From Dechloromonas denitrificans (GTDB lineage: Bacteria; Pseudomonadota; Gammaproteobacteria; Burkholderiales; Rhodocyclaceae), in contig NZ_LODL01000007.1 of NCBI RefSeq assembly GCF_001551835.1, positions 172,628-236,627 of the forward strand: 64,000 nucleotides of DNA. Reading direction: 5' to 3'. A program made the translations under genes and the position numbers. Shown in pieces: positions 1 through 64,000 of this stretch; position 1 is the stretch's first letter, and each line of letters opens with the position of its first letter. The notes below the pieces were generated by a model. That model did no database searches, was not told where the DNA came from, and was given only the letters and a program-made list of their open reading frames with translations.

Positions 1-601
1 CACCGATCGGAGCAACCTTCATGATCACGCCAACGATACCGAACAGCACGTGCGACAGCTTTTCGATCAATTCGAAGACCGGCTTGCCGCGCTCGCCGAA
101 GGCATGCATCGAATAACCGAAGAGGATCGAGAAGAACAGCACCTGCAGCATGTCACCCTTGGCAAAGGCATCGACGACGCTGGTCGGAATAATGTTCATC
201 AGGAAGTCGGCGGTCGACTGCATCTGACCGGGTTGGGCATACTTGGCGATACCCTTGGTGTCGAGCGAAGCCGGATCGACGTTCATGCCAACCCCTGGCG
301 CCCAGACGTTAACCACGATCAAACCGATAATCAGCGCGATGGTACTGACCACTTCAAAATACAGAACAGCCAGACCGCCGGTCTTACCGACCTTCTTCAT
401 GTCTTCCATGCCGGCGATGCCGACGACGATGGTGCAGAAAATGATCGGGGCGATGATCATCTTGATCAGCTTGATGAAACCATCGCCCAGCGGCTTCATG
501 GCCGCACCGGTTTCCGGATAGAAATGCCCGAGCGACACGCCGATGGCAATCGCCAGCAGCACCTGCACGTACAGGCTCTTGAACAACCCTCTTTTGGCCA
601 T
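1..601 (-). CDS. dctA: C4-dicarboxylate transport protein DctA (N-terminal part, cut by window edge)
   Basis: Secondary carrier of the dicarboxylate/amino acid:cation symporter family, taking up succinate, fumarate and malate across the inner membrane. The visible 200 residues begin [20 protein letters not shown] and run through hydrophobic helices typical of DctA ([32 protein letters not shown]). The C-terminal half lies outside the window. The start at 601 is supported by AAAGGAG eight bases upstream. The gene faces away from dctS-dctR, the usual partner sensor and regulator for C4-dicarboxylate uptake. The family call is secure; preferred substrate is inferred from the neighbours. Confidence 0.93.
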
Positions 602-642
602 AAAACCGGCTCCTTTGGTGATGATTTATTGAAAACTAATTG

Positions 643-672
643 ATAAAACGGCCGGAAGTATCGTTTTGTCAC
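643..672 (-). promoter_or_regulatory. Possible sigma-70-type promoter of dctA
   Basis: Read on the minus strand, GTGACA (672-667, five of six to TTGACA) is followed after 18 bases by TTTTAT (648-643). This puts transcription start near 636, about 35 bases before the dctA start codon. The weak -10 fits a promoter needing an activator. I found no GG-N10-GC sigma-54 element here, unlike the sigma-54-dependent dctA promoters of rhizobia. Confidence 0.35.
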
Positions 673-682
673 CACGCCTTCG

Positions 683-719
683 CCATTGTGGATATCCGAA
701 TTGTGGATACCCACAATGG
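683..719. promoter_or_regulatory. Inverted and direct repeat between dctA and dctS, candidate DctR site
   Basis: CCATTGTGG (683-691) and CCACAATGG (711-719) form a perfect 9-base inverted repeat. Inside it, ATTGTGGATA occurs twice in direct orientation (685-694 and 700-709), 15 bases apart. The centre lies near -65 of the proposed dctA promoter, where FixJ-type activators commonly bind. Binding by DctR is an inference from position. Confidence 0.5.
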
Positions 720-755
720 TCAGCCGCGAAATAACGTGAGGTAACATTTGTCGCC

Positions 756-2741
756 ATGACCCGGATGCCTAAATTGCGGAGTTCGTCCGCCCTCCATTTG
801 CGCTGGCTGCTCGCCTTACCCAAACTGGGCATCGTGCTCCTGATCGCGGCCCTGCTCTCGCTGCTCTGGCTGCTCCACCTCAACGAAGTTGACGAAGAGC
901 GCACCAGCCTGATCAAGGATGTCCTCTGGCTTGAGCAAAACCTCCGCTTTCACCTGAACGGCAACGAAGAACAGCTCCAGCAACTGGCGGTAGACATGGC
1001 AACCCTGGCCGACGAAAAGCGGATCTTTCGCCTGCGCGCCGGCCACCTGCTGAAAAACAACCCTGAAATAACGCAAATTCTCTGGTTCGACCCACAGCGC
1101 AAGCTGATCGACGCCCTGCCCGGCACGACGCTGCCAGAACACGAAATCGAGTCATTTGGCCCGGTCGTCACCGAAAAAGCCTTTGAAATGGCACGCCGGC
1201 TTGGCAAACAGGTCTACAGCGAACCTTTTTTTCTCGAAGGCAACCGTGCCTTTGTCGAGCTGTTCGTTCCGATCTACCGGGAAAGGGAATTCAACGGCAT
1301 GCTGGTTTCAGTACTGCCGCTCGACACCCTGCTCGACAACCTGGTCCCCTGGTGGTTCACGGAGAAATACAAGGTCGTCATCATCGATGACAACGAAATC
1401 CAGTACGCCGCAAAAACCCATATCGAAGGACTCGGCAACCAGACTTACGAAATCCCCTTCGACCCGCCCGGCTATGGCCTGAAACTGCGTATCGTCAGTT
1501 ACCAAAGCAGCACCAATCCACTACAACGCCTGCTCACCATTGCCATCGTCGCGCTGGCCGCCGGCGTCTTCTGGAGTCTGTGGATGGTTCGCGACCTGAT
1601 GAAAAAGCGCTCGCAGGCTGAAGAAGCGCTGCGCGCCGAACACGCCTTCCGTACCGCGATGGAGAATTCGCTAACCGTCGGCATGCGGGCCCGCGACCTG
1701 AAGGGCAAGGTCGTCTACGTCAATCCAGCGTTCTGCAAAATGACCGGCTTCAGCAGCGATGAACTGGTCAACAGTACGCCACCGATGGCCTACTGGGCGC
1801 CGGAGCAGATTGATGAGTCCTACGCCATGCACCAGGCCGTTCTGGCTGGCGAAGCGCCAGTCGACGGCTTCGAGATGATCTTCATGCGCAAGAATGGCGA
1901 ACGCTTCCATGCCCTGGTCTATGAAGCCAAGCTGATTGACGGCAATGGCCAGCATACCGGCTGGATGGCCTCGGTACTCGATATCACCGAGCGCAAACGG
2001 GCTGAGGAACTGGCCCGGCAACAGCAGGAGCAACTTCAGTTCACCTCACGCCTGGTAACCATGGGCGAAATGGCCTCGACGCTGGCCCACGAACTGAATC
2101 AGCCGCTGGCGGCAATCGCCAGTTACAACACCGGCTGCCTGAATCTGCTCGAACGCACCGATTGCCAGGCCCACGAGATCCGGCCTGCCCTGCAGAAAGT
2201 CGCCGTGCAAGCCCAGCGGGCAGGCAAGATCATTCGCCGGGTACATGACTTTGTCCGCAAGAGCGAACCGAAACGCGCCCCCTGCCAACTGGCCGAAGTC
2301 ATCGAAGACTGCCTTGGCTTCATCGAGGCCGACGCCCGCAAATACCATGTCCGCATTGAATGCGACACCCCGGAAATGCCACCGATTCCCGCCGACCGGC
2401 TGATGCTGGAACAAGTGCTGCTCAACCTGATCCGCAACGGCATCGAGGCGATGGCCCAGACACCGGAGGGGCATCGCAAGTTGAAGATCCGGGTCAGCCG
2501 CGAAGAAACGGAACTGAAAGTGAGCGTCGCCGATCATGGCTGCGGCATCCCGCCAGATATCCGTGACAAGCTGTTTACCGCCTTTTTCACCACCAAACCG
2601 GAAGGCATGGGGGTCGGGCTTTCCATCTGCCGCTCGATCATTGAGTTTCACCGCGGCCGGCTATGGGCCGAAGACAACCCCCATTCACCAACCGGAAACG
2701 GTACGATATTCACCTTCACCCTCCCCCTGGAAAGCGCATGA
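756..2741 (+). CDS. dctS: DctS-type sensor histidine kinase with PAS domain
   Basis: Membrane sensor kinase of 661 residues expected to sense C4-dicarboxylates outside the cytoplasmic membrane and phosphorylate DctR. Order: membrane helix about 18-40, periplasmic sensing region about 41-255, second helix about 258-278, PAS domain about 296-415, dimerisation helix with phosphoacceptor His445 in ASTLAHELNQPLAA, then an ATPase domain about 520-658 with N box (LLNLIRNGIEA), DHGCGIP and GMGVGLSI. The HELNQPLAAIA form is typical of the DctB/DctS/FixL group. The stop overlaps the dctR start as ATGA, so the two are translationally coupled. The PAS domain makes it closer to DctS than to DctB. The ligand is inferred. 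Confidence 0.88.
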   Translation: MTRMPKLRSSSALHLRWLLALPKLGIVLLIAALLSLLWLLHLNEVDEERTSLIKDVLWLEQNLRFHLNGNEEQLQQLAVDMATLADEKRIFRLRAGHLLKNNPEITQILWFDPQRKLIDALPGTTLPEHEIESFGPVVTEKAFEMARRLGKQVYSEPFFLEGNRAFVELFVPIYREREFNGMLVSVLPLDTLLDNLVPWWFTEKYKVVIIDDNEIQYAAKTHIEGLGNQTYEIPFDPPGYGLKLRIVSYQSSTNPLQRLLTIAIVALAAGVFWSLWMVRDLMKKRSQAEEALRAEHAFRTAMENSLTVGMRARDLKGKVVYVNPAFCKMTGFSSDELVNSTPPMAYWAPEQIDESYAMHQAVLAGEAPVDGFEMIFMRKNGERFHALVYEAKLIDGNGQHTGWMASVLDITERKRAEELARQQQEQLQFTSRLVTMGEMASTLAHELNQPLAAIASYNTGCLNLLERTDCQAHEIRPALQKVAVQAQRAGKIIRRVHDFVRKSEPKRAPCQLAEVIEDCLGFIEADARKYHVRIECDTPEMPPIPADRLMLEQVLLNLIRNGIEAMAQTPEGHRKLKIRVSREETELKVSVADHGCGIPPDIRDKLFTAFFTTKPEGMGVGLSICRSIIEFHRGRLWAEDNPHSPTGNGTIFTFTLPLESA

Positions 2742-3340
2742 GTACGCCGCAAGCCCACCTGGTCGACGACGACGAAGCCATCCGCGATGCGCTTTCCTGG
2801 CTGCTCCAGTCACGCGGCATCCCGTGCACCACCTACGACAGCGCCGAAGCCTTTCTCAGCAGCTGGAATGCCAATCTGGCCGGCTGTATCGTCCTCGACA
2901 TGCGGATGTCCGGGATGAGCGGATTGGATTGTTTTGACAAACTGCGCGAACTGGCCTCCAGCCTCCCGGTAATCTTTCTGACCGGGCATGGTGACGTCCC
3001 ACTGGCCGTAGGCACGCTAAAAAAAGGTGCGTTCGATTTTTTCGAGAAACCGCTCAACGATAATGAGTTGGCGACCCGCATTCAGGAAGCGATGGAACTT
3101 GATGCCCGCCAGCGTGCCGCCAATGCTACGGTCGACTCGCTGAATGCCCGGATTTCCAGCCTGACCACGCGCGAAAAACAGATCATGGAACTGGTGCTGG
3201 CCGGCAAGTTCAACAAGGTTATCGCCGATGAATTGAATATCAGCATGCGCACCGTCGAGGTGCATCGGGCGAACCTTTTCGACAAGATGCAAGTCAAAAC
3301 CGCCGTCGAGTTGGCCAACTTGCTGAAACCCGGGCGCTAA
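2738..3340 (+). CDS. dctR: DctR response regulator (FixJ/LuxR type)
   Basis: Response regulator of 200 residues. The receiver domain (about 5-120) carries acidic DDDE near residues 10-13, phospho-acceptor Asp54 in VLDMRMSGM, and the conserved Thr (FLTGHGD) and Lys (FEKPL). A LuxR/FixJ helix-turn-helix follows at about 137-198 (LTTREKQIMELVLAGKFNK, ISMRTVEVHRANLF). It lacks the AAA+ domain of the sigma-54 activator DctD, so it should act on a sigma-70 promoter. Its ATG overlaps the dctS stop by four bases. Likely target is the divergent dctA promoter, where a repeat cluster is visible. Confidence 0.9.
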   Translation: MSTPQAHLVDDDEAIRDALSWLLQSRGIPCTTYDSAEAFLSSWNANLAGCIVLDMRMSGMSGLDCFDKLRELASSLPVIFLTGHGDVPLAVGTLKKGAFDFFEKPLNDNELATRIQEAMELDARQRAANATVDSLNARISSLTTREKQIMELVLAGKFNKVIADELNISMRTVEVHRANLFDKMQVKTAVELANLLKPGR

Positions 3341-3447
3341 CCCTTCCCTAAGCCACCTTTTTTCGTTAGCATCTCGCGCAAATCCCTTCGCCATTCACGG
3401 CGTACATTCCCCTATTACTCCGGTTCACTCCATTCACGAGGCATTTC

Positions 3448-3774
3448 ATGAGCGAGCACATCCATTACGTCACCGACGACACCTTTGAAGCCGAAGTGCT
3501 GCAAGCGCAGCAGCCGGTTCTCGTCGATTACTGGGCAGAATGGTGCGGCCCCTGCAAGATGATCGCCCCCATCCTCGACGAAATCGCCAGCGAATACGCC
3601 GGTAAGCTGAAAGTCGCCAAGGTCAATATCGATGACAACCAGGCCACCCCGGCCAAGTTCGGCATCCGCGGCATCCCGACCCTAATGATCTTCAAGAACG
3701 GCAACGTCGAAGCGACCAAGGTTGGCGCCCTCTCCAAGGGCCAACTCGCCGCCTTCATTGACAGCAACCTGTAA
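3448..3774 (+). CDS. trxA: Thioredoxin 1
   Basis: Cytoplasmic disulfide reductase of 108 residues, the usual thioredoxin size. The active site WCGPCK (Cys33 and Cys36) follows VLVDYWAEW, and the cis-proline loop [11 protein letters not shown] is present. It is reduced by thioredoxin reductase and supplies electrons to ribonucleotide reductase and other targets. The trxA-rho order is conserved in many proteobacteria, with a gap of about 160 bases here that suggests its own promoter. Confidence 0.97.
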
Positions 3775-3788
3775 TCTCCGTAGTCTCC

Positions 3789-3821
3789 CAGCCTGAGTTC
3801 GCGTTCTGCGTCCTCAGGCTG
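3789..3821. other. Hairpin between trxA and rho
   Basis: CAGCCTGAG (3789-3797) pairs perfectly with CTCAGGCTG (3813-3821) across a 15-base loop. No T-run follows, so it is not a classic intrinsic terminator. It may stabilise the trxA 3' end or belong to the long rho leader. Confidence 0.4.
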
Positions 3822-3932
3822 ACGCAAGCGGCACCCAGCCCCGCGTCACTCCCCTCCCTCTGCTCTTAGCATCTGCGCCCCGGCCTCCGGGCAGTCGTCC
3901 GTTCCCTTTCGGCGCCATACACTCCCACATTC

Positions 3933-5192
3933 ATGCAACTCTCCGAACTCAAGACATTACACGTCAGTAAACTGCTGGACATGGCGACCGAACTGGTCAT
4001 CGAAAACGCCAACCGCATGCGCAAGATGGAGTTGATTTACGCCATCCTGAAGGCGAAGGCCAAGAACGGCGACACCATCTATGGCGACGGCACGCTGGAA
4101 GTCCTGCCGGATGGCTTCGGCTTCCTGCGCTCGTCGGACACCTCCTACCTGGCCAACCCGGATGACATCTACGTCTCGCCCTCGCAGATCCGCCGCTTCA
4201 ATCTGCGCACCGGCGACACCGTTGAAGGCGAGATCCGCACCCCGAAGGATGGCGAGCGCTACGTTGCGCTGACCAAGCTGGACCGCATCAACGGCTTCTC
4301 GCCGGAAGCCAACAAGAACAAGATCATGTTCGAGAACCTGACGCCGCTGCACCCGACGCGTCATCTGAAACTCGAACGCGAAATCAAGTCCGAAGAAAAC
4401 ATCACCAGCCGCGTCATCGACATGATCGCCCCGATCGGCTGCGGTCAGCGCGGCCTGTTGGTCGCCCCGCCGAAGACTGGCAAGACGGTGATGCTGCAGA
4501 ATATCGCCCACGCCATCACGGCCAACCACCCGGAAGTGATTCTCATCGTGCTGCTCATTGACGAGCGCCCGGAAGAAGTCACCGAAATGACCCGTACCGT
4601 CAAGGGCGAGGTCGTTGCCTCGACCTTCGACGAACCGGCCTCGCGCCACGTCGCGGTCGCCGAAATGGTCATCGAGAAGGCCAAGCGCCTGGTTGAACAC
4701 AAGAAGGATGTGGTCATCCTGCTCGACTCGATCACCCGTCTCGCCCGTGCCTACAACACCGTGCAACCGGCCTCCGGCAAGGTACTGACCGGCGGCGTCG
4801 ACGCCAATGCCCTGCAGAAGCCGAAGCGCTTCTTCGGCGCGGCGCGCAACATCGAGGAAGGCGGCTCGCTGACCATCCTCGCCACGGCGCTGATCGACAC
4901 CGGTTCGCGAATGGACGAAGTGATCTACGAAGAATTCAAGGGAACCGGCAACTCCGAAATCCACCTCGACCGTCGCATGGCCGAGAAGCGGATGTACCCG
5001 GCGGTCAACGTCAATCGCTCCGGCACCCGCCGCGAAGAACTCCTGCTCAAGCCGGACGTACTGCAGAAAATGTGGGTCCTGCGCAAGCTCTGTTACCCGA
5101 TGGACGATCTCGAAGCGATGGAATTCCTGCTCGACAAGGTCAAATCGACCAAGGGCAACCAGGAGTTTTTTGACGCCATGCGCCGCGGCTGA
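3933..5192 (+). CDS. rho: Transcription termination factor Rho
   Basis: Hexameric RNA-dependent ATPase that ends transcription at Rho-dependent sites. At 419 residues it matches the usual length. The N-terminal helical domain starts [18 protein letters not shown]; the cold-shock-like RNA-binding domain contains [15 protein letters not shown]; the motor domain has the Walker A segment [11 protein letters not shown] and Walker [17 protein letters not shown]. The C-terminus (FFDAMRRG) is also typical. It is essential in many bacteria. Identity is certain. Confidence 0.98.
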
Positions 5193-5206
5193 TAAAAATA
5201 TTGCAG

Positions 5207-5236
5207 GCCCGTGATTTATCGAGGATAATCACGGGC
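5207..5236. other. Hairpin between rho and rpmE
   Basis: GCCCGTGATT (5207-5216) pairs with AATCACGGGC (5227-5236) across a 10-base loop. There is no T-run after it, so it may be a weak terminator for rho or a structured leader ahead of rpmE. Confidence 0.45.
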
Positions 5237-5283
5237 TTCCCAGATCGGCCACATCCGCCGGTCGCTCGTTTAAAGGACAAAAG

Positions 5284-5508
5284 ATGAAAGCCGATATCCA
5301 CCCGAATTACAACGAAGTGCAAGTCACCTGCTCCTGCGGCAGCACTTTCACGACCCGTTCGACCATGAACAAGCAAGCCTTCCACGTTGAAGTCTGCTCG
5401 CTCTGCCACCCGTTCTACACCGGCAAGCAGAAGATCGTCGACACCGCCGGTCGCGTTGAAAAGTTCAACCAGAAATTCGGCGCCATGCGCGGCAAGGCTG
5501 CTGCCTGA
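5284..5508 (+). CDS. rpmE: 50S ribosomal protein L31, zinc-binding form
   Basis: Protein of the large ribosomal subunit, 74 residues. It begins MKADIHPNY and carries the zinc-ligand cysteines CSC (16 and 18) and CSLC (near 37-40), which mark the zinc-containing C+ paralogue rather than the zinc-free form. HPFYTGKQK and [10 protein letters not shown] are family signatures. AAAGGACAAAAG precedes the ATG. An intrinsic terminator follows directly. Confidence 0.97.
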
Positions 5509-5528
5509 TCCACTGGATTTGCGCGATC

Positions 5529-5556
5529 AAAGGCAGCCTCATGGCTGCCTTTTTCG
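5529..5556 (+). terminator. Intrinsic terminator after rpmE
   Basis: AAAGGCAGCC (5529-5538), loop TCAT, GGCTGCCTTT (5543-5552), then more T residues. A ten-base-pair stem with a T-run, 20 bases past the rpmE stop. Confidence 0.85.
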
Positions 5557-5568
5557 TTTCTGGAACCG

Positions 5569-7191
5569 ATGCCTGATTTCCTCGCCCTGATTCGTCGCGG
5601 CATCCGCCTGCCTCCAGCCGGCTGGGTGCTCGCCGCCATGCTTGCCTTCTACGTGTTGGCCGGCCTGTTCGGACGCGACCCCTGGAAGGGCGAGGACGCC
5701 ATCCATATCGGCGCCGCCTGGCACATGCTGTCCTACGCCGACTGGCTGTCGCCCGATCTGGCCGGCCGCCCCTTCCATGAGCCGCCGCTCTATTACTGGA
5801 GCGCTGCGCTGACTGGCAAAGTCTTCGGCTGGCTGCTGCCGATGCACGAAGCGATGCGTCTGGCCAGTGGCCTGTGGCTTACCCTGGCCTTGATGGGGCT
5901 CTACTACGCCGGCCGCGAACTGTACGGCCAGGAAAGCGCCGCGGCCAGCCCCTTGTTGCTAGCCGGCAGTGCCGGTCTGCTTTTTCATGCCCACGACGCC
6001 CAGCCCATGCTGGTTGCCCTGGCCGCTTACGGCGGCAGCATCGGCGCCCTGGCCGCGATGGAACGCCGGCCCCGCCTGAGCGGTATTTTCTACGGGCTGT
6101 CGCTCGCCGGCTGCCTGCTCGGCGCCGGCCTCGCCCCTGTCCTGCCGCTCCTGGCCATCCTGCCACTGGCCTGGTGGCTGGCGCCGGATCGCCCGAAGGC
6201 GCTGCAGACCCTGGGCATCGCGCTTGCCATCGCCGCCCTGCTCAGCCTGCCCTGGCCCGCCCTGCTGCTGGCCCTGGAGCCAGCACGTTTTCATGGCTGG
6301 CTGGCCACCGAACTGGCCCCGCTGAAGACGCCTTTCTCCTTTTCCGGCGCCGGCCGCTTCCTTTCGATGCTGCCCTGGTTTGCCTTTCCCGCCATTCCAC
6401 TGGCCGGCTGGACCCTGTGGACCCGACGCGCCAGCCTGGGCGCCAAGCCGCAGTTGCTGCCGCTTGCCCTTTTCTTCATCACGCTGCTGATGCTGGCACT
6501 GGCCTATCGGCCGCGCGAAATTCCGGCCCTGCTGCTGCTGCCGCCACTAGCCCTGCTCGCCACCCCGGGCGCGCTGACCCTGCGTCGCGGCGCCGCCAAT
6601 GCCTTCGACTGGTTCGCGATGATGACTTTCAGCGTCTTCGTCGCCCTGGTCTGGCTCTGCTGGTCGGCGATGGCGCTCGGCTGGCCGGAGAAACTGGCCA
6701 AACGGGTGGTCATCCTGCGCCCCGGTTTCGTCGGCCACTTCGAAATCCTCGCCCTGCTCGTCGGCCTGGCCGCAACGCTGTGGTGGATCTGGCTGATCGT
6801 CACCGCGCCACGCTCGCCCTACCGCAGCCTAACGCACTGGACGATGGGTTTTACCGCCCTCTGGCTGCTCGCGACGACCCTGATCCTGCCTTGGTTCGAC
6901 TACGGCAAGAGCTACCGCCCGGTCGCCCAGGCCATCGCCCGCAGCTTGCCGGACAAGCACGGCTGCGTTGCCGAGCGCGGCCTGAGCGACACCCAGCGCG
7001 CCTCGCTCGCCTACTTCGTTGAAATCGAGCCGCTCCTGCTCGAGACATCGGCCGGACAAAAATGCAACTGGCTGCTGGTCAGCGGCACCAACCGTCAGGA
7101 ACTGGCCGCCCCGGATGGCAGCTGGAACAAGGTCTGGGAAGGCAGCCGGCCGAGTGAGCGCAAGGAAAAAATGCGCCTTTTCAAGCGTTGA
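5569..7191 (+). CDS. ArnT/PMT-like family 39 membrane glycosyltransferase
   Basis: Polytopic inner-membrane protein of 540 residues with at least ten hydrophobic segments. The N-terminal loop has the acidic motif RDPWKGEDAIHI and then FHEPPLYYW, the arrangement found in ArnT and related lipid-phosphate-sugar transferases, where the acidic residues are catalytic. A short soluble C-terminal region (about 445-540) follows. Such enzymes move a sugar from an undecaprenyl-phosphate carrier to lipid A, a glycan or a protein in the periplasm. No arn operon is nearby, so acceptor and sugar are unknown. The start overlies the downstream side of the rpmE terminator, 60 bases after rpmE. Confidence 0.75.
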   Translation: MPDFLALIRRGIRLPPAGWVLAAMLAFYVLAGLFGRDPWKGEDAIHIGAAWHMLSYADWLSPDLAGRPFHEPPLYYWSAALTGKVFGWLLPMHEAMRLASGLWLTLALMGLYYAGRELYGQESAAASPLLLAGSAGLLFHAHDAQPMLVALAAYGGSIGALAAMERRPRLSGIFYGLSLAGCLLGAGLAPVLPLLAILPLAWWLAPDRPKALQTLGIALAIAALLSLPWPALLLALEPARFHGWLATELAPLKTPFSFSGAGRFLSMLPWFAFPAIPLAGWTLWTRRASLGAKPQLLPLALFFITLLMLALAYRPREIPALLLLPPLALLATPGALTLRRGAANAFDWFAMMTFSVFVALVWLCWSAMALGWPEKLAKRVVILRPGFVGHFEILALLVGLAATLWWIWLIVTAPRSPYRSLTHWTMGFTALWLLATTLILPWFDYGKSYRPVAQAIARSLPDKHGCVAERGLSDTQRASLAYFVEIEPLLLETSAGQKCNWLLVSGTNRQELAAPDGSWNKVWEGSRPSERKEKMRLFKR

Positions 7192-7205
7192 CCGCCGGCT
7201 AGGCG

Positions 7206-7230
7206 AAAAAAAGGGGCCGGCGGCCCCTTT
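7206..7230. terminator. Convergent terminator between the glycosyltransferase gene and orn
   Basis: AAAGGGGCC (7210-7218), loop GGC, GGCCCCTTT (7222-7230), flanked on the left by a run of A. On the minus strand this gives a strong stem followed by eight T residues, suited to end orn; on the plus strand the T-run is only three. Confidence 0.85.
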
Positions 7231-7251
7231 GGCAAACACTACGAAGTGCGC

Positions 7252-7797
7252 TCAGCCCTTCAGGAAATGCTCGCGGTAATACTTCATTTCATCGATCGAT
7301 TCGTAGATGTCAGCCAGCGCCGTGTGCTTGCTCTTCTTCTTGAAGCCCTTGTAGATCTCCGGCTGCCAGCGCTTGCACAACTCCTTCAGGGTGCTGACAT
7401 CGAGATTGCGGTAATGGAAAAAGCTTTCCAGGGTCGGCATGTAGCGCGCCATGAAACGGCGGTCCTGGCCGATCGAGTTGCCGCACATCGGCGAATGGCC
7501 CTTGGAGGAATATTTCTTCAGGAACTCCAGGGCCGCCGCCTCGACGGTCGCCTCATCAAAGGTCGACGCCTTGACCTTGTCGATCAGGCCGGAACGGCCA
7601 TGCGTTTTCTGGTTCCAATCGTCCATGCCGGCCAGAATTTCGTCGCTTTGATGGACCACCCAGGACGGTGACTCGGCAACCATCTCCAGTTCCGAATTGG
7701 TCACCACCATCGCCATTTCGATGATGCGATCGCCATCCGGGTTCAAACCGGTCATTTCCATGTCCAGCCAGACGAGGTTGTTTGCGTTGCCTGCCAT
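7252..7797 (-). CDS. orn: Oligoribonuclease
   Basis: 3'-5' exoribonuclease of the DEDDh family that degrades two- to five-base RNAs, including pGpG from c-di-GMP turnover. With the ATG at 7797 the protein is 181 residues, as in E. coli; a longer reading from 7845 adds 16 unlikely residues. Motif I is [13 protein letters not shown], motif II lies around [17 protein letters not shown], and motif III ends in KHTALADI. Its pGpG activity connects with the HD-GYP and YajQ proteins in this window. Confidence 0.96.
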
Positions 7798-7838
7798 ATA
7801 ATTGCCCAAATTCTTGAAAACCCGGATTTTCTCACAGC

Positions 7839-9098
7839 TTGCCACCCAGTTTAGTGACCTCCAACTTCAGCCTCCTCTTTATTGCCGCCGTCATCCTGAC
7901 GCTGGCTGCACGCCTGTGGCTGACCAGCCGCCACATCCGCCACGTCATTGCCCACCGCGACCGGGTGCCCACCGACTTTGCCGAGCGCATTTCGCTGGCC
8001 GCCCACCAAAAAGCGGCCAATTACACGGTCGACCGCAGCAAGTTCGGCATCCTCGGCAGTCTGGCCGACAGCGCCCTGCTGCTAGCCCTGACACTGGGGG
8101 GCGGTATTGCCGCCCTGCACGCTTTCTGGTCGCCCCGCCTCGACGGCCTCGGCTACGGCCTGGCGATGATATTCAGCGTGATGCTGATCTCCGCCCTCGT
8201 CGACCTGCCCTTCTCCCTCTACCGCCAGTTCGTCATCGAGGCCCGCCACGGCTTCAACCGGATGAGCCTCGGCCTGTTCTTCGCCGACCTCTTCAAGCAC
8301 GCGCTGATCGGCGTACTGATCGGCGCCCCGGTCATCCTCGCCGTGCTCTGGCTGATGGGTGCCATGGGCGACTACTGGTGGCTGTACGTCTGGCTGTTCT
8401 GGAGCGCCTTCAACCTGCTGATCATGTTCGTCTACCCGACCTGGATCGCCCCGCTCTTCAATAAATTCGCCCCGCTCGAGGAAGGCGAGATGAAGACCCG
8501 CATCGAAGCCCTGCTCGCCCGCTGCGGCTTCCGCTCCAGCGGCTTATTCGTGATGGATGGCTCGAAGCGTTCCAGCCATGGCAACGCCTACTTCACCGGT
8601 TTCGGCAACAACAAGCGCATCGTCTTCTTCGACACCCTGCTCTCCCGCCTCGCGCCGAGCGAGATCGAAGCCGTGCTCGCCCACGAACTCGGCCATTTCC
8701 GCCGCCACCACATCGTGCAGCGCATCGTGCTGATGTTCGCCGCCTCGCTCGCTTTTCTCTGGCTGCTCGGCCAGCTGATCGACGCTCCCTGGTTCTACAA
8801 CGGCCTTGGCGTACCGGCTGAAAACACCGCGCTGGCGCTGATCCTGTTCTTCCTCGTCATTCCGGTCTTCACCTTCCCGCTCAATCCGCTGAGCAGCTAC
8901 CTGTCGCGCCGCAACGAGTTCGAGGCCGACGCCTATGCCGCCGAACATGCCGCGGCCGGCGACCTGGTCCGGGCGCTGGTCAAGCTCTACGAGGACAATG
9001 CCTCGACGCTGACGCCGGACCCGCTGCATTCGCTGTTCTACGATTCCCACCCGCCGGCGGCGCAGCGCATCGCCCGCCTACAGACGGTGGCCCGCTGA
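7839..9098 (+). CDS. M48-family membrane metallopeptidase (Ste24/CAAX protease 1 type)
   Basis: Integral membrane zinc protease of 419 residues. Multiple N-terminal helices precede the HELGH zinc motif ([13 protein letters not shown]) at about 280-290, and the third ligand lies in [15 protein letters not shown]. Topology and length match Ste24-type proteases rather than the shorter HtpX. Expected to degrade misfolded membrane proteins or process exported ones. The start is uncertain: the frame opens with TTG at 7839 and a GTG follows at 7854; neither has a strong ribosome site. The stop overlaps the rsgA ATG by one base (TGATG), so the genes are coupled. Confidence 0.88.
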
Positions 9099-9964
9099 TG
9101 GAAGGCCGCGTCGTCGCCGCGCACGGGCGCCAATACCTGGTCGAAACGACCGACGGCAAGCTGCTGCCGTGCTTTCCGCGCGGCAAGAAGAGCGATGTCG
9201 CCTGCGGCGACCGTGTCGATATCCAGCAAACCTCGGACGACCAGGGCGTCATCGAAGCCATCCAGCCGCGCACCAGCCTGCTCTACCGCTCCAACGAAAT
9301 CAAGCAGAAGCTGATTGCCGCCAATGTCGATCAACTGGTTATCGTCGTCGCCACCGAACCGGCCTTCTCCGACGAACTGGTCACCCGCGCCCTGCTCGCC
9401 GCCGAGAGCGAGGAGATCGAGCCGCTAATCGTCCTCAACAAGTGCGACCTCAGCGAGCGCGTGCCGGCCGCGCGCGAGCGCCTCAAGGTACTCGCCGACC
9501 TCGGCTACCGCATCGTCGAACTGTCGGCCCTCAAGCATGCCGAAGACCTGCGCCCGGAACTGCATGGCGTGACCAGCGTGCTGGTCGGCCAGTCGGGCAT
9601 GGGCAAATCGACGCTGGTCAATGCCCTGGTTCCCGAGGCCAATGCCGCCACCCGCGAAATCTCGCAGGCGCTCGATTCCGGCAAGCACACGACAACGCAC
9701 GCGACGCTCTACCATCTCGATGCCGACAGCCAGTTGATCGACTCGCCGGGGCTGCAGGAATTCGGCCTCGGCCATCTCGACCGCCAGGAAATTGAATACG
9801 CCTTCCGCGAATTCCGTCCCTATCTCGGCCAGTGCCGCTTCCGCGATTGCCGGCACAACCGCGAACCGGACTGCGCATTGACCGCTGCGGTGAACGCCGG
9901 AAAAATCGACGAAAGGCGTTTCGCCGCTTACCACCGCATCGTCGGCACCCAGCGCGGCGCTTGA
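9098..9964 (+). CDS. rsgA: Ribosome small subunit-dependent GTPase RsgA
   Basis: Circularly permuted GTPase that checks 30S subunit maturation, 288 residues. An N-terminal OB fold ([16 protein letters not shown]) is followed by G4 (NKCD) before G1 (GQSGMGKSTLVNAL) and G3 (DSPG), which is the permuted order diagnostic of RsgA. The C-terminal zinc knuckle reads CRFRDCRHNREPDC. It starts inside the stop of the M48 protease gene. The rsgA-orn neighbourhood is shared by many proteobacteria. Confidence 0.96.
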   Translation: MEGRVVAAHGRQYLVETTDGKLLPCFPRGKKSDVACGDRVDIQQTSDDQGVIEAIQPRTSLLYRSNEIKQKLIAANVDQLVIVVATEPAFSDELVTRALLAAESEEIEPLIVLNKCDLSERVPAARERLKVLADLGYRIVELSALKHAEDLRPELHGVTSVLVGQSGMGKSTLVNALVPEANAATREISQALDSGKHTTTHATLYHLDADSQLIDSPGLQEFGLGHLDRQEIEYAFREFRPYLGQCRFRDCRHNREPDCALTAAVNAGKIDERRFAAYHRIVGTQRGA

Positions 9965-10074
9965 CAATTACCGGCGGCGCCGCCTGGCAGAGGGTTTTCC
10001 GCGATAGCAATATTCCCGGCACAAGCCCATAATCCGAAAAAGCAGCGTCCGTCAGAGGCTAGAGGGGAGACACC

Positions 10075-11160
10075 ATGGCACAGGGCCAGCCAACCATCCT
10101 GATCGTTGATGACACCCCCGAGAATCTCAGCGTTCTTGGCGAACTGCTACAACCCGCTTACCGGGTCCGCGCCGCCAACGGTGGCCGGCGCGCCTTGCAG
10201 ATCGCGCACGGCCACCCGACGCCCGATCTCATCCTGCTCGACGTGATGATGCCCGAGATGGACGGCTACGCCGTGCTGGCCGAACTGCAGGCCGACCCGA
10301 TCACGCAGGGTATCCCGGTCATTTTCGTCACCGCCATGGATGCGACGGAAGATGAGGAACACGGCTTGGATTGCGGCGCCGTCGACTACATCACCAAGCC
10401 CTTGCGTCCGGCCATCGTGCTCGCCCGGGTTCGCACCCAGCTTGAACTGAAACGGGCCCGCGACTTCCTGCGCGACCAGAACAGCTTCCTGGAAGGCGAA
10501 GTCGCCCGCCGGATGGGCGAAAACCAGTTGATCCAACGGGTCAGCATTCACGCCCTGGCCCGCCTGGCCGAGACCCGCGACCCGGAAACCGGCAACCATC
10601 TGCGGCGAACGCAGGAATATGTCCGGACGCTGGCCCTCGGTCTCAAGGATCACCCGCGCTTTTCCCATTTTCTCGATATCCGCACCATCAATGTTCTCGC
10701 CCAGTCGGCACCGCTGCACGACATCGGCAAGGTCGGCGTGCCCGACCACATCCTGCTCAAGCCGGGCAAGCTGACCCCGGAAGAGTGGGAGATCATGAAA
10801 ACCCACGCCAAGCTGGGCAGCGATGCCATTGAGCTGGCCGAGCAGGATGCCGAAAAACCGGTGGAATTTCTCGCCATCGCCAAGGAAATCGCCCACTTCC
10901 ACCACGAAAAATGGGATGGCAGCGGCTATCCGGAAGGACGCCGCGGCGATGCCATCCCGATTGCCGCTCGCCTGATGGCCTTGGCCGATGTCTTCGATGC
11001 CCTGATCTGCAAGCGCGTCTACAAGCCGGCGATTCCCTACGAGCAGGCCAAGGCGATGATCCTTGAAGGTAACGGCACACATTTCGATCCGGATGTCGTG
11101 GCCGCCTTCATCAATCAGTTCCCGACCTTCAAGGCCATTGCCGACGCCTATTCCGACTGA
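10075..11160 (+). CDS. RpfG-type response regulator, REC plus HD-GYP c-di-GMP phosphodiesterase
   Basis: Two-domain protein of 361 residues. The receiver (about 6-125) has VDD and phospho-acceptor Asp56 in [11 protein letters not shown]. The HD-GYP domain (about 150-350) has the HD pair His215-Asp216 in [11 protein letters not shown] and [13 protein letters not shown] with GYP at 284-286, so all key residues for c-di-GMP hydrolysis look intact. GAGGGGAGACACC precedes the ATG. It is the only gene in this island with an obvious output domain, so it is the natural end point for phosphoryl groups from the three hybrid kinases downstream. Confidence 0.9.
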
Positions 11161-11194
11161 GCGGCGACCCCATGCCACGGAGACGGCAGCGCGC

Positions 11195-14100
11195 ATGACC
11201 CAAGATAACGACAACATTACAGAAAGCACGACCCGAGCGATCGCACTGGTCGTCGTGCCCTATGTCACGGTCGCCGCACTGTGGATACTGCTTTCCGATC
11301 ACCTGGCGGCCTATCTATGGCCCGATCCGGCCCAACTGGCCATCGCCAGCATGATCAAGGGCTGGTTTTTCGTCGCCGTCACCGCCGTTCTGCTCACCGT
11401 GCTGCTCCATTCGCTGATCAAGCGCATCAATGAACGCCAGGAACTGGAGCGCCAGGCCCGGCAGGCAGCGCTCCTCGCCGCCCGCCAGGTCAAAGAGGAA
11501 AGCGCCCAGTTGCGCACCCTGATCGATACCATTCCCGACCTCATCTGGCTGAAAGATACCGAGGGCGTCTACCTCAACTGCAACAAACGTTTTACCCAGT
11601 TTTTCGGTGCCACGGCGGAAGAGATTTGCGGCAAAACGGATTTCGACTTCGTCGACCGCGAACTCGCCGAGTTCTTCCGCGCCAACGATCAGGCCGCACT
11701 CACCGCCGGTGCCCCCCGCAGCAACGAAGAATGGGTCACTTTCGCCAGCGACGGCCATCGCGAACTGCTCAACACCATCAAGGCGCCGCTGCGCGACTCG
11801 CATGGCGCACTGATCGGCGTCATCGGCATCGGCCGCGATATTTCGCAACTGCATGAACTGCAGGAACGCTTCGAGGTCGCCTTCAACGCCAGCCCGGCGG
11901 CAATTTCGCTGAGCACGGCGGATCGCGGCATCTACCTCGACGTCAATCCCGGCTATGCCCGGATGCTGGGCTGGGAAAGCAGCGACCTGCTCGGCCGCAG
12001 CTCACTCGACATCGGCCTCTGGCCAGACGAAGAGGCCCGTGAAACCTGGCGCCGGGAACTCGAAACCAGCGGTCATCTGCGCGACTACCAGACCACCTGG
12101 CTGAAGCGCGATGGCCAGCCGCTCTCGGTCAGTGTCTCCGCCGAAATGATCGCGCTCGGCGGTCAGCCCTACGTCCTCGCCTTCATTCTCGACATTTCCG
12201 AACGCAAGCGAGCCGAAGACGAGGTTCGCCAGTTGCAGGAACGCCTGGCCACCGCGTTCCGGGCGGCGCCGGTCGCCGCCTGCATCACCCGGATGAGCGA
12301 CGGCAAGCTGGTCGATGCCAACGAACGCCTGCTCCGCGAATACGGCTGGCCGCGAGCCGACCTGATCGGCAAGACCACACTCGAAGCCGGCCTCTGGGGC
12401 AGCGAAGTCGATCGCATCAGAATGGTTGACATCATCCGCCGCGATGGCCGCATTGCCGACTTCGAAACCGTCGGTGTGACCCACGATGGCCGCCGGCTGA
12501 CGATCAGCATTTCATCGGAAGTCGTCCAGATGGACGGCATCGCGCATCTCGTCACCTTTATCGACGACATCACCGAGCAGCGCCAGGCGAGCATCGAACT
12601 GGAAAAGCATCGCCACCACCTGGAAGAACTGGTCAACGCCCGCACCGCCGAACTGGCTGCCGCCAAGGAAGCAGCCGAAGCGGCCAGCCGCGCCAAGAGT
12701 ACCTTCCTGGCCAACATGAGCCATGAAATCCGGACACCGATGAATGCCATCATCGGCCTCACCCATCTCGCCGAGCGCAACACCGAAGACCGCCTCCAGC
12801 TCGAACGGCTGGGCAAGGTCGCCAACGCCGCGCAGCACCTGCTGGCCATCATCAACCAGATTCTCGACATCTCGAAAATCGAGGCCGGCAAACTGGAATT
12901 GGTGCCCAGCGACTTCGATCTGGCCCGCCTGCTTGAAAATACCAACGCCCTGCTCGTCGACCGCATCCGCTCGCGCGGCCTGCGCTTTCACAGCGCGATC
13001 GACCCGGCCTTGCCGCCGGTGCTGGTCGGCGACCCACTGCGTATTGGCCAGATCCTGCTCAATTTTCTCTCCAATGCGGTCAAGTTCACCGAGCGCGGCA
13101 CGATCGGCATCAACGTCACGCTGCAGGAAGAAACAGCGGCCGGCCTGCTCGTCCGCTTTGCCGTCAGCGATACCGGTATCGGCATCCCGCACGAACAGCA
13201 GGCCCGTATCTTCGAGGTCTTCGAACAGGCCGACACCTCGACCACCCGGCGCTTTGGCGGCACCGGGCTCGGCCTCGCCATCGCCCGCCGGCTGGCCGTC
13301 ATGATGGGTGGCGAAACCGGCTTGAGCAGCGACCCCGGCCAAGGCAGCACATTCTGGTTCACCGCCCGCCTGCGGCCCGGCCAAGCCAACCGGGCCGAAG
13401 ACCCGGTGCCGATGCTGCCCGAAAACAGCGAGCGCTGGCTGGCCGAACGCTTTCACCAGCGCCGCATTCTGGTCGTCGAAGACAACCTGATCAATCAGGA
13501 AGTGGCCATCGAGTTGCTGCAGGCCGTTGGCCTGGAAACCGATGTCGCGGTGAACGGCAAAAAAGCCGTTGAAATGGCCGCTCAAACGAACTACGACCTG
13601 ATCCTGATGGATCTGCAGATGCCGATCATGGACGGCTTCGCCGCCACCCGCGCCATCCGTCAGGCCGAGGCTGGCAGCGGCCGACAGGTTCCGATCCTGG
13701 CGATGACCGCCAACGCCTTCAGCGAAGACCGCCAGCGCTGCCTGGAAGCCGGCATGAACGAGCACATCGGCAAGCCGGTCGACCCGCAACATCTCTACAG
13801 CGCGCTGATCAAATGGCTGCCGGCCGACGGCCAGGCGCCCTCCGGCAAGCGGGCCGGCAACAGCAGCAGCCGACCAAGTCCGGACAACCCTCCAGCCGCC
13901 ATGACCGATCTGCGCCAGGCGCTGGCCCAAATCGATGGTCTCGATCCCGAATTCGGCCTGAACTCGGTGCGCGGCCGTCTGCATAGCTACATCCGGCTGC
14001 TCGGCATTTTTACCCAGACCCATGCCGACGACCCGGCGATCATCGCCCAGTTGCTCGATGCCGGCCTCCAGGCCGAGGCCATCCGCGCTGCCCATACGCT

Positions 14101-14302
14101 GAAAGGCGCGGCCGGGACGCTCGGCATCACCGCCATCCAGCGCGCGGCCGCGCAGCTCGAAGCAAGCCTGCGGGCCGACCTGCCGACCGACGAAATCGAA
14201 GCCCTGCGCACCGCCCTCGACGACGAGCAGCAACGCATCATTCCAGCCATTTCCAGCGCGTTGACCGATGTCGCCGCCCCGCTCCCGGCCAGGTCACAAT
14301 GA
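11195..14302 (+). CDS. Hybrid histidine kinase 1: 2TM-PAS3-HisKA-HATPase-REC-Hpt
   Basis: 1035-residue membrane phosphorelay kinase. Two close helices (about 14-34 and 47-72) leave almost no periplasmic domain. Three PAS domains follow (about 105-215, 222-336, 347-461), then HisKA with His510 in [16 protein letters not shown], an ATPase domain to about 725, a receiver with Asp806 in [13 protein letters not shown], and a C-terminal Hpt with His967 in [13 protein letters not shown]. The ATG at 11195 is 34 bases after the HD-GYP gene; a longer in-frame reading would overlap that gene and is rejected. The stop overlaps the next start as ATGA. The signal is unknown. Confidence 0.9.
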
Positions 14303-17300
14303 AAAAAAACGCTTTCACGACTCTCGCCGACGTCATGTCCCGCCGCGTGCACGGCGTGCCCCCCGGCCAGACCCTGCACGAAGCAGCCCGGCGGATGGCC
14401 GAAGTGCGTGTCTCCAGCCTGCTCGTCGAGATCGAAGACAAGCCGGTCGGCATCGTCACCGAAACCGATATCGTGCGCAGCCTCAACGAACTGCGTCCGC
14501 TCACGACGCCGGTCGAACAGATCATGTCGCGCCCGCTGATCACCGCCGAAGCGAGCATGAACCTGTATGCCGCACGGCACCTGGCGATGCAGCAACACAT
14601 CCACCACCTGGTCATCGTCGACGACAACGGCCGGACGCTGGGCCTGGTCAGCGACACCGACTTTCGCCTCCATATCGGCATCGACATCTTCCAGCACCTG
14701 CGGACGTTGAGCAGCCTGATGGAACACGATGTGCCGCGCCTGGCGCCGGAAACGCCGCTCAGTGCCGCTATTGCCCGCATGGTCGACAGCGGCGCCGACT
14801 ACGTCATTGTCAGCGACAACGGGCACGCCCTCGGCATCCTGACCGAACGCGACATTCCCAGGCTACTGCGCGACAAGCAGAAGTTTGACGGCATCTCGAT
14901 CGGCCAGGTGATGAGCCAGCCGGTGATCGGCATCGCCATCGAGGAGCCGGTGGCCGAAGCGCTGGAAAAGATGAGCGCCCACCATCTGCGCCACATGGTG
15001 GTTTTCGATAGTGACGGCAATGTCGCCGGCGTCGTCAGCCAGCGCCGGCTGTTCGATCATCTCGCCGCCCGCCATCTCGACGAAGCGCTGGAGAAGATCA
15101 ACCAGGAACGCGACCGCCTGCGCCTCGAAGCCCATATGCAGATGGCACTTGATGCAGCCGGGGCCGGCAATTGGGAATACGACCACGAATCCGACCGCTA
15201 CATTTTCAGCGAAGGCACCCTGCGCCTGATCGGCAGCAGCAAAGCCAGCGCTCCGCGCACGCTGGCCGACTGGACCGCCCGTATCCACCCGGACGACCGG
15301 CCCGCCCTGAATGCTGCGGTCGACACCGTAAATTACGGCAAAACCACCCATTTCGTCGCCGAATACCGCATGGCGCGCGATGACGGCAGTTGGGTCTGGC
15401 TCGAAGACCGGGGCTGCGTCATCGAACGCGGGGCGGACGGCCAGCCGCAACTGACCGCCGGCATCCTGACCGATATCGGCGAACGACGCCGGGCCAGCGA
15501 ACGGCAGGATCGGCATAACCGGGCCATGCGCCTGCTGAGCGGTGCCGCCCAGGCCCTGATCCGGCACGACGATGAAACGGCGATGCTGGAAGAAATTTGC
15601 AGTCTGGCCGTCGACATCGGCGGCTACGATCGGGCCTGGATCGCCCAGGCCATGCACGATAGCGAAAAGCGGGTCATCCCGCTCGCCGAATCGGGCTTTC
15701 CACCCGGCACGGTGAGCCAACTGGAGATCAGCTGGGCCGATGTACCAAGCGGCCAGGGGCCGACCGGCCGCGCCATCCGCACCGGGGTGCCGGCAATCAC
15801 CCACGACACGCTGAGCGATCCGAGCTACGAACGCTGGCGCGGCTTTGCCCAGCGCGCCGGCGTACGCTCGTCCGCCTCGCTGCCGCTGCGCATCGACGGC
15901 CAGGTGATCGGCGCCTTCAATCTCTACTCGAGCGAGGTTGACGCCTTTTCCGACGACGAAATTCCCCTGCTCTGCGATCTGGCCAGCGAACTCGGCGTCG
16001 GCCTCTCGATGCACCGCTCGCGGGCCGCTCTCCTCCGCCGCGAAGCCAATCTGCGGCAGGCCGAACGGATGGCCCGCCTCGGCCATTTCCAGTTTGACCC
16101 GCGGCTCGACCACTGGAGCAGTTCGGCGATGCTCGACGAAATATTCGGCATCGATACCGGTTTCGTCCGCTCGAGAAGCAGTTGGCTGGAGATCGTGCAC
16201 CCCGACGATCGTCCGATGCTGACCGCCTACAACCGCGCCCTGGTCCGCGCCGGCAACCCGCATTTCGACATCGAGTACCGCATCGTCCGCCGCAACGACG
16301 GCGCCGTCCGCTACGTGCACGGCATCGGCGAGATCAGGCTCGGCGACGACGGACGGGTGGACCAGATGTTCGGCACCATCCAGGACATCACCCAGCGCCG
16401 CCAGGCGGAAGACCAGTTGCGCCAGCACTCGCTGGCCATTGAGCAGAGCCCGCACAGCATCGTCATCACCAACACGCGGGCTGAAATCGAATATGTCAAT
16501 GACGCCTTCCTGCGCGTCACCGGCTACGAGCGCGACGAAGTGATCGGCGCCAACCCGAAAGTCCTGCATTCCGGCCGGACACCGGCCGCCACCTTCGTCG
16601 ATTTGTGGTCCGTCCTTGAACGGGGCGAAACCTGGCGTGGCGAATTCGTCAACCAGCGCAAGAATGGCGAGGTGTACGAGGAATTCGCCATCATTTCGCC
16701 GGTGCGCCAACCGGACGGCCAAATCAGTCATTACCTGGCGATCAAGGAAGACATCACCGAGAAAAAGCGGCTGGCCGCCGAACTCGATCGCTATCACCTG
16801 CATCTCGAAGCACTGGTCGGCGAACGGACCACCGAGCTGATCGCCGCCAAGAACGCCGCCGAATCGGCCAGCCGGGCCAAGAGCGCCTTCCTGGCCAATA
16901 TCAGCCACGAAATCCGCACCCCGATGAACGCCATCATGGGTCTCACCCACCTCGCCCAGCGCGACAGCACCGACCCGGAACAGCGCGCCCGCCTCAACAA
17001 AGTGGCCGATGCGGCGCAACACCTGCTGTCGATCATCAACGACGTGCTCGATTTCTCGAAAATCGAGGCTGGCAAGCTGACGTTGGAAAAAGCCGGCTTC
17101 TCGCTGCCCGAGGTCTTCATGGGTACCCGGGCGCTGATCGCCGAACGGGCCGAAGCCAAACACCTGCCGGTATTTTGCGAGATCGATCCGGATCTGCCCG
17201 AAATGCTGCTCGGCGACCCGCTGCGCCTGCAACAGATTCTGCTCAATTTCCTGTCCAACGCCGTCAAATTCACCGAGCAGGGCCAGATCACGCTGGCCGC

Positions 17301-18666
17301 CCGCCTCATTCACGAGAACGAGGATGGCCTGCTGGTCCGCTGCGAAGTGCGCGATACCGGCATCGGCATTTCCGCCGACACCCAGTCCCGGCTGTTCATT
17401 CCCTTTGAACAGGCCGACAGCTCGACCACCCGCCGCTTCGGCGGCACCGGCCTCGGCCTCGCCATCAGCAGCCGGCTGGCCGAAGCGATGGATGGCGCCG
17501 TCGGCGTCAACAGCACGCCGGGCAAGGGCAGTACCTTCTGGTTCACGGCCCGCCTGCAGCCGTTGCCGGCTACGCCGGATCAGGGCATCGGCCAAAGCGA
17601 CCGCCTACTCAGCGAAAACGCGATCAGCAGCCGCCATGCCGGCGCCCGCATCCTGCTCGTCGAAGACAACGCGATCAACGAGGAAGTCGCCAGCGACCTG
17701 CTGCGCAGCGTCGGCCTGCGCGTCGATATCGCCCGTGACGGCGCCGAAGCGCTGGCCAAGGCCCGCCAGCAAAGCTACCAGTTGATCCTGATGGACATGC
17801 AGATGCCGGTCATGGACGGCCTCGAAGCGACCCGGCGGATTCGCGCCCTACCCGGCTGGGCGAGCGTGCCGATCCTGGCGATGACCGCCAACGCTTTCGA
17901 CGAGGACCGCGCCACCTGTCTGGCAGCCGGCATGAACGACCACGTCGCCAAGCCGGTCGACCCCGAGGTGCTGTTCACCACGCTGGCCCGCTGGCTGGCG
18001 CCGGGCTCGATTGCGCCGGGCGCGGCAAGCAAGCCCGGGGCGCCCCCACCGGCCGACGACCAGGCCCTGCGCGGCGCGCTGGCCAACATTCCCGGGCTGG
18101 ATGCCCGCTTTGGCCTGCAAGCCGTGCGCGACCGTCTGCCCAGCTACTGTCGTCTGCTCGGCAAGTTTTCCAGCAGCCACGGCGAGGACTTCGCCAACAT
18201 CCATCAGCAACTGCGCGCCAGCCAGCACAGCGAAGCACGCCGTCTCGCCCACTCGCTGAAGGGGGCCGCCGGTACCCTGGGCGCCACCGCCGTCCAGCAG
18301 GCGGCGGCCAGCCTCGAAACCGCGATCCGCAACCAACAGCCGGCCGTTGTCATCGACACGCTGATCGCCGATTGTGCGGCCCGTTACACCGAACTCTGCG
18401 CCGCCCTGCATTGCGTGCTGCCGGCCGAAAACGCCGGCCCCGCTGACAGTTCGGCCGCCTTGCCCGATGAAGCGACCCGCCTCGCCGTACTGAGCGACCT
18501 GGGCAGCCAGCTCAAGGAAGGCGAACTGGGCTGCCAAGCCATCGTCGCGCAGAACAAGGCCCTGCTCAAGCATGAGCTGGGCAACCGCTTCCCGGCCTTC
18601 ATGGCGGCCGTCAACGCCTTCGATTTCGAAGCCGCGCTCGGCCTGCTGGCCGCCGATCATGGCTGA
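14299..18666 (+). CDS. Hybrid histidine kinase 2: CBS4-PAS-GAF-PAS2-HisKA-HATPase-REC-Hpt
   Basis: 1455-residue kinase with no clear membrane helix, so probably cytoplasmic. The first 260 residues are two CBS pairs ([50 protein letters not shown]), modules that often bind adenosine nucleotides. Then a PAS domain, a GAF domain (about 400-560), two further PAS domains, HisKA ([17 protein letters not shown]), ATPase, receiver ([13 protein letters not shown]) and Hpt ([13 protein letters not shown]). A roughly 60-residue helical tail after the Hpt resembles the tail of kinase 3. It overlaps kinase 1 by four bases and kinase 3 by eight. Confidence 0.9.
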
Positions 18667-21600
18667 TCAAGCCGCGGAGCACCGGACGCCGCGCTGGTAC
18701 TTTCCGGCCCTGGGCCTGGTCCTGCTGCTGCTTGCCGCCGGCGGCACCGCTTTCTATCTGACCGAGCGGCAGCACCAGATCACCCTGGCCGGCGATCAAT
18801 TGCGGGCTGTCAGCGAACTGAAATCGCAGCAGATCATCGAATGGCGACGCGAACGGATTGCCGACGGCCAGATCCTGGTCGACAACACCTTGCTCGCCGA
18901 ACAGGTCGAACAATGGTTTGCCGAGGGCAGCCCGCGTCTGGAAAAACGCCTGCGCAGCCAGCTCGCTTCCCTGAAACAGAACTATCAGTATTTCGACGTG
19001 CTGCTCCTCGACAACGACGGCAATGTCCGGATCAGCTCGAGCGACCGCCGCGGCCGCTTGCAAGACGGCCTCTTCCTGGCCCTCGAGATGGCCGCCAGCC
19101 AGCGCCGGGCCGCCTTGAACGATTTTCACCCGGACCCGGAAAACGGCCTGATTCACGCCGATGTCGTGGCCCCGCTGAGCATTGTCGACGGCCAGCAGAC
19201 GCGCCGGATCGGGGCGATCATCCTGCAACTCGATCCGCGCACCTTTATCTACCCGGTGCTGCAATCCTGGCCGCTGCCCAGCCAGACCGCGGAAACCCTG
19301 CTCGTCCGCCGTGACGAGGACCAGGTCATTTTTCTCAACCAACTGCGCAACCGGGCCAATGCCCCGCTACAACTGCGCGTGCCGAATACCCAGCGCGACG
19401 TGCCATCGATCCAGGCCGTCTTCGGCGGCAAGACCGGGATCGTCGAAGGCCATGATTATGCCGGCGTGCCGGTCATCGCCTCGGTCCAGGCCATCGCCGA
19501 CTCGCCGTGGTACATCATCGCCAAGGTGGCCCGGGCGGAGGCGCTTTCCGGTTGGGCGAGCGCCTCGCGCCTGATTCTCGCCCTGATCGGCGGCCTGCTG
19601 CTCGCTGCCGCCGGCGTCTTCGGCTTCATCCACCAGCGCCTCGGGGCGCAGCGCTATCGCCAGTTGCTGGCAGTGGAAACCGCCACCCGGGCCGAGCAGG
19701 AGCGTTTCCGCATCGCCTTCAACGCCAGCCCGCTGGCCGCCTCGATCGTCCGCGCCGACGACGGCCGCTTTGTCGACGTCAACGATAACTACCTGGACTT
19801 CTTCGGCTGGCAACGGGCCGAAATGCTCGGCAAGACCGCGCTCGAAATCGGCATCTGGCCCAATCCGGAAGCCCGTCACCAGTGGGTCGAGAAACTGATG
19901 CAGCACGGCACCCTGCTCAACCAGCCAGGCCTCTGGCGGGATCGCTACGGCAAGCTGCGCAATGTCGAAATGTCGGCCGCCCTGATCGATATCGACGGCG
20001 CGCCGCACATCCTCGGCTTCACCTCCGATGTCACCGAACGACGCCAGGCCGAAACCGAGCTGGTCGAGTACCGGCGCCGGCTGGAGGCGATGGTCGAAGC
20101 CCGCACCCACGAACTGGCCGCCGCCAAGGAACAGGCCGAGCGAGCCAGCCGCGCCAAGAGCGCCTTCCTGGCCAACATGAGCCACGAAATCCGGACCCCG
20201 CTCAATGCCGTGATCGGACTGACCCACCTGCTCCGCCGTGATGCCGGCGATGCCGCCCAGAAGGAGCGCCTCGGCCGCGTTTCCGACTCCGCCCAGCATC
20301 TGCTGGCAGTGATCAACGACATTCTCGACATCTCCAAAATCGAGGCCGAAAAGCTGCAGCTTGAAGAATGCGACTTCCAGCCGGCCAAGCTGATCGCCGA
20401 CACCCTGACCATGATCGACTACCGGGCCCGCGACAAGGGGCTAGGACTCAATGCCGTGATCGATCCCGCCCTGCCGGCCACCGTCCATGGCGACCCCAAA
20501 CGCCTGCAGCAGATATTGCTCAACTTCCTCTCCAATGCCATCAAGTTCACCGAGCACGGGCAGATCCACCTGCGGGTCGGTCTGGCTGAACAACAGGGTG
20601 AGCAGGTGCTGCTGCGCTGCGAAGTCGAGGACAGCGGCATCGGCATCGAACCGGCGATTCAGGCCCGTCTGTTCCGTCCCTTCGAACAGGCCGACGACTC
20701 GACCACCCGCCGCTTCGGCGGCACCGGCCTCGGTCTCGCCATCAGCCGCCAACTGGCGCGGATGATGGGCGGCGATACCGGCATGCAGAGCACGCCCGGG
20801 CAAGGCAGCACCTTCTGGATGACCGCCCGCTTGCGCCTGGTCGCCCCGCAGCCGACGCTGACGGCGAGTCCGGCGGTCGACCTCGATTTCGAGGCAAAAA
20901 TCAGCCGCCTGCACAGCGGCCAGCGCGTCCTGCTCGCCGAGGACGACCCGGTCAACCAGGAAGTGGCCAGCGAACTGCTGCGCCATGCCGGCCTGACCGT
21001 CGAACTCGCCGGCAATGGCGAGCAGGCGGTCGAGATGGCCCGCAACACCGCCTACGACCTGATCCTGATGGACATGCAGATGCCGGTGATGGACGGCCTG
21101 GAAGCCAGCCGGCGCATTCTGGCGCTACCCGGCCGGTCGACCGTGCCGATTCTGGCGATGACCGCCAATGCCTTCGACGAAGACCGCGCCGCCTGCCTGG
21201 CGGCGGGCATGGTCGGCCACATTGCCAAGCCGGTCAGCCCGGACGTTCTTTACCAAACCCTGATCAACTGGCTACCGGCCAGCGCCAGGTTGGCCCAGCC
21301 GGTGGCCTTGCCCAGCGCCCCGCAGCCGGCTGCCGCCGCGCTCGCCATTCTCGAACGCCTGCGCCAGCAGCCTGGTTTCGACACCGCCAGCGGCCTCGCC
21401 TCGCTCAACGGCAAAACCAGCCGCTATCTCGAACTGCTGCAAAAATACCTCGACCACCACGGCAAGGCGCCGGCCGATATCCGCCGCTGCCTGGACGACG
21501 GCGAGCTCGGCACGGCGCGCCGCCTCGCCCACACGCAAAAAGGCACGGCCGGCATGCTGGGCCTGAGTGGCGTGCAGCATGCGGCGGCCGCGCTCGACCG

Positions 21601-21946
21601 CGCCCTGCGCGAGGAACAGGCCGCCGAGCAGATCAGCGCCCTGGCTGGCGAACTGGAAAAGGTGCATCAGCAAACCTGCGCCACGCTGCAGCATGAACTG
21701 GCGGCGCTGGTCGTCACGGTGGCGCCGGTCGATCCGGAAAAGGCACGCCAACAACTGCTGCAGTTGCGCCGACTGCTCGCCGAAGACGATCTGCAATCGC
21801 AGGAAATGAGCCGGCAATTGGCCGAGGTATTGAAGCAGACGCTGGGCGACGCCTATCCGGCCTTCGGTCGCGCCCTGAACAATTACGATTTTCCGCTGGC
21901 GCTGCAACAGCTCGACCCGGCGCTGGCCAGCCTCAAGCCGGCTTGA
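18659..21946 (+). CDS. Hybrid histidine kinase 3: dCache-like sensor, PAS, HisKA, HATPase, REC, Hpt
   Basis: 1095-residue membrane kinase. Helices at about 14-34 and 303-325 enclose a 270-residue periplasmic region of the kind usually classed as double Cache, a small-molecule sensor. One PAS domain (about 345-465), HisKA ([17 protein letters not shown]), ATPase, receiver ([13 protein letters not shown]) and Hpt ([13 protein letters not shown]) follow, with a C-terminal helical tail. The receiver starts [11 protein letters not shown], with an intact acidic pair. The start at 18659 lies inside the end of kinase 2. The gene ends 30 bases before a convergent regulator. Confidence 0.9.
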
Positions 21947-21976
21947 ACGGTTACCCGCCGCCGGGTGCCGCCTGAC

Positions 21977-22876
21977 TCAGGCGGCCGGCAGCTTGATGGC
22001 GGCCTTGACCTCGTTGCCGCAACCGCAATATTCGAGGCTGTCGAAGCTGATCATCCGCGACATGGCGATGCCGCGACCGTGGGTATCGAAGGCGCGGTCC
22101 GGGCTCATTTCGAGATAAGCCCGCCAATCGAAACCGGCCCCCTGATCGCGGATCACGAACACCAGTTCATCGCCGGCCCGCTCGATGGCCAGCTCGGCCT
22201 GGCGGGCGCCGAGCTCCGCCGTAGCCAGGCGCTGCGCGATCTGGTCGTGCAAGGCGCCCTCTTCGATCAGGCGGGTTTTTTCGTCGTAGCCGATGGCCAG
22301 GTTGCCATGCTCGACGGCGTTCAGCATCAGTTCGGAAAGACCGAGCACCACCCGGCCCGGCTCGGGGGCCGCGTTGGCGGCCAGGGCCGCCAGATTGCGG
22401 GCGTCGTCCGGCGTCCGGAACAGAAAGCGCGCCTGGACCAGGCAGGACAGCGTCCGGCTCTGCCGCTGCACCTCCTCGGCCAGCTCCTTGTGGCCGCGAT
22501 AGTCGCGGGTGGCGGCGGCGACGATGGCGAGCAGCGTATCGGCCGAGAACGGCTTGGTCAGGTAATAGTAGGCACCGGCCCGAAGGCCCTCGAGGACGTC
22601 GCTATCGGCCGTCATGCCGGTCTGCATGATGACCGGCACATGCATCATGTCCGGTCGCATCTTGACCCGGCGGAGAATTTCGATGCCATCCATGTCCGGC
22701 ATCATGCGATCGAGCAGGATGGCGTCGAAGCGCTCCGGCATGGCGTCGATCAGCCGCCAGGCAGCCTCGCCGGATTCGGCTTCGATGACCTGATAACCCT
22801 CTTCGCTCAGATTCTCGGCCAGCGTCTCGCGACCAATCGGCTCGTCATCGACCACCAGAACGCAGGTTTTCTCCAA
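21977..22876 (-). CDS. Response regulator with C-terminal RsbW-like ATPase domain
   Basis: 299-residue protein: receiver (about 5-122) with DDE at 10-12, Asp56 in AILLDRMMPDMDG and Lys in YLTKPF, a linker helix, then a HATPase_c_2/RsbW-like domain (about 160-297) with ELMLNAVEHGN and IRDQGAGFDW and glycine-rich HGRGIAM. It has no phosphoacceptor His and no PP2C domain, so it resembles the anti-sigma-type ATPases of general stress switches coupled to a receiver. It faces the hybrid kinases and may take its phosphate from one of their Hpt domains. Target unknown. Confidence 0.82.
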   Translation of the reverse strand: MEKTCVLVVDDEPIGRETLAENLSEEGYQVIEAESGEAAWRLIDAMPERFDAILLDRMMPDMDGIEILRRVKMRPDMMHVPVIMQTGMTADSDVLEGLRAGAYYYLTKPFSADTLLAIVAAATRDYRGHKELAEEVQRQSRTLSCLVQARFLFRTPDDARNLAALAANAAPEPGRVVLGLSELMLNAVEHGNLAIGYDEKTRLIEEGALHDQIAQRLATAELGARQAELAIERAGDELVFVIRDQGAGFDWRAYLEMSPDRAFDTHGRGIAMSRMISFDSLEYCGCGNEVKAAIKLPAA

Positions 22877-23061
22877 ATCTATTTCTCCAGCCGCTCAATA
22901 TTTTAAAACTGCTAAATTTATTAGCGTGGAATTATCCATATTTCTCTGCAAAACGATAGGGATAAAGCACGAATTGACGCAAGGACTTTAGTCTGCCACG
23001 AATTGCCGGCGTTGAGCGCGCCCGGGAAGGGGCCGCGCCAAGCAGCTTTCAAGGTCCGCAA

Positions 23062-23086
23062 TAAAAACGGCCGCTCGAGGCGGCCG
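23062..23086 (-). terminator. Terminator at the end of the aromatic catabolic operon
   Basis: On the minus strand CGGCCGC (23086-23080), loop CTCGA, GCGGCCG (23074-23068), then TTTTTAT. It sits 26 bases past the mhpC stop and closes the operon. Confidence 0.88.
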
Positions 23087-23111
23087 ATGCAGCATTGGGA
23101 AAAGGCGGCGT

Positions 23112-23975
23112 TCAGTGCGCCAGGAAATCGAGCACCATGCGGTTGAACTTGTCGGCATGCTCCCATTGCGCCCAGTGGCCGCAGCGGTTGAAGATGTGCA
23201 GTTCGGCGTTCGGCATGCCCCAGAGCAGGCGCAGGCCGACATCCATCGGCACGAAGCGGTCGTCGCGGCCCCAGATGACCAGCGCCGGCGCCGTCACTTC
23301 GCCGAGGCGCGGGCCGTAGTCGGTGAACTGCTTCGGATTGGCGGCCAGGCTCTTGACGAAGTTTTCCAGGTGGTCGCGGCGCGCCATCATGTTGTCGAGG
23401 CGGGCCTGGTAGAGCTCTTCGGTCAGGCTGCTCGAATCGAAGACGAAGACGGCCATCATCTTCTTCAGGTTGTCGATGCTCGGCTCGCGATACAGGCCTT
23501 GCAGCAGCTTGATGCCTTCGGTCGGCATCGGCACGAACTGGCTCGGGCCGCCGGTGCCGCCGCCCATCAGCACCAGCTTGCCGACGCGGGTCGGATTGGC
23601 CAGCGCGAAGGCGACGGCACTGTGGCCGCCCATCGAGTTGCCGATGATATGGACACGCTCGAGATCGAGGGCATCGAGCAGGCCCTTCAGGGCGCGGCCG
23701 TTGAGTTCGGAGCGAGAACCGGTACACACGATCGGGTCGCTCTTGCTCCAACCCGGGCAGTCCATCAGGATCACCCGGTAGCCGGCCGCGACCAGCGGCT
23801 CGACGTTGCGGTTGAAGTTGGCCCAGCCACTGGCGCCGGGGCCGGAACCGTGCAGCATGACCACCGTTTCGGCGCCGCTGCCGCAGTCGTTGTAATGCAG
23901 TTGCAGATCGAGGTCGCCTTCCTGGATGCGGACGAACTTGCTGGTCGCGGCTTCGCTGAGGGGTGTTGTGCTCAT
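23112..23975 (-). CDS. mhpC: Meta-cleavage product hydrolase, MhpC type
   Basis: Alpha/beta hydrolase of 287 residues that cleaves the C-C bond of the ring-fission product, giving 2-hydroxypenta-2,4-dienoate and a side-chain acid. Seen: oxyanion segment [14 protein letters not shown], nucleophile elbow GNSMGGHS with Ser114, acid in WGRDDRFVP (Asp238/239), and His267 in CGHWAQWEH. These are signatures of the MhpC/BphD family; the closest fit by sequence feel is MhpC. It is the last gene of the operon, far from mhpB, and a terminator follows. The exact acid released (succinate or other) depends on the unknown operon substrate. Confidence 0.88.
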
Positions 23976-24008
23976 GGGGTGTTTCCTTTCAAAAATAAGT
24001 GCTTGTTT

Positions 24009-24593
24009 TTAGTTGCAGAACGGCCGCGGGCCGAAACCAATCGGCGCCGGTGCGCAATCGACCAGGCGCGAGAAGAGCGCCGAGAAATTTTCCGTTGCCC
24101 CATCCTGCCCGGAATTGGCCGCCATTTCGGCGAGAAAATCGCGGTTCACCGCAAGCCAGTCGGCTTCCGTCAAATAGCGGCGCAGCAGCGGCAGCACGAT
24201 CTCCTCCTCGAGCATCATGTGCTCACGGTAGAACTCGGCATAGCGCTCGAAGGCCCTGACGAAATCGTCGAAACGGCCGGGGTCGGCGACGAAGCCGGCC
24301 AGCGCCTGTTCGAGGGCCGCCATGCGCTGCGGCGCCGCGGCATGCTGGGCCGCGAGCTCGGCCAGGGCTTCGGCACCTTCCGCCGTCCGCAGCGGCAGGT
24401 GGCGGAACAGAAGGTCTTCCTTCGGATGATGGCGCTTCTCGGCATAGGCGTCGAGGTAATGCACCATCGCCTGGAACAGCTTGAGGTCGGGTTCGAGCTT
24501 GCCGGCCGCAACCTCCTTGAGCATGAAGCGGATGGCATGCAGGATGCCCGCCAGGGATTGATGCTCCTCGCCGATGATGTGAAGTGCTTGCAT
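24009..24593 (-). CDS. Hemerythrin-like di-iron domain protein
   Basis: 194-residue all-helical protein. Likely metal ligands are His in IGEEHQSL, HHPKEDLLFRHL, a His near QHAAAP, and HMMLEEEIVLPL; this is the H-HxxxE-H-HxxxE pattern of hemerythrin domains, which bind O2 or sense iron/oxygen through a di-iron centre. GGAG precedes the ATG at 24593. It lies 15 bases after livF within a catabolic operon that uses O2 twice, so a role in oxygen supply or sensing is possible but unproven. Confidence 0.8.
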   Translation of the reverse strand: MQALHIIGEEHQSLAGILHAIRFMLKEVAAGKLEPDLKLFQAMVHYLDAYAEKRHHPKEDLLFRHLPLRTAEGAEALAELAAQHAAAPQRMAALEQALAGFVADPGRFDDFVRAFERYAEFYREHMMLEEEIVLPLLRRYLTEADWLAVNRDFLAEMAANSGQDGATENFSALFSRLVDCAPAPIGFGPRPFCN

Positions 24594-24612
24594 GTCTGTT
24601 CTCCAATCGCTG

Positions 24613-25362
24613 TCAGGTCGACAGCAGTTCCTGGTGCTTGCTGGCCAGGCCGAGGTAGCTTTCGATGACGCGCGGATCGTTGCGCAGCATCTCGGCCTCG
24701 CCCTGCATCTTGACCGCGCCGTTTTCCAGCACATAGGCGTAGTCGGCGACCTGCAGCGCGGCGCGGGCATTCTGCTCGACAAGCAGGATGGAGACGCCGC
24801 GCCGGCGCAGTTCGGCAATGATGCGGAAGATTTCGCGGACGATCAGTGGTGCAAGACCAAGACTGGGTTCGTCGAGCATCAGCAGCTTGGGCTTGGCCAT
24901 CAGCGCCCGGCCGACGGCCAGCATCTGGCGCTCGCCGCCCGACATCGTGCCGGCCTGCTGTTGGCGGCGCTCCTTGAGGCGCGGGAAGAGCGCATAGACC
25001 TCCTCCATCGTCTGCGCATGGTCGCGATGGCCGTGCCGATTGCGCTGAAAGGCGCCGAGCAGCAGGTTGTCCTCGATCGTCATGGTGCCGAACAGCTCGC
25101 GCTTTTCCGGCACCAGGTTCATGCCGCGCACCACCATGCGCTCGACTTCCGGCACCTGTTCGATGCTGCCGTCGAAAGCGACCTCGCCCGAGGATGGCAG
25201 CAGGCCCATGATCGCCGACAGCGTCGTCGTCTTGCCGGCGCCGTTCGGGCCGATCACCGTAACGATCTTGCCCTCGCCCACTTCCAGGCTGATCTTGCTG
25301 ACCGCCTCGACCTTGCCGTAGGCGACCGAGAGGTCTTTGACTTCCAGTACGTTACGACTCAT
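24613..25362 (-). CDS. livF: Branched-chain-type ABC transporter ATPase LivF
   Basis: Second ATPase of a LivFGHMJ-type importer, 249 residues. Walker [11 protein letters not shown], signature SGGERQM, Walker [14 protein letters not shown] and the H-loop region ILLVEQN are all present. The ATG at 25362 overlaps the stop of the fused livHMG gene (ATGA). By context it powers uptake of the aromatic acid degraded by this operon rather than amino acids; that is inference. Confidence 0.92.
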
Positions 25363-28220
25363 GCCGCGACACCCCCTAAATACGCTTCCAGCACCGCCGG
25401 ATCGCACTGCACTTCCTCCGGCAGCCCGGTGGCGATTTCTTCGCCGAATTCCATGACCACGACGCGGTCGACCAGGCTCATCACGAAATCCATGTCGTGT
25501 TCGACGATCAGCACCGCCATACCTTCCGACTTCAGGCGTTTGAGCAGGTCGGACAGCGCCTGTTTTTCCTTCAGGCGCAGGCCGGCTGCCGGTTCGTCGA
25601 GCAGCAGCAGGCAGGGGTCGGAACACAGCGCGCGGGCGATTTCGAGGATGCGCTGCTGGCCGAGGGCCAGGCTGCCGGCCTCGACATGCATGAACTCGCC
25701 GAGCCCGACCCGTTCGACCTGGAGCGCCGCTTCGCGCAGCACACGGGCCTCTTCGGCCCGGTCGAGGCGCCAGGCCGCCGCCAGCACGCCTTTGCTGCCG
25801 CGCCGATGGGCACCGATGGCGACGTTCTCCAAGACGCTCATGTTGGGCAGCAGGCGGACATGCTGGAAGGTCCGGCTCATGCCGAGGGCGGCGATTTCGC
25901 GCGAGCTGTGGCCGGCCACCGGCTGGCCGCGGAAGAGGATTTCACCGGAGGTCGGCGTATCGACGCCGGAGAGCTGGTTGAACATGGTGCTTTTTCCCGC
26001 ACCGTTCGGGCCGATCAGGGCGAGGATTTCGCCGGCCTGGACATGCAGGTTCATGTTGTTGTTGGCAACCAGGCCACCGAACTTGCGGGTCACCGCTTTG
26101 GCCTCGAGAATGACCTCGCCATGCGGCGGCTGCGCCTTCTTCGCCAGGGGTTCGGCCGTCGCATCGATCAGCTTCGGCTCTTGGCGCACCGGCATCAGCC
26201 GGGCGAGCAGCGGCCACAGGCCGTCGCGGGCCCGGTGCAGGACGACGATCATCAGCAGGCCGAAGACGATGACCTCGAAATGCCCGGCCGAGCCGAACAG
26301 CTTGGGCAGGATGTCCTGCAGCCACTGCTTGAGCACGGTGATCACGCCGGCCCCGACCAGGGCGCCCCAGACCTGCCCGGCGCCGCCGACGACGGCCATG
26401 AACAGGTACTCGATGCCGATGTGCAGGCCGAACGGGGTCGGATTGACGAAGCGCTGCAGGTGGGCATAGAGCCAGCCGGCGGCGCAGGCGTGCAGTGCGG
26501 CAATGACGAAGATCACCATGCGCGCCCGCGAGGTATCGACGCCCATCGCCTCGGCCATCACCATGCCGCCCTTCAGGGCCCGGATGGCCCGGCCTTCGCG
26601 GGAATCGAGCAGGTTCTTGGTGGTGAACAGCGCGGCCAGCACGAAGGCCCAGACCAGGTAGTAGTAATGGCGGTTGTCGAGCAGATCCAGCCCGAAAATG
26701 CTGATCGGCGGCAGGTTGGAGAGGCCGGCATGGCCGCCGAGGAATTCCATGTTGCCGAACAGGAAGAACAGGCTGATGCCCCAGGCCATGGTGCCGAGCG
26801 GCAGGTAATGGCCGGACAGCTTGAGGGTCACCGAACCGAGGATCACCGCCACCGTTGCCGTCAGCAGCAGGCCGAGGGCCAGCGCCATCCACGGCGAGCC
26901 GGCAGCAAAACCGAGCCAGGTGGGTAACTCGCTGGAACTGGTCAGCCAGGCCGTGGTGTAGGCGCCAAGGCCGACGAAAGCCGCCTGGCCGAACGAGGTC
27001 AGACCGCCGACCCCGGTCAGCAGCACCAGGCCAAGGGCAACCAGGGCCGACAGGCCGACGTAGTTGAGCAGCGTGACGTAGAACTCGGGCAGCACCAGCG
27101 GCGCCAGCAGCAGCACGCCGAGGAAGACGCCGAGCGCCAGGCGTGGGCTGATCCAGCCGTCGCGCCGCGCCGTCGTCACGACATGCGCCGTTTCCTCTTC
27201 CTCGACATGATGGGTCTTCCAGGAAAGCCAGATCAGCACCGGGATGATCAGCGTGAACACCAGCACATCCTTGAAGGCGCTGGCCCAGAAGGAGGAGAAG
27301 GATTCGAGCAGGCCGACGATGATCGCCCCGCCGGCGGCCAGCGGGTAGCTGGCCAGGCCGCCGATGATGGCGGCAACGAAGCCCTTGAGGCCGATCAGGA
27401 AGCCGCTGTCGTAATAGACCGTGGTCAGCGGCGCCACCAAAAGGCCGGACAGCGTGCCGATCAGCGCCGCGAAGAAGAAGGTCTGGCGACCGGCCAGGGC
27501 CGGCGAGATGCCCATCAGGCGGGCGCCATTGCGGTTGATGGCGGTGGCGCGCAAGGCCTTGCCGGCCAGCGTGCGGTCGAAATACAGGTAGAGGCCGACG
27601 ATCAGCGCCAGTGAGGCGGCGAGCACGACCAGCGTATGGCCGCCGACCAGCAGCGTACCGACTTCGATCTGCGCCTGGCTGAACGGTGCGGTGCGCGAAC
27701 CTTCCGGCCCGAAGATGAGCAGGCCGAGACCGACCATCAGCAGGTGCAGGGCAACCGAGATGATGAGCAGGATAAGCACCGGCGCTTCGGCCACCGGCTG
27801 GAAGGCGACGCGGTAGAGCATCGGCCCCATCGGCACGACGATGGCCAGCGCCAGTCCGGCCTTGACCGCGTGCGGCAACTCGGCGAGCGGCAGGAACCAG
27901 AGCAGGCCGGCGACGGCCAGCGGATAGGCGATATTCCAGAGCAGCGACTTGCCGAGCCGGCGGCGCCCGGGTTGCGCGGCGACGATGTCGGCCCCGAAGG
28001 CAAGGCCGCCGGCGCCGAGCAGCAACCAGACGGTGCCCGGGTAGTGGCCGGCCTCCAGTGCCGCCATGGTCAGTGCGCCCCAGGCGAGGAATTCGCCCTG
28101 CGGGATAAAAATGATCCGGGTGACGGCAAAGACCAGGACCAGCGCCAGTGCCAGCAAGGCATAGATGGCGCCGTTGGTGACGCCGTCCTGAGCAAGCAGG
28201 GCGAAGATTTCAGCATCCAT
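25359..28220 (-). CDS. Fused ABC importer LivH-LivM-LivG (two permeases and an ATPase in one chain)
   Basis: 953-residue protein that joins three normally separate subunits. Residues about 1-330 match LivH (start [19 protein letters not shown], later [20 protein letters not shown]); about 355-680 match LivM ([39 protein letters not shown]); about 700-953 match LivG with Walker [19 protein letters not shown] in the signature position and [10 protein letters not shown]. The frame is open throughout and no internal stop is seen. The linker between LivM and LivG carries [14 protein letters not shown]. The LivH portion contains an inserted hydrophobic segment near 60-130 not usual for LivH. Substrate inferred to be the operon's aromatic acid. 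Confidence 0.9.
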
Positions 28221-28232
28221 GAAGGACTCCAG

Positions 28233-28251
28233 GTCGACCGCTGCGGTCGAC
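28233..28251. repeat. Palindrome upstream of the fused permease gene
   Basis: GTCGACCG (28233-28240), CTG, CGGTCGAC (28244-28251) is a perfect eight-base inverted repeat, 12 bases before the livHMG start. It could fold around the ribosome-binding region and tune translation. Confidence 0.4.
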
Positions 28252-28263
28252 GATCAAAACAGG

Positions 28264-28299
28264 GCAAAAACCGGGCCGCGCGGCAAGCGCCCGGCCCGG
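28264..28299 (-). terminator. Terminator-like hairpin inside the operon, after mhpE
   Basis: On the minus strand CCGGGCCG (28299-28292) pairs with CGGCCCGG (28278-28271), with a 13-base loop, and is followed by TTTTTG. It lies directly after the mhpE stop and before livHMG, so it may reduce expression of the distal transporter and mhpC genes. Confidence 0.6.
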
Positions 28300-28304
28300 C
28301 ATCG

Positions 28305-29336
28305 TCAGACGGCCAGGCCGCGTTGGCGGGCCAGGGTCAGCGCGGTGTCCTCGATCATGTCCTCCTGGCCGCCGACCATGCCGCGCCGGCCCATCTCGAC
28401 CAGAATGTCGCGGGCCGGAACGCCGTACTTCTTCTCGGCGCGCTTGGCGAAGAGCAGGAAGGAGCCATAGACACCGGCATAGCCGAGGGTCAGCGCATCG
28501 CGGTCGATGCGGATCGGGAAGTCCATGATCGGCACCACCAGGTCTTCGGCGACGTCCTGGATCTTGAAGACATCGACCCCGGTTGCGATACCCATCAGGT
28601 CGCAGACGGCGATCAGCACTTCCATCGGCGTGTTGCCGGCGCCGGCGCCGAGGCCGGCGGCAGCCGCGTCGATGCGGTTGGCACCGACTTCGATCGCGGC
28701 AATGCTGTTGGCAACGCCCATGGCCAGGTTGTGGTGGCCGTGGAAGCCGAGTTCGGTTTCCGGCTTCAGCGCGTCACGCACGGCACCGAGGCGGGCCTTG
28801 ACGGTATCCGGCAGCAGGTGGCCGGCCGAGTCGGTGACGTAGATGCAGTTGGCACCGTAGCCTTCCATCAGTTTGGCCTGCTTGACTAGGCCTTCCGGGC
28901 TGTTCATGTGGCTCATCATCAGGAAACCGACGGTATCCATGTCGAGCTTCCTGGCCATCTTGATGTGCTGTTCCGAGACGTCGGCCTCGGTGCAGTGGGT
29001 GGCGACGCGGATGGTATGGACGCCCAGGTCGCGCGCCATCTTCAGGTGATCGACGGTGCCGATGCCCGGCAGCAGCAGCGCCGAAACCTTGGCCTGCTGC
29101 ATTTTCGGAATCACCGCGCCGAGGTATTCCTCGTCGGTATGGGCCGGGAAGCCGTAGTTGACCGAGGAGCCGCCCAGGCCGTCGCCGTGGGTGACCTCGA
29201 TCAGCGGGATACCGGCCTGGTCGAGGCCGGTGGCGATGCTGACCATCTGGTCGAGGCTCATCAGGTGCCGCTTGGGATGCATGCCATCCCGCAGGGTCAT
29301 GTCGTGGACGGTAACGTTCTTGCCGCGCAAAGTCAT
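28305..29336 (-). CDS. mhpE: 4-hydroxy-2-oxovalerate aldolase
   Basis: Class II pyruvate aldolase of the DmpG/MhpE family, 343 residues, splitting 4-hydroxy-2-oxopentanoate into pyruvate and acetaldehyde. The N-terminal motif [15 protein letters not shown] carries the catalytic Arg-Asp and the metal ligand Asp; [10 protein letters not shown] gives the metal-binding histidines. The ATG at 29336 has AAGGAG upstream and is ten bases from the mhpF stop. The enzyme works as a channelling complex with MhpF, encoded just before it. Confidence 0.95.
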
Positions 29337-29346
29337 GGTCTTCTCC

Positions 29347-30258
29347 TTACCCGGCGACCGGCTCAAGCTTGAGCGCGCCTTTGATGATTTCTTCGGCGAA
29401 CATTTCCGCCGTACGGGCCGCCGCGGCGGTCATGATGTCGAGGTTGCCGGCATAGGTCGGCAGGAAGTCGCCGAGGCCCTGCACTTCGAGGAAGACCGAG
29501 ACGCGGTTGCCGTCGAAGACCGGGCCATTGACCAGGCGGTAGCCGGGCACGTACTTCTGCACTTCGGCGATCATGGTCAGGATCGAGTCGGTGATCCGCG
29601 CCTGATCCGGCGTGCCTTCGGTCAGGCAATGCACGGTGTCGCGCATGATCAGCGGCGGTTCGGCCGGGTTGATGATGATGATCGCCTTGCCCTTTTCGGC
29701 GCCGCCGACCTGCTCGATGGCGCCCGAGGTGGTGCGGGTGAATTCGTCGATGTTCTTGCGGGTGCCGGGACCGGCGCTCTTCGAACTGATGGTGGCGACG
29801 ATCTCGCCATACTTGACCTTCTGGACGCGGGAGATGGCGGCGACCATGGGAATCGTCGCCTGCCCGCCGCAGGTCACCATATTGACGTTCATCTCGCCCT
29901 GGCCGACCAGGGTCTTCAGATTGACCGGCGGCACGCAGAAGGGGCCGATGGCGGCCGGCGTCAGGTCGATCATCAGCACGCCGAGTTCGTTGAGCTTGCG
30001 GCTGTTCTCGGCATGGACGTAGGCGGACGTCGCATCGAAGGCGATCTGCACGCCATCTTCCAGCACGTGCGGCAGCAGACCGTCGACGCCGCCGGCGGTG
30101 ACTTTCAGGCCCAGTTCGGCGGCCCGCTTCAGGCCTTCCGATTCCGGATCGATGCCGACCATCCAGGCCGGCTCCAGCACCGGGCTGCGCTGCAGTTTGT
30201 AGAGCAGATCGGTGCCGATGTTGCCGGGGCCGATCAGCGCACATTTGATTTTTTTCAT
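29347..30258 (-). CDS. mhpF: Acetaldehyde dehydrogenase (acylating)
   Basis: Converts toxic acetaldehyde to acetyl-CoA with NAD+ and CoA. 303 residues, slightly shorter than E. coli MhpF. Rossmann start [20 protein letters not shown]; catalytic Cys in [11 protein letters not shown]. Two ATG codons compete (30264 and 30258); GGAG stands eight bases from the second and only two from the first, so I choose 30258. Forms a complex with the aldolase MhpE downstream. Confidence 0.95.
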
Positions 30259-30295
30259 GTTCATTTCTCCGTGGGGATTGGGGAGGCAGGACGAC

Positions 30296-31087
30296 TCAGG
30301 CAAACAGCGCGCTGACCGTGCCCAGCCCGTCGATATTGACGTCGAAGCGGCCCGGCTCGGTGACGGCGACCATCGGCCCCAGGGCGCCGGTCAGCACGAT
30401 GTCGCCGGCCAGCAGCGGCCGTCCGCAGCGGACCATGGTGTCGGCCAGCCAGATCGCGGCATTCAGCGGGCTGCCCAGGCAGGCCCGGCCGTTGCCGAGC
30501 GAGACGACTTCGTCGCCGCGCCGCATTTCCATGGCACAGGCCGTGATGTCGAATTCACCCAATTGGCGCGGTCGACCGCCGAGCACGAACAAGCCGCTCG
30601 AGGCGTTGTCGGCCACGGTATCGACGAAGCGGATGTTCCACTGCTCGATCCGGCTATCGACGATCTCGATGGCTGGCAGTGCGTACTCGGTGGCGCCGAA
30701 GATGTCGGCGTAGGTATGGCGCTCCTGCGTTAGATCGCGGCCGATGACCAGCGCGATCTCGGCTTCGACCTTGGGCTGGATCAGGCGCGACAGCGCCACC
30801 GGCTCGCCGTCGCCGACCGCCATGTCGGCAAAGAGCATGCCGAAATCGGGCTGATCGACGCCAAGCTGGGCCTGCACGGCGAGCGAAGTCAGGCCGATCT
30901 TGCGGCCGACCAGGCGGCGACCTTCGGCCAGCCAGGCTCGGGTGTTGACCTCCTGGACGGCGTAGGCGGCATCCGGGCTGTTCAGCGCCAGGCGGTCGCG
31001 CAGCGGGGCGATGGTTTGGCCGCTGGCGACCGCCGCCTTGAGCAGGCCGGCGGCGGCTTCGGTGGTGAGAATGGCGTCGTGGCTCAT
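30296..31087 (-). CDS. mhpD: 2-hydroxypenta-2,4-dienoate hydratase
   Basis: Hydratase of the fumarylacetoacetase-like MhpD/DmpE family, 263 residues, adding water to 2-hydroxypentadienoate to give 4-hydroxy-2-oxopentanoate. GRKIGLTS and the metal-binding segment [13 protein letters not shown] are characteristic, as is EIVDSRI. It starts at ATG 31087, which overlaps the stop of the upstream binding-protein gene; a GTG sits one codon earlier. The mhpD-mhpF-mhpE order equals the reaction order. Confidence 0.93.
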
Positions 31088-32220
31088 CACTTCACCAGCT
31101 TCCAGTGATTGTTCTCGACCTTGATCAGGACGATCGAACTGGCGTCATAGCCGGCATGATCGGCGGCGGCCATGGTGTAGACGCCGTTGGTACCAACCAG
31201 CTTGCTGGTCTTCTCGATGCCGTCGCGCAGTGCGGCGCGGAATTCCGGCGTGCCGGCCTTGGCCTTGCCCTTCTGGGCGCCGACGATGGCGTTCTGCAGG
31301 AGCAGCCAGGCGTCCCACGAGGCACCGGCGAAGGTCGAACGGGAATCCGGACCGTTCTTCGCTTCCAGCTCCTTGACGAAGGCGACGCCGTTCTTCTTGG
31401 CCGGATGGCTGTCCGGCAACTGCTCGGCAACCAGCACCGGACCGACCGGGATCAGCGCCCCTTCGACGGCCTTGCCGCCGACCCGGAGGAATTCCTTGCT
31501 GGTCACGCCGTGCGACTGGTAGATCCGGCCCTTGTAGCCGCGCTCGCGCAGCGTGATCTGCGGCATCGCGGCCGGCGTGCCGGAGGCGCCGACGAAGACA
31601 ACATCGGGCTTGGCCGCCATCACCTTCAACACCTGGGCCTGGACGCTGGGATCAGCCCGGCCATAGCGCTCGCTGGCGACGATGTTGAGCTTGCCGTCGG
31701 CGGCCTTGGTCAGCGCCTTCAACAGCAGTTCGCCCCAGGAATCGGAGAAGCCGATGAAGCCGACGGTCTTGGCACCGTTCTCCAGCATGTCGGTGACGAT
31801 GCGCTGCACCATCAGGTCGGCCGAGGGCTCGCTGCGGAAAACATAGCCGCGCTTGTCGCCGGACACGTCGAGCGGTGCGACGGAAACCATCGGCGTCTTC
31901 TCGGCATTGGCGACATCGGCCATGGCAACGGCCGTGCTGATCAGGTTGGGACCGAGGATGGCATCGACCTTGTCTTCGGAGATCAGCTTGCGCACATTCT
32001 TGACGGCGCTGGTCGGGTCGGTGCCGTCGTCGAGCAGGATGAAATTGACCTTCTCGCCGCCGACCGTACTTGGAAAGAGGGCGATGGCCTTCTTGGTCTC
32101 GGCGCCGAGGGCGGCGGCCGGGCCGGTCAGCGAGGCGATGACGCCGACGTTGATGTCGGCAAAGGCCGGGGCGGCGGCCAGAGCGGCGATGGTCAGGGCA
32201 AACAGTTGGTTCGGTTTCAT
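31087..32220 (-). CDS. ABC transporter periplasmic binding protein, LivJ/LivK type
   Basis: Exported type I periplasmic binding protein, 377 residues. A signal peptide (MKPNQLFALTIAALAAAPAF-ADI) precedes INVGVIASLTGPAAALG, the usual opening of this family. Later segments ILGPNLISTAVAMADVAN and FVGASGTPAAMPQ are typical. It is placed between catabolic genes (flavin reductase and mhpD) rather than beside the permease, and overlaps mhpD. It should capture the operon's aromatic substrate for the fused LivHMG-LivF importer; members of the family that bind aromatic acids are known. Confidence 0.88.
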   Translation of the reverse strand: MKPNQLFALTIAALAAAPAFADINVGVIASLTGPAAALGAETKKAIALFPSTVGGEKVNFILLDDGTDPTSAVKNVRKLISEDKVDAILGPNLISTAVAMADVANAEKTPMVSVAPLDVSGDKRGYVFRSEPSADLMVQRIVTDMLENGAKTVGFIGFSDSWGELLLKALTKAADGKLNIVASERYGRADPSVQAQVLKVMAAKPDVVFVGASGTPAAMPQITLRERGYKGRIYQSHGVTSKEFLRVGGKAVEGALIPVGPVLVAEQLPDSHPAKKNGVAFVKELEAKNGPDSRSTFAGASWDAWLLLQNAIVGAQKGKAKAGTPEFRAALRDGIEKTSKLVGTNGVYTMAAADHAGYDASSIVLIKVENNHWKLVK

Positions 32221-32265
32221 TTTCTTGTCTCCTCGTTGGGGTAACGGATAGATCGACAGTGCGGC

Positions 32266-32817
32266 TTATTGCGGAATGCGGCGGAAGCCGCCGTTCAGGT
32301 AGATCAGCGCTTCGCCGTCGTTGCGCTCGCAGGTGGCGAGGACTTCGCAGAGGAAGGCGTTGTGCGTGCTTTCGTCGAAAACCTTGATGACGCGGCAGTC
32401 GAAATTGGCCAGCGAGCCATCCAGGGCCGGCGCCCCGGTGGTCAACTCGCGCCAGCGGCCATGCTCGAAGCGGGCGTCGCCATGCACGCCGTCGATCATG
32501 CCGGCGAAGGCCTTGGCGACCTCCTCCTGATCGCCGGCCAGGACATTGACGCAGAGTGCGCCGCTGTTCAGGATGACTTCGCTGGCCGCGACGTTCTTGT
32601 TGACGAAGACGACCAGCCGCGGCGGGTCGGCGGTCACCGAGCAGACGGCGGTGGCGGTCAGGCCGGCCCGGCTTTCGCCATGGCGCGCGGTGATGATCGA
32701 GACGCCGACCGCGAAATGGCGCATGCCGTAGCGGTGGTCTTCCGACGTCACGGTCGGCATCGCGGCCAGCCGGGTGTTCGGCGTCCAGTCGAGCAGTTGA
32801 TTGATGTCCTTGTACAT
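32266..32817 (-). CDS. Flavin reductase component of the two-component monooxygenase
   Basis: 183-residue protein of the HpaC/HsaB flavin reductase family, which supplies reduced flavin from NAD(P)H to a partner oxygenase. Seen: MRHFAVGVSIITA, GLTATAVCSVTADPPRLVVFVNK, and LCVNVLAGDQEEVAKAFAG, all family hallmarks. The start at 32817 (GGAG nine bases upstream) leaves a 30-residue N-terminal extension before the domain. The gene follows the oxygenase by 16 bases. Confidence 0.88.
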   Translation of the reverse strand: MYKDINQLLDWTPNTRLAAMPTVTSEDHRYGMRHFAVGVSIITARHGESRAGLTATAVCSVTADPPRLVVFVNKNVAASEVILNSGALCVNVLAGDQEEVAKAFAGMIDGVHGDARFEHGRWRELTTGAPALDGSLANFDCRVIKVFDESTHNAFLCEVLATCERNDGEALIYLNGGFRRIPQ

Positions 32818-32833
32818 GGCGTGGGCGCTCCGT

Positions 32834-34060
32834 TTACTGGGCGACGGCCGCAACCGGCGGCTTGACGCCGAACGGGTTGGCCGCCGGTAGCGGATTGCCG
32901 AGCAACTGGCCGCCGAGCAGGTCGCCGATGTTGTCCTGGTTCTGCGTGATGTGATTGGCGCCGACCAGGATGTCGCGCATCTGGCGCTGCATCGGGCTGT
33001 TCAGCCAGACGCCGCGGGTCGAAGTCTTCTTGAAGATCATGTGGGCCGCCTCGAAGCATTCGCCGCCGGTAAACTGGTTGGTCGCGAAGTGGCGAACGCG
33101 GATGTCGAGCGGCACCAGCTTGCCCTGCGAGGCGTAGCCCCAGGCCTCCTCGGTGTTCTGCACGACACGAGCGGTGGCGCCGACGATCTTGGCGTAGGCC
33201 TCGCCCAGCTTGCCCTTGATGAACGGGTCCTGGACGGCGGCGCCGACCGCCTGGTTGATGTTCTGGCGCGGCACCATGTGTTCGATGTAGAGATCGACCA
33301 TGCCGCGCGCCATACCGATGATCACCGACGACACCGCGGCGTAGAAAACGTAGAAGAAGGGCATTTTGTAGAGGTCGTTCACGTGGCCGTGCGAGTCGTC
33401 GTCGTAGGCGCCGATGACGTGGCTGCGATACTCGGGCACGAAGACGTTCTTGACGATCAGCTTCTTGCTACCGGTGCCGGCCAAGCCGACGACGAACCAG
33501 TCGTCGACGATGTCGAAATCCTTGCGCTGGACCCAGAAGGAGCGGAAGACCTGTTCGCCGTTGGCCAGGCTGACGCGGCCGCCGAGGAAAGCACCGCCGG
33601 CGGCGTGGTCGCAACCGCTGGAAGTCAGCCACTCGCCATTCAGCAGATAGCCGCCTTCGGTCGCCGTGACAGTGCCGAACGGGGCGTAGGACGAGGAAAC
33701 CAGCACGCTGTTGTCCTCGCTCCACAATTCGTCGCCGCACTGGCTCGGCAGCAGGCCGACTTCGAAGGGATGGACGCCGAGCACCATGACGTTCCAGGCG
33801 CTGGACGGGCAGCCGCGAGCCAGCTCCATCAGCACCTTGTTGAGCACGTTCGGGTTCATTTCATAACCGCCCCAGCGCTTCGGCTGCAGAATCTTGAAGA
33901 AGCCGGCATCCTTGAAGGCCTGGATGGTTTCCTTCGGCACCATGCGCTCCTTTTCGCAGAGCTCGGCCCGGGCGCGCAGCAACGGGATCATGTCGCGGGC
34001 GCGCTGGACGATTTCGTCTTCGGTCGGAATTTCAATGGCGAATTTTTCGATCTTGCTCAT
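32834..34060 (-). CDS. Flavin-dependent aromatic monooxygenase, HsaA/acyl-CoA dehydrogenase fold
   Basis: 408-residue protein with the acyl-CoA dehydrogenase fold used by the oxygenase components HsaA, HpaH-like and pigment-production hydroxylases. Segments such as ELARGCPSSAWNVMVLGVHPFEVGLLP and ADG-type LNGEWLTSSGCDHA fit this branch rather than true dehydrogenases. With the flavin reductase encoded next, it should add an ortho hydroxyl to a phenolic acid, giving the catechol cleaved by MhpB. It stands where classical mhp operons have the single-component flavoprotein MhpA. GAGGAG precedes the ATG. Exact substrate not determinable here. Confidence 0.85.
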   Translation of the reverse strand: MSKIEKFAIEIPTEDEIVQRARDMIPLLRARAELCEKERMVPKETIQAFKDAGFFKILQPKRWGGYEMNPNVLNKVLMELARGCPSSAWNVMVLGVHPFEVGLLPSQCGDELWSEDNSVLVSSSYAPFGTVTATEGGYLLNGEWLTSSGCDHAAGGAFLGGRVSLANGEQVFRSFWVQRKDFDIVDDWFVVGLAGTGSKKLIVKNVFVPEYRSHVIGAYDDDSHGHVNDLYKMPFFYVFYAAVSSVIIGMARGMVDLYIEHMVPRQNINQAVGAAVQDPFIKGKLGEAYAKIVGATARVVQNTEEAWGYASQGKLVPLDIRVRHFATNQFTGGECFEAAHMIFKKTSTRGVWLNSPMQRQMRDILVGANHITQNQDNIGDLLGGQLLGNPLPAANPFGVKPPVAAVAQ

Positions 34061-34093
34061 GTTGGGACTCCTCAATTTTGAAAAACTGTTTGC

Positions 34094-35035
34094 TTAAGCC
34101 GTGACGTCGGCGCTGATCACGCCATAGCCGGCAATCCACTCGTTGATCGGACGGTAGTAGTCCTGGCGAGCCTGATAGGAACCGGCTGCCGCCAGCGCCG
34201 AGAAGGCGGCGACCCAGGTCCGGATTTCGTGCGTCGAGCGGCCCGCAGCGCGGGAAATTTCCTCGATCTTGAAGTTGTCGATTTCAGCCAGGCGACCTTC
34301 GATCAACAGATCCATGAAGGCTAGATCCCACTCGGTATTGAGCGGCGTCAGCGGGCATTCCGGTGTGCCGAAAATCTTGCCGGTGGCCAAAGTGCGGGCC
34401 TGGCGGGCAGCCCGCGCTTCCGGTGTCGGGTTGCGCCCGGCGATCAGGAAATTGGCGACCTCTTCCGGTGCATCGGCCAGCAGCGGCACCGGTGGTTCGT
34501 GCGACAGGCCGCCGGTACCGAGGATCAGCACGCGTTTGTTGAGCCGGGCGATGAACTGGCCGACCGCTTCGCCGAGTTTGCGAATGCGGCGATAGGGCCC
34601 GAAGGGCGGCGCCACCGAGTTGATGATGATGGGGATCACCGGGTAACGGGTCAGGCTGCCGGTCAGCTCTTCCAGCGTTTGCGTGCAGCCGTGGTCGACC
34701 TGCAGGCGGTGCGAAATGGCGATATCGATGTCGCTGTCGAGGATGAACTTGGCCATTTCCATGGCCAGTTCCTTGTCCACCGACAGCGGACCGGGCAACG
34801 TCTGGTAGTCGGCGACCGAGTCGGCGGCGGTGGCGATGACGAAGGGCGGCATCAGGTCGTAGAACAGGCCGTTGTAGTGATCCGGCGCGAAGACGACGAT
34901 CAGCTCGGGATCGAAAGCCTCGACCTCGGCCCGCGACCTGGCGAGAATGGCATCGACTTCCCGGACGACGTCGGCACCGGGATCGTTCAGGCCGCGCAGC
35001 GGGGTGTGCGACAGGCATTTCAGTTTGATGCTCAT
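34094..35035 (-). CDS. mhpB: 2,3-dihydroxyphenylpropionate 1,2-dioxygenase (class III extradiol)
   Basis: 313-residue iron-dependent ring-cleaving dioxygenase of the LigB superfamily. It begins MSIKLKCLSHTPLRGLNDPG; the likely iron ligands are in LSHTP and APDHYNGLFYDLMP, with HRLQVDHGCTQTLEEL and ILGTGGLSHEPP also matching MhpB. It opens 2,3-dihydroxyphenylpropionate or the cinnamate analogue. First catabolic gene of the operon; AAGGAG precedes ATG 35035. Confidence 0.93.
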   Translation of the reverse strand: MSIKLKCLSHTPLRGLNDPGADVVREVDAILARSRAEVEAFDPELIVVFAPDHYNGLFYDLMPPFVIATAADSVADYQTLPGPLSVDKELAMEMAKFILDSDIDIAISHRLQVDHGCTQTLEELTGSLTRYPVIPIIINSVAPPFGPYRRIRKLGEAVGQFIARLNKRVLILGTGGLSHEPPVPLLADAPEEVANFLIAGRNPTPEARAARQARTLATGKIFGTPECPLTPLNTEWDLAFMDLLIEGRLAEIDNFKIEEISRAAGRSTHEIRTWVAAFSALAAAGSYQARQDYYRPINEWIAGYGVISADVTA

Positions 35036-35068
35036 GCATGCTCCTTGATCTGGGGATTCAGGCAAGCC

Positions 35069-35083
35069 GCTCCCGTCAGGAGC
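35069..35083. other. Small hairpin in the mhpB leader
   Basis: GCTCC (35069-35073), loop CGTCA, GGAGC (35079-35083). It lies 34 bases before the mhpB start codon, within the proposed untranslated leader. Too short to assign a role. Confidence 0.3.
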
Positions 35084-35144
35084 CAGCGGGCACCCGAAGG
35101 CAAGGGCCGAATTGTTGGGGTGGGTGGCGCAGGAGCGCGGGGGC

Positions 35145-35195
35145 TTAGCGCTGTCGAGCCGGGCGCTGGCCGGTGTCCAGTTGGCGATCGATCAT
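35145..35195 (-). CDS. Possible 16-codon leader peptide ahead of mhpB
   Basis: On the minus strand an ATG at 35195, preceded by GTGGAGACAAAA (a good ribosome site), opens MIDRQLDTGQRPARQR and then TAA. It lies between the proposed operon promoter and mhpB, 109 bases before the mhpB start. I know no homologue. It could be a translated leader that affects operon expression, or chance. Confidence 0.3.
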   Translation of the reverse strand: MIDRQLDTGQRPARQR

Positions 35196-35228
35196 TTTTG
35201 TCTCCACGTTGTTTTATTTGGTGAAGCC

Positions 35229-35257
35229 ATTCTAGGGAGATGCAAGCGGCGGGAAAA
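35229..35257 (-). promoter_or_regulatory. Proposed promoter of the mhp-type operon
   Basis: On the minus strand TAGAAT (35234-35229, five of six to the -10 consensus) follows a poor -35 (TTTTCC, 35257-35252) at 17 bases. Start would be near 35222, leaving a leader of about 187 bases. A weak -35 is expected for an MhpR-activated promoter, and the palindrome at 35272-35288 would be centred near -58. Confidence 0.45.
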
Positions 35258-35271
35258 ATTTATCTCGCGAA

Positions 35272-35305
35272 TGTGCACAATATGCACAACATTGTTTTTA
35301 CAATG
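35272..35305. promoter_or_regulatory. Two palindromes between mhpB and mhpR, candidate IclR-family operator
   Basis: TGTGCA-CAATA-TGCACA (35272-35288) is a perfect six-base inverted repeat, as is CATTGT-TTTT-ACAATG (35290-35305) next to it. They lie 27-60 bases before the mhpR start and upstream of the proposed mhp promoter, placed to serve both directions. IclR-type regulators bind such palindromes; binding is inferred. Confidence 0.55.
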
Positions 35306-35331
35306 ATTTAAATTGCAAATCGGGAATAATC

Positions 35332-36174
35332 ATGCGTCCATCGAGTGGAGCCACCTACCGCCACGTGCAGGGCCTCAGCCGCGGCTTGTCCATCCTGCAC
35401 GCGATCAATCTGTCGGCCAACGGTTGGGCGAGCATCGCCGAATTGAGCGCGACGACCGGCCTGCATCGGACGACGGTGCGCCGCCTGCTCGAAACGCTGC
35501 AGGCCGAAGGCTATGTCCGGCGCAGCGTTTCGGATGACAGCTACCGCCTGAACCAGAAAATCCGCCAGTTGAGCGATGGCTTTACCGACGATGAATGGAT
35601 CTCCGAAGTGGCCAATCCGGTGCTCGGCGAATTGCTGCAGAAAGTCGTCTGGCCGTCCGATCTGTGCACCCTCGACGGCGACAGCATGCTGGTCCGCGAA
35701 ACGACGCACCGTTTCAGCCCGCTCTCCTTCCACCGGGCAATGATCCGCCAGCGCATGCCGGTGCTGCACACCTCGGCCGGCCGGGCCTATCTGGCTTGGT
35801 GCAGCGCCGAGGAAAGACAGCAGATCCTCCAGTTGCTGGTCGCCGGCAACGACGAACAGGCCAATTTCGCCCGCAACCGCGTGCTGGTCGAGCAGATGCT
35901 GGAAAAAGTCCGCCGCCAGGGCTACGCGACCAACGACGGCGAATGGAACCAGCAGATCAAGATTGCCGCGATCGCCGTACCGATCCGCCATAACGGCCAT
36001 GTACTGGCCTCGATCAACGTCGTCTTCCTGAAGAAAGCGATGAGCCTCGCCGAGGCGGTCGAGCGTTATCTGCCGGAGTTGAACTCAGCGGTCGGGAAAA
36101 TCCAGGCCCGCCTCAGCGAAATGGATACGGCACTGCCCCAGGGCACACCGGGCATCTCTATTCAGGAAAGCTGA
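35332..36174 (+). CDS. mhpR: IclR-family transcriptional regulator, MhpR type
   Basis: 280-residue DNA-binding regulator. An N-terminal winged helix-turn-helix (LSRGLSILHAINL, SIAELSATTGLHRTTVRRLLETLQAEGYV) is followed by the IclR effector domain (LHTSAGRAYLAWCSAEE, IAAIAVPIRHNGHVLASINVVF). It is divergent from the catabolic operon, like mhpR in E. coli, which activates mhp genes with hydroxyphenylpropionate. Two palindromes lie in the shared promoter region. The 3' end converges on the flavoprotein gene with a 9-base gap. Confidence 0.88.
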   Translation: MRPSSGATYRHVQGLSRGLSILHAINLSANGWASIAELSATTGLHRTTVRRLLETLQAEGYVRRSVSDDSYRLNQKIRQLSDGFTDDEWISEVANPVLGELLQKVVWPSDLCTLDGDSMLVRETTHRFSPLSFHRAMIRQRMPVLHTSAGRAYLAWCSAEERQQILQLLVAGNDEQANFARNRVLVEQMLEKVRRQGYATNDGEWNQQIKIAAIAVPIRHNGHVLASINVVFLKKAMSLAEAVERYLPELNSAVGKIQARLSEMDTALPQGTPGISIQES

Positions 36175-36183
36175 AGCCGCTGG

Positions 36184-37401
36184 TTAAGGACGGCTTTCCG
36201 TCAACCATCTCCGGGCGCCCTGCCCGGCCGCCCGGCCGCTGGCCAGACAGGCGGTCAGAAGATAACCGCCGGTCGGCGCTTCCCAATCGAGCATCTCGCC
36301 GGCGCAGAAAATGCCGGGCATCCGGCGCAGCATCAACTGCTCGTCGAGTGCCTCGAAAACCACCCCGCCGGCCGTGCTGATCGCCTCGTCGAGCGGCCGC
36401 GTGGCCTGCACCGGCAGCGGCAGCGCCTTGATCGCGGCGGCCAGCGGGACTGCTGCGGTCAACTGCTCGGGCGGGCAAAATTCGCGCAGCAAGCCGGCCT
36501 TGACACCCTCGATGCCGGCCCGGCGGCGCAGATGGTTGCTTAGCGAATCGCGGCCGCGCGGATAGGACAGATCGGCGACCAGCCGGTCCAGCGAACGGCC
36601 GGGCGCCAGATCGAGGGTCAAAACTGCTTTGCCATCGCGTTCCAGCGCATCGCGCAACGGTGCCGACACGGCATAGACCAGGCCGCCCTCGATACCGTCG
36701 GCGGTGATATTGAATTCGCCCTGCTGCCGGGATTGGCCGATGCTGGCCACCACTGGCTTGACCGGCTGGCCAGCGAAGCGCTCGCGAAAATAAGCGCTCC
36801 ACGCCACGTCGAAACCGCAATTAGCCGGCCGTAACGGTGCGACCGGCACGCCACGTTCGCTGAGCAGCGGCACCCAGGCCCCATCCGAACCCAGCTTGCG
36901 CCAACTGCCGCCGCCCAACGCCAGAATCACCGCATCGGCGTGGACGCAGCTTTCGCCGTCCGGCGTCGCGAAGCGCAAGGCGCCAGCGGCCGTCCAGCCC
37001 AGCCAGCGATGGCGGACATGGAAATGCACGCCGCTGTCGCGCAGCCGGTGCAGCCAGGCGCGCAGCAAGGGGGCGGCTTTCATTTCGGTCGGAAAAACGC
37101 GGCCCGAAGTGCCGACGAAGGTATCGATGCCGAGGCCGTGGATCCAGCTACGCACAGCATCCGGCCCGAAAGCGTCGAGCAGCGGTGCGATCTGCGCCTG
37201 ACGCGTGCCGTAGCGACCGACGAAAGCCGGCAGCGGCTCGCTGTGCGTGATGTTCATGCCGCCCCGGCCGGCCATCAGGAACTTGCGGCCGAGCGACAGC
37301 ATGGCATCGAAAACCGCCACTTCGAGGCCGTCGACCGCGGCAATCTGCTCGGCCGCCATCAGCCCGGCCGGGCCACCGCCAATGATGGCGATACGGGGCA
37401 T
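36184..37401 (-). CDS. BaiN/YhiN-family flavoprotein (HI0933-like)
   Basis: 405-residue NAD(P)/FAD-dependent oxidoreductase of the HI0933 family. The FAD-binding start is IAIIGGGPAGLMAAEQIA, followed by KFLMAGRGGMNITHSEP and, near the C-terminus, GIFCAGEMLDWEAPTGGYLL. The shorter TIGR03862-like form fits. Reaction unknown for most members. It overlaps the stop of the transglutaminase-like gene by one base (TGATG) and so appears to be co-transcribed with the ATP-grasp/alpha-E genes, though it is not a standard part of that system. Confidence 0.85.
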   Translation of the reverse strand: MPRIAIIGGGPAGLMAAEQIAAVDGLEVAVFDAMLSLGRKFLMAGRGGMNITHSEPLPAFVGRYGTRQAQIAPLLDAFGPDAVRSWIHGLGIDTFVGTSGRVFPTEMKAAPLLRAWLHRLRDSGVHFHVRHRWLGWTAAGALRFATPDGESCVHADAVILALGGGSWRKLGSDGAWVPLLSERGVPVAPLRPANCGFDVAWSAYFRERFAGQPVKPVVASIGQSRQQGEFNITADGIEGGLVYAVSAPLRDALERDGKAVLTLDLAPGRSLDRLVADLSYPRGRDSLSNHLRRRAGIEGVKAGLLREFCPPEQLTAAVPLAAAIKALPLPVQATRPLDEAISTAGGVVFEALDEQLMLRRMPGIFCAGEMLDWEAPTGGYLLTACLASGRAAGQGARRWLTESRP

Positions 37402-38372
37402 CAGCGCTCCGGCCGCTCGGCGGCGGCAATGGCGCCGGAAAGGGCCGGCAGCAATTCCTCTTCGTCGAGCGGGGTGACGGTGACGGCGACCTCCGGCTCG
37501 GCGCCACCGCCGCCGAGAATGATGCCGCGCAAGGGCGAGATATCGCCGAAATCGCGGCCGAAAGCGACGGTGATGTGCTCGGTATCGGGCAACAGGTTGT
37601 TGGTCGGGTCGAAATCGACCCAGTCGTTGTCGAAGTCCGGGGCATAGACCGAAACCCAGGCATGCGATGCATCGGCCCCGATCAGGCGCGGCTTGCCCGG
37701 CGGCGGCCGGGTCAGCAGGTAGCCACTGACATAGCGGGCCGACAGACCGAGGGCACGCAGGCAGGCGATCATCAGGTGGGCGAAGTCCTGGCAGACGCCG
37801 CGCTTCTTTTCGAGCACTTCCATAACCGGCGTCGACACGGTGGTCGCCTCCGGATCGAACTTGAATTCCTTGAAAATCTTCGCCATCAGCGCCTCGGCGC
37901 CGAGCAGCACCGGTCGCCCGGGCGGGAAGCAGTCGGCCGCGTAATCGGCCAGTTCGTGCTTGATGCGGACATGGGCGCTTTCGAACAGGAAGCGCGTCGC
38001 ATCGAGGTCGGCCGGCCGCGAGTCGGAGGCATCGTAGGCCAGACGGTCGCGGACCTTTTCCCAGGGCAGCGAGCTTTCCAGCTTTTCCGGCAGGTGCGGC
38101 GTCACGGCGATGCTCATTGCCGAACTGATGCGCAGGCTGTCGTGCGGCGCATGGAAGGCGATCCAGGTCACCGGGTTGCCGAAAGCATCCTGGCCATCGC
38201 GCCGCCAGGTCGGTGACGGCGTGACGGCGATATGCTGCTCCTCGATCTGCTGCCAGGCGAGAATGCGCGGCGACAGGTGCAACTGCTGCTGCGATAGCGA
38301 AACAGGGCTGCCGTAGTCGTAGGTCGTTTCGTGCAGCACGTGGTAACGGACGGGCGTTTTTTCCATGATCAC
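37401..38372 (-). CDS. Transglutaminase-like cysteine protease of the ATP-grasp/alpha-E system
   Basis: 323-residue protein. N-terminal beta domain (VRYHVLHETTYDYGSPVSLS) of the bacterial transglutaminase N type, then the transglutaminase-like core with Cys in KKRGVCQDFAHLMI, His in DASHAWVSVYAP and Asp in WVDFDPTNN. Such enzymes cleave or transfer amide bonds. The frame opens at GTG 38372, which overlaps the upstream stop by four bases (GTGA); ATG 38366 is a possible alternative. It belongs to the COG1305 members that accompany alpha-E and permuted ATP-grasp genes. Confidence 0.85.
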   Translation of the reverse strand: MIMEKTPVRYHVLHETTYDYGSPVSLSQQQLHLSPRILAWQQIEEQHIAVTPSPTWRRDGQDAFGNPVTWIAFHAPHDSLRISSAMSIAVTPHLPEKLESSLPWEKVRDRLAYDASDSRPADLDATRFLFESAHVRIKHELADYAADCFPPGRPVLLGAEALMAKIFKEFKFDPEATTVSTPVMEVLEKKRGVCQDFAHLMIACLRALGLSARYVSGYLLTRPPPGKPRLIGADASHAWVSVYAPDFDNDWVDFDPTNNLLPDTEHITVAFGRDFGDISPLRGIILGGGGAEPEVAVTVTPLDEEELLPALSGAIAAAERPER

Positions 38373-40888
38373 AGGGCCATCGTCTGCCGGCTGACATCGC
38401 CGACGTGCGTGAAATAGCGCATACCGAGCCAGTCGGAGAGCTGCACGGCGGCGCTATCGAGTTCGCGGAGCAGTGCCGCCAGGTCGTCGCAGACCGGGCA
38501 ATTCCGCTCCGGGCTGAACTGCGTCTGCTCGAAACGTTCCAGGTCGAAGCCCTGCAGGCGATGCAGGACTTCCGGCAAATTGCTCGCACTGTGCTCATCC
38601 AGCTCGCGCGCCATGCGGTCGAGATAGCGGGCCAGCACACTGGCCTGGAAGATCAGGCCGTGCGGGTTGCTGTCGTCGAAGACCAGCAGGTCGAGTACCG
38701 GCAACAGTTCCGGCAGGCGCGAATAGCGCGAGCGATAGGTGATGATCGAATCGGTCAGTTCGAGCAGCCATTCGAGACTGCCCGGGCCGCGCGTGGACGG
38801 CATCTTCAGGAAATTGGCGATGGTATTGGCGAGGAAGGACAAGCGCTCCAGCCGGCGGCCGATGATCAGGAAACGCCAGCCATCGTCGCGCGTCATGTTG
38901 TCCATCGCAAAGCCGGTCAAGGAAGAGGAAACACCGAGCACGCGGTCGAGGAAGGCAATCGCCTCGGTCAGCGTCGGATGTATCTTCAGCGCCGCCTGCT
39001 GCTCGCGCTGCAGGCGGTTCAGCGAATGCCAGTGGTCGAGCGACAGCCGTTCGCGGACATGCGTCGCCGACCACATCAGATTGCGGATATTGCCGGCCAG
39101 GCTGCCCGGCTGGTTCGGATCGTAGATCGCTTCGAGCAACACGTGCTCGCTGCCCTCCTTGACCTCGTTATCCTCTTCCGGGGTCGGCAAAATGCCGAGA
39201 ATCGTCGCCATTTCCATCGCCGAAGCGACCGCCGGCGTCTTGCCGCCGCTCGCCTCGACGACGCGGCTCAGCGCCACCCGCAGCATGCGGGCGCTGTCGT
39301 CGAAACGTTCCGAGTAGCGGCCGAGCCAGAACAGGTTTTCAACGACCCGCGAAGTCAGATTGGCGCCGGCCCGGACCAGGTCGCGAACCCCGACCGAGGG
39401 CTTGAGCATGGTGAATTCGCTGACCGGACCATCGGTCAACACCCAGGCATCCTTCGAGGCGCCACCGCGCTGCATCGAAATGATGCGGGCGTTGGCGCCG
39501 GTCGCGACACGGGCCAGGCCGCCCGGCATCACCGAGTAGCCATCCGGCGAGGCGACGGCATAGGCGCGCAGGCCGACCGGCCGAGCCAGCAGGCGGCGCT
39601 CGTGCGAGCGGCTCCAGGTCGGCCCCTGCGACAGATTGACCATCTCCTGGGCGACATAGGCGTGCGGCCGCGCCTCGATCCGGTGCAGCATCTCGGCCCG
39701 CGCCTCGCCTTTCAGCTCGTAACCGAACACCGGGTCCATGCGCTGCGTCGGGTAGGCCGGCTTGATGACCAGATCGTCGAAGTTTTCGCGAACGTAGTCG
39801 AGCGCCGGCTTTTCGCCGCACCACCAGGTACCGACCGAGGGCATCGCCAGTTCCTCGCCGAGCAGCTTGCGACAGATCGCCGGCAGGAAGCCCATCAGCG
39901 CCCCGGAGGCGAGCAGGCCGCTGCCCAGCGCATTGGCGATGACGACGCGGCCGGCCCGCGCCACATTGAGCAGACCGGGAATGCCGAGCGCCGACTCGCC
40001 GCGCAGTTCGAGCGGGTCGCAATAGCCGTCATCCTGCCGGCGCAGCACGACATGCACCCGCTTCAGGCCGCGCAGGGTTTTCAGGAACAGCGTATCGCCG
40101 CGCACCGTCAGGTCTTGCCCCTCGACCAGCGGGAAACCGAGGTAACGCGCCAGATAGGCATGTTCGAAATAGGTTTCGTTGTACGGCCCGGGGGTCAGCA
40201 GCACGATATGCGGCTGTTCGTCGCCGTCGACCGGGGCCAGCGCGTTGAGGCCGTCCTGCTGGTCGCGGAAGAAGTCGGCCAGATGCTGGACGTGCAGATC
40301 GCGGAACATTTCCGGGAAGACGCGCGAAACGATCAGCCGGTTTTCCAGCGCGTAGCCGGCCCCGGAAGGCGCCTGCGTGCGGTCGGCGATGACCCACCAA
40401 CGCCCATCCGGCGAACGGGCCAGATCAACGGCGTACTGGTGCAGCCAGGTGCCGCCGGCCGGCTTGATGCCATGGCAAGGCCACAGGTAACCGTGCTGGC
40501 CGAAGACCAGGGCCGGTGGCAGCAAGCCTTCGGCGAGCAGGGTCTGCTCGCCGTAGAGGTCGGCCAGGATGGCGTTGAGCAGCGTCGCACGCTGGGCGAC
40601 GGCAGCCGAGACCTCGGCCCACTCCTCGGGCGGAATGATCAGCGGCAGCGGATCGAGCGCCCACGGCCGATCCGAACCGCTGGGATCGGCGTAGACGTTG
40701 TAGGTCACCCCGTTTTCCTGAATCCGCCGATCGACGAAATCGAGGCGGCGATGCATTTCTTCAGGCGCGATCGAATCGAGATGGATGAAAAACTGCCGCC
40801 AGTGCGGGCGCACGGCGCCATCGGCAGTCAGCATTTCATCGTAGCGACGCGCGCTATGGGGGTAAATTGCGAGGAGTGTGCGGGCCAT
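38369..40888 (-). CDS. Circularly permuted ATP-grasp fused to an alpha-E domain
   Basis: 839-residue fusion. Residues about 1-480 are the permuted ATP-grasp (MLTADGAVRPHW, QPHIVLLTPGPYNETYFEHA, LVEGQDLTVRGD, RVVIANALGSGLLAS), a predicted amide- or peptide-bond-forming ligase. Residues about 510-835 are the alpha-helical alpha-E domain (RVVENLFWLGRYSERFDDSARMLR). The same two domains occur as separate proteins at 45737-48100. Starts 80 bases after the large transglutaminase gene and overlaps the next by four bases. Substrate unknown. Confidence 0.88.
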   Translation of the reverse strand: MARTLLAIYPHSARRYDEMLTADGAVRPHWRQFFIHLDSIAPEEMHRRLDFVDRRIQENGVTYNVYADPSGSDRPWALDPLPLIIPPEEWAEVSAAVAQRATLLNAILADLYGEQTLLAEGLLPPALVFGQHGYLWPCHGIKPAGGTWLHQYAVDLARSPDGRWWVIADRTQAPSGAGYALENRLIVSRVFPEMFRDLHVQHLADFFRDQQDGLNALAPVDGDEQPHIVLLTPGPYNETYFEHAYLARYLGFPLVEGQDLTVRGDTLFLKTLRGLKRVHVVLRRQDDGYCDPLELRGESALGIPGLLNVARAGRVVIANALGSGLLASGALMGFLPAICRKLLGEELAMPSVGTWWCGEKPALDYVRENFDDLVIKPAYPTQRMDPVFGYELKGEARAEMLHRIEARPHAYVAQEMVNLSQGPTWSRSHERRLLARPVGLRAYAVASPDGYSVMPGGLARVATGANARIISMQRGGASKDAWVLTDGPVSEFTMLKPSVGVRDLVRAGANLTSRVVENLFWLGRYSERFDDSARMLRVALSRVVEASGGKTPAVASAMEMATILGILPTPEEDNEVKEGSEHVLLEAIYDPNQPGSLAGNIRNLMWSATHVRERLSLDHWHSLNRLQREQQAALKIHPTLTEAIAFLDRVLGVSSSLTGFAMDNMTRDDGWRFLIIGRRLERLSFLANTIANFLKMPSTRGPGSLEWLLELTDSIITYRSRYSRLPELLPVLDLLVFDDSNPHGLIFQASVLARYLDRMARELDEHSASNLPEVLHRLQGFDLERFEQTQFSPERNCPVCDDLAALLRELDSAAVQLSDWLGMRYFTHVGDVSRQTMAL

Positions 40889-40932
40889 TCAGCCAGTCAG
40901 AGAGCGCGGGCGGGCCGTTTCCGGCCCTTTTC

Positions 40933-40950
40933 CTGCGGCCCGAAGGCCGC
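40933..40950 (-). other. cUUCGg hairpin between two operon genes
   Basis: Transcribed from the minus strand: TGCGGCC, TTCG, GGCCGCA, a perfect seven-base-pair stem closed by the very stable C(UUCG)G tetraloop. It is in the 80-base gap upstream of the ATP-grasp fusion and may set mRNA stability. Confidence 0.6.
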
Positions 40951-40968
40951 AACCCACGTCAGAAGGGG

Positions 40969-43900
40969 TTAGAAACGCCGCAAGTCTAGCGTAAACGGGT
41001 GTTCCGCGCTGATTTGCGCTGCCTGGACCTGCATCTTGCCCGGCGTATGGCCGAAGCGGAAGAAGCGGGCCAGACGACGGCTTTCGGCCTCGAAGGCATT
41101 GACCGGGAAGGTGTCGAAACTGCGCCCGCCCGGGTGCGCGACGTGGTACTGGCAACCGCCCAGCGAACGCTGCATCCAGGTATCGACCAGGTCGAAGACC
41201 AGCGGTGCATGGACGCCGATCGTCGGATGCAGACAGGAAGCCGGCTGCCAGGCGCGATAGCGGACGCCGGCGACGAACTCGCCGTTGGTGCCGGTGTTCT
41301 GCAGCGGCACCGGCACGCCATTGCAGGTCAGCACGTAGCGATCCGGCGCCATGCCCTTGACCTTGACCTGGACGCGCTCGACCGAGGAGTCGACATAGCG
41401 CACCGTGGTCCCGGCCCCGCCCTCCTCGCCCATGACGTGCCAGGGTTCGAGGGCGTGACGCAGTTCGAACTCGATGCCTTTGACGGCGAAATCGCCATAT
41501 TTCGGGAAGCGGAATTCGAAGTGCGGCGCGAACCATTCGGCCTTGAAGGCGAAACCGGCTGCCGTCATTTCGTCCATGACGTCCTTGAAATCCTGCTCGG
41601 CGTAGAAAGGCAGCATGAAGCGGTCGTGCAGCTCGGTGCCCCAGCGCGCCAGGCGGGCCGGCTCGTAGGGCTCTTCCCAGAAACGGGCTATCAGGGCCCG
41701 GAGCAGTAACTGCTGGGCGAGCGACATCCGGGCATGCGGCGGCATTTCGAAGGCGCGCAGTTCGAGCAGGCCGAGGCGGCCGGTCGGGCCGTCCGGCGAA
41801 TAGAGCTTGTCGATGCAGAACTCGGAACGGTGCGTGTTGCCGGTGACATCGGTGAGCAGATTGCGCAGGATGCGGTCGACCAGCCAGGGCGGCACATTTC
41901 CGCCCGGCGGCGGAATCTGCTTGAAGGCGATTTCCAGCTCGTACAGCGAATCGTTGCGCGCTTCATCGACGCGCGGTGCCTGGCTGGTCGGGCCGATGAA
42001 CAGGCCGGAGAACAGGTAGGACAGGCTCGGGTGATTGTGCCAGTAGGCGATCAGGCTCTTCAACAGGTCCGGCCGACGCAGGAAGGGCGAATCGTTCGGC
42101 GTTGCACCGCCAAGGACGAAGTGGTTGCCGCCGCCGGTGCCGGTGTGACGGCCGTCGACCATGAATTTCTCGGAGGTCAGGCGGGTCAGGTGGGCCGCAT
42201 CGTAAAGATGGGTGGTCTGCTCGACCAGCTGATCCCAGCTTTTGGCCGGGTGGATATTGACTTCGATCACACCAGGGTCGGGCGTCACGCGGAAATGTGT
42301 CAGGCGCGGATCGGATGGCGGCTCGTAGCCTTCCATGATCACCGGCAGGTTCATTTCCTCGGCGGTCGACTCGACGGCAGCAACGATTTCCAGGTAATCG
42401 TCGAGCTTCTCGGTCGGCGGCATGAAGATGTAGAGCTTGCCGTCGCGCGGCTCGGCGCACATCGCGAGACGCGTGATCCAGGCGGCGGATTCCTTGAAGC
42501 CGGGACGGGTGTCGCTCGGCTTTTCCCAGGCGCGGCCCTTGCCATGAACTTCGGCAAAGCCGGCAGCGGAACTGCTACGCCGGTCCTGCATCTGCGGCCC
42601 GCGCGCAGCACGCGCCGCATTGACGCGCTCGCGCAGCTCGGCGTGCGTCGCCAGCGGATCGGTCGCCATTTCGGCATCCGGCACATTGACGTAGGGATAG
42701 TCGCTCTGCGCCGTCCACGGCTGCGAGTCGATCGGCAGGCGATAACCCATGGCCGAATCGCCGGGGAACAGGTAGCAGCGCTCGGCACGCAGGAACCACG
42801 GCCCGGTCTGCCACTGGTCGGCCAGGTTCTTCATGATCGGCAGCGTGTAGCCGATGGTGTGCGTCAAGCCCTGGGTAAACACCTTCATCAGGCGTTCGCG
42901 CTCCAGTGCGTCGTCGACACGCGAATCGAAGGGATCGACGTTGCCCGGCAGGCGGCGCTCGCGCCACATGTAGTAATAGACGTCTTCGAAGGCCGGGAAG
43001 ACGTGCTCACCGGTGACGCCGAGGCGCTCGGCGACGCGGCGCAGAAAATGGCCGGCCTGCTCGGCGGTGGCGCCGTAATCAAGGCTTTCATTGGCGTACA
43101 GCGCCGGCGAATTCCAGATCGGTTCGCCATCCTTGCGCCAGAAGCAGTTCAGCGACCAGCGCGGGAGTTGCTCGCCGGGATACCACTTGCCCTGGCCGAA
43201 ATGCATCAGACCGTTTGCGGCATATTTCTCGCGCAAGCGATGAAAGAGATCGGCGGCAAACAGTCGTTTTGTCGGGCCGAGGGCGGCAGTATTCCATTCC
43301 GCCCCATCCGGATCGTCGACCGCAACGAAGGTCGGCTCGCCGCCCTGGGTCAGGAGGACATCGAGTTTCTGCAAGGTGCCGTCGATCTGGTGGCCGAGGT
43401 TTTCGATTTCCAGCCACTGCGCGTCGGTATAGGGCTTGGTGACGCGCGGCGCTTCCCAGATCCGCGAAACGCCCATGTGATGGCTGAATTCGGTTTCGCA
43501 TTCGTCGATGCCGCCGCTGATCGGCGCGGCCGACGAGGGTTCAGGCGTGCAGGCCAGCGGGATGTGGCCTTCGCCGGCAAAGAGGCCGGAGGTCGGATCG
43601 AGACCGATCCAGCCGGCGCCCGGCAGATAGACTTCGGTCCAGGCGTGCAGGTCGGTGAAATCCTTTTCCGGGCCGGACGGGCCATCGAGCGATTTGACGT
43701 CGGCGGTCAACTGGATCAGATAGCCGGAAACGAACCGCGCCGCCAGGCCAAGATGGCGCAGCACCTGCACCAGCAGCCAGGCGGAGTCGCGGCAGGAGCC
43801 GGAGCGCTTGGTCAGCGTTTCTTCCGGTGTCTGGACGCCCGGTTCCATGCGGATGGTGTAGCCGATGTCGCGCTGCACCTGGGCATTGATCGCGACCAGG

Positions 43901-44331
43901 AAATCGACGCTGCGCACCGGTTCGCGGGAAATACTGGCGACATACACATCGAATACCGGACCGTAATTCACCTTGTAGAGATAAGGCGCCAGTTCGTGGC
44001 GCTCGCCGGCCTCGTAGGCGAAAGGAATCTTCTCGGCATGCGGCTCGAGGAAGAAGTCGAACGGGTTGATGACCGACATCTCGGCCACCAGGTCGACCTC
44101 GACGCGGAATTCGCGGGTTTTTTCCGGGAAGACCAGACGGGCCAGGTAATTGCCTTGCGGGTCCTGCTGCCAGTTGATGAAATGCTTTTCCGGCCCGACC
44201 TTGAGCGAATAGGACAGGATGCGCGTCCGCGAATGCGGGCAGGGACGCAGACGAATGAGCTGCGGCCCGAGATTGATCAGGCGGTCATAGCTGTAATGCG
44301 TAACATGGTTCAGGGCAACATGGATGGACAC
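40969..44331 (-). CDS. Large transglutaminase-like protein with DUF2126 domain
   Basis: 1120-residue protein. The N-terminal 300 residues are a transglutaminase-like domain (VTHYSYDRLINLGPQLIRLR, Cys in RSGSCRDSAWLLVQVL, His in TDLHAWTEVYLPGAGW, Asp in GLDPTSGLF). The rest matches DUF2126, including LLTQGGEPTFVAVDD, HFGQGKWYPGEQLPRW and DGRHTGTGGGNHFVLGG, a region related to glutamine-synthetase/amidoligase folds in published domain analyses. First gene of its transcription unit, 25 bases downstream of the start site predicted from a sigma-54-like promoter. Confidence 0.88.
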   Translation of the reverse strand: MSIHVALNHVTHYSYDRLINLGPQLIRLRPCPHSRTRILSYSLKVGPEKHFINWQQDPQGNYLARLVFPEKTREFRVEVDLVAEMSVINPFDFFLEPHAEKIPFAYEAGERHELAPYLYKVNYGPVFDVYVASISREPVRSVDFLVAINAQVQRDIGYTIRMEPGVQTPEETLTKRSGSCRDSAWLLVQVLRHLGLAARFVSGYLIQLTADVKSLDGPSGPEKDFTDLHAWTEVYLPGAGWIGLDPTSGLFAGEGHIPLACTPEPSSAAPISGGIDECETEFSHHMGVSRIWEAPRVTKPYTDAQWLEIENLGHQIDGTLQKLDVLLTQGGEPTFVAVDDPDGAEWNTAALGPTKRLFAADLFHRLREKYAANGLMHFGQGKWYPGEQLPRWSLNCFWRKDGEPIWNSPALYANESLDYGATAEQAGHFLRRVAERLGVTGEHVFPAFEDVYYYMWRERRLPGNVDPFDSRVDDALERERLMKVFTQGLTHTIGYTLPIMKNLADQWQTGPWFLRAERCYLFPGDSAMGYRLPIDSQPWTAQSDYPYVNVPDAEMATDPLATHAELRERVNAARAARGPQMQDRRSSSAAGFAEVHGKGRAWEKPSDTRPGFKESAAWITRLAMCAEPRDGKLYIFMPPTEKLDDYLEIVAAVESTAEEMNLPVIMEGYEPPSDPRLTHFRVTPDPGVIEVNIHPAKSWDQLVEQTTHLYDAAHLTRLTSEKFMVDGRHTGTGGGNHFVLGGATPNDSPFLRRPDLLKSLIAYWHNHPSLSYLFSGLFIGPTSQAPRVDEARNDSLYELEIAFKQIPPPGGNVPPWLVDRILRNLLTDVTGNTHRSEFCIDKLYSPDGPTGRLGLLELRAFEMPPHARMSLAQQLLLRALIARFWEEPYEPARLARWGTELHDRFMLPFYAEQDFKDVMDEMTAAGFAFKAEWFAPHFEFRFPKYGDFAVKGIEFELRHALEPWHVMGEEGGAGTTVRYVDSSVERVQVKVKGMAPDRYVLTCNGVPVPLQNTGTNGEFVAGVRYRAWQPASCLHPTIGVHAPLVFDLVDTWMQRSLGGCQYHVAHPGGRSFDTFPVNAFEAESRRLARFFRFGHTPGKMQVQAAQISAEHPFTLDLRRF

Positions 44332-44366
44332 GGGTCGGCTCCGGACAAATGGACTGCAAGGATCAA

Positions 44367-44382
44367 AGCAAGACGCGAACCA
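44367..44382 (-). promoter_or_regulatory. Sigma-54-like promoter of the transglutaminase/ATP-grasp operon
   Basis: On the minus strand TGGTTCGCGTCTTGCT keeps the GG (-24) and GC (-12) exactly ten bases apart and has TTGCT at -12. The -24 box is TGGTTC instead of TGGCAC. Transcription would start near 44356, 25 bases before the gene. Confidence 0.55.
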
Positions 44383-44392
44383 GCCCGAAAAA

Positions 44393-44406
44393 GCACCATT
44401 TGGTGC
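44393..44406. promoter_or_regulatory. NtrC-like site I upstream of the operon
   Basis: GCACCA-TT-TGGTGC is a perfect palindrome close to the NtrC consensus (GCACC-N5-GGTGC), though the spacer is one base short. It sits about 44 bases upstream of the predicted start. Confidence 0.45.
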
Positions 44407-44464
44407 GGATGCGGGCGATTACACTGACATGACGCACCAGTAAATCGCCCGCCCCGGAAAGGCT

Positions 44465-44481
44465 TGCACCAGAACGGTGCC
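44465..44481. promoter_or_regulatory. NtrC-like site II upstream of the operon
   Basis: TGCACCAGAACGGTGCC has GCACC and GGTGC separated by exactly five bases, as in known NtrC sites. It is centred about 116 bases upstream of the predicted start, the usual enhancer distance. Confidence 0.55.
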
Positions 44482-44491
44482 CAGCCGGAAA

Positions 44492-45622
44492 CTAATCGTT
44501 CAGACTGGCCAGCGCCGTCGCCAAATGCTCGACTGTCCGTTCGCGGTTGTGCAATTTATCCAGCCCGAACAGGCCGATCCGGAAGCTACGGAAATCGGCC
44601 GGCTCATCGCATTGCAGCGGCACACCAGCCGCCGTTTGCAGACCGAGGCCAATGAATTTCTTGCTCGAGTGGATTTCCGGGTCTTCGGTGTAACTGACCA
44701 CCACGCCCGGCGCCTCGAAACCCACCGCCGCTACGCTGGGATAGCCCCGGCTGGCGAGCAACGCCCGCACCTGATCGCCCAAGGCCTGCTGTTCGTCCCG
44801 AATTTTCGAGAAGCCATAGGCTTCCATTTCCAGCATCGTGTCGCGCAAGCGGGCCAAGGCGTCGGTAGGCATCGTGGCATGGTAGGCGTGACCGCCATTT
44901 TCATAGGCCTGCATGATCTGCAGCCATTTGCGCAGGTCGCAGGCAAAGCTGCTGCTGGTCGTTGTCTCGATACGCGCCAGCGCCCGCTCGCCGAGCATGA
45001 CCAGGGCGCCGCACGGTGAAGCGCTCCAGCCCTTCTGGGGGGCGCTGATCAGGACATCGACGCCGGCTGCCTGCATATCCACCCAAATCGCCCCCGAGGC
45101 GATGCAATCGAGCACGAACAGGCCGTCGACCGCCCGTACCGCCTCGCCAACGGCGCGCAGATAGCTTTCGGGCAGGATCATGCCGGAAGCCGTCTCGACA
45201 TGGGGGGCGAAAACCACCGCCGGCTTCTCGCGCAAAATGGTCGCCACCACCTCGTCGACCTGCGGCGGCGCGAAGGGCGCCTGCTTGCCATCGCCCAGGC
45301 GGCGCGCCTTGAGGACGATGCATTCGGCAGGAATCCGCCCCATTTCGAAAATCTGCGTCCAGCGGAAGCTGAACCAGCCGTTGCGGATCACCAGGCATTT
45401 GCGGTCGGTGGCGAACTGACGCGCCACCGCCTCCATGCCGAAAGTGCCGCTACCCGGCACGATGATCGCCGCCTCGGCGTGATAAACCTGTTTCAGGATG
45501 CGTGAAATGTCGCGCATCACGCCCTGAAAGGACTGCGACATGTGATTCAGGGCGCGGTCGGTGTACACCACCGAATATTCAAGCAGACCTTCGGGATCGA
45601 CAGCAGGCAACAGACGGGACAT
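44492..45622 (-). CDS. Class V PLP-dependent aminotransferase (alanine-glyoxylate/serine-pyruvate type)
   Basis: 376-residue PLP enzyme. The Schiff-base lysine is in ISAPQKGWSASPCG and the cofactor Asp in FVLDCIASGAIWVDM; IVPGSGTFGMEAVARQ is the glycine-rich phosphate loop of the alanine-glyoxylate aminotransferase group. GGAG precedes ATG 45622. It lies between the two ATP-grasp/alpha-E gene sets on the same strand, 114 bases after the alpha-E gene, so it could make or recycle an amino donor for that system. The substrate cannot be told from sequence. Confidence 0.83.
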   Translation of the reverse strand: MSRLLPAVDPEGLLEYSVVYTDRALNHMSQSFQGVMRDISRILKQVYHAEAAIIVPGSGTFGMEAVARQFATDRKCLVIRNGWFSFRWTQIFEMGRIPAECIVLKARRLGDGKQAPFAPPQVDEVVATILREKPAVVFAPHVETASGMILPESYLRAVGEAVRAVDGLFVLDCIASGAIWVDMQAAGVDVLISAPQKGWSASPCGALVMLGERALARIETTTSSSFACDLRKWLQIMQAYENGGHAYHATMPTDALARLRDTMLEMEAYGFSKIRDEQQALGDQVRALLASRGYPSVAAVGFEAPGVVVSYTEDPEIHSSKKFIGLGLQTAAGVPLQCDEPADFRSFRIGLFGLDKLHNRERTVEHLATALASLND

Positions 45623-45736
45623 GGGCGGCTCCGGAAAAGGTTGAGGCGTTGCGAACCCGTGCAGCATACCGCCAAGCCCAGGACGATCCAACCCTTACCG
45701 GCACCACCCGGCCACGCCGGGCGGCCGGGGGAAAAC

Positions 45737-46684
45737 TCAGGCCGCTTCGGCCAGCGGCACCAGAAAATCCTTGCTGATGCCGTCGCCGAGAATGTAGATG
45801 CGATCCATGAAATCGGTCAGCCATTCGTGCAGGCCTTGCGCCAGGATATCCTCGACCCGGGCGTAATGCAGCTGGGCATGCAGCAGCCCGGCCTGGCGTT
45901 GGGTTTCACCGGAATGGCGGTTGGCGATCAGATCGAGATTCTTGACCACACCATTCATGCAGAAATGCAGCGAACGCGGCATGTCGTTGCGCAGGATCAG
46001 CAACTCGGCGACCCGCTCCGGCGTGATGACGTCGCGATAGGCCTTGCGATACACCTCGAAGGCCGAGACCGAACGGAGCAAGGCCCCCCACTGGTAGAAG
46101 TCGGTCGCCCCTTCATCGCCATGCGGACGCAGCACGTGGTATTTGACGTCGAGAATGCGCGCCGTGTTGTCGGCCCGTTCGAGCAAGGTACCGAGCCGGA
46201 TGAAGTGATAGGACTCATCCTGCAGCAGCGTACCGAGCGTCGTGCCGCGCGACAGCGAGGAGCGCATCTTGACCCACTCGAAGAACTCGCCGATACCGGC
46301 ATTCAGGATCTGCTCGAAGCTCTTGTCCCGCGCTTCCAGCCAGGTGAAGTTCAGCGTCTCCCACATTTCCGTGGTGATCGTGCCACGCACGGCGTGGGCA
46401 TTTTCACGGGCCAGGCGCAGGCAGCTATAGATCGAGGAATAGTTGTCGGCATCACTGACCATGAAACGCAGCACATTTTCGGCGTTGACCGCAGGATACT
46501 TGGCGGCAAACGCTTCATCTAGGCTGTTCAGGGTAATGATGGCATGCCAGTTCTGGTTGGCCGCATCTTCCGACTGCGGCACCATCGACATCTGCCAGGT
46601 CACATCGAGCAGGCGGGCAAGGTTTTCAGCCCGCTCGATATAGCGGGACATCCAGAACAGGTGGTCGGCTGTACGCGAAAGCAT
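45737..46684 (-). CDS. Stand-alone alpha-E domain protein
   Basis: 315-residue helical protein of the COG2307 alpha-E family: MLSRTADHLFWMSRYIERAENLARLLD at the start and LLQDESYHFIRLGTLLERADNTAR in the middle, both rich in conserved Arg and Glu. Starts three bases after the permuted ATP-grasp gene, so the two are one unit. Function is unproven; it travels with ATP-grasp and transglutaminase-like genes. Confidence 0.88.
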   Translation of the reverse strand: MLSRTADHLFWMSRYIERAENLARLLDVTWQMSMVPQSEDAANQNWHAIITLNSLDEAFAAKYPAVNAENVLRFMVSDADNYSSIYSCLRLARENAHAVRGTITTEMWETLNFTWLEARDKSFEQILNAGIGEFFEWVKMRSSLSRGTTLGTLLQDESYHFIRLGTLLERADNTARILDVKYHVLRPHGDEGATDFYQWGALLRSVSAFEVYRKAYRDVITPERVAELLILRNDMPRSLHFCMNGVVKNLDLIANRHSGETQRQAGLLHAQLHYARVEDILAQGLHEWLTDFMDRIYILGDGISKDFLVPLAEAA

Positions 46685-46687
46685 CTC

Positions 46688-48100
46688 TTAATCCTCCAGA
46701 ACCCAAGTATCTTTGGTACCGCCGCCCTGCGACGAATTGACGACCAGCGAGCCTTTGGTCAAGGCCACCCGAGTCAGGCCCCCCGGTACCATATTGACGC
46801 AATCGCCCGACGACAGGACGAAGGGCCGCAGGTCGAGGTGGCGCGGCGCGATGCCCTCTTCGACGAAGGTTGGGCAATTCGACAGCGCCAGCGTCGGCTG
46901 GGCGATATAGCCATCCGGCTTGGCGAGCAGCAACTGGCGGAAATGCTCGATCTGCTCCTTGGTCGCCGCCGGCCCGACCAGCATGCCGTAGCCACCGGCA
47001 CCATGCACCTCCTTGACGACCAGTTCCGGCAAATGGGCCAGCACATAGTCGAGGTCATCCTTCTTGCGACACATGTAGGTCGGCACATTGTTCAGTTTCG
47101 GCTCTTCGCCCAGGTAGAAACGGATCATCTCAGGTACGTAGGGGTAGATCGACTTGTCGTCGGCGACGCCGGTGCCGATGGCATTGGCCAGCGTCACATT
47201 GCCCGCCTGGTAGGCTTTCAGGATGCCCGGCACGCCGAGCGCCGAATCCGGACGGAAAGCCTGCGGATCGAGAAAATCGTCGTCGATCCGGCGATAGATC
47301 ACATCCACCCGCTGCGACCCCTGCGTCGTCTGCATGTAAACGACTTCATTCTTGACGAAGAGATCGCGGCCTTCGACCAGTTCCACGCCCATCTGCTGGG
47401 CCAGGAAGGTATGTTCGAAATAGGCGCTGTTGTAGGCCCCCGGCGTCAGGACGACCACAGTCGGATTGCTGACCCCCTTCGGCGCCACGGCGCGCAACTT
47501 TTCCAGCAACAGGTCCGGGTAATGCTGAACCGGCGCCACCTTGTGCTTGGCGAACAACTCGGGGAACAGCCGCATCATCATCTTGCGGTCTTCCAGCATG
47601 TAGGAAACGCCGGACGGAACCCGCAGATTGTCCTCCAGGACATAGAACTCGCCCTCCCCGGCCCGCACCACGTCGACCCCGGCAATATGCGCATAGATCC
47701 CGCCCGGCACATCGACACCTTTCATCACAGGACGGTACTGGGCGTTATTGAGTACCTGCTCGGCCGGAATTATTCCCGCCTTGAGAATTTCCTGATCGTG
47801 ATAGATGTCGTGCAGGAACATGTTCAGCGCCTTGACGCGCTGGCGCAGGCCCGATTGCAACGCCTTCCACTCAGCCGAGGGAATGATGCGCGGAACGATA
47901 TCGAACGGGATCAAGCGCTCCTTGCCCGCCTCTTCGCCATAGACCGCAAAGGTGATACCCACCCGGTGAAAGGCCAGATCCGCCTCCGCCCGCTTGCGCG
48001 CAATGCGCTCGGGAGGCGTCGATTTTAGCCAGTCATCGTAACGCTGGTAGTGAGCGCGGACGCCGCCGTTGGCGTCCATCATTTCGTTATAGAAGTTCAT
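46688..48100 (-). CDS. Stand-alone circularly permuted ATP-grasp protein (type 2)
   Basis: 470-residue predicted ligase of COG2308. Family features: MNFYNEMMDANGGVRAHYQ at the start, VVVLTPGAYNSAYFEHTFLA, ELVEGRDLFVKNEV, GNVTLANAIGTGVADDKS and VVKEVHGAGGYGMLVGP. In-frame ATGs at 48151 and 48169 exist, but a sigma-54-like promoter at 48140-48155 would lie over them, and the added segment has a rare AGA codon, so ATG 48100 is preferred. Likely forms a peptide or amide bond using ATP; substrate unknown. Confidence 0.88.
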   Translation of the reverse strand: MNFYNEMMDANGGVRAHYQRYDDWLKSTPPERIARKRAEADLAFHRVGITFAVYGEEAGKERLIPFDIVPRIIPSAEWKALQSGLRQRVKALNMFLHDIYHDQEILKAGIIPAEQVLNNAQYRPVMKGVDVPGGIYAHIAGVDVVRAGEGEFYVLEDNLRVPSGVSYMLEDRKMMMRLFPELFAKHKVAPVQHYPDLLLEKLRAVAPKGVSNPTVVVLTPGAYNSAYFEHTFLAQQMGVELVEGRDLFVKNEVVYMQTTQGSQRVDVIYRRIDDDFLDPQAFRPDSALGVPGILKAYQAGNVTLANAIGTGVADDKSIYPYVPEMIRFYLGEEPKLNNVPTYMCRKKDDLDYVLAHLPELVVKEVHGAGGYGMLVGPAATKEQIEHFRQLLLAKPDGYIAQPTLALSNCPTFVEEGIAPRHLDLRPFVLSSGDCVNMVPGGLTRVALTKGSLVVNSSQGGGTKDTWVLED

Positions 48101-48139
48101 AGTGGACTCGTCGCTGAGGGATGCTCTCACCTGGATTTC

Positions 48140-48155
48140 AGCAGTTTCCATGCCA
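48140..48155 (-). promoter_or_regulatory. Sigma-54-like promoter of the ATP-grasp/alpha-E unit
   Basis: On the minus strand TGGCATGGAAACTGCT matches the -24/-12 consensus well: TGGCA at -24, GC at -12, with GG and GC ten bases apart. Start would be near 48130, 30 bases before ATG 48100. Confidence 0.65.
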
Positions 48156-48191
48156 CCGGCAAAACACATGATAAATCAGTGGATTGAAACC

Positions 48192-48245
48192 TTGCACCAA
48201 ACAAGGTCGCACCATATCAGTGCAGAATCGGTCAATGTGGTGCAA
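48192..48245. promoter_or_regulatory. Cluster of NtrC-like sites
   Basis: CGCACCATATCAGTGCA (48208-48224) fits GCACC-N5-GGTGC with one mismatch. It is flanked by TTGCACCA (48192-48199) and TGGTGCAA (48238-48245), an outer perfect inverted repeat of half-sites. The cluster spans about -62 to -115 of the predicted sigma-54 start, as expected for an enhancer. Confidence 0.55.
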
Positions 48246-48280
48246 ATAAAAAAGCCCACCGGATCGCTCCGGTGGGCTTT
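48246..48280 (-). terminator. Strong terminator after the thiolase gene
   Basis: A 13-base-pair perfect stem: AAAGCCCACCGGA (48251-48263), loop TCGC, TCCGGTGGGCTTT (48268-48280). On the minus strand it is followed by more T residues (TTTTTTATTT). It separates the thiolase gene from the regulatory region of the ATP-grasp unit. Confidence 0.92.
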
Positions 48281-48304
48281 CAGTGCAACTGAAGGGCTGA
48301 ACGA

Positions 48305-49486
48305 TCAGGCGCGTTCGAGAATCACGGCAATACCCTGGCCGCCACCGATACACATGGTGACGAGGGCGTACTTGCCGCCGATGCGCTCAAGTTCGTACAG
48401 AGCCTTGGTGGCGATGAAGGCACCGGAGCAACCAACCGGGTGACCGAGGGCAATGGCGCCACCGTTCGGGTTGGTCTTGGCCGGATCCAGGCCGAGCAGC
48501 TTGGAAACGGACAGGGCCTGGGCCGCGAAGGCTTCATTGGATTCGATGACATCCATCTGGTCCAGAGTCAGACCGGCCTTCTTCAGCGCCAGCTTGGTGG
48601 CCGGTACCGGGCCTTCACCCATGACATCGTTCGGCACGCCGGCAACGGCATAACCGGCAATGCGGGCACGGGCCTTGTGACCGGCCTTGGCTGCAACATC
48701 GGCCGCCGCCAGCACGAAGAAGGCGGCGCCGTCGTTGATGCCTGAAGCGTTACCGGCGGTGACGGTACCGTCCTTCTTGAAAGCCGGCTTCATCTTGGCC
48801 AGGGATTCCAGCGTGGTACCAGCCTTGACGTATTCGTCGGTGTCGAACACCACTTCGCCCTTGCGGGTCTGCTTGACGATCGGGACGATCTGCGACTTGA
48901 AGTGACCGGCTTCGATGGCGGCCGCCGCACGACGCTGGGATTCAACGGCGAAGGCATCCTGGGCTTCACGGGTAATACCGTGCTTGGCGGCCAGGTTTTC
49001 AGCGGTGATGCCCATGTGGCCAACGCCGAACGGGTCGGTCAGCACGGCAACCATGGAGTCGACGGCCTTGGTGTCACCCATGCGGGCGCCGGAACGCAGC
49101 GCCGGCAGCAGGTAGGCTGCCTTGGACATGACTTCGACACCACCGCCGATACCGTAGTCGGCATCGTTCAGCATGATGTTCTGGGCGGTGGTGACGATGC
49201 CCTGCAGGCCGGAGGCGCACAGACGGCTAACTTGCATGGCGACGGAATCCATCGACAGGCCTGCCTGAATGGAAGCAACGCGGGAAACGTAGGCGTAGCG
49301 GGAGTCGGTCGGCATGGTGGTGCCGACGGTGACGTAGTTGATGGCCTGGGGATCGACACCGGAGCGGGCGATGGCCTCTTTCATGACGATGCCGGCCAGT
49401 TCAGTGGACTCGAAATCGGCGAGGGAACCACCAAAAGAACCAATCGGGGAACGGACTGCGCTCAGAACGACAACATCTCTGCTCAT
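48305..49486 (-). CDS. Acetyl-CoA C-acetyltransferase (thiolase)
   Basis: 393-residue biosynthetic/degradative thiolase that condenses or cleaves acyl-CoA. Catalytic residues are visible: Cys in SRLCASGLQG, His in ALGHPVGCSGAF, Cys in TMCIGGGQGIA, and NEAFAAQ. It begins SRDVVVLSAVRSPIGSFGG. The GCSG after the His replaces the commoner GASG/GATG. May serve polyhydroxyalkanoate synthesis or beta-oxidation (PhaA, BktB or AtoB type); no pha genes are nearby to decide. Confidence 0.92.
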   Translation of the reverse strand: MSRDVVVLSAVRSPIGSFGGSLADFESTELAGIVMKEAIARSGVDPQAINYVTVGTTMPTDSRYAYVSRVASIQAGLSMDSVAMQVSRLCASGLQGIVTTAQNIMLNDADYGIGGGVEVMSKAAYLLPALRSGARMGDTKAVDSMVAVLTDPFGVGHMGITAENLAAKHGITREAQDAFAVESQRRAAAAIEAGHFKSQIVPIVKQTRKGEVVFDTDEYVKAGTTLESLAKMKPAFKKDGTVTAGNASGINDGAAFFVLAAADVAAKAGHKARARIAGYAVAGVPNDVMGEGPVPATKLALKKAGLTLDQMDVIESNEAFAAQALSVSKLLGLDPAKTNPNGGAIALGHPVGCSGAFIATKALYELERIGGKYALVTMCIGGGQGIAVILERA

Positions 49487-49510
49487 GTGAAACCTCCTGA
49501 TAAGTATTGT

Positions 49511-50434
49511 TCAGCCCACCAGACTGGCGAGCCCCAACAAAAACAGCAACACCATCCACAGCACCGTGGCTCGCCAGACGAGTCCGACGGCACTCTGCAT
49601 GAAATCGACATCTGCTGGATCACCCAGCCCCAAGGCCGCACGATCGGTCACTTCGACACCATCGACCAGCGGCATGCCCAGTTGTACGCCAAGCGCACCA
49701 GCCCCACTGGCCAGAACGATGCCAAGATCGCGATCCGGCCACTGGTCGGCCTGGGTCCGCCAGCAATAGACCGCATCCTCGAAATCGCCAACGATGGCAA
49801 AGGCCGAGGCGGTTACGCGAAGAGGCAGCCAATCGATCATACCGAAAATATGGCGAGAAAATGCGGAGAAATTATTCTGCTCCGCCGCATCACGAGTCCG
49901 CCAGCGTTCATAAACCACCGCTGAAATGCGATAGAGCACGGCGCCACAGGGCCCGGGCAACAAAACAAACCAGAGCAGCACGGCAAAGACGTGGCGGTGC
50001 GACGCAGCCAGCGCCTGCTCGATCGACAAGCGTGCGATATCCTGGGAGCCCAGTCCTTCAGCCGAACGCCCCTGCCACTCACTGAGTAAAGCCCGGGCTC
50101 GCGGCAAGTCGCCCAAGCGCAGGGCAAGCTGAATTTCGGTGTAATGATGACTGAACTGCCGAAAACCCATCGTTAGGTAGAGCGCGCCAACGTTCAACGC
50201 CCAGCCGAGCAAGGGATTCAGCGAATAAAGAAAGGCATAGAGCCCGGCCAGCAACAAGACCGGTAGCAACGCCGCGACACACCAGGCAATGACACCGTGC
50301 CGATATTCACCGGCATTCAGGCGGGATTCGATGAAATCCGCCCAGGCGGAAAGCGGCTCCGCCACAATGCGGCGGTAATGCAGGGGTTGCAGCTGCTCGA
50401 TGAGGAAAACCGCAATCAGCGAGAGAAGACTCAT
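49511..50434 (-). CDS. CobD/CbiB-family membrane protein
   Basis: 307-residue membrane protein with about five hydrophobic segments (LLSLIAVFLIEQL, VIAWCVAALLPVLLLAGLYAFLY, LLWFVLLPGPCGAVLY, and a C-terminal helix). GMIDWLPLRVTASAFAIVGDFEDAVYCW is the conserved CobD/CbiB/AmpE segment. True CobD/CbiB makes cobinamide phosphate, but no other cobalamin gene is present, and this divergent form is common beside a Nudix gene in betaproteobacteria. Function is therefore open. It could also be an AmpE-like protein. Confidence 0.78.
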   Translation of the reverse strand: MSLLSLIAVFLIEQLQPLHYRRIVAEPLSAWADFIESRLNAGEYRHGVIAWCVAALLPVLLLAGLYAFLYSLNPLLGWALNVGALYLTMGFRQFSHHYTEIQLALRLGDLPRARALLSEWQGRSAEGLGSQDIARLSIEQALAASHRHVFAVLLWFVLLPGPCGAVLYRISAVVYERWRTRDAAEQNNFSAFSRHIFGMIDWLPLRVTASAFAIVGDFEDAVYCWRTQADQWPDRDLGIVLASGAGALGVQLGMPLVDGVEVTDRAALGLGDPADVDFMQSAVGLVWRATVLWMVLLFLLGLASLVG

Positions 50435-50498
50435 GGGGGGCCGAGAATTGCCGGATTCGGCTTATATTCTTGTACTAAAACGTCACCATACCACAAGC

Positions 50499-51092
50499 TC
50501 AAGCGGCATGGAGGCCAAGGCGCTCGCTCAGCGAGCGAATCATGCCAGCCGTCGCCCCCCAGATAAAGTAGTCACCATAGGGCATGGCAAAAAAATGGCG
50601 CAAGGCACCACGGTAATGCAGTGAGTGACGTTTGTGATTAAGCGGGTCGAGCAGGAAGGCCAGCGGCACTTCAAATGCCTCAGCCACTTCGAAGGGATCG
50701 ATAGCCAGTTCGAATGGCGGCCGTACCAAGGCGACCACCGGCGTCACGCGAAAACCGGTACCGGTGCGATATTCCGGCAGGAAGCCAAGGACATCGATGC
50801 GCTCGCGCGACAGGCCGATCTCCTCTTCCGTCTCCCGCAAGGCTGTGTGGATCGGCGACGGATCATCGGCCTCGACCCGCCCCCCGGGAAAACTGATCTG
50901 CCCGGCATGGTCCCGTAAATGCGCCGTCCGCTGGGTCAGCAAAACGGTCTGCCCCTCTTCGCGCAAAACGATCGGGAAGAGCACGGCGGCAGGGGTTAAC
51001 GGTTGATCTTCGAGACCATCTTCCTGCACGAAGTGCCCCGCTGATGGCTCGCGCAAAAGACTCGCCCGCAGGCGTTCGATATCTAGAGTCAT
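50499..51092 (-). CDS. Nudix hydrolase, CoA pyrophosphatase type
   Basis: 197-residue Nudix protein. The upstream motif LLTQRTAHLRDHAGQISFPGG is that of the CoA-pyrophosphatase (UPF0035) subgroup, followed by the Nudix box GGRVEADDPSPIHTALRETEEEIG, in which REtEEEiG carries the metal-binding glutamates (written here in two overlapping parts). Expected to hydrolyse CoA or acyl-CoA to 4'-phosphopantetheine. The ATG overlaps the stop of the small coiled-coil gene upstream. Confidence 0.9.
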   Translation of the reverse strand: MTLDIERLRASLLREPSAGHFVQEDGLEDQPLTPAAVLFPIVLREEGQTVLLTQRTAHLRDHAGQISFPGGRVEADDPSPIHTALRETEEEIGLSRERIDVLGFLPEYRTGTGFRVTPVVALVRPPFELAIDPFEVAEAFEVPLAFLLDPLNHKRHSLHYRGALRHFFAMPYGDYFIWGATAGMIRSLSERLGLHAA

Positions 51093-51346
51093 GCCGCCGG
51101 CAAATCCTCCTCGATCTCGGCATTCACCGCAGATAGGGCATCCTGCAAGGTTTCTTCGGAAAGACAGTTGATCGAGGTGGCCACCATATCGGCCGCCTCG
51201 ACGGCACCGACCGGCAGTCGTTTGCTATCGAGCGAGGCGATCAGCGCGGCGGAGGCACCGACCACGCGCAATATCGATTGCCGTTCGTTCATCAACATCT
51301 CGAGCTCTCCGCGCAGTAGCGCTATTTCCTGGTCACGTTGGGGCAT
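51089..51346 (-). CDS. Small conserved-looking protein, predicted coiled coil
   Basis: 85-residue protein I do not recognise. The first 30 residues (RDQEIALLRGELEMLMNERQ) look like a short coiled coil; the rest is acidic, ending EEDLPAA. It is well placed as a gene: a good ribosome site (AGGAGAG), ten bases after the aspartic protease gene, and overlapping the Nudix start by four bases. No membrane segment. Confidence 0.7.
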   Translation of the reverse strand: MPQRDQEIALLRGELEMLMNERQSILRVVGASAALIASLDSKRLPVGAVEAADMVATSINCLSEETLQDALSAVNAEIEEDLPAA

Positions 51347-51356
51347 TTTCTCTCTC

Positions 51357-51992
51357 CTAGAATCGCTTTTTAAGTGTCATGGCGCTGCCGTCACGCTGCA
51401 TTTCCATCCGGTTGAGAAAGCTCATGCCGAGCAAAGCCATGGGCATGTCATTCTGATGAATCAGCGCATCAACATTGTGCAAGGTGATATCACCAATCCG
51501 GACCGTATCAAGCTGTATCTTGCTGACCACCGCCTGGCCGTTGGCGGTCTGGCTGACCGCCTTCTGCCCACGGTTGAAATCGAGGCCGATCCGGCGGGCA
51601 TCGGCAGCGCCCAACGATATCATCGAAGCTCCGGTATCCACGATAAAACGTACCGAGGTGCCATTGATATTGCCGGTCGTGTAAAAGTGCCCCTGCGTAT
51701 CCGCCGTCATCACGATCTTGCCGGAACCGTCGGCTGCCGGAGCACCAACCGCATGCTGGCCAACGCGCAACGGGCGTTTCTTGCCGCCGATCTCGATAAC
51801 AGCCTGCTCGCCAGTGACCGAGACAACACGCACACCATCAAGGCTCTGACCGACAGCAACCGCCTGCGGCTCGCCACCGTTGATCATCAACATGGCCTTG
51901 CTGCCCATGACACCGGCCAGCCCGACATCCTGAGCCACCGCCAGGCTGGCGAATAGGCACAGCCCACAGAGCATCGTAGAATTCGACGTCAT
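51357..51992 (-). CDS. Periplasmic retropepsin-like aspartic protease (TIGR02281 type)
   Basis: 211-residue protein. A signal peptide (MTSNSTMLCGLCLFASLAVA) precedes a small beta region and then a retroviral-type aspartic protease domain: active site VRFIVDTGASMISLG, later QTANGQAVVSKI and ALLGMSFLNRME. Such proteins are predicted single-domain proteases that dimerise. GGAG eleven bases upstream supports 51992; an ATG at 52016 would overlap the divergent gene. The two divergent genes are only 22 bases apart. Confidence 0.85.
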   Translation of the reverse strand: MTSNSTMLCGLCLFASLAVAQDVGLAGVMGSKAMLMINGGEPQAVAVGQSLDGVRVVSVTGEQAVIEIGGKKRPLRVGQHAVGAPAADGSGKIVMTADTQGHFYTTGNINGTSVRFIVDTGASMISLGAADARRIGLDFNRGQKAVSQTANGQAVVSKIQLDTVRIGDITLHNVDALIHQNDMPMALLGMSFLNRMEMQRDGSAMTLKKRF

Positions 51993-52014
51993 TCTTGCGG
52001 ACACTCCAAACACC

Positions 52015-52728
52015 ATGCGCCCTGTTGCCATTTTTCGCCACTCTCCGACTGAAGGTCCAGGCTATTTTGCCACATTCCTCGAACAGCACGGGATCAGCTG
52101 GATACTGCTCGCCCTTGACGAGGGAGCAGCGGTTCCCGCTTCAAGCGAGCAGTTCTCCGGCCTCTGTTTCATGGGCGGCCCAATGAGCGTGAACGACCCG
52201 TTGCCTTGGATCGAACCGGTATGCGCCCTGATCCGCGATGCCGTCGAGAAAGACATCCCGGTCATCGGCCACTGCCTGGGCGGCCAGTTAATGAGCAAGG
52301 CGCTAGGCGGTACAGTCACCAGAAATCCGGTCAAGGAAATTGGCTGGGGCGAAGCCAGCGGCGAAGAGAATGCAACGGCCCGTCACTGGCTGGGTTCGTT
52401 CGCCGGGCGGCCGGGTACGGTGTTCCAGTGGCACGGCGAAACCTTCAGCATCCCGCCAGGTGCCCAGCGTCTCTTTGGCAATGTGCATTGCGCCAACCAG
52501 ATGTTTGCGCTCGGCCCGCATCTCGGCATGCAATGTCATGTTGAAATGACCCCGGAAATGATCGCCACCTGGTGTGAGCAATGGGCCGATGAAGCCATTG
52601 CCGTGGCGGATCAGGCCAGCGTGCAAACCCCGGAGCTCATGCTGACCCAGATTGGCGAGCGCCTGCCGACCATGCGTCAGTTATCCGAGCAGCTTTACGC
52701 CGCCTGGATCAAAGGGCTGCGGCACTAA
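52015..52728 (+). CDS. Class I glutamine amidotransferase-like protein
   Basis: 237-residue stand-alone amidotransferase domain of the GMP-synthase-like type. Nucleophile Cys in IPVIGHCLGGQLMSKALGG, and His and Glu in GMQCHVEMTPEM, form the usual triad; FMGGPMSVND is the oxyanion segment. May release ammonia from glutamine or hydrolyse gamma-glutamyl bonds; no partner synthetase is adjacent. Ends before a strong bidirectional terminator. Confidence 0.85.
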   Translation: MRPVAIFRHSPTEGPGYFATFLEQHGISWILLALDEGAAVPASSEQFSGLCFMGGPMSVNDPLPWIEPVCALIRDAVEKDIPVIGHCLGGQLMSKALGGTVTRNPVKEIGWGEASGEENATARHWLGSFAGRPGTVFQWHGETFSIPPGAQRLFGNVHCANQMFALGPHLGMQCHVEMTPEMIATWCEQWADEAIAVADQASVQTPELMLTQIGERLPTMRQLSEQLYAAWIKGLRH

Positions 52729-52756
52729 GCCGGCCAGCAAGGCATCCCGTCAACGA

Positions 52757-52787
52757 AAAAATCGGGCAGAAACTCTGCCCGATTTTT
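52757..52787. terminator. Bidirectional terminator between the amidotransferase gene and yajQ
   Basis: AAAAATCGGGCAGA (52757-52770), loop AAC, TCTGCCCGATTTTT (52774-52787): a perfect 14-base-pair stem with A and T runs on both sides, between convergent genes. Confidence 0.93.
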
Positions 52788-52820
52788 GCCTGTTTTCGGT
52801 CGTCGACCGCAGCAATTGCC

Positions 52821-53315
52821 TTAATCGCGGAAATTCCCGTACTTGACGGGGAAATCGGTAATCGACTTGGTAATCAAACTGATACATGCCTGTAGATCGT
52901 CACGCTTGGCACCCTGGATGCGCACGGTGTCGCCCTGGATCGAAGCCTGCACCTTGAGCTTGCCATCCTTGACCAGCTTGACGATTTTCTTCGCCAGATC
53001 GCTGTCGATGCCATCCTTGATCTTCATTTCCTGCTTGACCTTGTTGCCGGAGACGCTGATCACCTTCTGGTGATCAAGGCGCTTGACGCTCTCCTTCTCC
53101 TTCTTCTCCATGGCGGGAAAAAGAAGATCCTTGATCTGGTCGAGCTGGAAGTCTGAATCGCCCCACAGGGTGATGACCTTGTCCTTCTCGTTCAATTCGA
53201 CCTTGGCCGTCGTGCCTTTGAAGTCGTAACGGTTGTCGATCTGGCGTGCGGTGACGTCGATGGCGTTCTTCAACGCCACCATGTCCGCTTCGGAGGTGAA
53301 GTCAAAGCTCGGCAT
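52821..53315 (-). CDS. YajQ-family nucleotide-binding protein
   Basis: 164-residue protein of the YajQ/DUF520 family, two ferredoxin-like folds. MPSFDFTSEADMVALKNAID opens it and NRYDFKGTTAKVEL is the signature. Xanthomonas relatives bind c-di-GMP; others bind nucleotides or tRNA. AAGGAG precedes ATG 53315. It adds to the c-di-GMP-related proteins of this window, though it is not close to the HD-GYP gene. Confidence 0.93.
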   Translation of the reverse strand: MPSFDFTSEADMVALKNAIDVTARQIDNRYDFKGTTAKVELNEKDKVITLWGDSDFQLDQIKDLLFPAMEKKEKESVKRLDHQKVISVSGNKVKQEMKIKDGIDSDLAKKIVKLVKDGKLKVQASIQGDTVRIQGAKRDDLQACISLITKSITDFPVKYGNFRD

Positions 53316-53339
53316 GGAAAACTCCTTGATTAAAGGCCC

Positions 53340-53431
53340 GACGCGCAGGCCGGGCAAGGCGCTGGCGCAAAGGCAGTACGAAAAAGTACGGCGAGCGCCA
53401 GCAACGCAGCCCGGCTAAGCGCCGGGCTTTT
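53340..53431. repeat. Nested palindromic element, REP-like
   Basis: Three nested inverted repeats share one centre: GCCGGGC (53349-53355) with GCCCGGC (53409-53415), GCTGGCGC (53361-53368) with GCGCCAGC (53395-53402), and GTAC-GAAAAA-GTAC (53376-53389). A further hairpin AGCCCGGC-TAAGC-GCCGGGCT (53408-53428) adjoins. This is the architecture of repeated extragenic palindromes; it fills the gap between yajQ and ppnP. Confidence 0.65.
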
Positions 53432-53436
53432 ACTGG

Positions 53437-53754
53437 TCAGCCGAAATGGCAGACGTAGTGATAGGCCTCGCCTTCGGCGACCGAAATCTCGAAGGAGGAA
53501 TTGCCCGGCACGTTGAAGGACTGGCCTTCGCCCCAGGTCGTCCATTCGGCCTCGCCCTTCAGCTTGACGCGGCAGGAACCGCCGACGCCTTCCATGATTT
53601 CCGGCGCACCGGTATTGAAGGTCAGGCTGGATGGCAGGATCACGCCGACCGTCTTCTTGGTGCCGTCAGCCAGGACCACGGTGTGGCTGACGCACTTGCC
53701 ATCGAAGTAAACATTGGCCTTCTTGACCACGGAAACGTTGTCGTATTGCGACAT
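53437..53754 (-). CDS. ppnP: Pyrimidine/purine nucleoside phosphorylase PpnP
   Basis: 105-residue cupin-fold protein (formerly YaiE/DUF1255). Begins [20 protein letters not shown] and has [38 protein letters not shown] and [14 protein letters not shown]. Catalyses phosphorolysis of several nucleosides. Full length; lies directly after the DUF2788 gene. Confidence 0.93.
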
Positions 53755-53979
53755 TTAAATACCCCAGATTTTCTGAATGACTGATTTGGCGATGAAGCCG
53801 ACCATGCCGAAAGCCAGCACGAAGAAGAGCACGAAGGTGCCCGTCTTGCCGGCTTTCGACTTCCAGGCGATCTCGCCAATGATGAAAAGCATGAAGATGA
53901 TGAAAGCCGCGACACCCCAGGTCGAGAAAAAGTCCGCGATCTGTTCTTCGTTGAAACCGAAAATGGTGCCGCCATCCAT
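53755..53979 (-). CDS. DUF2788 small membrane protein
   Basis: 74-residue protein with two membrane helices (about 22-38 and 48-66) separated by a basic loop (EIAWKSKAGKTG). Matches the DUF2788 family, found in betaproteobacteria beside argG. Function unknown. Packed between argG and ppnP with gaps of zero to three bases, so it shares their transcript. Confidence 0.82.
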   Translation of the reverse strand: MDGGTIFGFNEEQIADFFSTWGVAAFIIFMLFIIGEIAWKSKAGKTGTFVLFFVLAFGMVGFIAKSVIQKIWGI

Positions 53980-53982
53980 CGC

Positions 53983-55218
53983 TTAAGCCTGCCCCTTCTT
54001 GGCGCGCAGATTGGCCGCGATGCGCATGCGCAATGCGTTCAGCTTGATAAAGCCAGCCGCATCCTTCTGGTCGTAGGCACCAGCATCGTCCTCGAAGGTG
54101 GCGATGGTCGAATCGAACAGCGAATCCGTCTTCGAGTCGCGGCCGACGACGATGACGTTGCCCTTGTACAGCTTGAGGCGCACGGAACCGTTCACGCAGC
54201 CCTGGGTGTGGTCGATCAGCGTCTGCAGCGCGATGCGCTCCGGGCTCCACCAGTAACCGTTGTACACCAGGCTGGCGTAGCGCGGCATCAGGTCGTCCTT
54301 GAGGTGAGCGACTTCACGGTCCAGGCAGATGGATTCGATGGCCCGGTGGGCGCGCAGCATGATCGTACCGCCCGGGGTTTCGTAGCAACCGCGCGACTTC
54401 ATGCCGACATAACGGTTTTCAACCAGGTCGAGACGGCCGATGCCGTGCTTGCCACCGAGTTGGTTCAGCGTGGACAGGACCGTCGCCGGCGACATGCGCT
54501 GGCCGTTGAGGGCAACAATGTCCCCCTTCTCGTATTCGATATCCAGGTACTCGGCCTGGTCCGGTGCAGCTTCCGGGGAAACCGTCCACCGCCACATCGA
54601 CTCTTCGGCCTCGGCGGCCGGGTTTTCGAGATGGCGACCTTCGTAGGAGATGTGCAACAGATTGGCGTCCATCGAGTACGGCGAACCGCCCTGCTTGTGC
54701 TTCATCTCGACCGGGATGCCATGCTTTTCGGCATAAGCCAGCAGCTTTTCGCGGGACAGCAGATCCCACTCACGCCACGGCGCAATGACCTTGACACCCG
54801 GCTTCAGCGCGTAGGCACCGAGCTCGAAACGAACCTGGTCGTTGCCCTTGCCGGTCGCACCGTGAGAAATGGCATCGGCGCCGGTCTGGTTGGTGATATC
54901 GATCAGACGCTTGGCGATCAGCGGACGGGCAATCGAGGTACCGAGCAGGTATTCGCCTTCATAGACGGTGTTGCAGCGGAACATCGGGAAGACGAAGTCG
55001 CGCACGAACTCTTCGCGCAGGTCGTCGATGAAGATGTTTTCCGGCTTGATGCCGAATTGCAGCGCCTTGGCGCGCGCCGGCTCAAGCTCTTCACCCTGGC
55101 CGAGGTCGGCGGTGAAGGTCACCACTTCGCACTGATAGGTGTCCTGCAGCCACTTGAGGATCACGGAGGTATCGAGACCGCCGGAATAGGCCAGCACTAC
55201 TTTTTTAACGTCGCTCAT
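53983..55218 (-). CDS. argG: Argininosuccinate synthase
   Basis: 411-residue enzyme joining citrulline and aspartate with ATP in arginine synthesis. N-terminal P-loop-like [18 protein letters not shown], then [26 protein letters not shown] and APWREWDL are signatures. Follows argF by 32 bases, forming argD-argF-argG. Confidence 0.98.
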
Positions 55219-55250
55219 TTCTGTTCCCTTGTTTCGTTTAATCCTGCCGT

Positions 55251-56171
55251 TCAGCCCTGAATATGGCCCAACAGCAAATATTCCATCAACGCCTTCTGCA
55301 CATGCAGGCGATTCTCGGCCTCATCCCAAACCACCGACTGCGGCCCGTCGATCACCTCGGCAGTCACTTCCTCGCCCCGGTGGGCCGGCAGGCAATGCAT
55401 GAACAGTGCCCCGTCGTTGGCAGCCTGCATCATCTCGCCATCGACGCACCAGTCGGCGAAAGCCTTGATCCGCGCTTCGTTCTCGGCCTCGAAGCCCATC
55501 GAGGTCCAGACATCGGTAGTGACCAGATCGGCCCCGCGACAGGCCTCCATCGGGTCGGCAAAGACCTGGAAATGGCCGGCATCAACCCCGGCGATCAGTT
55601 CCGGCTGCAACTCGTAGCCCGGCGGCGTCGACACATGCACCTTGAAGTCCAGCACTTGGGCTGCCTGCAGCCAGGTATTGCACATATTGTTGGCATCACC
55701 GACCCAGGCCACCGTCTTGCCCTGAATGCAGCCGCGATGCTCGATATAGGTGTAGATATCGGCCAGGATCTGGCACGGGTGGTATTCGTTGGTCAGGCCA
55801 TTGATCACCGGCACGCGGGAATTGGCGGCAAAACGCTCGATGATTTCCTGCTCGAAAGTGCGGATCATCACGATGTCGCTCATCCGGGAAATAACCTGCG
55901 CCGCATCCTCGACCGGCTCGCCGCGCCCCAACTGGGAATCACGGGTGTTCAGGTAAATCGCCGAACCGCCCAGTTGCTGCATGCCCGCTTCGAAGGAGAG
56001 CCGCGTCCGCGTGCTGGCCTTCTCGAAAATCATCACCAGCGTCCGGTCGGAAAGCGGCCAGTACTTCTGGTAGGACTTGAACTGGTTCTTGATCCAGCGT
56101 GTCCGCTCGAAAACATATTCGAGCTCGGGACGCGTGAAATCCTTGAATTGGAGAAAGTGTTTGATCGCCAT
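55251..56171 (-). CDS. argF: Ornithine carbamoyltransferase
   Basis: 306-residue anabolic enzyme making citrulline from ornithine and carbamoyl phosphate. The carbamoyl-phosphate site [13 protein letters not shown], ornithine-side [13 protein letters not shown], and [12 protein letters not shown] are all present. Three bases after argD. Confidence 0.97.
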
Positions 56172-56174
56172 GAT

Positions 56175-57347
56175 TTAGGCCGCCAAAAAATCCTTGATAA
56201 GGGGAGTGACGCGGTCGACCAGTTCCTTGGCCTCATTTTCACTGAAAATCAGCGGCGGCAGGAAACGCACCACCTGGTCAGCCGTCACATTGATCAACAG
56301 GCCAGCCGCCAAAGCCTGGCCAACCAGTTCACCACAGGGACGATCCAGTTCCAGGCCGATCATCAGGCCATGACCGCGAATGTCGAGCACGCCCCGCTCA
56401 CCAGCCAGCGACTCTGCAAACAACTGGCGGATCAGGGCGCCGATACGCTCCGCGTTGGCCAGCAGGCCATCTTGCTCGATCGTTTCAAGGGTGGTCAAGG
56501 CAGCTGTGGCTACCAGCGGATTGCCACCAAAGGTCGAGCCATGATTGCCCGGACCGAACAAGCCGGCAGCAGGACCGCGCGCCAGACAGGCACCAATCGG
56601 CACCCCTGAACCCAGCCCCTTGGCCAAAGTAACAATATCCGGCTGCACGCCGGCATGCTCAAAACCGAACCATTTGCCGGTCCGTCCCATGCCGCACTGC
56701 ACTTCGTCACAGATCAGCAACCATCCCTGCTCGTCACAGAACTGGCGCAGGCCCTTCTGATATTCGATCGACGCAAGATGGATGCCGCCCTCGCCTTGAA
56801 TCATCTCCAGCATGACGGCAACGACATTTTTGTTGTGCTCGGCGACCGACTTGATTGCATCCAGATCATCGTAGGGGACACGAACAAAACCGGAGACCAG
56901 CGGCTCAAAACCGGCTTGTGCCTTGCGATTGCCGGTAGCCGAGAGAGTCGCCATGGTCCGGCCGTGAAAAGCCTTTTCCATGACGATGATGGTCGGCGTT
57001 TCAATGCCTTTCTTGTGACCGTAAAAACGGGCCAGCTTGATCGCCGCTTCGTTGGCCTCGGCCCCGCTATTGGAGAAGAAAATCTCCTGCATGCCGGAAA
57101 TTTCGGCCAGCTTGTCGGCCAGCAATTCCTGCTCGCGAATGCGGTATAGATTGGAGGTGTGCAACATGCGCCCGGCCTGGGCAGCGATGGCCGCCACCAG
57201 CTTGGGATGGGCATGACCGAGCGTTGAAACGGCAATACCGGACAATGCATCCAGGTATTCCTTGCCCTCGGTATCGGTAATCCGGCTACCCTGACCGTGA
57301 CTGAAAGTCACCGGCAATCGGGCATAGGTATTCATGACATGCGACAT
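56175..57347 (-). CDS. argD: Acetylornithine aminotransferase
   Basis: 390-residue class III PLP aminotransferase converting N-acetylglutamate semialdehyde to N-acetylornithine. FFSNSGAEANEAAIKLAR, LLICDEVQCGMGRTG and the lysine in VTLAKGLGSGVPIG mark the family; RLPVTFSHGQGSRITDTEG supports the ArgD branch. ATG 57347 gives a normal N-terminus; the longer frame runs through a hairpin and is rejected. It heads the arg cluster and is divergent from parA. Confidence 0.95.
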   Translation of the reverse strand: MSHVMNTYARLPVTFSHGQGSRITDTEGKEYLDALSGIAVSTLGHAHPKLVAAIAAQAGRMLHTSNLYRIREQELLADKLAEISGMQEIFFSNSGAEANEAAIKLARFYGHKKGIETPTIIVMEKAFHGRTMATLSATGNRKAQAGFEPLVSGFVRVPYDDLDAIKSVAEHNKNVVAVMLEMIQGEGGIHLASIEYQKGLRQFCDEQGWLLICDEVQCGMGRTGKWFGFEHAGVQPDIVTLAKGLGSGVPIGACLARGPAAGLFGPGNHGSTFGGNPLVATAALTTLETIEQDGLLANAERIGALIRQLFAESLAGERGVLDIRGHGLMIGLELDRPCGELVGQALAAGLLINVTADQVVRFLPPLIFSENEAKELVDRVTPLIKDFLAA

Positions 57348-57354
57348 GAGACAA

Positions 57355-57388
57355 CCCCAAAAAACGAAAACGGCGGCTATTGCCGCCG
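57355..57388 (-). terminator. Terminator-like hairpin just ahead of argD, possible attenuator
   Basis: On the minus strand CGGCGGC (57388-57382), loop AATA, GCCGCCG (57377-57371), then TTTTCGTTTTTT. It is only about 10-20 bases before the argD ATG, in the leader of argD itself, since no minus-strand gene lies upstream. Confidence 0.6.
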
Positions 57389-57485
57389 GAACGACCGCCA
57401 CTCCAGAAGGCCGCAATAACCCGAAAGAGTTGCAGAAAACAGAATGTTAAGTGAAAAATAGAGCCTTGTATAGAACGCGAAAACC

Positions 57486-58247
57486 ATGCGCATTGCCATT
57501 TTCAACCAGAAAGGCGGTGTCGGAAAAACGACAACTGCTCTCAACCTTGGCGCCGCCCTCAAGCGCGCCGGCAGGCCTCCCCTCCTCCTGGATCTCGACC
57601 CGCAGGGGCATCTTTCAAGCATTCATGGCAACGCCCCATCCGAAGCCAACAAAAGCCTCTTCGCCTTTTACCAGGACCTCAGCCCGCTTAGCGCCCTTGA
57701 AGTCGCCTGGGATGATATCGGCCATCTTTTACCCGCCCATCAGCAACTGATCAAGGTCGACTCCATCTTCGGCAAGGGTCCGGCCATCCTGAACAAGCTG
57801 CGCCTTGGCCTGGAAGCCCAACAAGCCGCGCCAGCCAGCCGACCGGTCCTGATCGACTGCTGCCCCTACATCGGCGTCCTCGCCCTCAACGCCATCTTTG
57901 CCTGCGACCGACTGATCATCCCCGTCTCAACGGACTATCTCTCGCTACAAGCCGCCGACCACATCACACGCACCCTGCAAGTCCTCGAACCGGTACTCAA
58001 ACGCAAGATTGAACGCCGCTACCTGCTGACGCGCTTTGATCGCCGCCGCCGCATGAGCGACGATGTCCGCAACAAACTGCGCGAGCGCTACGGTGACGAC
58101 GTTCTGGACACGGTCATCTCCGAAAATGTCGCCGTCGCGGAAAGCCCGTCACTAAACCGCGATGTATTCCAGCACAACCCATGCAGCCCAGGTGCCCACG
58201 ACCACAAGAACCTGCTTAACGAACTAAGCGAACGCGGCGACCTGTAA
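57486..58247 (+). CDS. Orphan ParA/MinD-type ATPase
   Basis: 253-residue deviant Walker ATPase. KGGVGKTTTALNLG is the deviant P-loop with signature lysine, LLDLDPQGHLSS the Walker A' motif, and PVLIDCCPYIG the Walker B segment. No parB or centromere-like repeat is adjacent, so it is not a chromosome or plasmid partition locus as such; orphan ParA proteins often position protein complexes. Divergent from argD. Confidence 0.85.
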   Translation: MRIAIFNQKGGVGKTTTALNLGAALKRAGRPPLLLDLDPQGHLSSIHGNAPSEANKSLFAFYQDLSPLSALEVAWDDIGHLLPAHQQLIKVDSIFGKGPAILNKLRLGLEAQQAAPASRPVLIDCCPYIGVLALNAIFACDRLIIPVSTDYLSLQAADHITRTLQVLEPVLKRKIERRYLLTRFDRRRRMSDDVRNKLRERYGDDVLDTVISENVAVAESPSLNRDVFQHNPCSPGAHDHKNLLNELSERGDL

Positions 58248-58392
58248 TTTTCTGCCCGCCGGGCCAGTCGACCGGAGGAATCAGCCGCCCCGCCCCACTG
58301 GCAGCACACCCCATAATTATGGCAAGCCAAGGCGCTTCTGCTAGAATGCCCACCACCAAAGGTCGCAACACCAGCTAACGCAGAGTAGAACA

Positions 58393-58692
58393 ATGACAAC
58401 ATCAGAATCGACCACCTTCATCATTGTTGGCCTCACCAAACAAGGACGTAAATTTCGCCCCAGCGACTGGGCCGAACGCCTCTGCGGCGTCATGTCGGCA
58501 TTTGGTGCCGAACGCAAGATGAAGTACTCCCCTTACGTTGGCCCCGGTGACTACAACGGTGAAAAAGCCGTTTTTGTCGACGGCCGCCTCGGCGAAATCG
58601 AGCCGATGGCCTACCGCTTCATGCTCAACTTTGCCCAGGACAACGACCTGCAGATCATTGATGGCGTCTGCTCGCTGGAAGAAAAGAAATAA
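58393..58692 (+). CDS. DUF3579 domain protein
   Basis: 99-residue protein that matches the DUF3579 family of betaproteobacteria: FIIVGLTKQGRKFRPSDWAERLCG and YRFMLNFAQDNDLQIIDGV. Function unknown. Convergent with rpsT, with a shared terminator. The preceding 145 bases (58248-58392) hold no gene that I can support. Confidence 0.85.
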   Translation: MTTSESTTFIIVGLTKQGRKFRPSDWAERLCGVMSAFGAERKMKYSPYVGPGDYNGEKAVFVDGRLGEIEPMAYRFMLNFAQDNDLQIIDGVCSLEEKK

Positions 58693-58713
58693 GCAACAGC
58701 AAACACCAGAAAT

Positions 58714-58745
58714 AAAAAAAAGGCGCCCAAAGGCGCCATTTTTAT
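58714..58745. terminator. Bidirectional terminator between DUF3579 gene and rpsT
   Basis: A-run, GGCGCC (58722-58727), loop CAAA, GGCGCC (58732-58737), then ATTTTTATT. Functions in both directions between convergent genes. Confidence 0.85.
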
Positions 58746-58762
58746 TGGAGCATCGGTCCAGC

Positions 58763-59032
58763 TCAGGCAGCAGCAAGCGCCTTGATCTGAGCAGACAGAC
58801 GGCTCTTGGTGCGGGAAGCCTTGTTCTTGTGAACAATCTTCTTGTCAGCAATACGGTCAAGAACAGCAACAGATTGCTGGAAAACACCTTGAGCGGCTGC
58901 CTTGTCGCCGGCATCGATTGCCTGGCGCACACGCTTGATCGCGGTACGCAGGGTCGAACGCAGGCTGGCGTTGTGGGAGCGTTGCTTGTCAGCTTGACGA
59001 GCGCGCTTGCGGGCTTGTGCGCTATTGGCCAT
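58763..59032 (-). CDS. rpsT: 30S ribosomal protein S20
   Basis: 89-residue basic helical protein that binds 16S rRNA early in 30S assembly. [20 protein letters not shown] and the C-terminal [18 protein letters not shown] are typical. ATG 59032 gives the standard MANS start; an upstream in-frame ATG would add four residues. Confidence 0.97.
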
Positions 59033-59163
59033 TAGAATTTCCAAATCAATTAAAACAATCCTTGATTATAGCAAGCATCATCCAATTCAACAATGGAAGC
59101 TGAAAGATAAATCCTCCATCCCGAGAACAAGAAGGCACAAGCTCGCAAGCCCCTTGTCCATGG

Positions 59164-59913
59164 CTACTGCACAGGCAAACGAAAATCCTCAGCACCAATT
59201 TCGATTTTTAAAATGCTACCGACTGGTTTTCCATCAACCTGCCCCGGCATGAAACGCATACGCTCAAAGGCGGCAAGCAGCCCACTATGAAACGCCTCTG
59301 ACATGTCCGCGAACTCCGTCTCTATCCCGGCAATCTCTCCGGTAGCATTGATCCAAATCTTCAGCACGGCCTTACCAAACATCTCGGCAGGATTCACGTC
59401 TCCCAGCATCTCGTCCAGGATAGTTAGCGGGTAAGGCCGCACCGTAAGCAATTCACTAGAAAAATAGTCCTCCTCAGCCACGCGCACTCCCAATGATGCC
59501 CCCTCCCCCCCTTGCCCAGAAAGGGATTCATCAATCGGCTCAAGCCCCGATACCGTTTTTATTTGATGACCATCAGCCGCAACTCGCCGAGGCTTCTTCT
59601 TCATTTGAACAGCACGGTCAACCCGCCCCCGTTCCACGGAGACTGCAACCTCATCATGTGTGACTAGTTGCGCAGAAATCATCTGTCCATCCCCTGCTGT
59701 CACGACGTACTTGCTCGGAGCGACAATCACAAGCAGCAAATGACAAAGGGCCGACAGACCGAAAGCGATCGCCAGGCGTCGGACCTCTGTAGCCCACAGA
59801 CAAGCAGTGAGGCTTGAAAAAAAACGCAAATCAAACAAGAAAAAGAATCCAGCTAGGCATCGTTGCCTATTCTGCTCTCTCGCCCCCACCATCAGACAAC
59901 CACTTGAACCCAA
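59164..59913 (-). CDS. TonB-like energy transducer protein
   Basis: 249-residue protein. A membrane helix (LAIAFGLSALCHLLLVIVAP, about 47-66) is followed by a periplasmic stretch and a TonB C-terminal-like domain (VLKIWINATGEIAGIETEFA, AFERMRFMPGQVDGKPVGS). No exbB/exbD is next to it. The proline-rich linker of classical TonB is poor here. The N-terminal 45 residues before the helix are unusual, so the true start may lie further in. It is divergent from the pilin operon and shares its lower GC content. Confidence 0.72.
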   Translation of the reverse strand: MGSSGCLMVGAREQNRQRCLAGFFFLFDLRFFSSLTACLWATEVRRLAIAFGLSALCHLLLVIVAPSKYVVTAGDGQMISAQLVTHDEVAVSVERGRVDRAVQMKKKPRRVAADGHQIKTVSGLEPIDESLSGQGGEGASLGVRVAEEDYFSSELLTVRPYPLTILDEMLGDVNPAEMFGKAVLKIWINATGEIAGIETEFADMSEAFHSGLLAAFERMRFMPGQVDGKPVGSILKIEIGAEDFRLPVQ

Positions 59914-60034
59914 GCATTAACCGGTCGTCGGAAATGGAAATGAGCTTTTCTTAGCCGGCTATCATTCACTAATGAATATGGAGCACGCTGCTCTGGCACT
60001 CTTAATCAAAGCATAGGCGCCCAAGAGGAATCTA

Positions 60035-60481
60035 ATGAAAACACAATCAGGCTTCACACTAATCGAACTAATGATCGTCGTAGCGATCATTGGCATCCTG
60101 TCTGCAATTGCTTATCCATCCTATACAGACTACCTGATCCGCGGCCGTATTCCGGACGCGACATCCGCCTTGGCTGCAAAGCGGGTGCAATTGGAACAAT
60201 ATTTTCAGGACCGCCGAAGCTATGTAGATAGCGAACTGGGTAGCAACCCCTGCAGCAATGATGCGACAACAAGTCGGTTTTTCACTTTTTCCTGCTCAGC
60301 CACCCCAACCGCGACGACCTATACACTGCAAGCCGTTGGTAATGCCGGTGGCCCCATGGATGGATTCACTTTTACAGTAGACCAATCAAACGTAAAAACT
60401 TCAAACATCACCCGTAGTGGATGGTCGAACCCGAACCCAAACAACTGCTGGGCGGTGAGGCGGGATGGTAGCTGCTCATGA
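60035..60481 (+). CDS. pilE: Type IV pilin PilE-like
   Basis: 148-residue type IVa pilin or pilin-like protein. A short leader MKTQSG is followed by FTLIELMIVVAIIGILSAIA, the N-methylated helix with Glu at position 5 of the mature chain and the prepilin peptidase site G/F. Two cysteines near the C-terminus (NCWAVRRDGSCS) could form the D-loop. Its stop overlaps the fimT start (ATGA). It could be a minor pilin rather than the main subunit, since it heads a minor-pilin operon. Confidence 0.88.
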   Translation: MKTQSGFTLIELMIVVAIIGILSAIAYPSYTDYLIRGRIPDATSALAAKRVQLEQYFQDRRSYVDSELGSNPCSNDATTSRFFTFSCSATPTATTYTLQAVGNAGGPMDGFTFTVDQSNVKTSNITRSGWSNPNPNNCWAVRRDGSCS

Positions 60482-61050
60482 GACACCGATTGGAAACTGG
60501 CATTACGCTGGTAGAAATACTGATTGGCCTGGCGCTATTCGGAATACTGATGGCTATGGGAGTCCCCAGTTTCTCCCGCTGGATTCAAAGCAGCCAGATC
60601 CGCAATTCTGCTGAAGCAATTCAGAATGGTCTGACACTGGCTAGAGCTGAGGCCGTTCGACGCAACACCAACGTGCGTTTTCAACTGGTTTCCTCGGTGA
60701 CTAATGCGTGCGCACTATCTGATGCCGGCAGAAACTGGATCATCAGCCTCAACGACCCAACCGGCTCATGTGATAGCGCACCTTCAGATAGCGTTGCACC
60801 GCGCATCATCCAAACAAGGAGCTCTGGAGAAGGGTCGCCAAATGCAGTGATCAACGCGAACGGGATTTTCTTGATCACTTTCAATGGTACTGGGCAATCA
60901 AATACCGCGGCCAGCATCGACATCACCAACCCGTCGGGCGGCAACTGTTCAGCCAACGAAATGAGATGCCTGCGCGTTACCGTCTCAACCGGCGGCCAGA
61001 TTCGCATGTGCGACCCGGCCCGTGCAAATACTGATCCTCAGGGATGTTGA
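60478..61050 (+). CDS. fimT: Minor pilin FimT/GspH
   Basis: 190-residue GspH/FimT-type pseudopilin. Cleavage site in RLETG/ITLVEILIGLALF keeps Glu5; the RNSAEAIQNGLTLARAEAVRR segment after the helix is diagnostic. Part of the tip/priming complex of type IV pili. Overlaps pilE by four bases. Confidence 0.88.
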   Translation: MRHRLETGITLVEILIGLALFGILMAMGVPSFSRWIQSSQIRNSAEAIQNGLTLARAEAVRRNTNVRFQLVSSVTNACALSDAGRNWIISLNDPTGSCDSAPSDSVAPRIIQTRSSGEGSPNAVINANGIFLITFNGTGQSNTAASIDITNPSGGNCSANEMRCLRVTVSTGGQIRMCDPARANTDPQGC

Positions 61051-61051
61051 A

Positions 61052-61486
61052 ATGACCAGTCAAAACCATCCGCTCACGCAGCAGTCAGGCATTGTCCTTC
61101 TAGAGGCGCTACTGGCGATTCTTGTTTTTTCGCTCGGCGTTCTCGCCCTAGTAGGCCTCCAAGCCACGGCGATAAAGCAGTCAACAGATGCGCGATACCG
61201 CTCCGAGGCATCCCTGTTAGCCAATGACGTCATCAGCCAGATGTGGGTCAGTAACAGGACGACAGCAACACTACAAGCCAATTTCAACACCGGCGGCACC
61301 GCTTATAACACCTGGCTAGCCAGAGTTATAAGTACCTTACCTGGTGTTGCTGCCAATTCCGCGACAGCTCCGACAATTGCCATTGACGGACAGGGCATAG
61401 CAACGGTCACACTTTTCTGGAGGGCGCCCAATGAGCCTGCCGGGACCACACCTCATAACTTTGTGACAATCGCCCAGATCAGGTGA
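61052..61486 (+). CDS. pilV: Minor pilin PilV
   Basis: 144-residue pilin-like protein with G/IVLLEALLAILVFSLGVLAL, Glu5 conserved, and GLQATAIKQSTDARYRSEAS as in PilV. The ATG at 61052 follows the fimT stop by one base; a longer reading from 61022 would overlap fimT by 29 bases and is less likely. Second gene of the priming complex. Confidence 0.86.
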   Translation: MTSQNHPLTQQSGIVLLEALLAILVFSLGVLALVGLQATAIKQSTDARYRSEASLLANDVISQMWVSNRTTATLQANFNTGGTAYNTWLARVISTLPGVAANSATAPTIAIDGQGIATVTLFWRAPNEPAGTTPHNFVTIAQIR

Positions 61487-61497
61487 AGGAATTGGAC

Positions 61498-62577
61498 GTG
61501 AAAACAAAAAACCGAATTGATTTGCACCGCCACTCAGGTTTCAGCCTGATCGAAATCATGGTTGGCCTGGTGATCGGAATGCTGGGCATTGTGGTGATGA
61601 TGCAGGTTTATGCACTTTCTGAAGAACGCAAACGCACGACAACCGCGGGTAGCGATGCACAAAACAATGCAGTGATCGCCCTTGATACGATCCAGCGCGA
61701 TATTTCCCGAAGCGGTCATGGATTCGCAAACGTTCGCCTGATGGGCTGCAATCTACAACTGCCAAATGGCTCCCCCATCCCATTCGCGCCGGTAATCATC
61801 AATCCTGCTGCAACAGTAATCCCCGCCGGTGACACCAATACAGACACACTCTTGGTGTCTTATGGCAACGGCGATGATCAACCTGATGGTTACAGCGTCA
61901 ACAACCAGAGCGGTTCCACCTACACGATTACCGGAACAGGGATGTTGAAGCAGAATGACCGGGCAATTGCATCACCAGCCACCTGCGGCGCAACCACGTT
62001 GGTTCTTGCAACAGTCCAATCTGTTGCCGCATCGGTCATTCAACTATCAAACTCGCAAGCCGGAACGGCTCTTTACAACTTGGGCAACGCCCCCAGATTT
62101 CTGGCATATGCCGTTCGTTCAGGAAATCTGACCGTCTGCGACTACATGACCAGCAATTGTGGTGATGCAAGCAGAACATCAGATCAAGCAGTCTGGCGAC
62201 CAATTGTCAGTAATGTGGTCAGTCTTCGGGCGCAGTATGGGCTCGACACCACCGCGGTCATGGATGGAGTCGTCGACACCTACAACCAGACAACCCCAAC
62301 CACTGCTTGCCTTTGGGCACGAGCTTCGGCCATACGGTTTGCACTGGTCGCTCGCAGTCCTCAATTCGAGAAAACAGCAGTGACCGCAGCAGCCCCGACG
62401 TGGGCTGGAACAAACGCCAACAATCCGCTCGGCACTAATAGTGCAGCAACCCCAATCGACTTATCGGTGAACACGCTCACAGTTCAAACTGAATGGCAGC
62501 AATACCGTTATCGGGTCTTTGAAACGACCGCACCGATTAGAAATGTTGCCTGGATGGGAGCAGTCTCAGGATGCTAA
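61498..62577 (+). CDS. pilW: Minor pilin PilW
   Basis: 359-residue minor pilin. The start is GTG 61498: AAGGA lies seven bases upstream, whereas the earlier in-frame GTG (61483) is inside pilV and lacks such a site. Leader KTKNRIDLHRHSG is followed by FSLIEIMVGLVIGMLGIVVM. The downstream QRDISRSGHG segment is typical of PilW. Its end overlaps pilX by seven bases. Confidence 0.87.
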   Translation: MKTKNRIDLHRHSGFSLIEIMVGLVIGMLGIVVMMQVYALSEERKRTTTAGSDAQNNAVIALDTIQRDISRSGHGFANVRLMGCNLQLPNGSPIPFAPVIINPAATVIPAGDTNTDTLLVSYGNGDDQPDGYSVNNQSGSTYTITGTGMLKQNDRAIASPATCGATTLVLATVQSVAASVIQLSNSQAGTALYNLGNAPRFLAYAVRSGNLTVCDYMTSNCGDASRTSDQAVWRPIVSNVVSLRAQYGLDTTAVMDGVVDTYNQTTPTTACLWARASAIRFALVARSPQFEKTAVTAAAPTWAGTNANNPLGTNSAATPIDLSVNTLTVQTEWQQYRYRVFETTAPIRNVAWMGAVSGC

Positions 62578-63182
62578 CCAAATCAAACCTTCGAGAACAA
62601 TCTGTCGCACCTCCTCATGCGCAAAAAGGCGTAGTTCTGTTTATTGCCTTGATCGTACTTGTCGTCATGACATTAGGCGGCATCGCACTTATTCGTTCGA
62701 CCGATCTCACCAACATCATCGCGGGCAATCTCGCCTTCAGGCAGGCAGCGACGCACTCAGGCGATACCGGTATCGAAACGGCATTCGCCTGGCTGCAAGC
62801 CAACAGCGGTCTGTTAACCAACGACGTAGCCAACGCCGGCTATTCCGCCAACGGCAATAATCCCAGCCGCAGTCCGGCCGCAGGACAAACCTGGGATGCC
62901 TACTGGAATAGTTTGCCCGCATCAAGAATCCGCACGCTCGCAACCGACGCTTCCGGCAATACAGTTTCATTCATCATCGACCGTATGTGCGCAAATGCTG
63001 GCGCCACAACCGGCGGGGCAAACTGCTCGGCCTCCGTAGTGGCCTCGGTGGCGGGAGGCGCAGCGGAAGAAGGAGGGGAAATCGCTCTCACCGCCCCTTC
63101 GGCAACCTATTACCGAATTACAGTACGAATCGCCGGTCCGCGAAACACGGTCAGCTTCGTGCAGGCAATGGTGACAATATGA
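62571..63182 (+). CDS. pilX: Minor pilin PilX
   Basis: 203-residue PilX. QKG/VVLFIALIVLVVMTLGGIA is the PilX form of the pilin helix, which normally lacks Glu5. ALIRSTDLTNIIAGNLAFRQ is the conserved region after the helix. Overlaps pilW and precedes pilY1. Confidence 0.87.
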   Translation: MLTKSNLREQSVAPPHAQKGVVLFIALIVLVVMTLGGIALIRSTDLTNIIAGNLAFRQAATHSGDTGIETAFAWLQANSGLLTNDVANAGYSANGNNPSRSPAAGQTWDAYWNSLPASRIRTLATDASGNTVSFIIDRMCANAGATTGGANCSASVVASVAGGAAEEGGEIALTAPSATYYRITVRIAGPRNTVSFVQAMVTI

Positions 63183-63242
63183 CCCCGTTTGATTTCTCGT
63201 TAGCGACAACTCAGATATGTGCAGCCTGACCAGGAGATTGCC

Positions 63243-64000
63243 ATGAACATTACCTCGCCCTTCAAGAGCAGCCTCCTGCTTGCCGCCCTAGCTCTGACAC
63301 TAAGTGGCCAGGCAGCACAGACCGACCTATCGACAATACCGTTAAGCACCTACTTCGCACCGTCATCTGTAGACGTCAAGCCGAATATTTTGTTCGTCCT
63401 TGATGACTCCGGCAGTATGGACTGGGATGGCATGCCTGATCAGGCTACCTGGTATGAAGCCTACAACGCCGATTACCGACCGACAAACTACAACAGTACA
63501 GTCAATAGCGGCATGCCCCCCTATATGCGCTACAACAGCGCATTCAACGGCGTGGCTTACAACCCCGCCGTTCGCTACCAACCGCCCATCATGTATGACG
63601 CGAACGGTACGCTGAATACCACGACCTATCCGTCAATGACCGGGGTTTCAACGGCAACGGGTGGGGATTCATCGGCCTCCAGCACCTCCCCGAACTGGAA
63701 CGCAGTTAAGGTGGATGGCTACGGTGTCCAGAGCACCAGCACCACAAACCTCGGCAATGCGGCCTATGCCTATGTCACCATTCCGGGCGAATACTGCGAC
63801 AAGCCCGACTTGAGAAGTTGCACTACGGCAAGCGCGACGAGCACCAGCTACCCGTACCCCGCCTCCATGCGCTGGTGTTCAACCGCCAACCTGACCACAT
63901 GCCGCGCGACCTGGGATTCGTCGAACATGTATCCACGCATGCCGGCGCCACGTATTTCAACAATCACGGTATCCGGTAGCAACTCAACCGTCGTAAACGG
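63243..64000 (+). CDS. pilY1: PilY1, N-terminal part (cut by window edge)
   Basis: Pilus tip adhesin and mechanosensor; the first 252 residues are visible. Signal peptide MNITSPFKSSLLLAALALTL up to SGQAA, then a von Willebrand A-like start with the metal-site motif ILFVLDDSGSMDWDG (DxSxS). A Ser/Thr-rich low-complexity region follows. AGGAG precedes the ATG. The rest, with the C-terminal beta-propeller, is outside the window. Confidence 0.9.
   Translation, partial: MNITSPFKSSLLLAALALTLSGQAAQTDLSTIPLSTYFAPSSVDVKPNILFVLDDSGSMDWDGMPDQATWYEAYNADYRPTNYNSTVNSGMPPYMRYNSAFNGVAYNPAVRYQPPIMYDANGTLNTTTYPSMTGVSTATGGDSSASSTSPNWNAVKVDGYGVQSTSTTNLGNAAYAYVTIPGEYCDKPDLRSCTTASATSTSYPYPASMRWCSTANLTTCRATWDSSNMYPRMPAPRISTITVSGSNSTVVN

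Follow-up and report, generated by a model that had tools for sequence, protein, structure and literature searches.

The Anbu operon consists of genes for an ATP-grasp protein, an alpha-E protein, a transglutaminase, and Anbu, and Hervas 2008 is cited for its induction in nitrogen-limited P. putida (PMC5666114, PMC6376114). In Burkholderia cenocepacia H111, I35_5080-83 were 6.0- to 9.4-fold down in an ntrC mutant and were named among the common targets of NtrC and sigma-54 (PMC5491218). In wild type P. putida, nitrogen limitation raised PP_2686-2688 by 11.0- to 14.7-fold. These genes were induced in the rpoN mutant as well (14.2- to 19.6-fold, with urtABCD behaving alike), and therefore the P. 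putida values do not show sigma-54 dependence (PMC7801951). A candidate for a further nitrogen-induced example is azo3470-3474 of Azoarcus BH72 (PMC3916325), while a paper on Caulobacter NtrC concerns another transglutaminase homologue, hvyA (PMC10274813). Among the literature matches listed, nothing was found on these genes in Dechloromonas. Regulation by NtrC and sigma-54 is already known for the gene family, and the locus described here would be a further instance.

The window analysed is a 64-kb stretch of Dechloromonas denitrificans DNA which carries two sets of such genes, separated by an aminotransferase gene (Table 1). Set 1 shares with the Anbu operon the order of ATP-grasp followed by alpha-E but, unlike that operon, stops at alpha-E. 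The B. cenocepacia cluster encodes the same protein families as found here, and its ATP-grasp gene is preceded by one sigma-54 element and a perfect NtrC palindrome. This was seen in strain CMCC(B)23006, whose gene run was equated with I35_5080-83 on gene order alone; on both strands of a 10-kb stretch, a single sigma-54 element of score 11 was present, with the palindrome 79 bp upstream. However, B. cenocepacia has a single gene run behind one promoter, in which a transglutaminase separates the sets, whereas D. denitrificans has two sets and two promoters, and its set 1 lacks a transglutaminase.

Table 1. Features of the two gene sets and their upstream regions (positions are those of the window)
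Feature	Position	Strand	Evidence
Set 1 candidate sigma-54 -24/-12 element TGGCATG-N4-CTGCT (TGGCATGGAAACTGCT)	48140..48155	-	11/12; -51 to -55 from ATG in 29/29 same-genus loci
Set 2 candidate sigma-54 -24/-12 element TGGTTCG-N4-TTGCT (TGGTTCGCGTCTTGCT)	44367..44382	-	11/12; -49 to -53 from GTG in 29/30 same-genus loci
Set 1 NtrC palindrome GCACTGATATGGTGC	48209..48223	-	9/10; 1 of 31 genome-wide; at least 8/10 in 29/29 same-genus loci, at least 9 in 23/29
Set 2 NtrC palindrome GCACCGTTCTGGTGC (perfect)	44466..44480	-	10/10; 1 of 31 genome-wide; at least 8/10 in 27/30 same-genus loci
Conserved TTGCACCA half-site, upstream of set 1 palindrome	48238..48245	-	Alignment of 29 loci
Second, half NtrC site of set 2 GCGATTTACTGGTGC, 32 bp from first	44434..44448	-	GTGC conserved, alignment of 28 loci
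Set 1 gene 1: circularly permuted ATP-grasp protein	46688..48100	-	PF14403 564.5 bits (ORF from 48169); PDB 3n6x; revised start, 48100 in place of 48169
Set 1 gene 2: alpha-E protein	45737..46684	-	PF04168 332.9 bits
Set 2 gene 1: transglutaminase domain + DUF2126 putative amidoligase	40969..44331	-	PF09899 1351.1 bits, PF01841
Set 2 gene 2: ATP-grasp fused to alpha-E	38369..40888	-	PF14403, PF04168
Set 2 gene 3: transglutaminase-like protein	37401..38372	-	PF01841, PF08379

Sigma-54 elements were scored on both strands against the reference TGGYAYRNNNNTTGCW (maximum 12, with GG and GC obligatory), and NtrC palindromes against GCACY-N5-RGTGC (out of 10). The consensus strings used for scoring are general knowledge. 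The exception is GGcacg-N4-ttGC, which is published (PMC5491218). An earlier note on this DNA had placed a sigma-54-like element before each set, with NtrC-like sites upstream, and had judged such a double agreement unlikely to be due to chance. Both elements were located where it had put them, and they are the only ones scoring at least 11/12 on either strand of the window. In each, the -24 GG and the -12 GC lie exactly 10 nt apart in a consensus context; the -24 box of set 2 (TGGTTC) is non-consensus. The set 1 element falls within the longest open reading frame, which begins at 48169. This start codon was rejected and the true start is probably the ATG at 48100, because an in-frame stop is found at most 39 nt upstream of this ATG in 16 of 29 same-genus loci.

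The NtrC-like sites also held up, with one palindrome of the GCACC-N5-GGTGC type per set. A scan of the whole 4.24-Mb genome, as the earlier note had proposed, gave 31 palindromes including these two, and the pattern read backwards gave 4. A further site near set 2, GCACCAAATGGTGC at 44406-44393, did not survive as an NtrC site: its spacer is only 4 bases long, aligned relatives do not show it, and it looks like a terminator. The set 1 palindrome was itself flagged as a possible terminator, but its T run is poor, and among relatives it is frequently imperfect; this reading was set aside for the palindromes. A strong hairpin near set 1 lies at 48281-48250, behind a thiolase gene.

Seven of the 31 palindromes have a sigma-54 element (at least 11) within 160 bp. 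They belong to glnA, an ammonium transporter, an NMT1-type transport gene, two chemoreceptor-like genes, set 1, and set 2. Likewise, all seven elements of at least 11 in 148 kb of the organism's own DNA adjoin an NtrC palindrome, although these 148 kb comprise the window and 27 stretches picked for holding such a palindrome, so that the window part alone is unselected. Within the window, three other NtrC sites of 9 or 10 out of 10 have no sigma-54 element of at least 11. When palindrome and element were searched genome-wide as a combined pattern with a gap of 40-70 nt, set 1 was the only match; the gap in set 2 is 83 nt. Promoters of the glnA type with NtrC and sigma-54 sites (the organism's own glnA, L064) resemble both sets in their palindrome and -24/-12 geometry. 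Compared with glnA-type promoters, those described here drive genes whose biochemical role is poorly understood, and the set 2 -24 box departs from them.

Taken with the regulator genes and the conservation described below, these sites make it very probable that both sets are nitrogen-regulated operons, each with an NtrC and sigma-54 promoter. Under nitrogen limitation, phosphorylated NtrC would bind the GCACC-N5-GGTGC sites. Transcription is expected to start near 48129 (set 1) and 44356 (set 2), and the site centres lie upstream of these points by about 87 bp and 117 bp, respectively. Through DNA looping, NtrC would then reach the sigma-54 RNA polymerase seated at the -24/-12 element and switch transcription on. 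NtrC binding and induction in D. denitrificans are predictions from sequence. Nitrogen limitation as a clue to function, which the earlier note had proposed, is backed by site shape, spacing, and the match to the organism's own glnA and ammonium transporter promoters, but it is a weaker new clue than supposed since the regulation is already in print.

NtrC is encoded in the genome (681.8 bits against a cut-off of 558.6), as is one RpoN. The sigma-54 promoters might be real and yet answer to another enhancer-binding protein and to a signal other than nitrogen limitation. NtrC is one of 18 strong sigma-54 activators (PF00158) in the genome, so that only precedent and the shape of the sites speak for NtrC itself. 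The 17 others lend weight to another activator, as does a class-wide sample of set 1 upstream regions, in which the sigma-54 element is enriched and NtrC sites are not. An element of at least 11 was found in 21/60 regions (39/60 had none) and in 0/60 controls. NtrC sites of at least 8 were present in 26/60 regions and 15/60 control segments; in the 52 distant regions the counts were 19 against 14 in controls and, at a score of at least 9, 2 against 3. Element and NtrC site occurred together in 11/60. Against this, the palindromes are identical in kind to those of glnA and the ammonium transporter, and the B. cenocepacia genes are NtrC-dependent (PMC5491218). NifA-type TGT-N10-ACA sites are absent from the window's two upstream regions and were found in 0/29 set 1 and 2/30 set 2 regions of the genus, and control by NifA was set aside. 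Another activator is thus improbable.

Conservation was followed in the genus (Dechloromonas/Azonexus) and in 80 named loci, the best 80 of at least 591 relatives; as these overlap with the genus genomes, the two conservation counts are not independent. In the named loci the set 1 -24 box reads TGGCA in 78, TGGCG in 1, and GGGCA in 1, and the -12 box GC in 39, GA in 36, and GT in 5. An NtrC site of at least 8 lies at 53-110 nt in 37 of the 39 GC-type relatives. In many Oxalobacteraceae the set 1 promoter has the conserved form TGGCACG-N4-TTGAT. An NtrC-like site is there either missing or placed 22-23 or 33-35 nt upstream, and this form may reflect control of another kind. Both the GC element and the palindrome are missing at the order-level locus L039, and no sigma-54 element was found at the second B. 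cenocepacia ATP-grasp copy or the S. meliloti copy. For set 2, 12 of the 80 loci allowed a judgement: its element scored 11 in three and 10 in four, while five had none of at least 10, two of which sit directly behind set 1. A set 2 NtrC site of at least 9 was present in 2/12. Conservation, which the earlier note had proposed to check, thus stands for the genus, but it weakens beyond it, where NtrC sites are not enriched class-wide and the 12 named loci show poor conservation of the set 2 promoter.

Within the genus the sigma-54 elements stand out from variable flanks in the alignments (for set 2, 28 loci, excluding L176 and also L158, whose upstream region ends at 130 nt). The set 1 NtrC site scores just 8/10 in 6/29 loci, and L173 keeps the set 2 element with the palindrome absent. 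In L176, as in L077 and L081 among the wider relatives, set 2 lies directly behind alpha-E and has no element of its own. Such arrangements, the one promoter ahead of both sets in B. cenocepacia, and the weak conservation of the set 2 promoter outside the genus would fit a working promoter at set 1 only, with set 2 transcribed by read-through and its own element a relic. This is quite improbable here, as the aminotransferase gene separates the sets in the window, the sets of one genus genome (G010) are about 19 kb apart, and of the 30 genus loci 29 retain the set 2 element and 27 its palindrome. That the matches arose by chance and ordinary sigma-70 promoters drive the genes is the least probable reading of all: the motifs are short and degenerate, one palindrome near set 2, with an N4 spacer, resembles a chance match, and the P. 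putida rpoN mutant kept inducing the genes (PMC7801951), but the window holds no further element of such quality, the elements are conserved in 29/29 and 29/30 loci, and sigma-70 boxes, which the earlier note had named as counter-evidence, gave no match in either upstream region in a simple scan, so that sigma-70 promoters were set aside for both sets.

Set 1 and set 2 probably act as a single functional unit, because B. cenocepacia has both behind one such promoter and because the genus keeps or loses them nearly together (of 36 genomes, 29 have both, 5 neither, and 2 set 2 alone). No match to Anbu was found in the D. denitrificans genome at E 0.001 with an Anbu query that itself matches PDB Anbu chains, and the sole PF00227 match is HslV; function here therefore cannot depend on Anbu. 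Anbu is also absent from 22 of the 29 genus genomes that carry set 1, in which the promoters and both sets persist. The chances appear about even that the nitrogen-stress function belongs to the ATP-grasp/alpha-E and transglutaminase/DUF2126 enzymes rather than to the proteasome-like Anbu, and that the set 1 promoter has been rebuilt in many Oxalobacteraceae, perhaps for other control. Much more tentatively, the products (two ATP-grasp/alpha-E modules, the DUF2126 putative amidoligase, and two transglutaminase-fold proteins) might make and rearrange amide bonds in nitrogen salvage.

These results would link a poorly characterised group of enzymes to nitrogen limitation in one more group of bacteria and predict when the genes are on. 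With no Anbu found and two separable operons, such natural systems may allow the ligase and transglutaminase parts to be studied without the protease that has been central to structural work.

The host of the window is a betaproteobacterium of the Dechloromonas/Azonexus kind, and the best named matches of its set 1 ATP-grasp gene are in Dechloromonas sp. H13 (94%) and an Azonexus MAG (92%). Set 1 consists of this gene and an alpha-E gene. Set 2 encodes a transglutaminase/DUF2126 protein, an ATP-grasp/alpha-E fusion, and a second transglutaminase; DUF2126 is labelled a putative amidoligase by Pfam. The aminotransferase-V gene between the sets shows a weak likeness to 2-aminoethylphosphonate aminotransferases (84.6 bits, cut-off 360.8), and no sigma-54 element scoring at least 11 was found before it in the window scan.

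Coordinates of the two gene sets and their promoter features in the window
Feature	Position	Strand
Set 1 NtrC palindrome	48223-48209	minus
Set 1 sigma-54 element	48155-48140	
Leader, set 1 promoter to ATG	48101-48128	
Set 1 ATP-grasp gene, circularly permuted	to 46688	minus
Set 1 alpha-E gene	46684-45737	minus
Aminotransferase-V gene	44492-45622	
Set 2 NtrC palindrome	44480-44466	minus
Set 2 sigma-54 element	44382-44367	
Set 2 transglutaminase/DUF2126 gene	44331-40969	minus
Set 2 ATP-grasp/alpha-E fusion gene	40888-38369	minus
Set 2 transglutaminase gene	38372-37401	minus

The earlier note had placed a sigma-54 -24/-12 element and an NtrC palindrome before each set, and all four were re-located in the window at their claimed positions. 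Elements were scored against TGGYAYRNNNNTTGCW over 12 positions, with GG and GC fixed; on scanning both strands, none scoring at least 11 was found elsewhere in the window. The palindrome pattern GCACYNNNNNRGTGC occurs at 31 places in the 4,238,526-base genome, and its reversed pattern at 4. Besides the set 1 and set 2 sites, the surroundings of the other 29 (one also within the window) were examined, and an element of at least 11 was found within 160 bp in five, or 7/31 with both sets counted. One of the five lies before the gene for glutamine synthetase (TIGR00653, 615.9 bits, cut-off 429.15). The other four precede genes for a PF00909 ammonium transporter, a substrate-binding protein of the NMT1 type, an MCP signalling-domain protein, and a protein whose weak Cache match (38.9 bits) falls under the cut-off of 45. 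Sets 1 and 2 therefore keep company with classical NtrC targets. The genome also encodes NtrC (681.8 bits, cut-off 558.6) and a single copy of RpoN. The weakly Cache-like and MCP-domain genes among the five (loci L041 and L062) thus pair a palindrome with a sigma-54 element, which raises the possibility of nitrogen-controlled taxis.

Conservation upstream of orthologues was seen within the genus. Sixty genomes were searched, the own genome included, and 36 belong to the genus. Set 1 was found in 29 of these; the element is present at every one of the 29 loci, -51 to -55 relative to the ATG, with an upstream palindrome of at least 8/10, mostly at -119 to -123 (at least 9 in 23/29). For set 2, a TGGTTCG-type element (TGGTGCG in one case) was found at -49 to -53 in 29 of 30 loci. 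A palindrome is present in 27 of the 30, at -137 to -140 in 24 and at -149 to -151 in three, among them that of the window, about one helical turn farther out; one of the three loci lacking it (L158) is a sequence cut short. Alignments of 29 set 1 and 28 set 2 loci have variable flanks, from which the columns of the -24 box, the -12 box, and the half-sites are clearly set off; in the set 2 alignment a further conserved half-site lies 32 bp from the first. At L176, the only genus locus without a set 2 element, set 2 follows alpha-E at a distance of about 20 nt. Set 2 is likewise joined to set 1, without its own element, at L077 and L081, so the set 2 promoter is absent where the set 1 promoter can serve both. 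The leader that separates the ATG from the set 1 promoter is also unusually conserved across the 29 loci (GAGAGC.T.CCTCAG.GA.GAGT). In one genome (G024; locus L173, C1:1443762-1444483) a stop within the DUF2126 gene, the lack of a set 2 palindrome, and an Anbu gene split between two frames were observed, reflecting either decay or sequencing errors.

Beyond the genus, conservation was patchy for the set 1 sigma-54 element and weak for set 2, and NtrC sites were not enriched in the distant relatives sampled. Among the best 80 named of at least 591 relatives of set 1, a sample overlapping that of the genus, the -24 box reads TGGCA in 78, TGGCG in 1, and GGGCA in 1, and the -12 box GC in 39, GA in 36, and GT in 5. 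An NtrC site of at least 8 lies 53-110 nt upstream in 37 of the 39 loci with GC. Four of six plasmid-collection records (two from Caballeronia, one at -245, and one each from Klebsiella and Aeromonas) have an element of at least 11 within 320 bp; the remaining two, a copy from S. meliloti and one of those from B. cenocepacia, had none within that distance. A class-wide sample of 60 upstream regions (52 from the class, 8 from the order) gave an element of at least 11 within 260 bp in 21/60 versus 0/60 control segments. NtrC sites of at least 8 were found in 26/60 versus 15/60, the excess coming from the order (7/8 versus 1/8); the 52 distant regions gave 19 versus 14, and 2 versus 3 at a score of at least 9. 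These counts point to an old sigma-54 link with a patchy distribution, and show the NtrC link for nearer relatives only. Of 12 named set 2 loci judged, three have an element of 11 (one, L078, seemingly from the same genome as G034), four of 10, and five none, with an NtrC site of at least 9 in two; the set 2 promoter is thus poorly supported outside the genus. At L108, L145, and L146 the two sets diverge around a common region roughly 160-290 bp long; the set 2 elements there have the form GGTAYGAATC and score 10.

A variant was found in 36 of the best 80 named loci, many from Oxalobacteraceae and some from neighbours (e.g., L104, L113, and L119), which keep TGGCACG, followed after N4 by TTGAT at -12; five more have GT there, and L039 shows the same TTGAT form. 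Of the 36, 23 have an NtrC-like site of at least 8 located 22-23 or 33-35 nt upstream and one has it at 54 nt; it is absent from 12. In each of 12 genomes tested (11 have GA or GT before set 1) the glnA element is of the GC type, so the variant is not a general trait of their sigma-54 promoters.

Under nitrogen limitation, expression of I35_5080-83 (DUF404/407, DUF403, and two transglutaminase-like proteins) was 6.0- to 9.4-fold lower in an ntrC mutant of B. cenocepacia H111, and these genes were named among targets common to NtrC and sigma-54 (PMC5491218). B. cenocepacia CMCC(B)23006 has a gene run matching these by order, extending further into DUF2126 and fusion genes. Both strands of 10 kb there hold one element of 11, AGGCACGTTCCTTGCA, just before the ATP-grasp gene, with a perfect NtrC palindrome 79 bp upstream and a second site (score 9) within that gene. 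For P. putida, PMC7801951 gives PP_2686-2688 as induced 11.0- to 14.7-fold when nitrogen was limiting and names NtrB/NtrC as putative regulator; in its Table 2 an rpoN mutant shows 14.2- to 19.6-fold induction, which speaks against sigma-54 dependence in that species. urtABCD, also assigned to NtrB/NtrC, was induced in the mutant about as strongly as in the wild type. Such induction is odd for classical NtrC targets, and since both groups behave alike, either the mutant or the assignment needs a second look. Anbu, a proteasome-like protease usually encoded in the ATP-grasp/alpha-E operon, was induced in nitrogen-limited P. putida (Hervas 2008, as cited in PMC5666114 and PMC6376114), and the Yersinia ATP-grasp protein was shown to release phosphate from ATP (PMC6376114). 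These genes had thus already been assigned to the nitrogen-limitation response.

With NtrC and RpoN encoded, glnA and the ammonium transporter gene similarly equipped, and the sites conserved in the genus, the proposed reading as NtrC-activated sigma-54 promoters is supported, and NtrC/sigma-54 control of both sets in D. denitrificans is very probable. The sets are another case of a regulation already known for this gene family, not new in kind. An Azospira Anbu query, which matches PDB 5loy and 5nyj, had no match in the own genome, where HslV is the only proteasome-family gene. Anbu was found in 7 of the 29 genus genomes with set 1 (in one, split between two frames) and is missing from 22, the own genome included; 16 of these 22, again including the own, are rated at least 90% complete. 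Outside the genus it is present in 12/13 genomes. Both sets occur in 29 of the 36 genus genomes, set 2 alone in two, and neither in five (three of them 96-99% complete). Any biochemical role for the enzymes is put forward with low confidence; that both sets are kept together under the same promoter type without Anbu favours enzymatic amide chemistry over proteolysis by Anbu as the conserved function.
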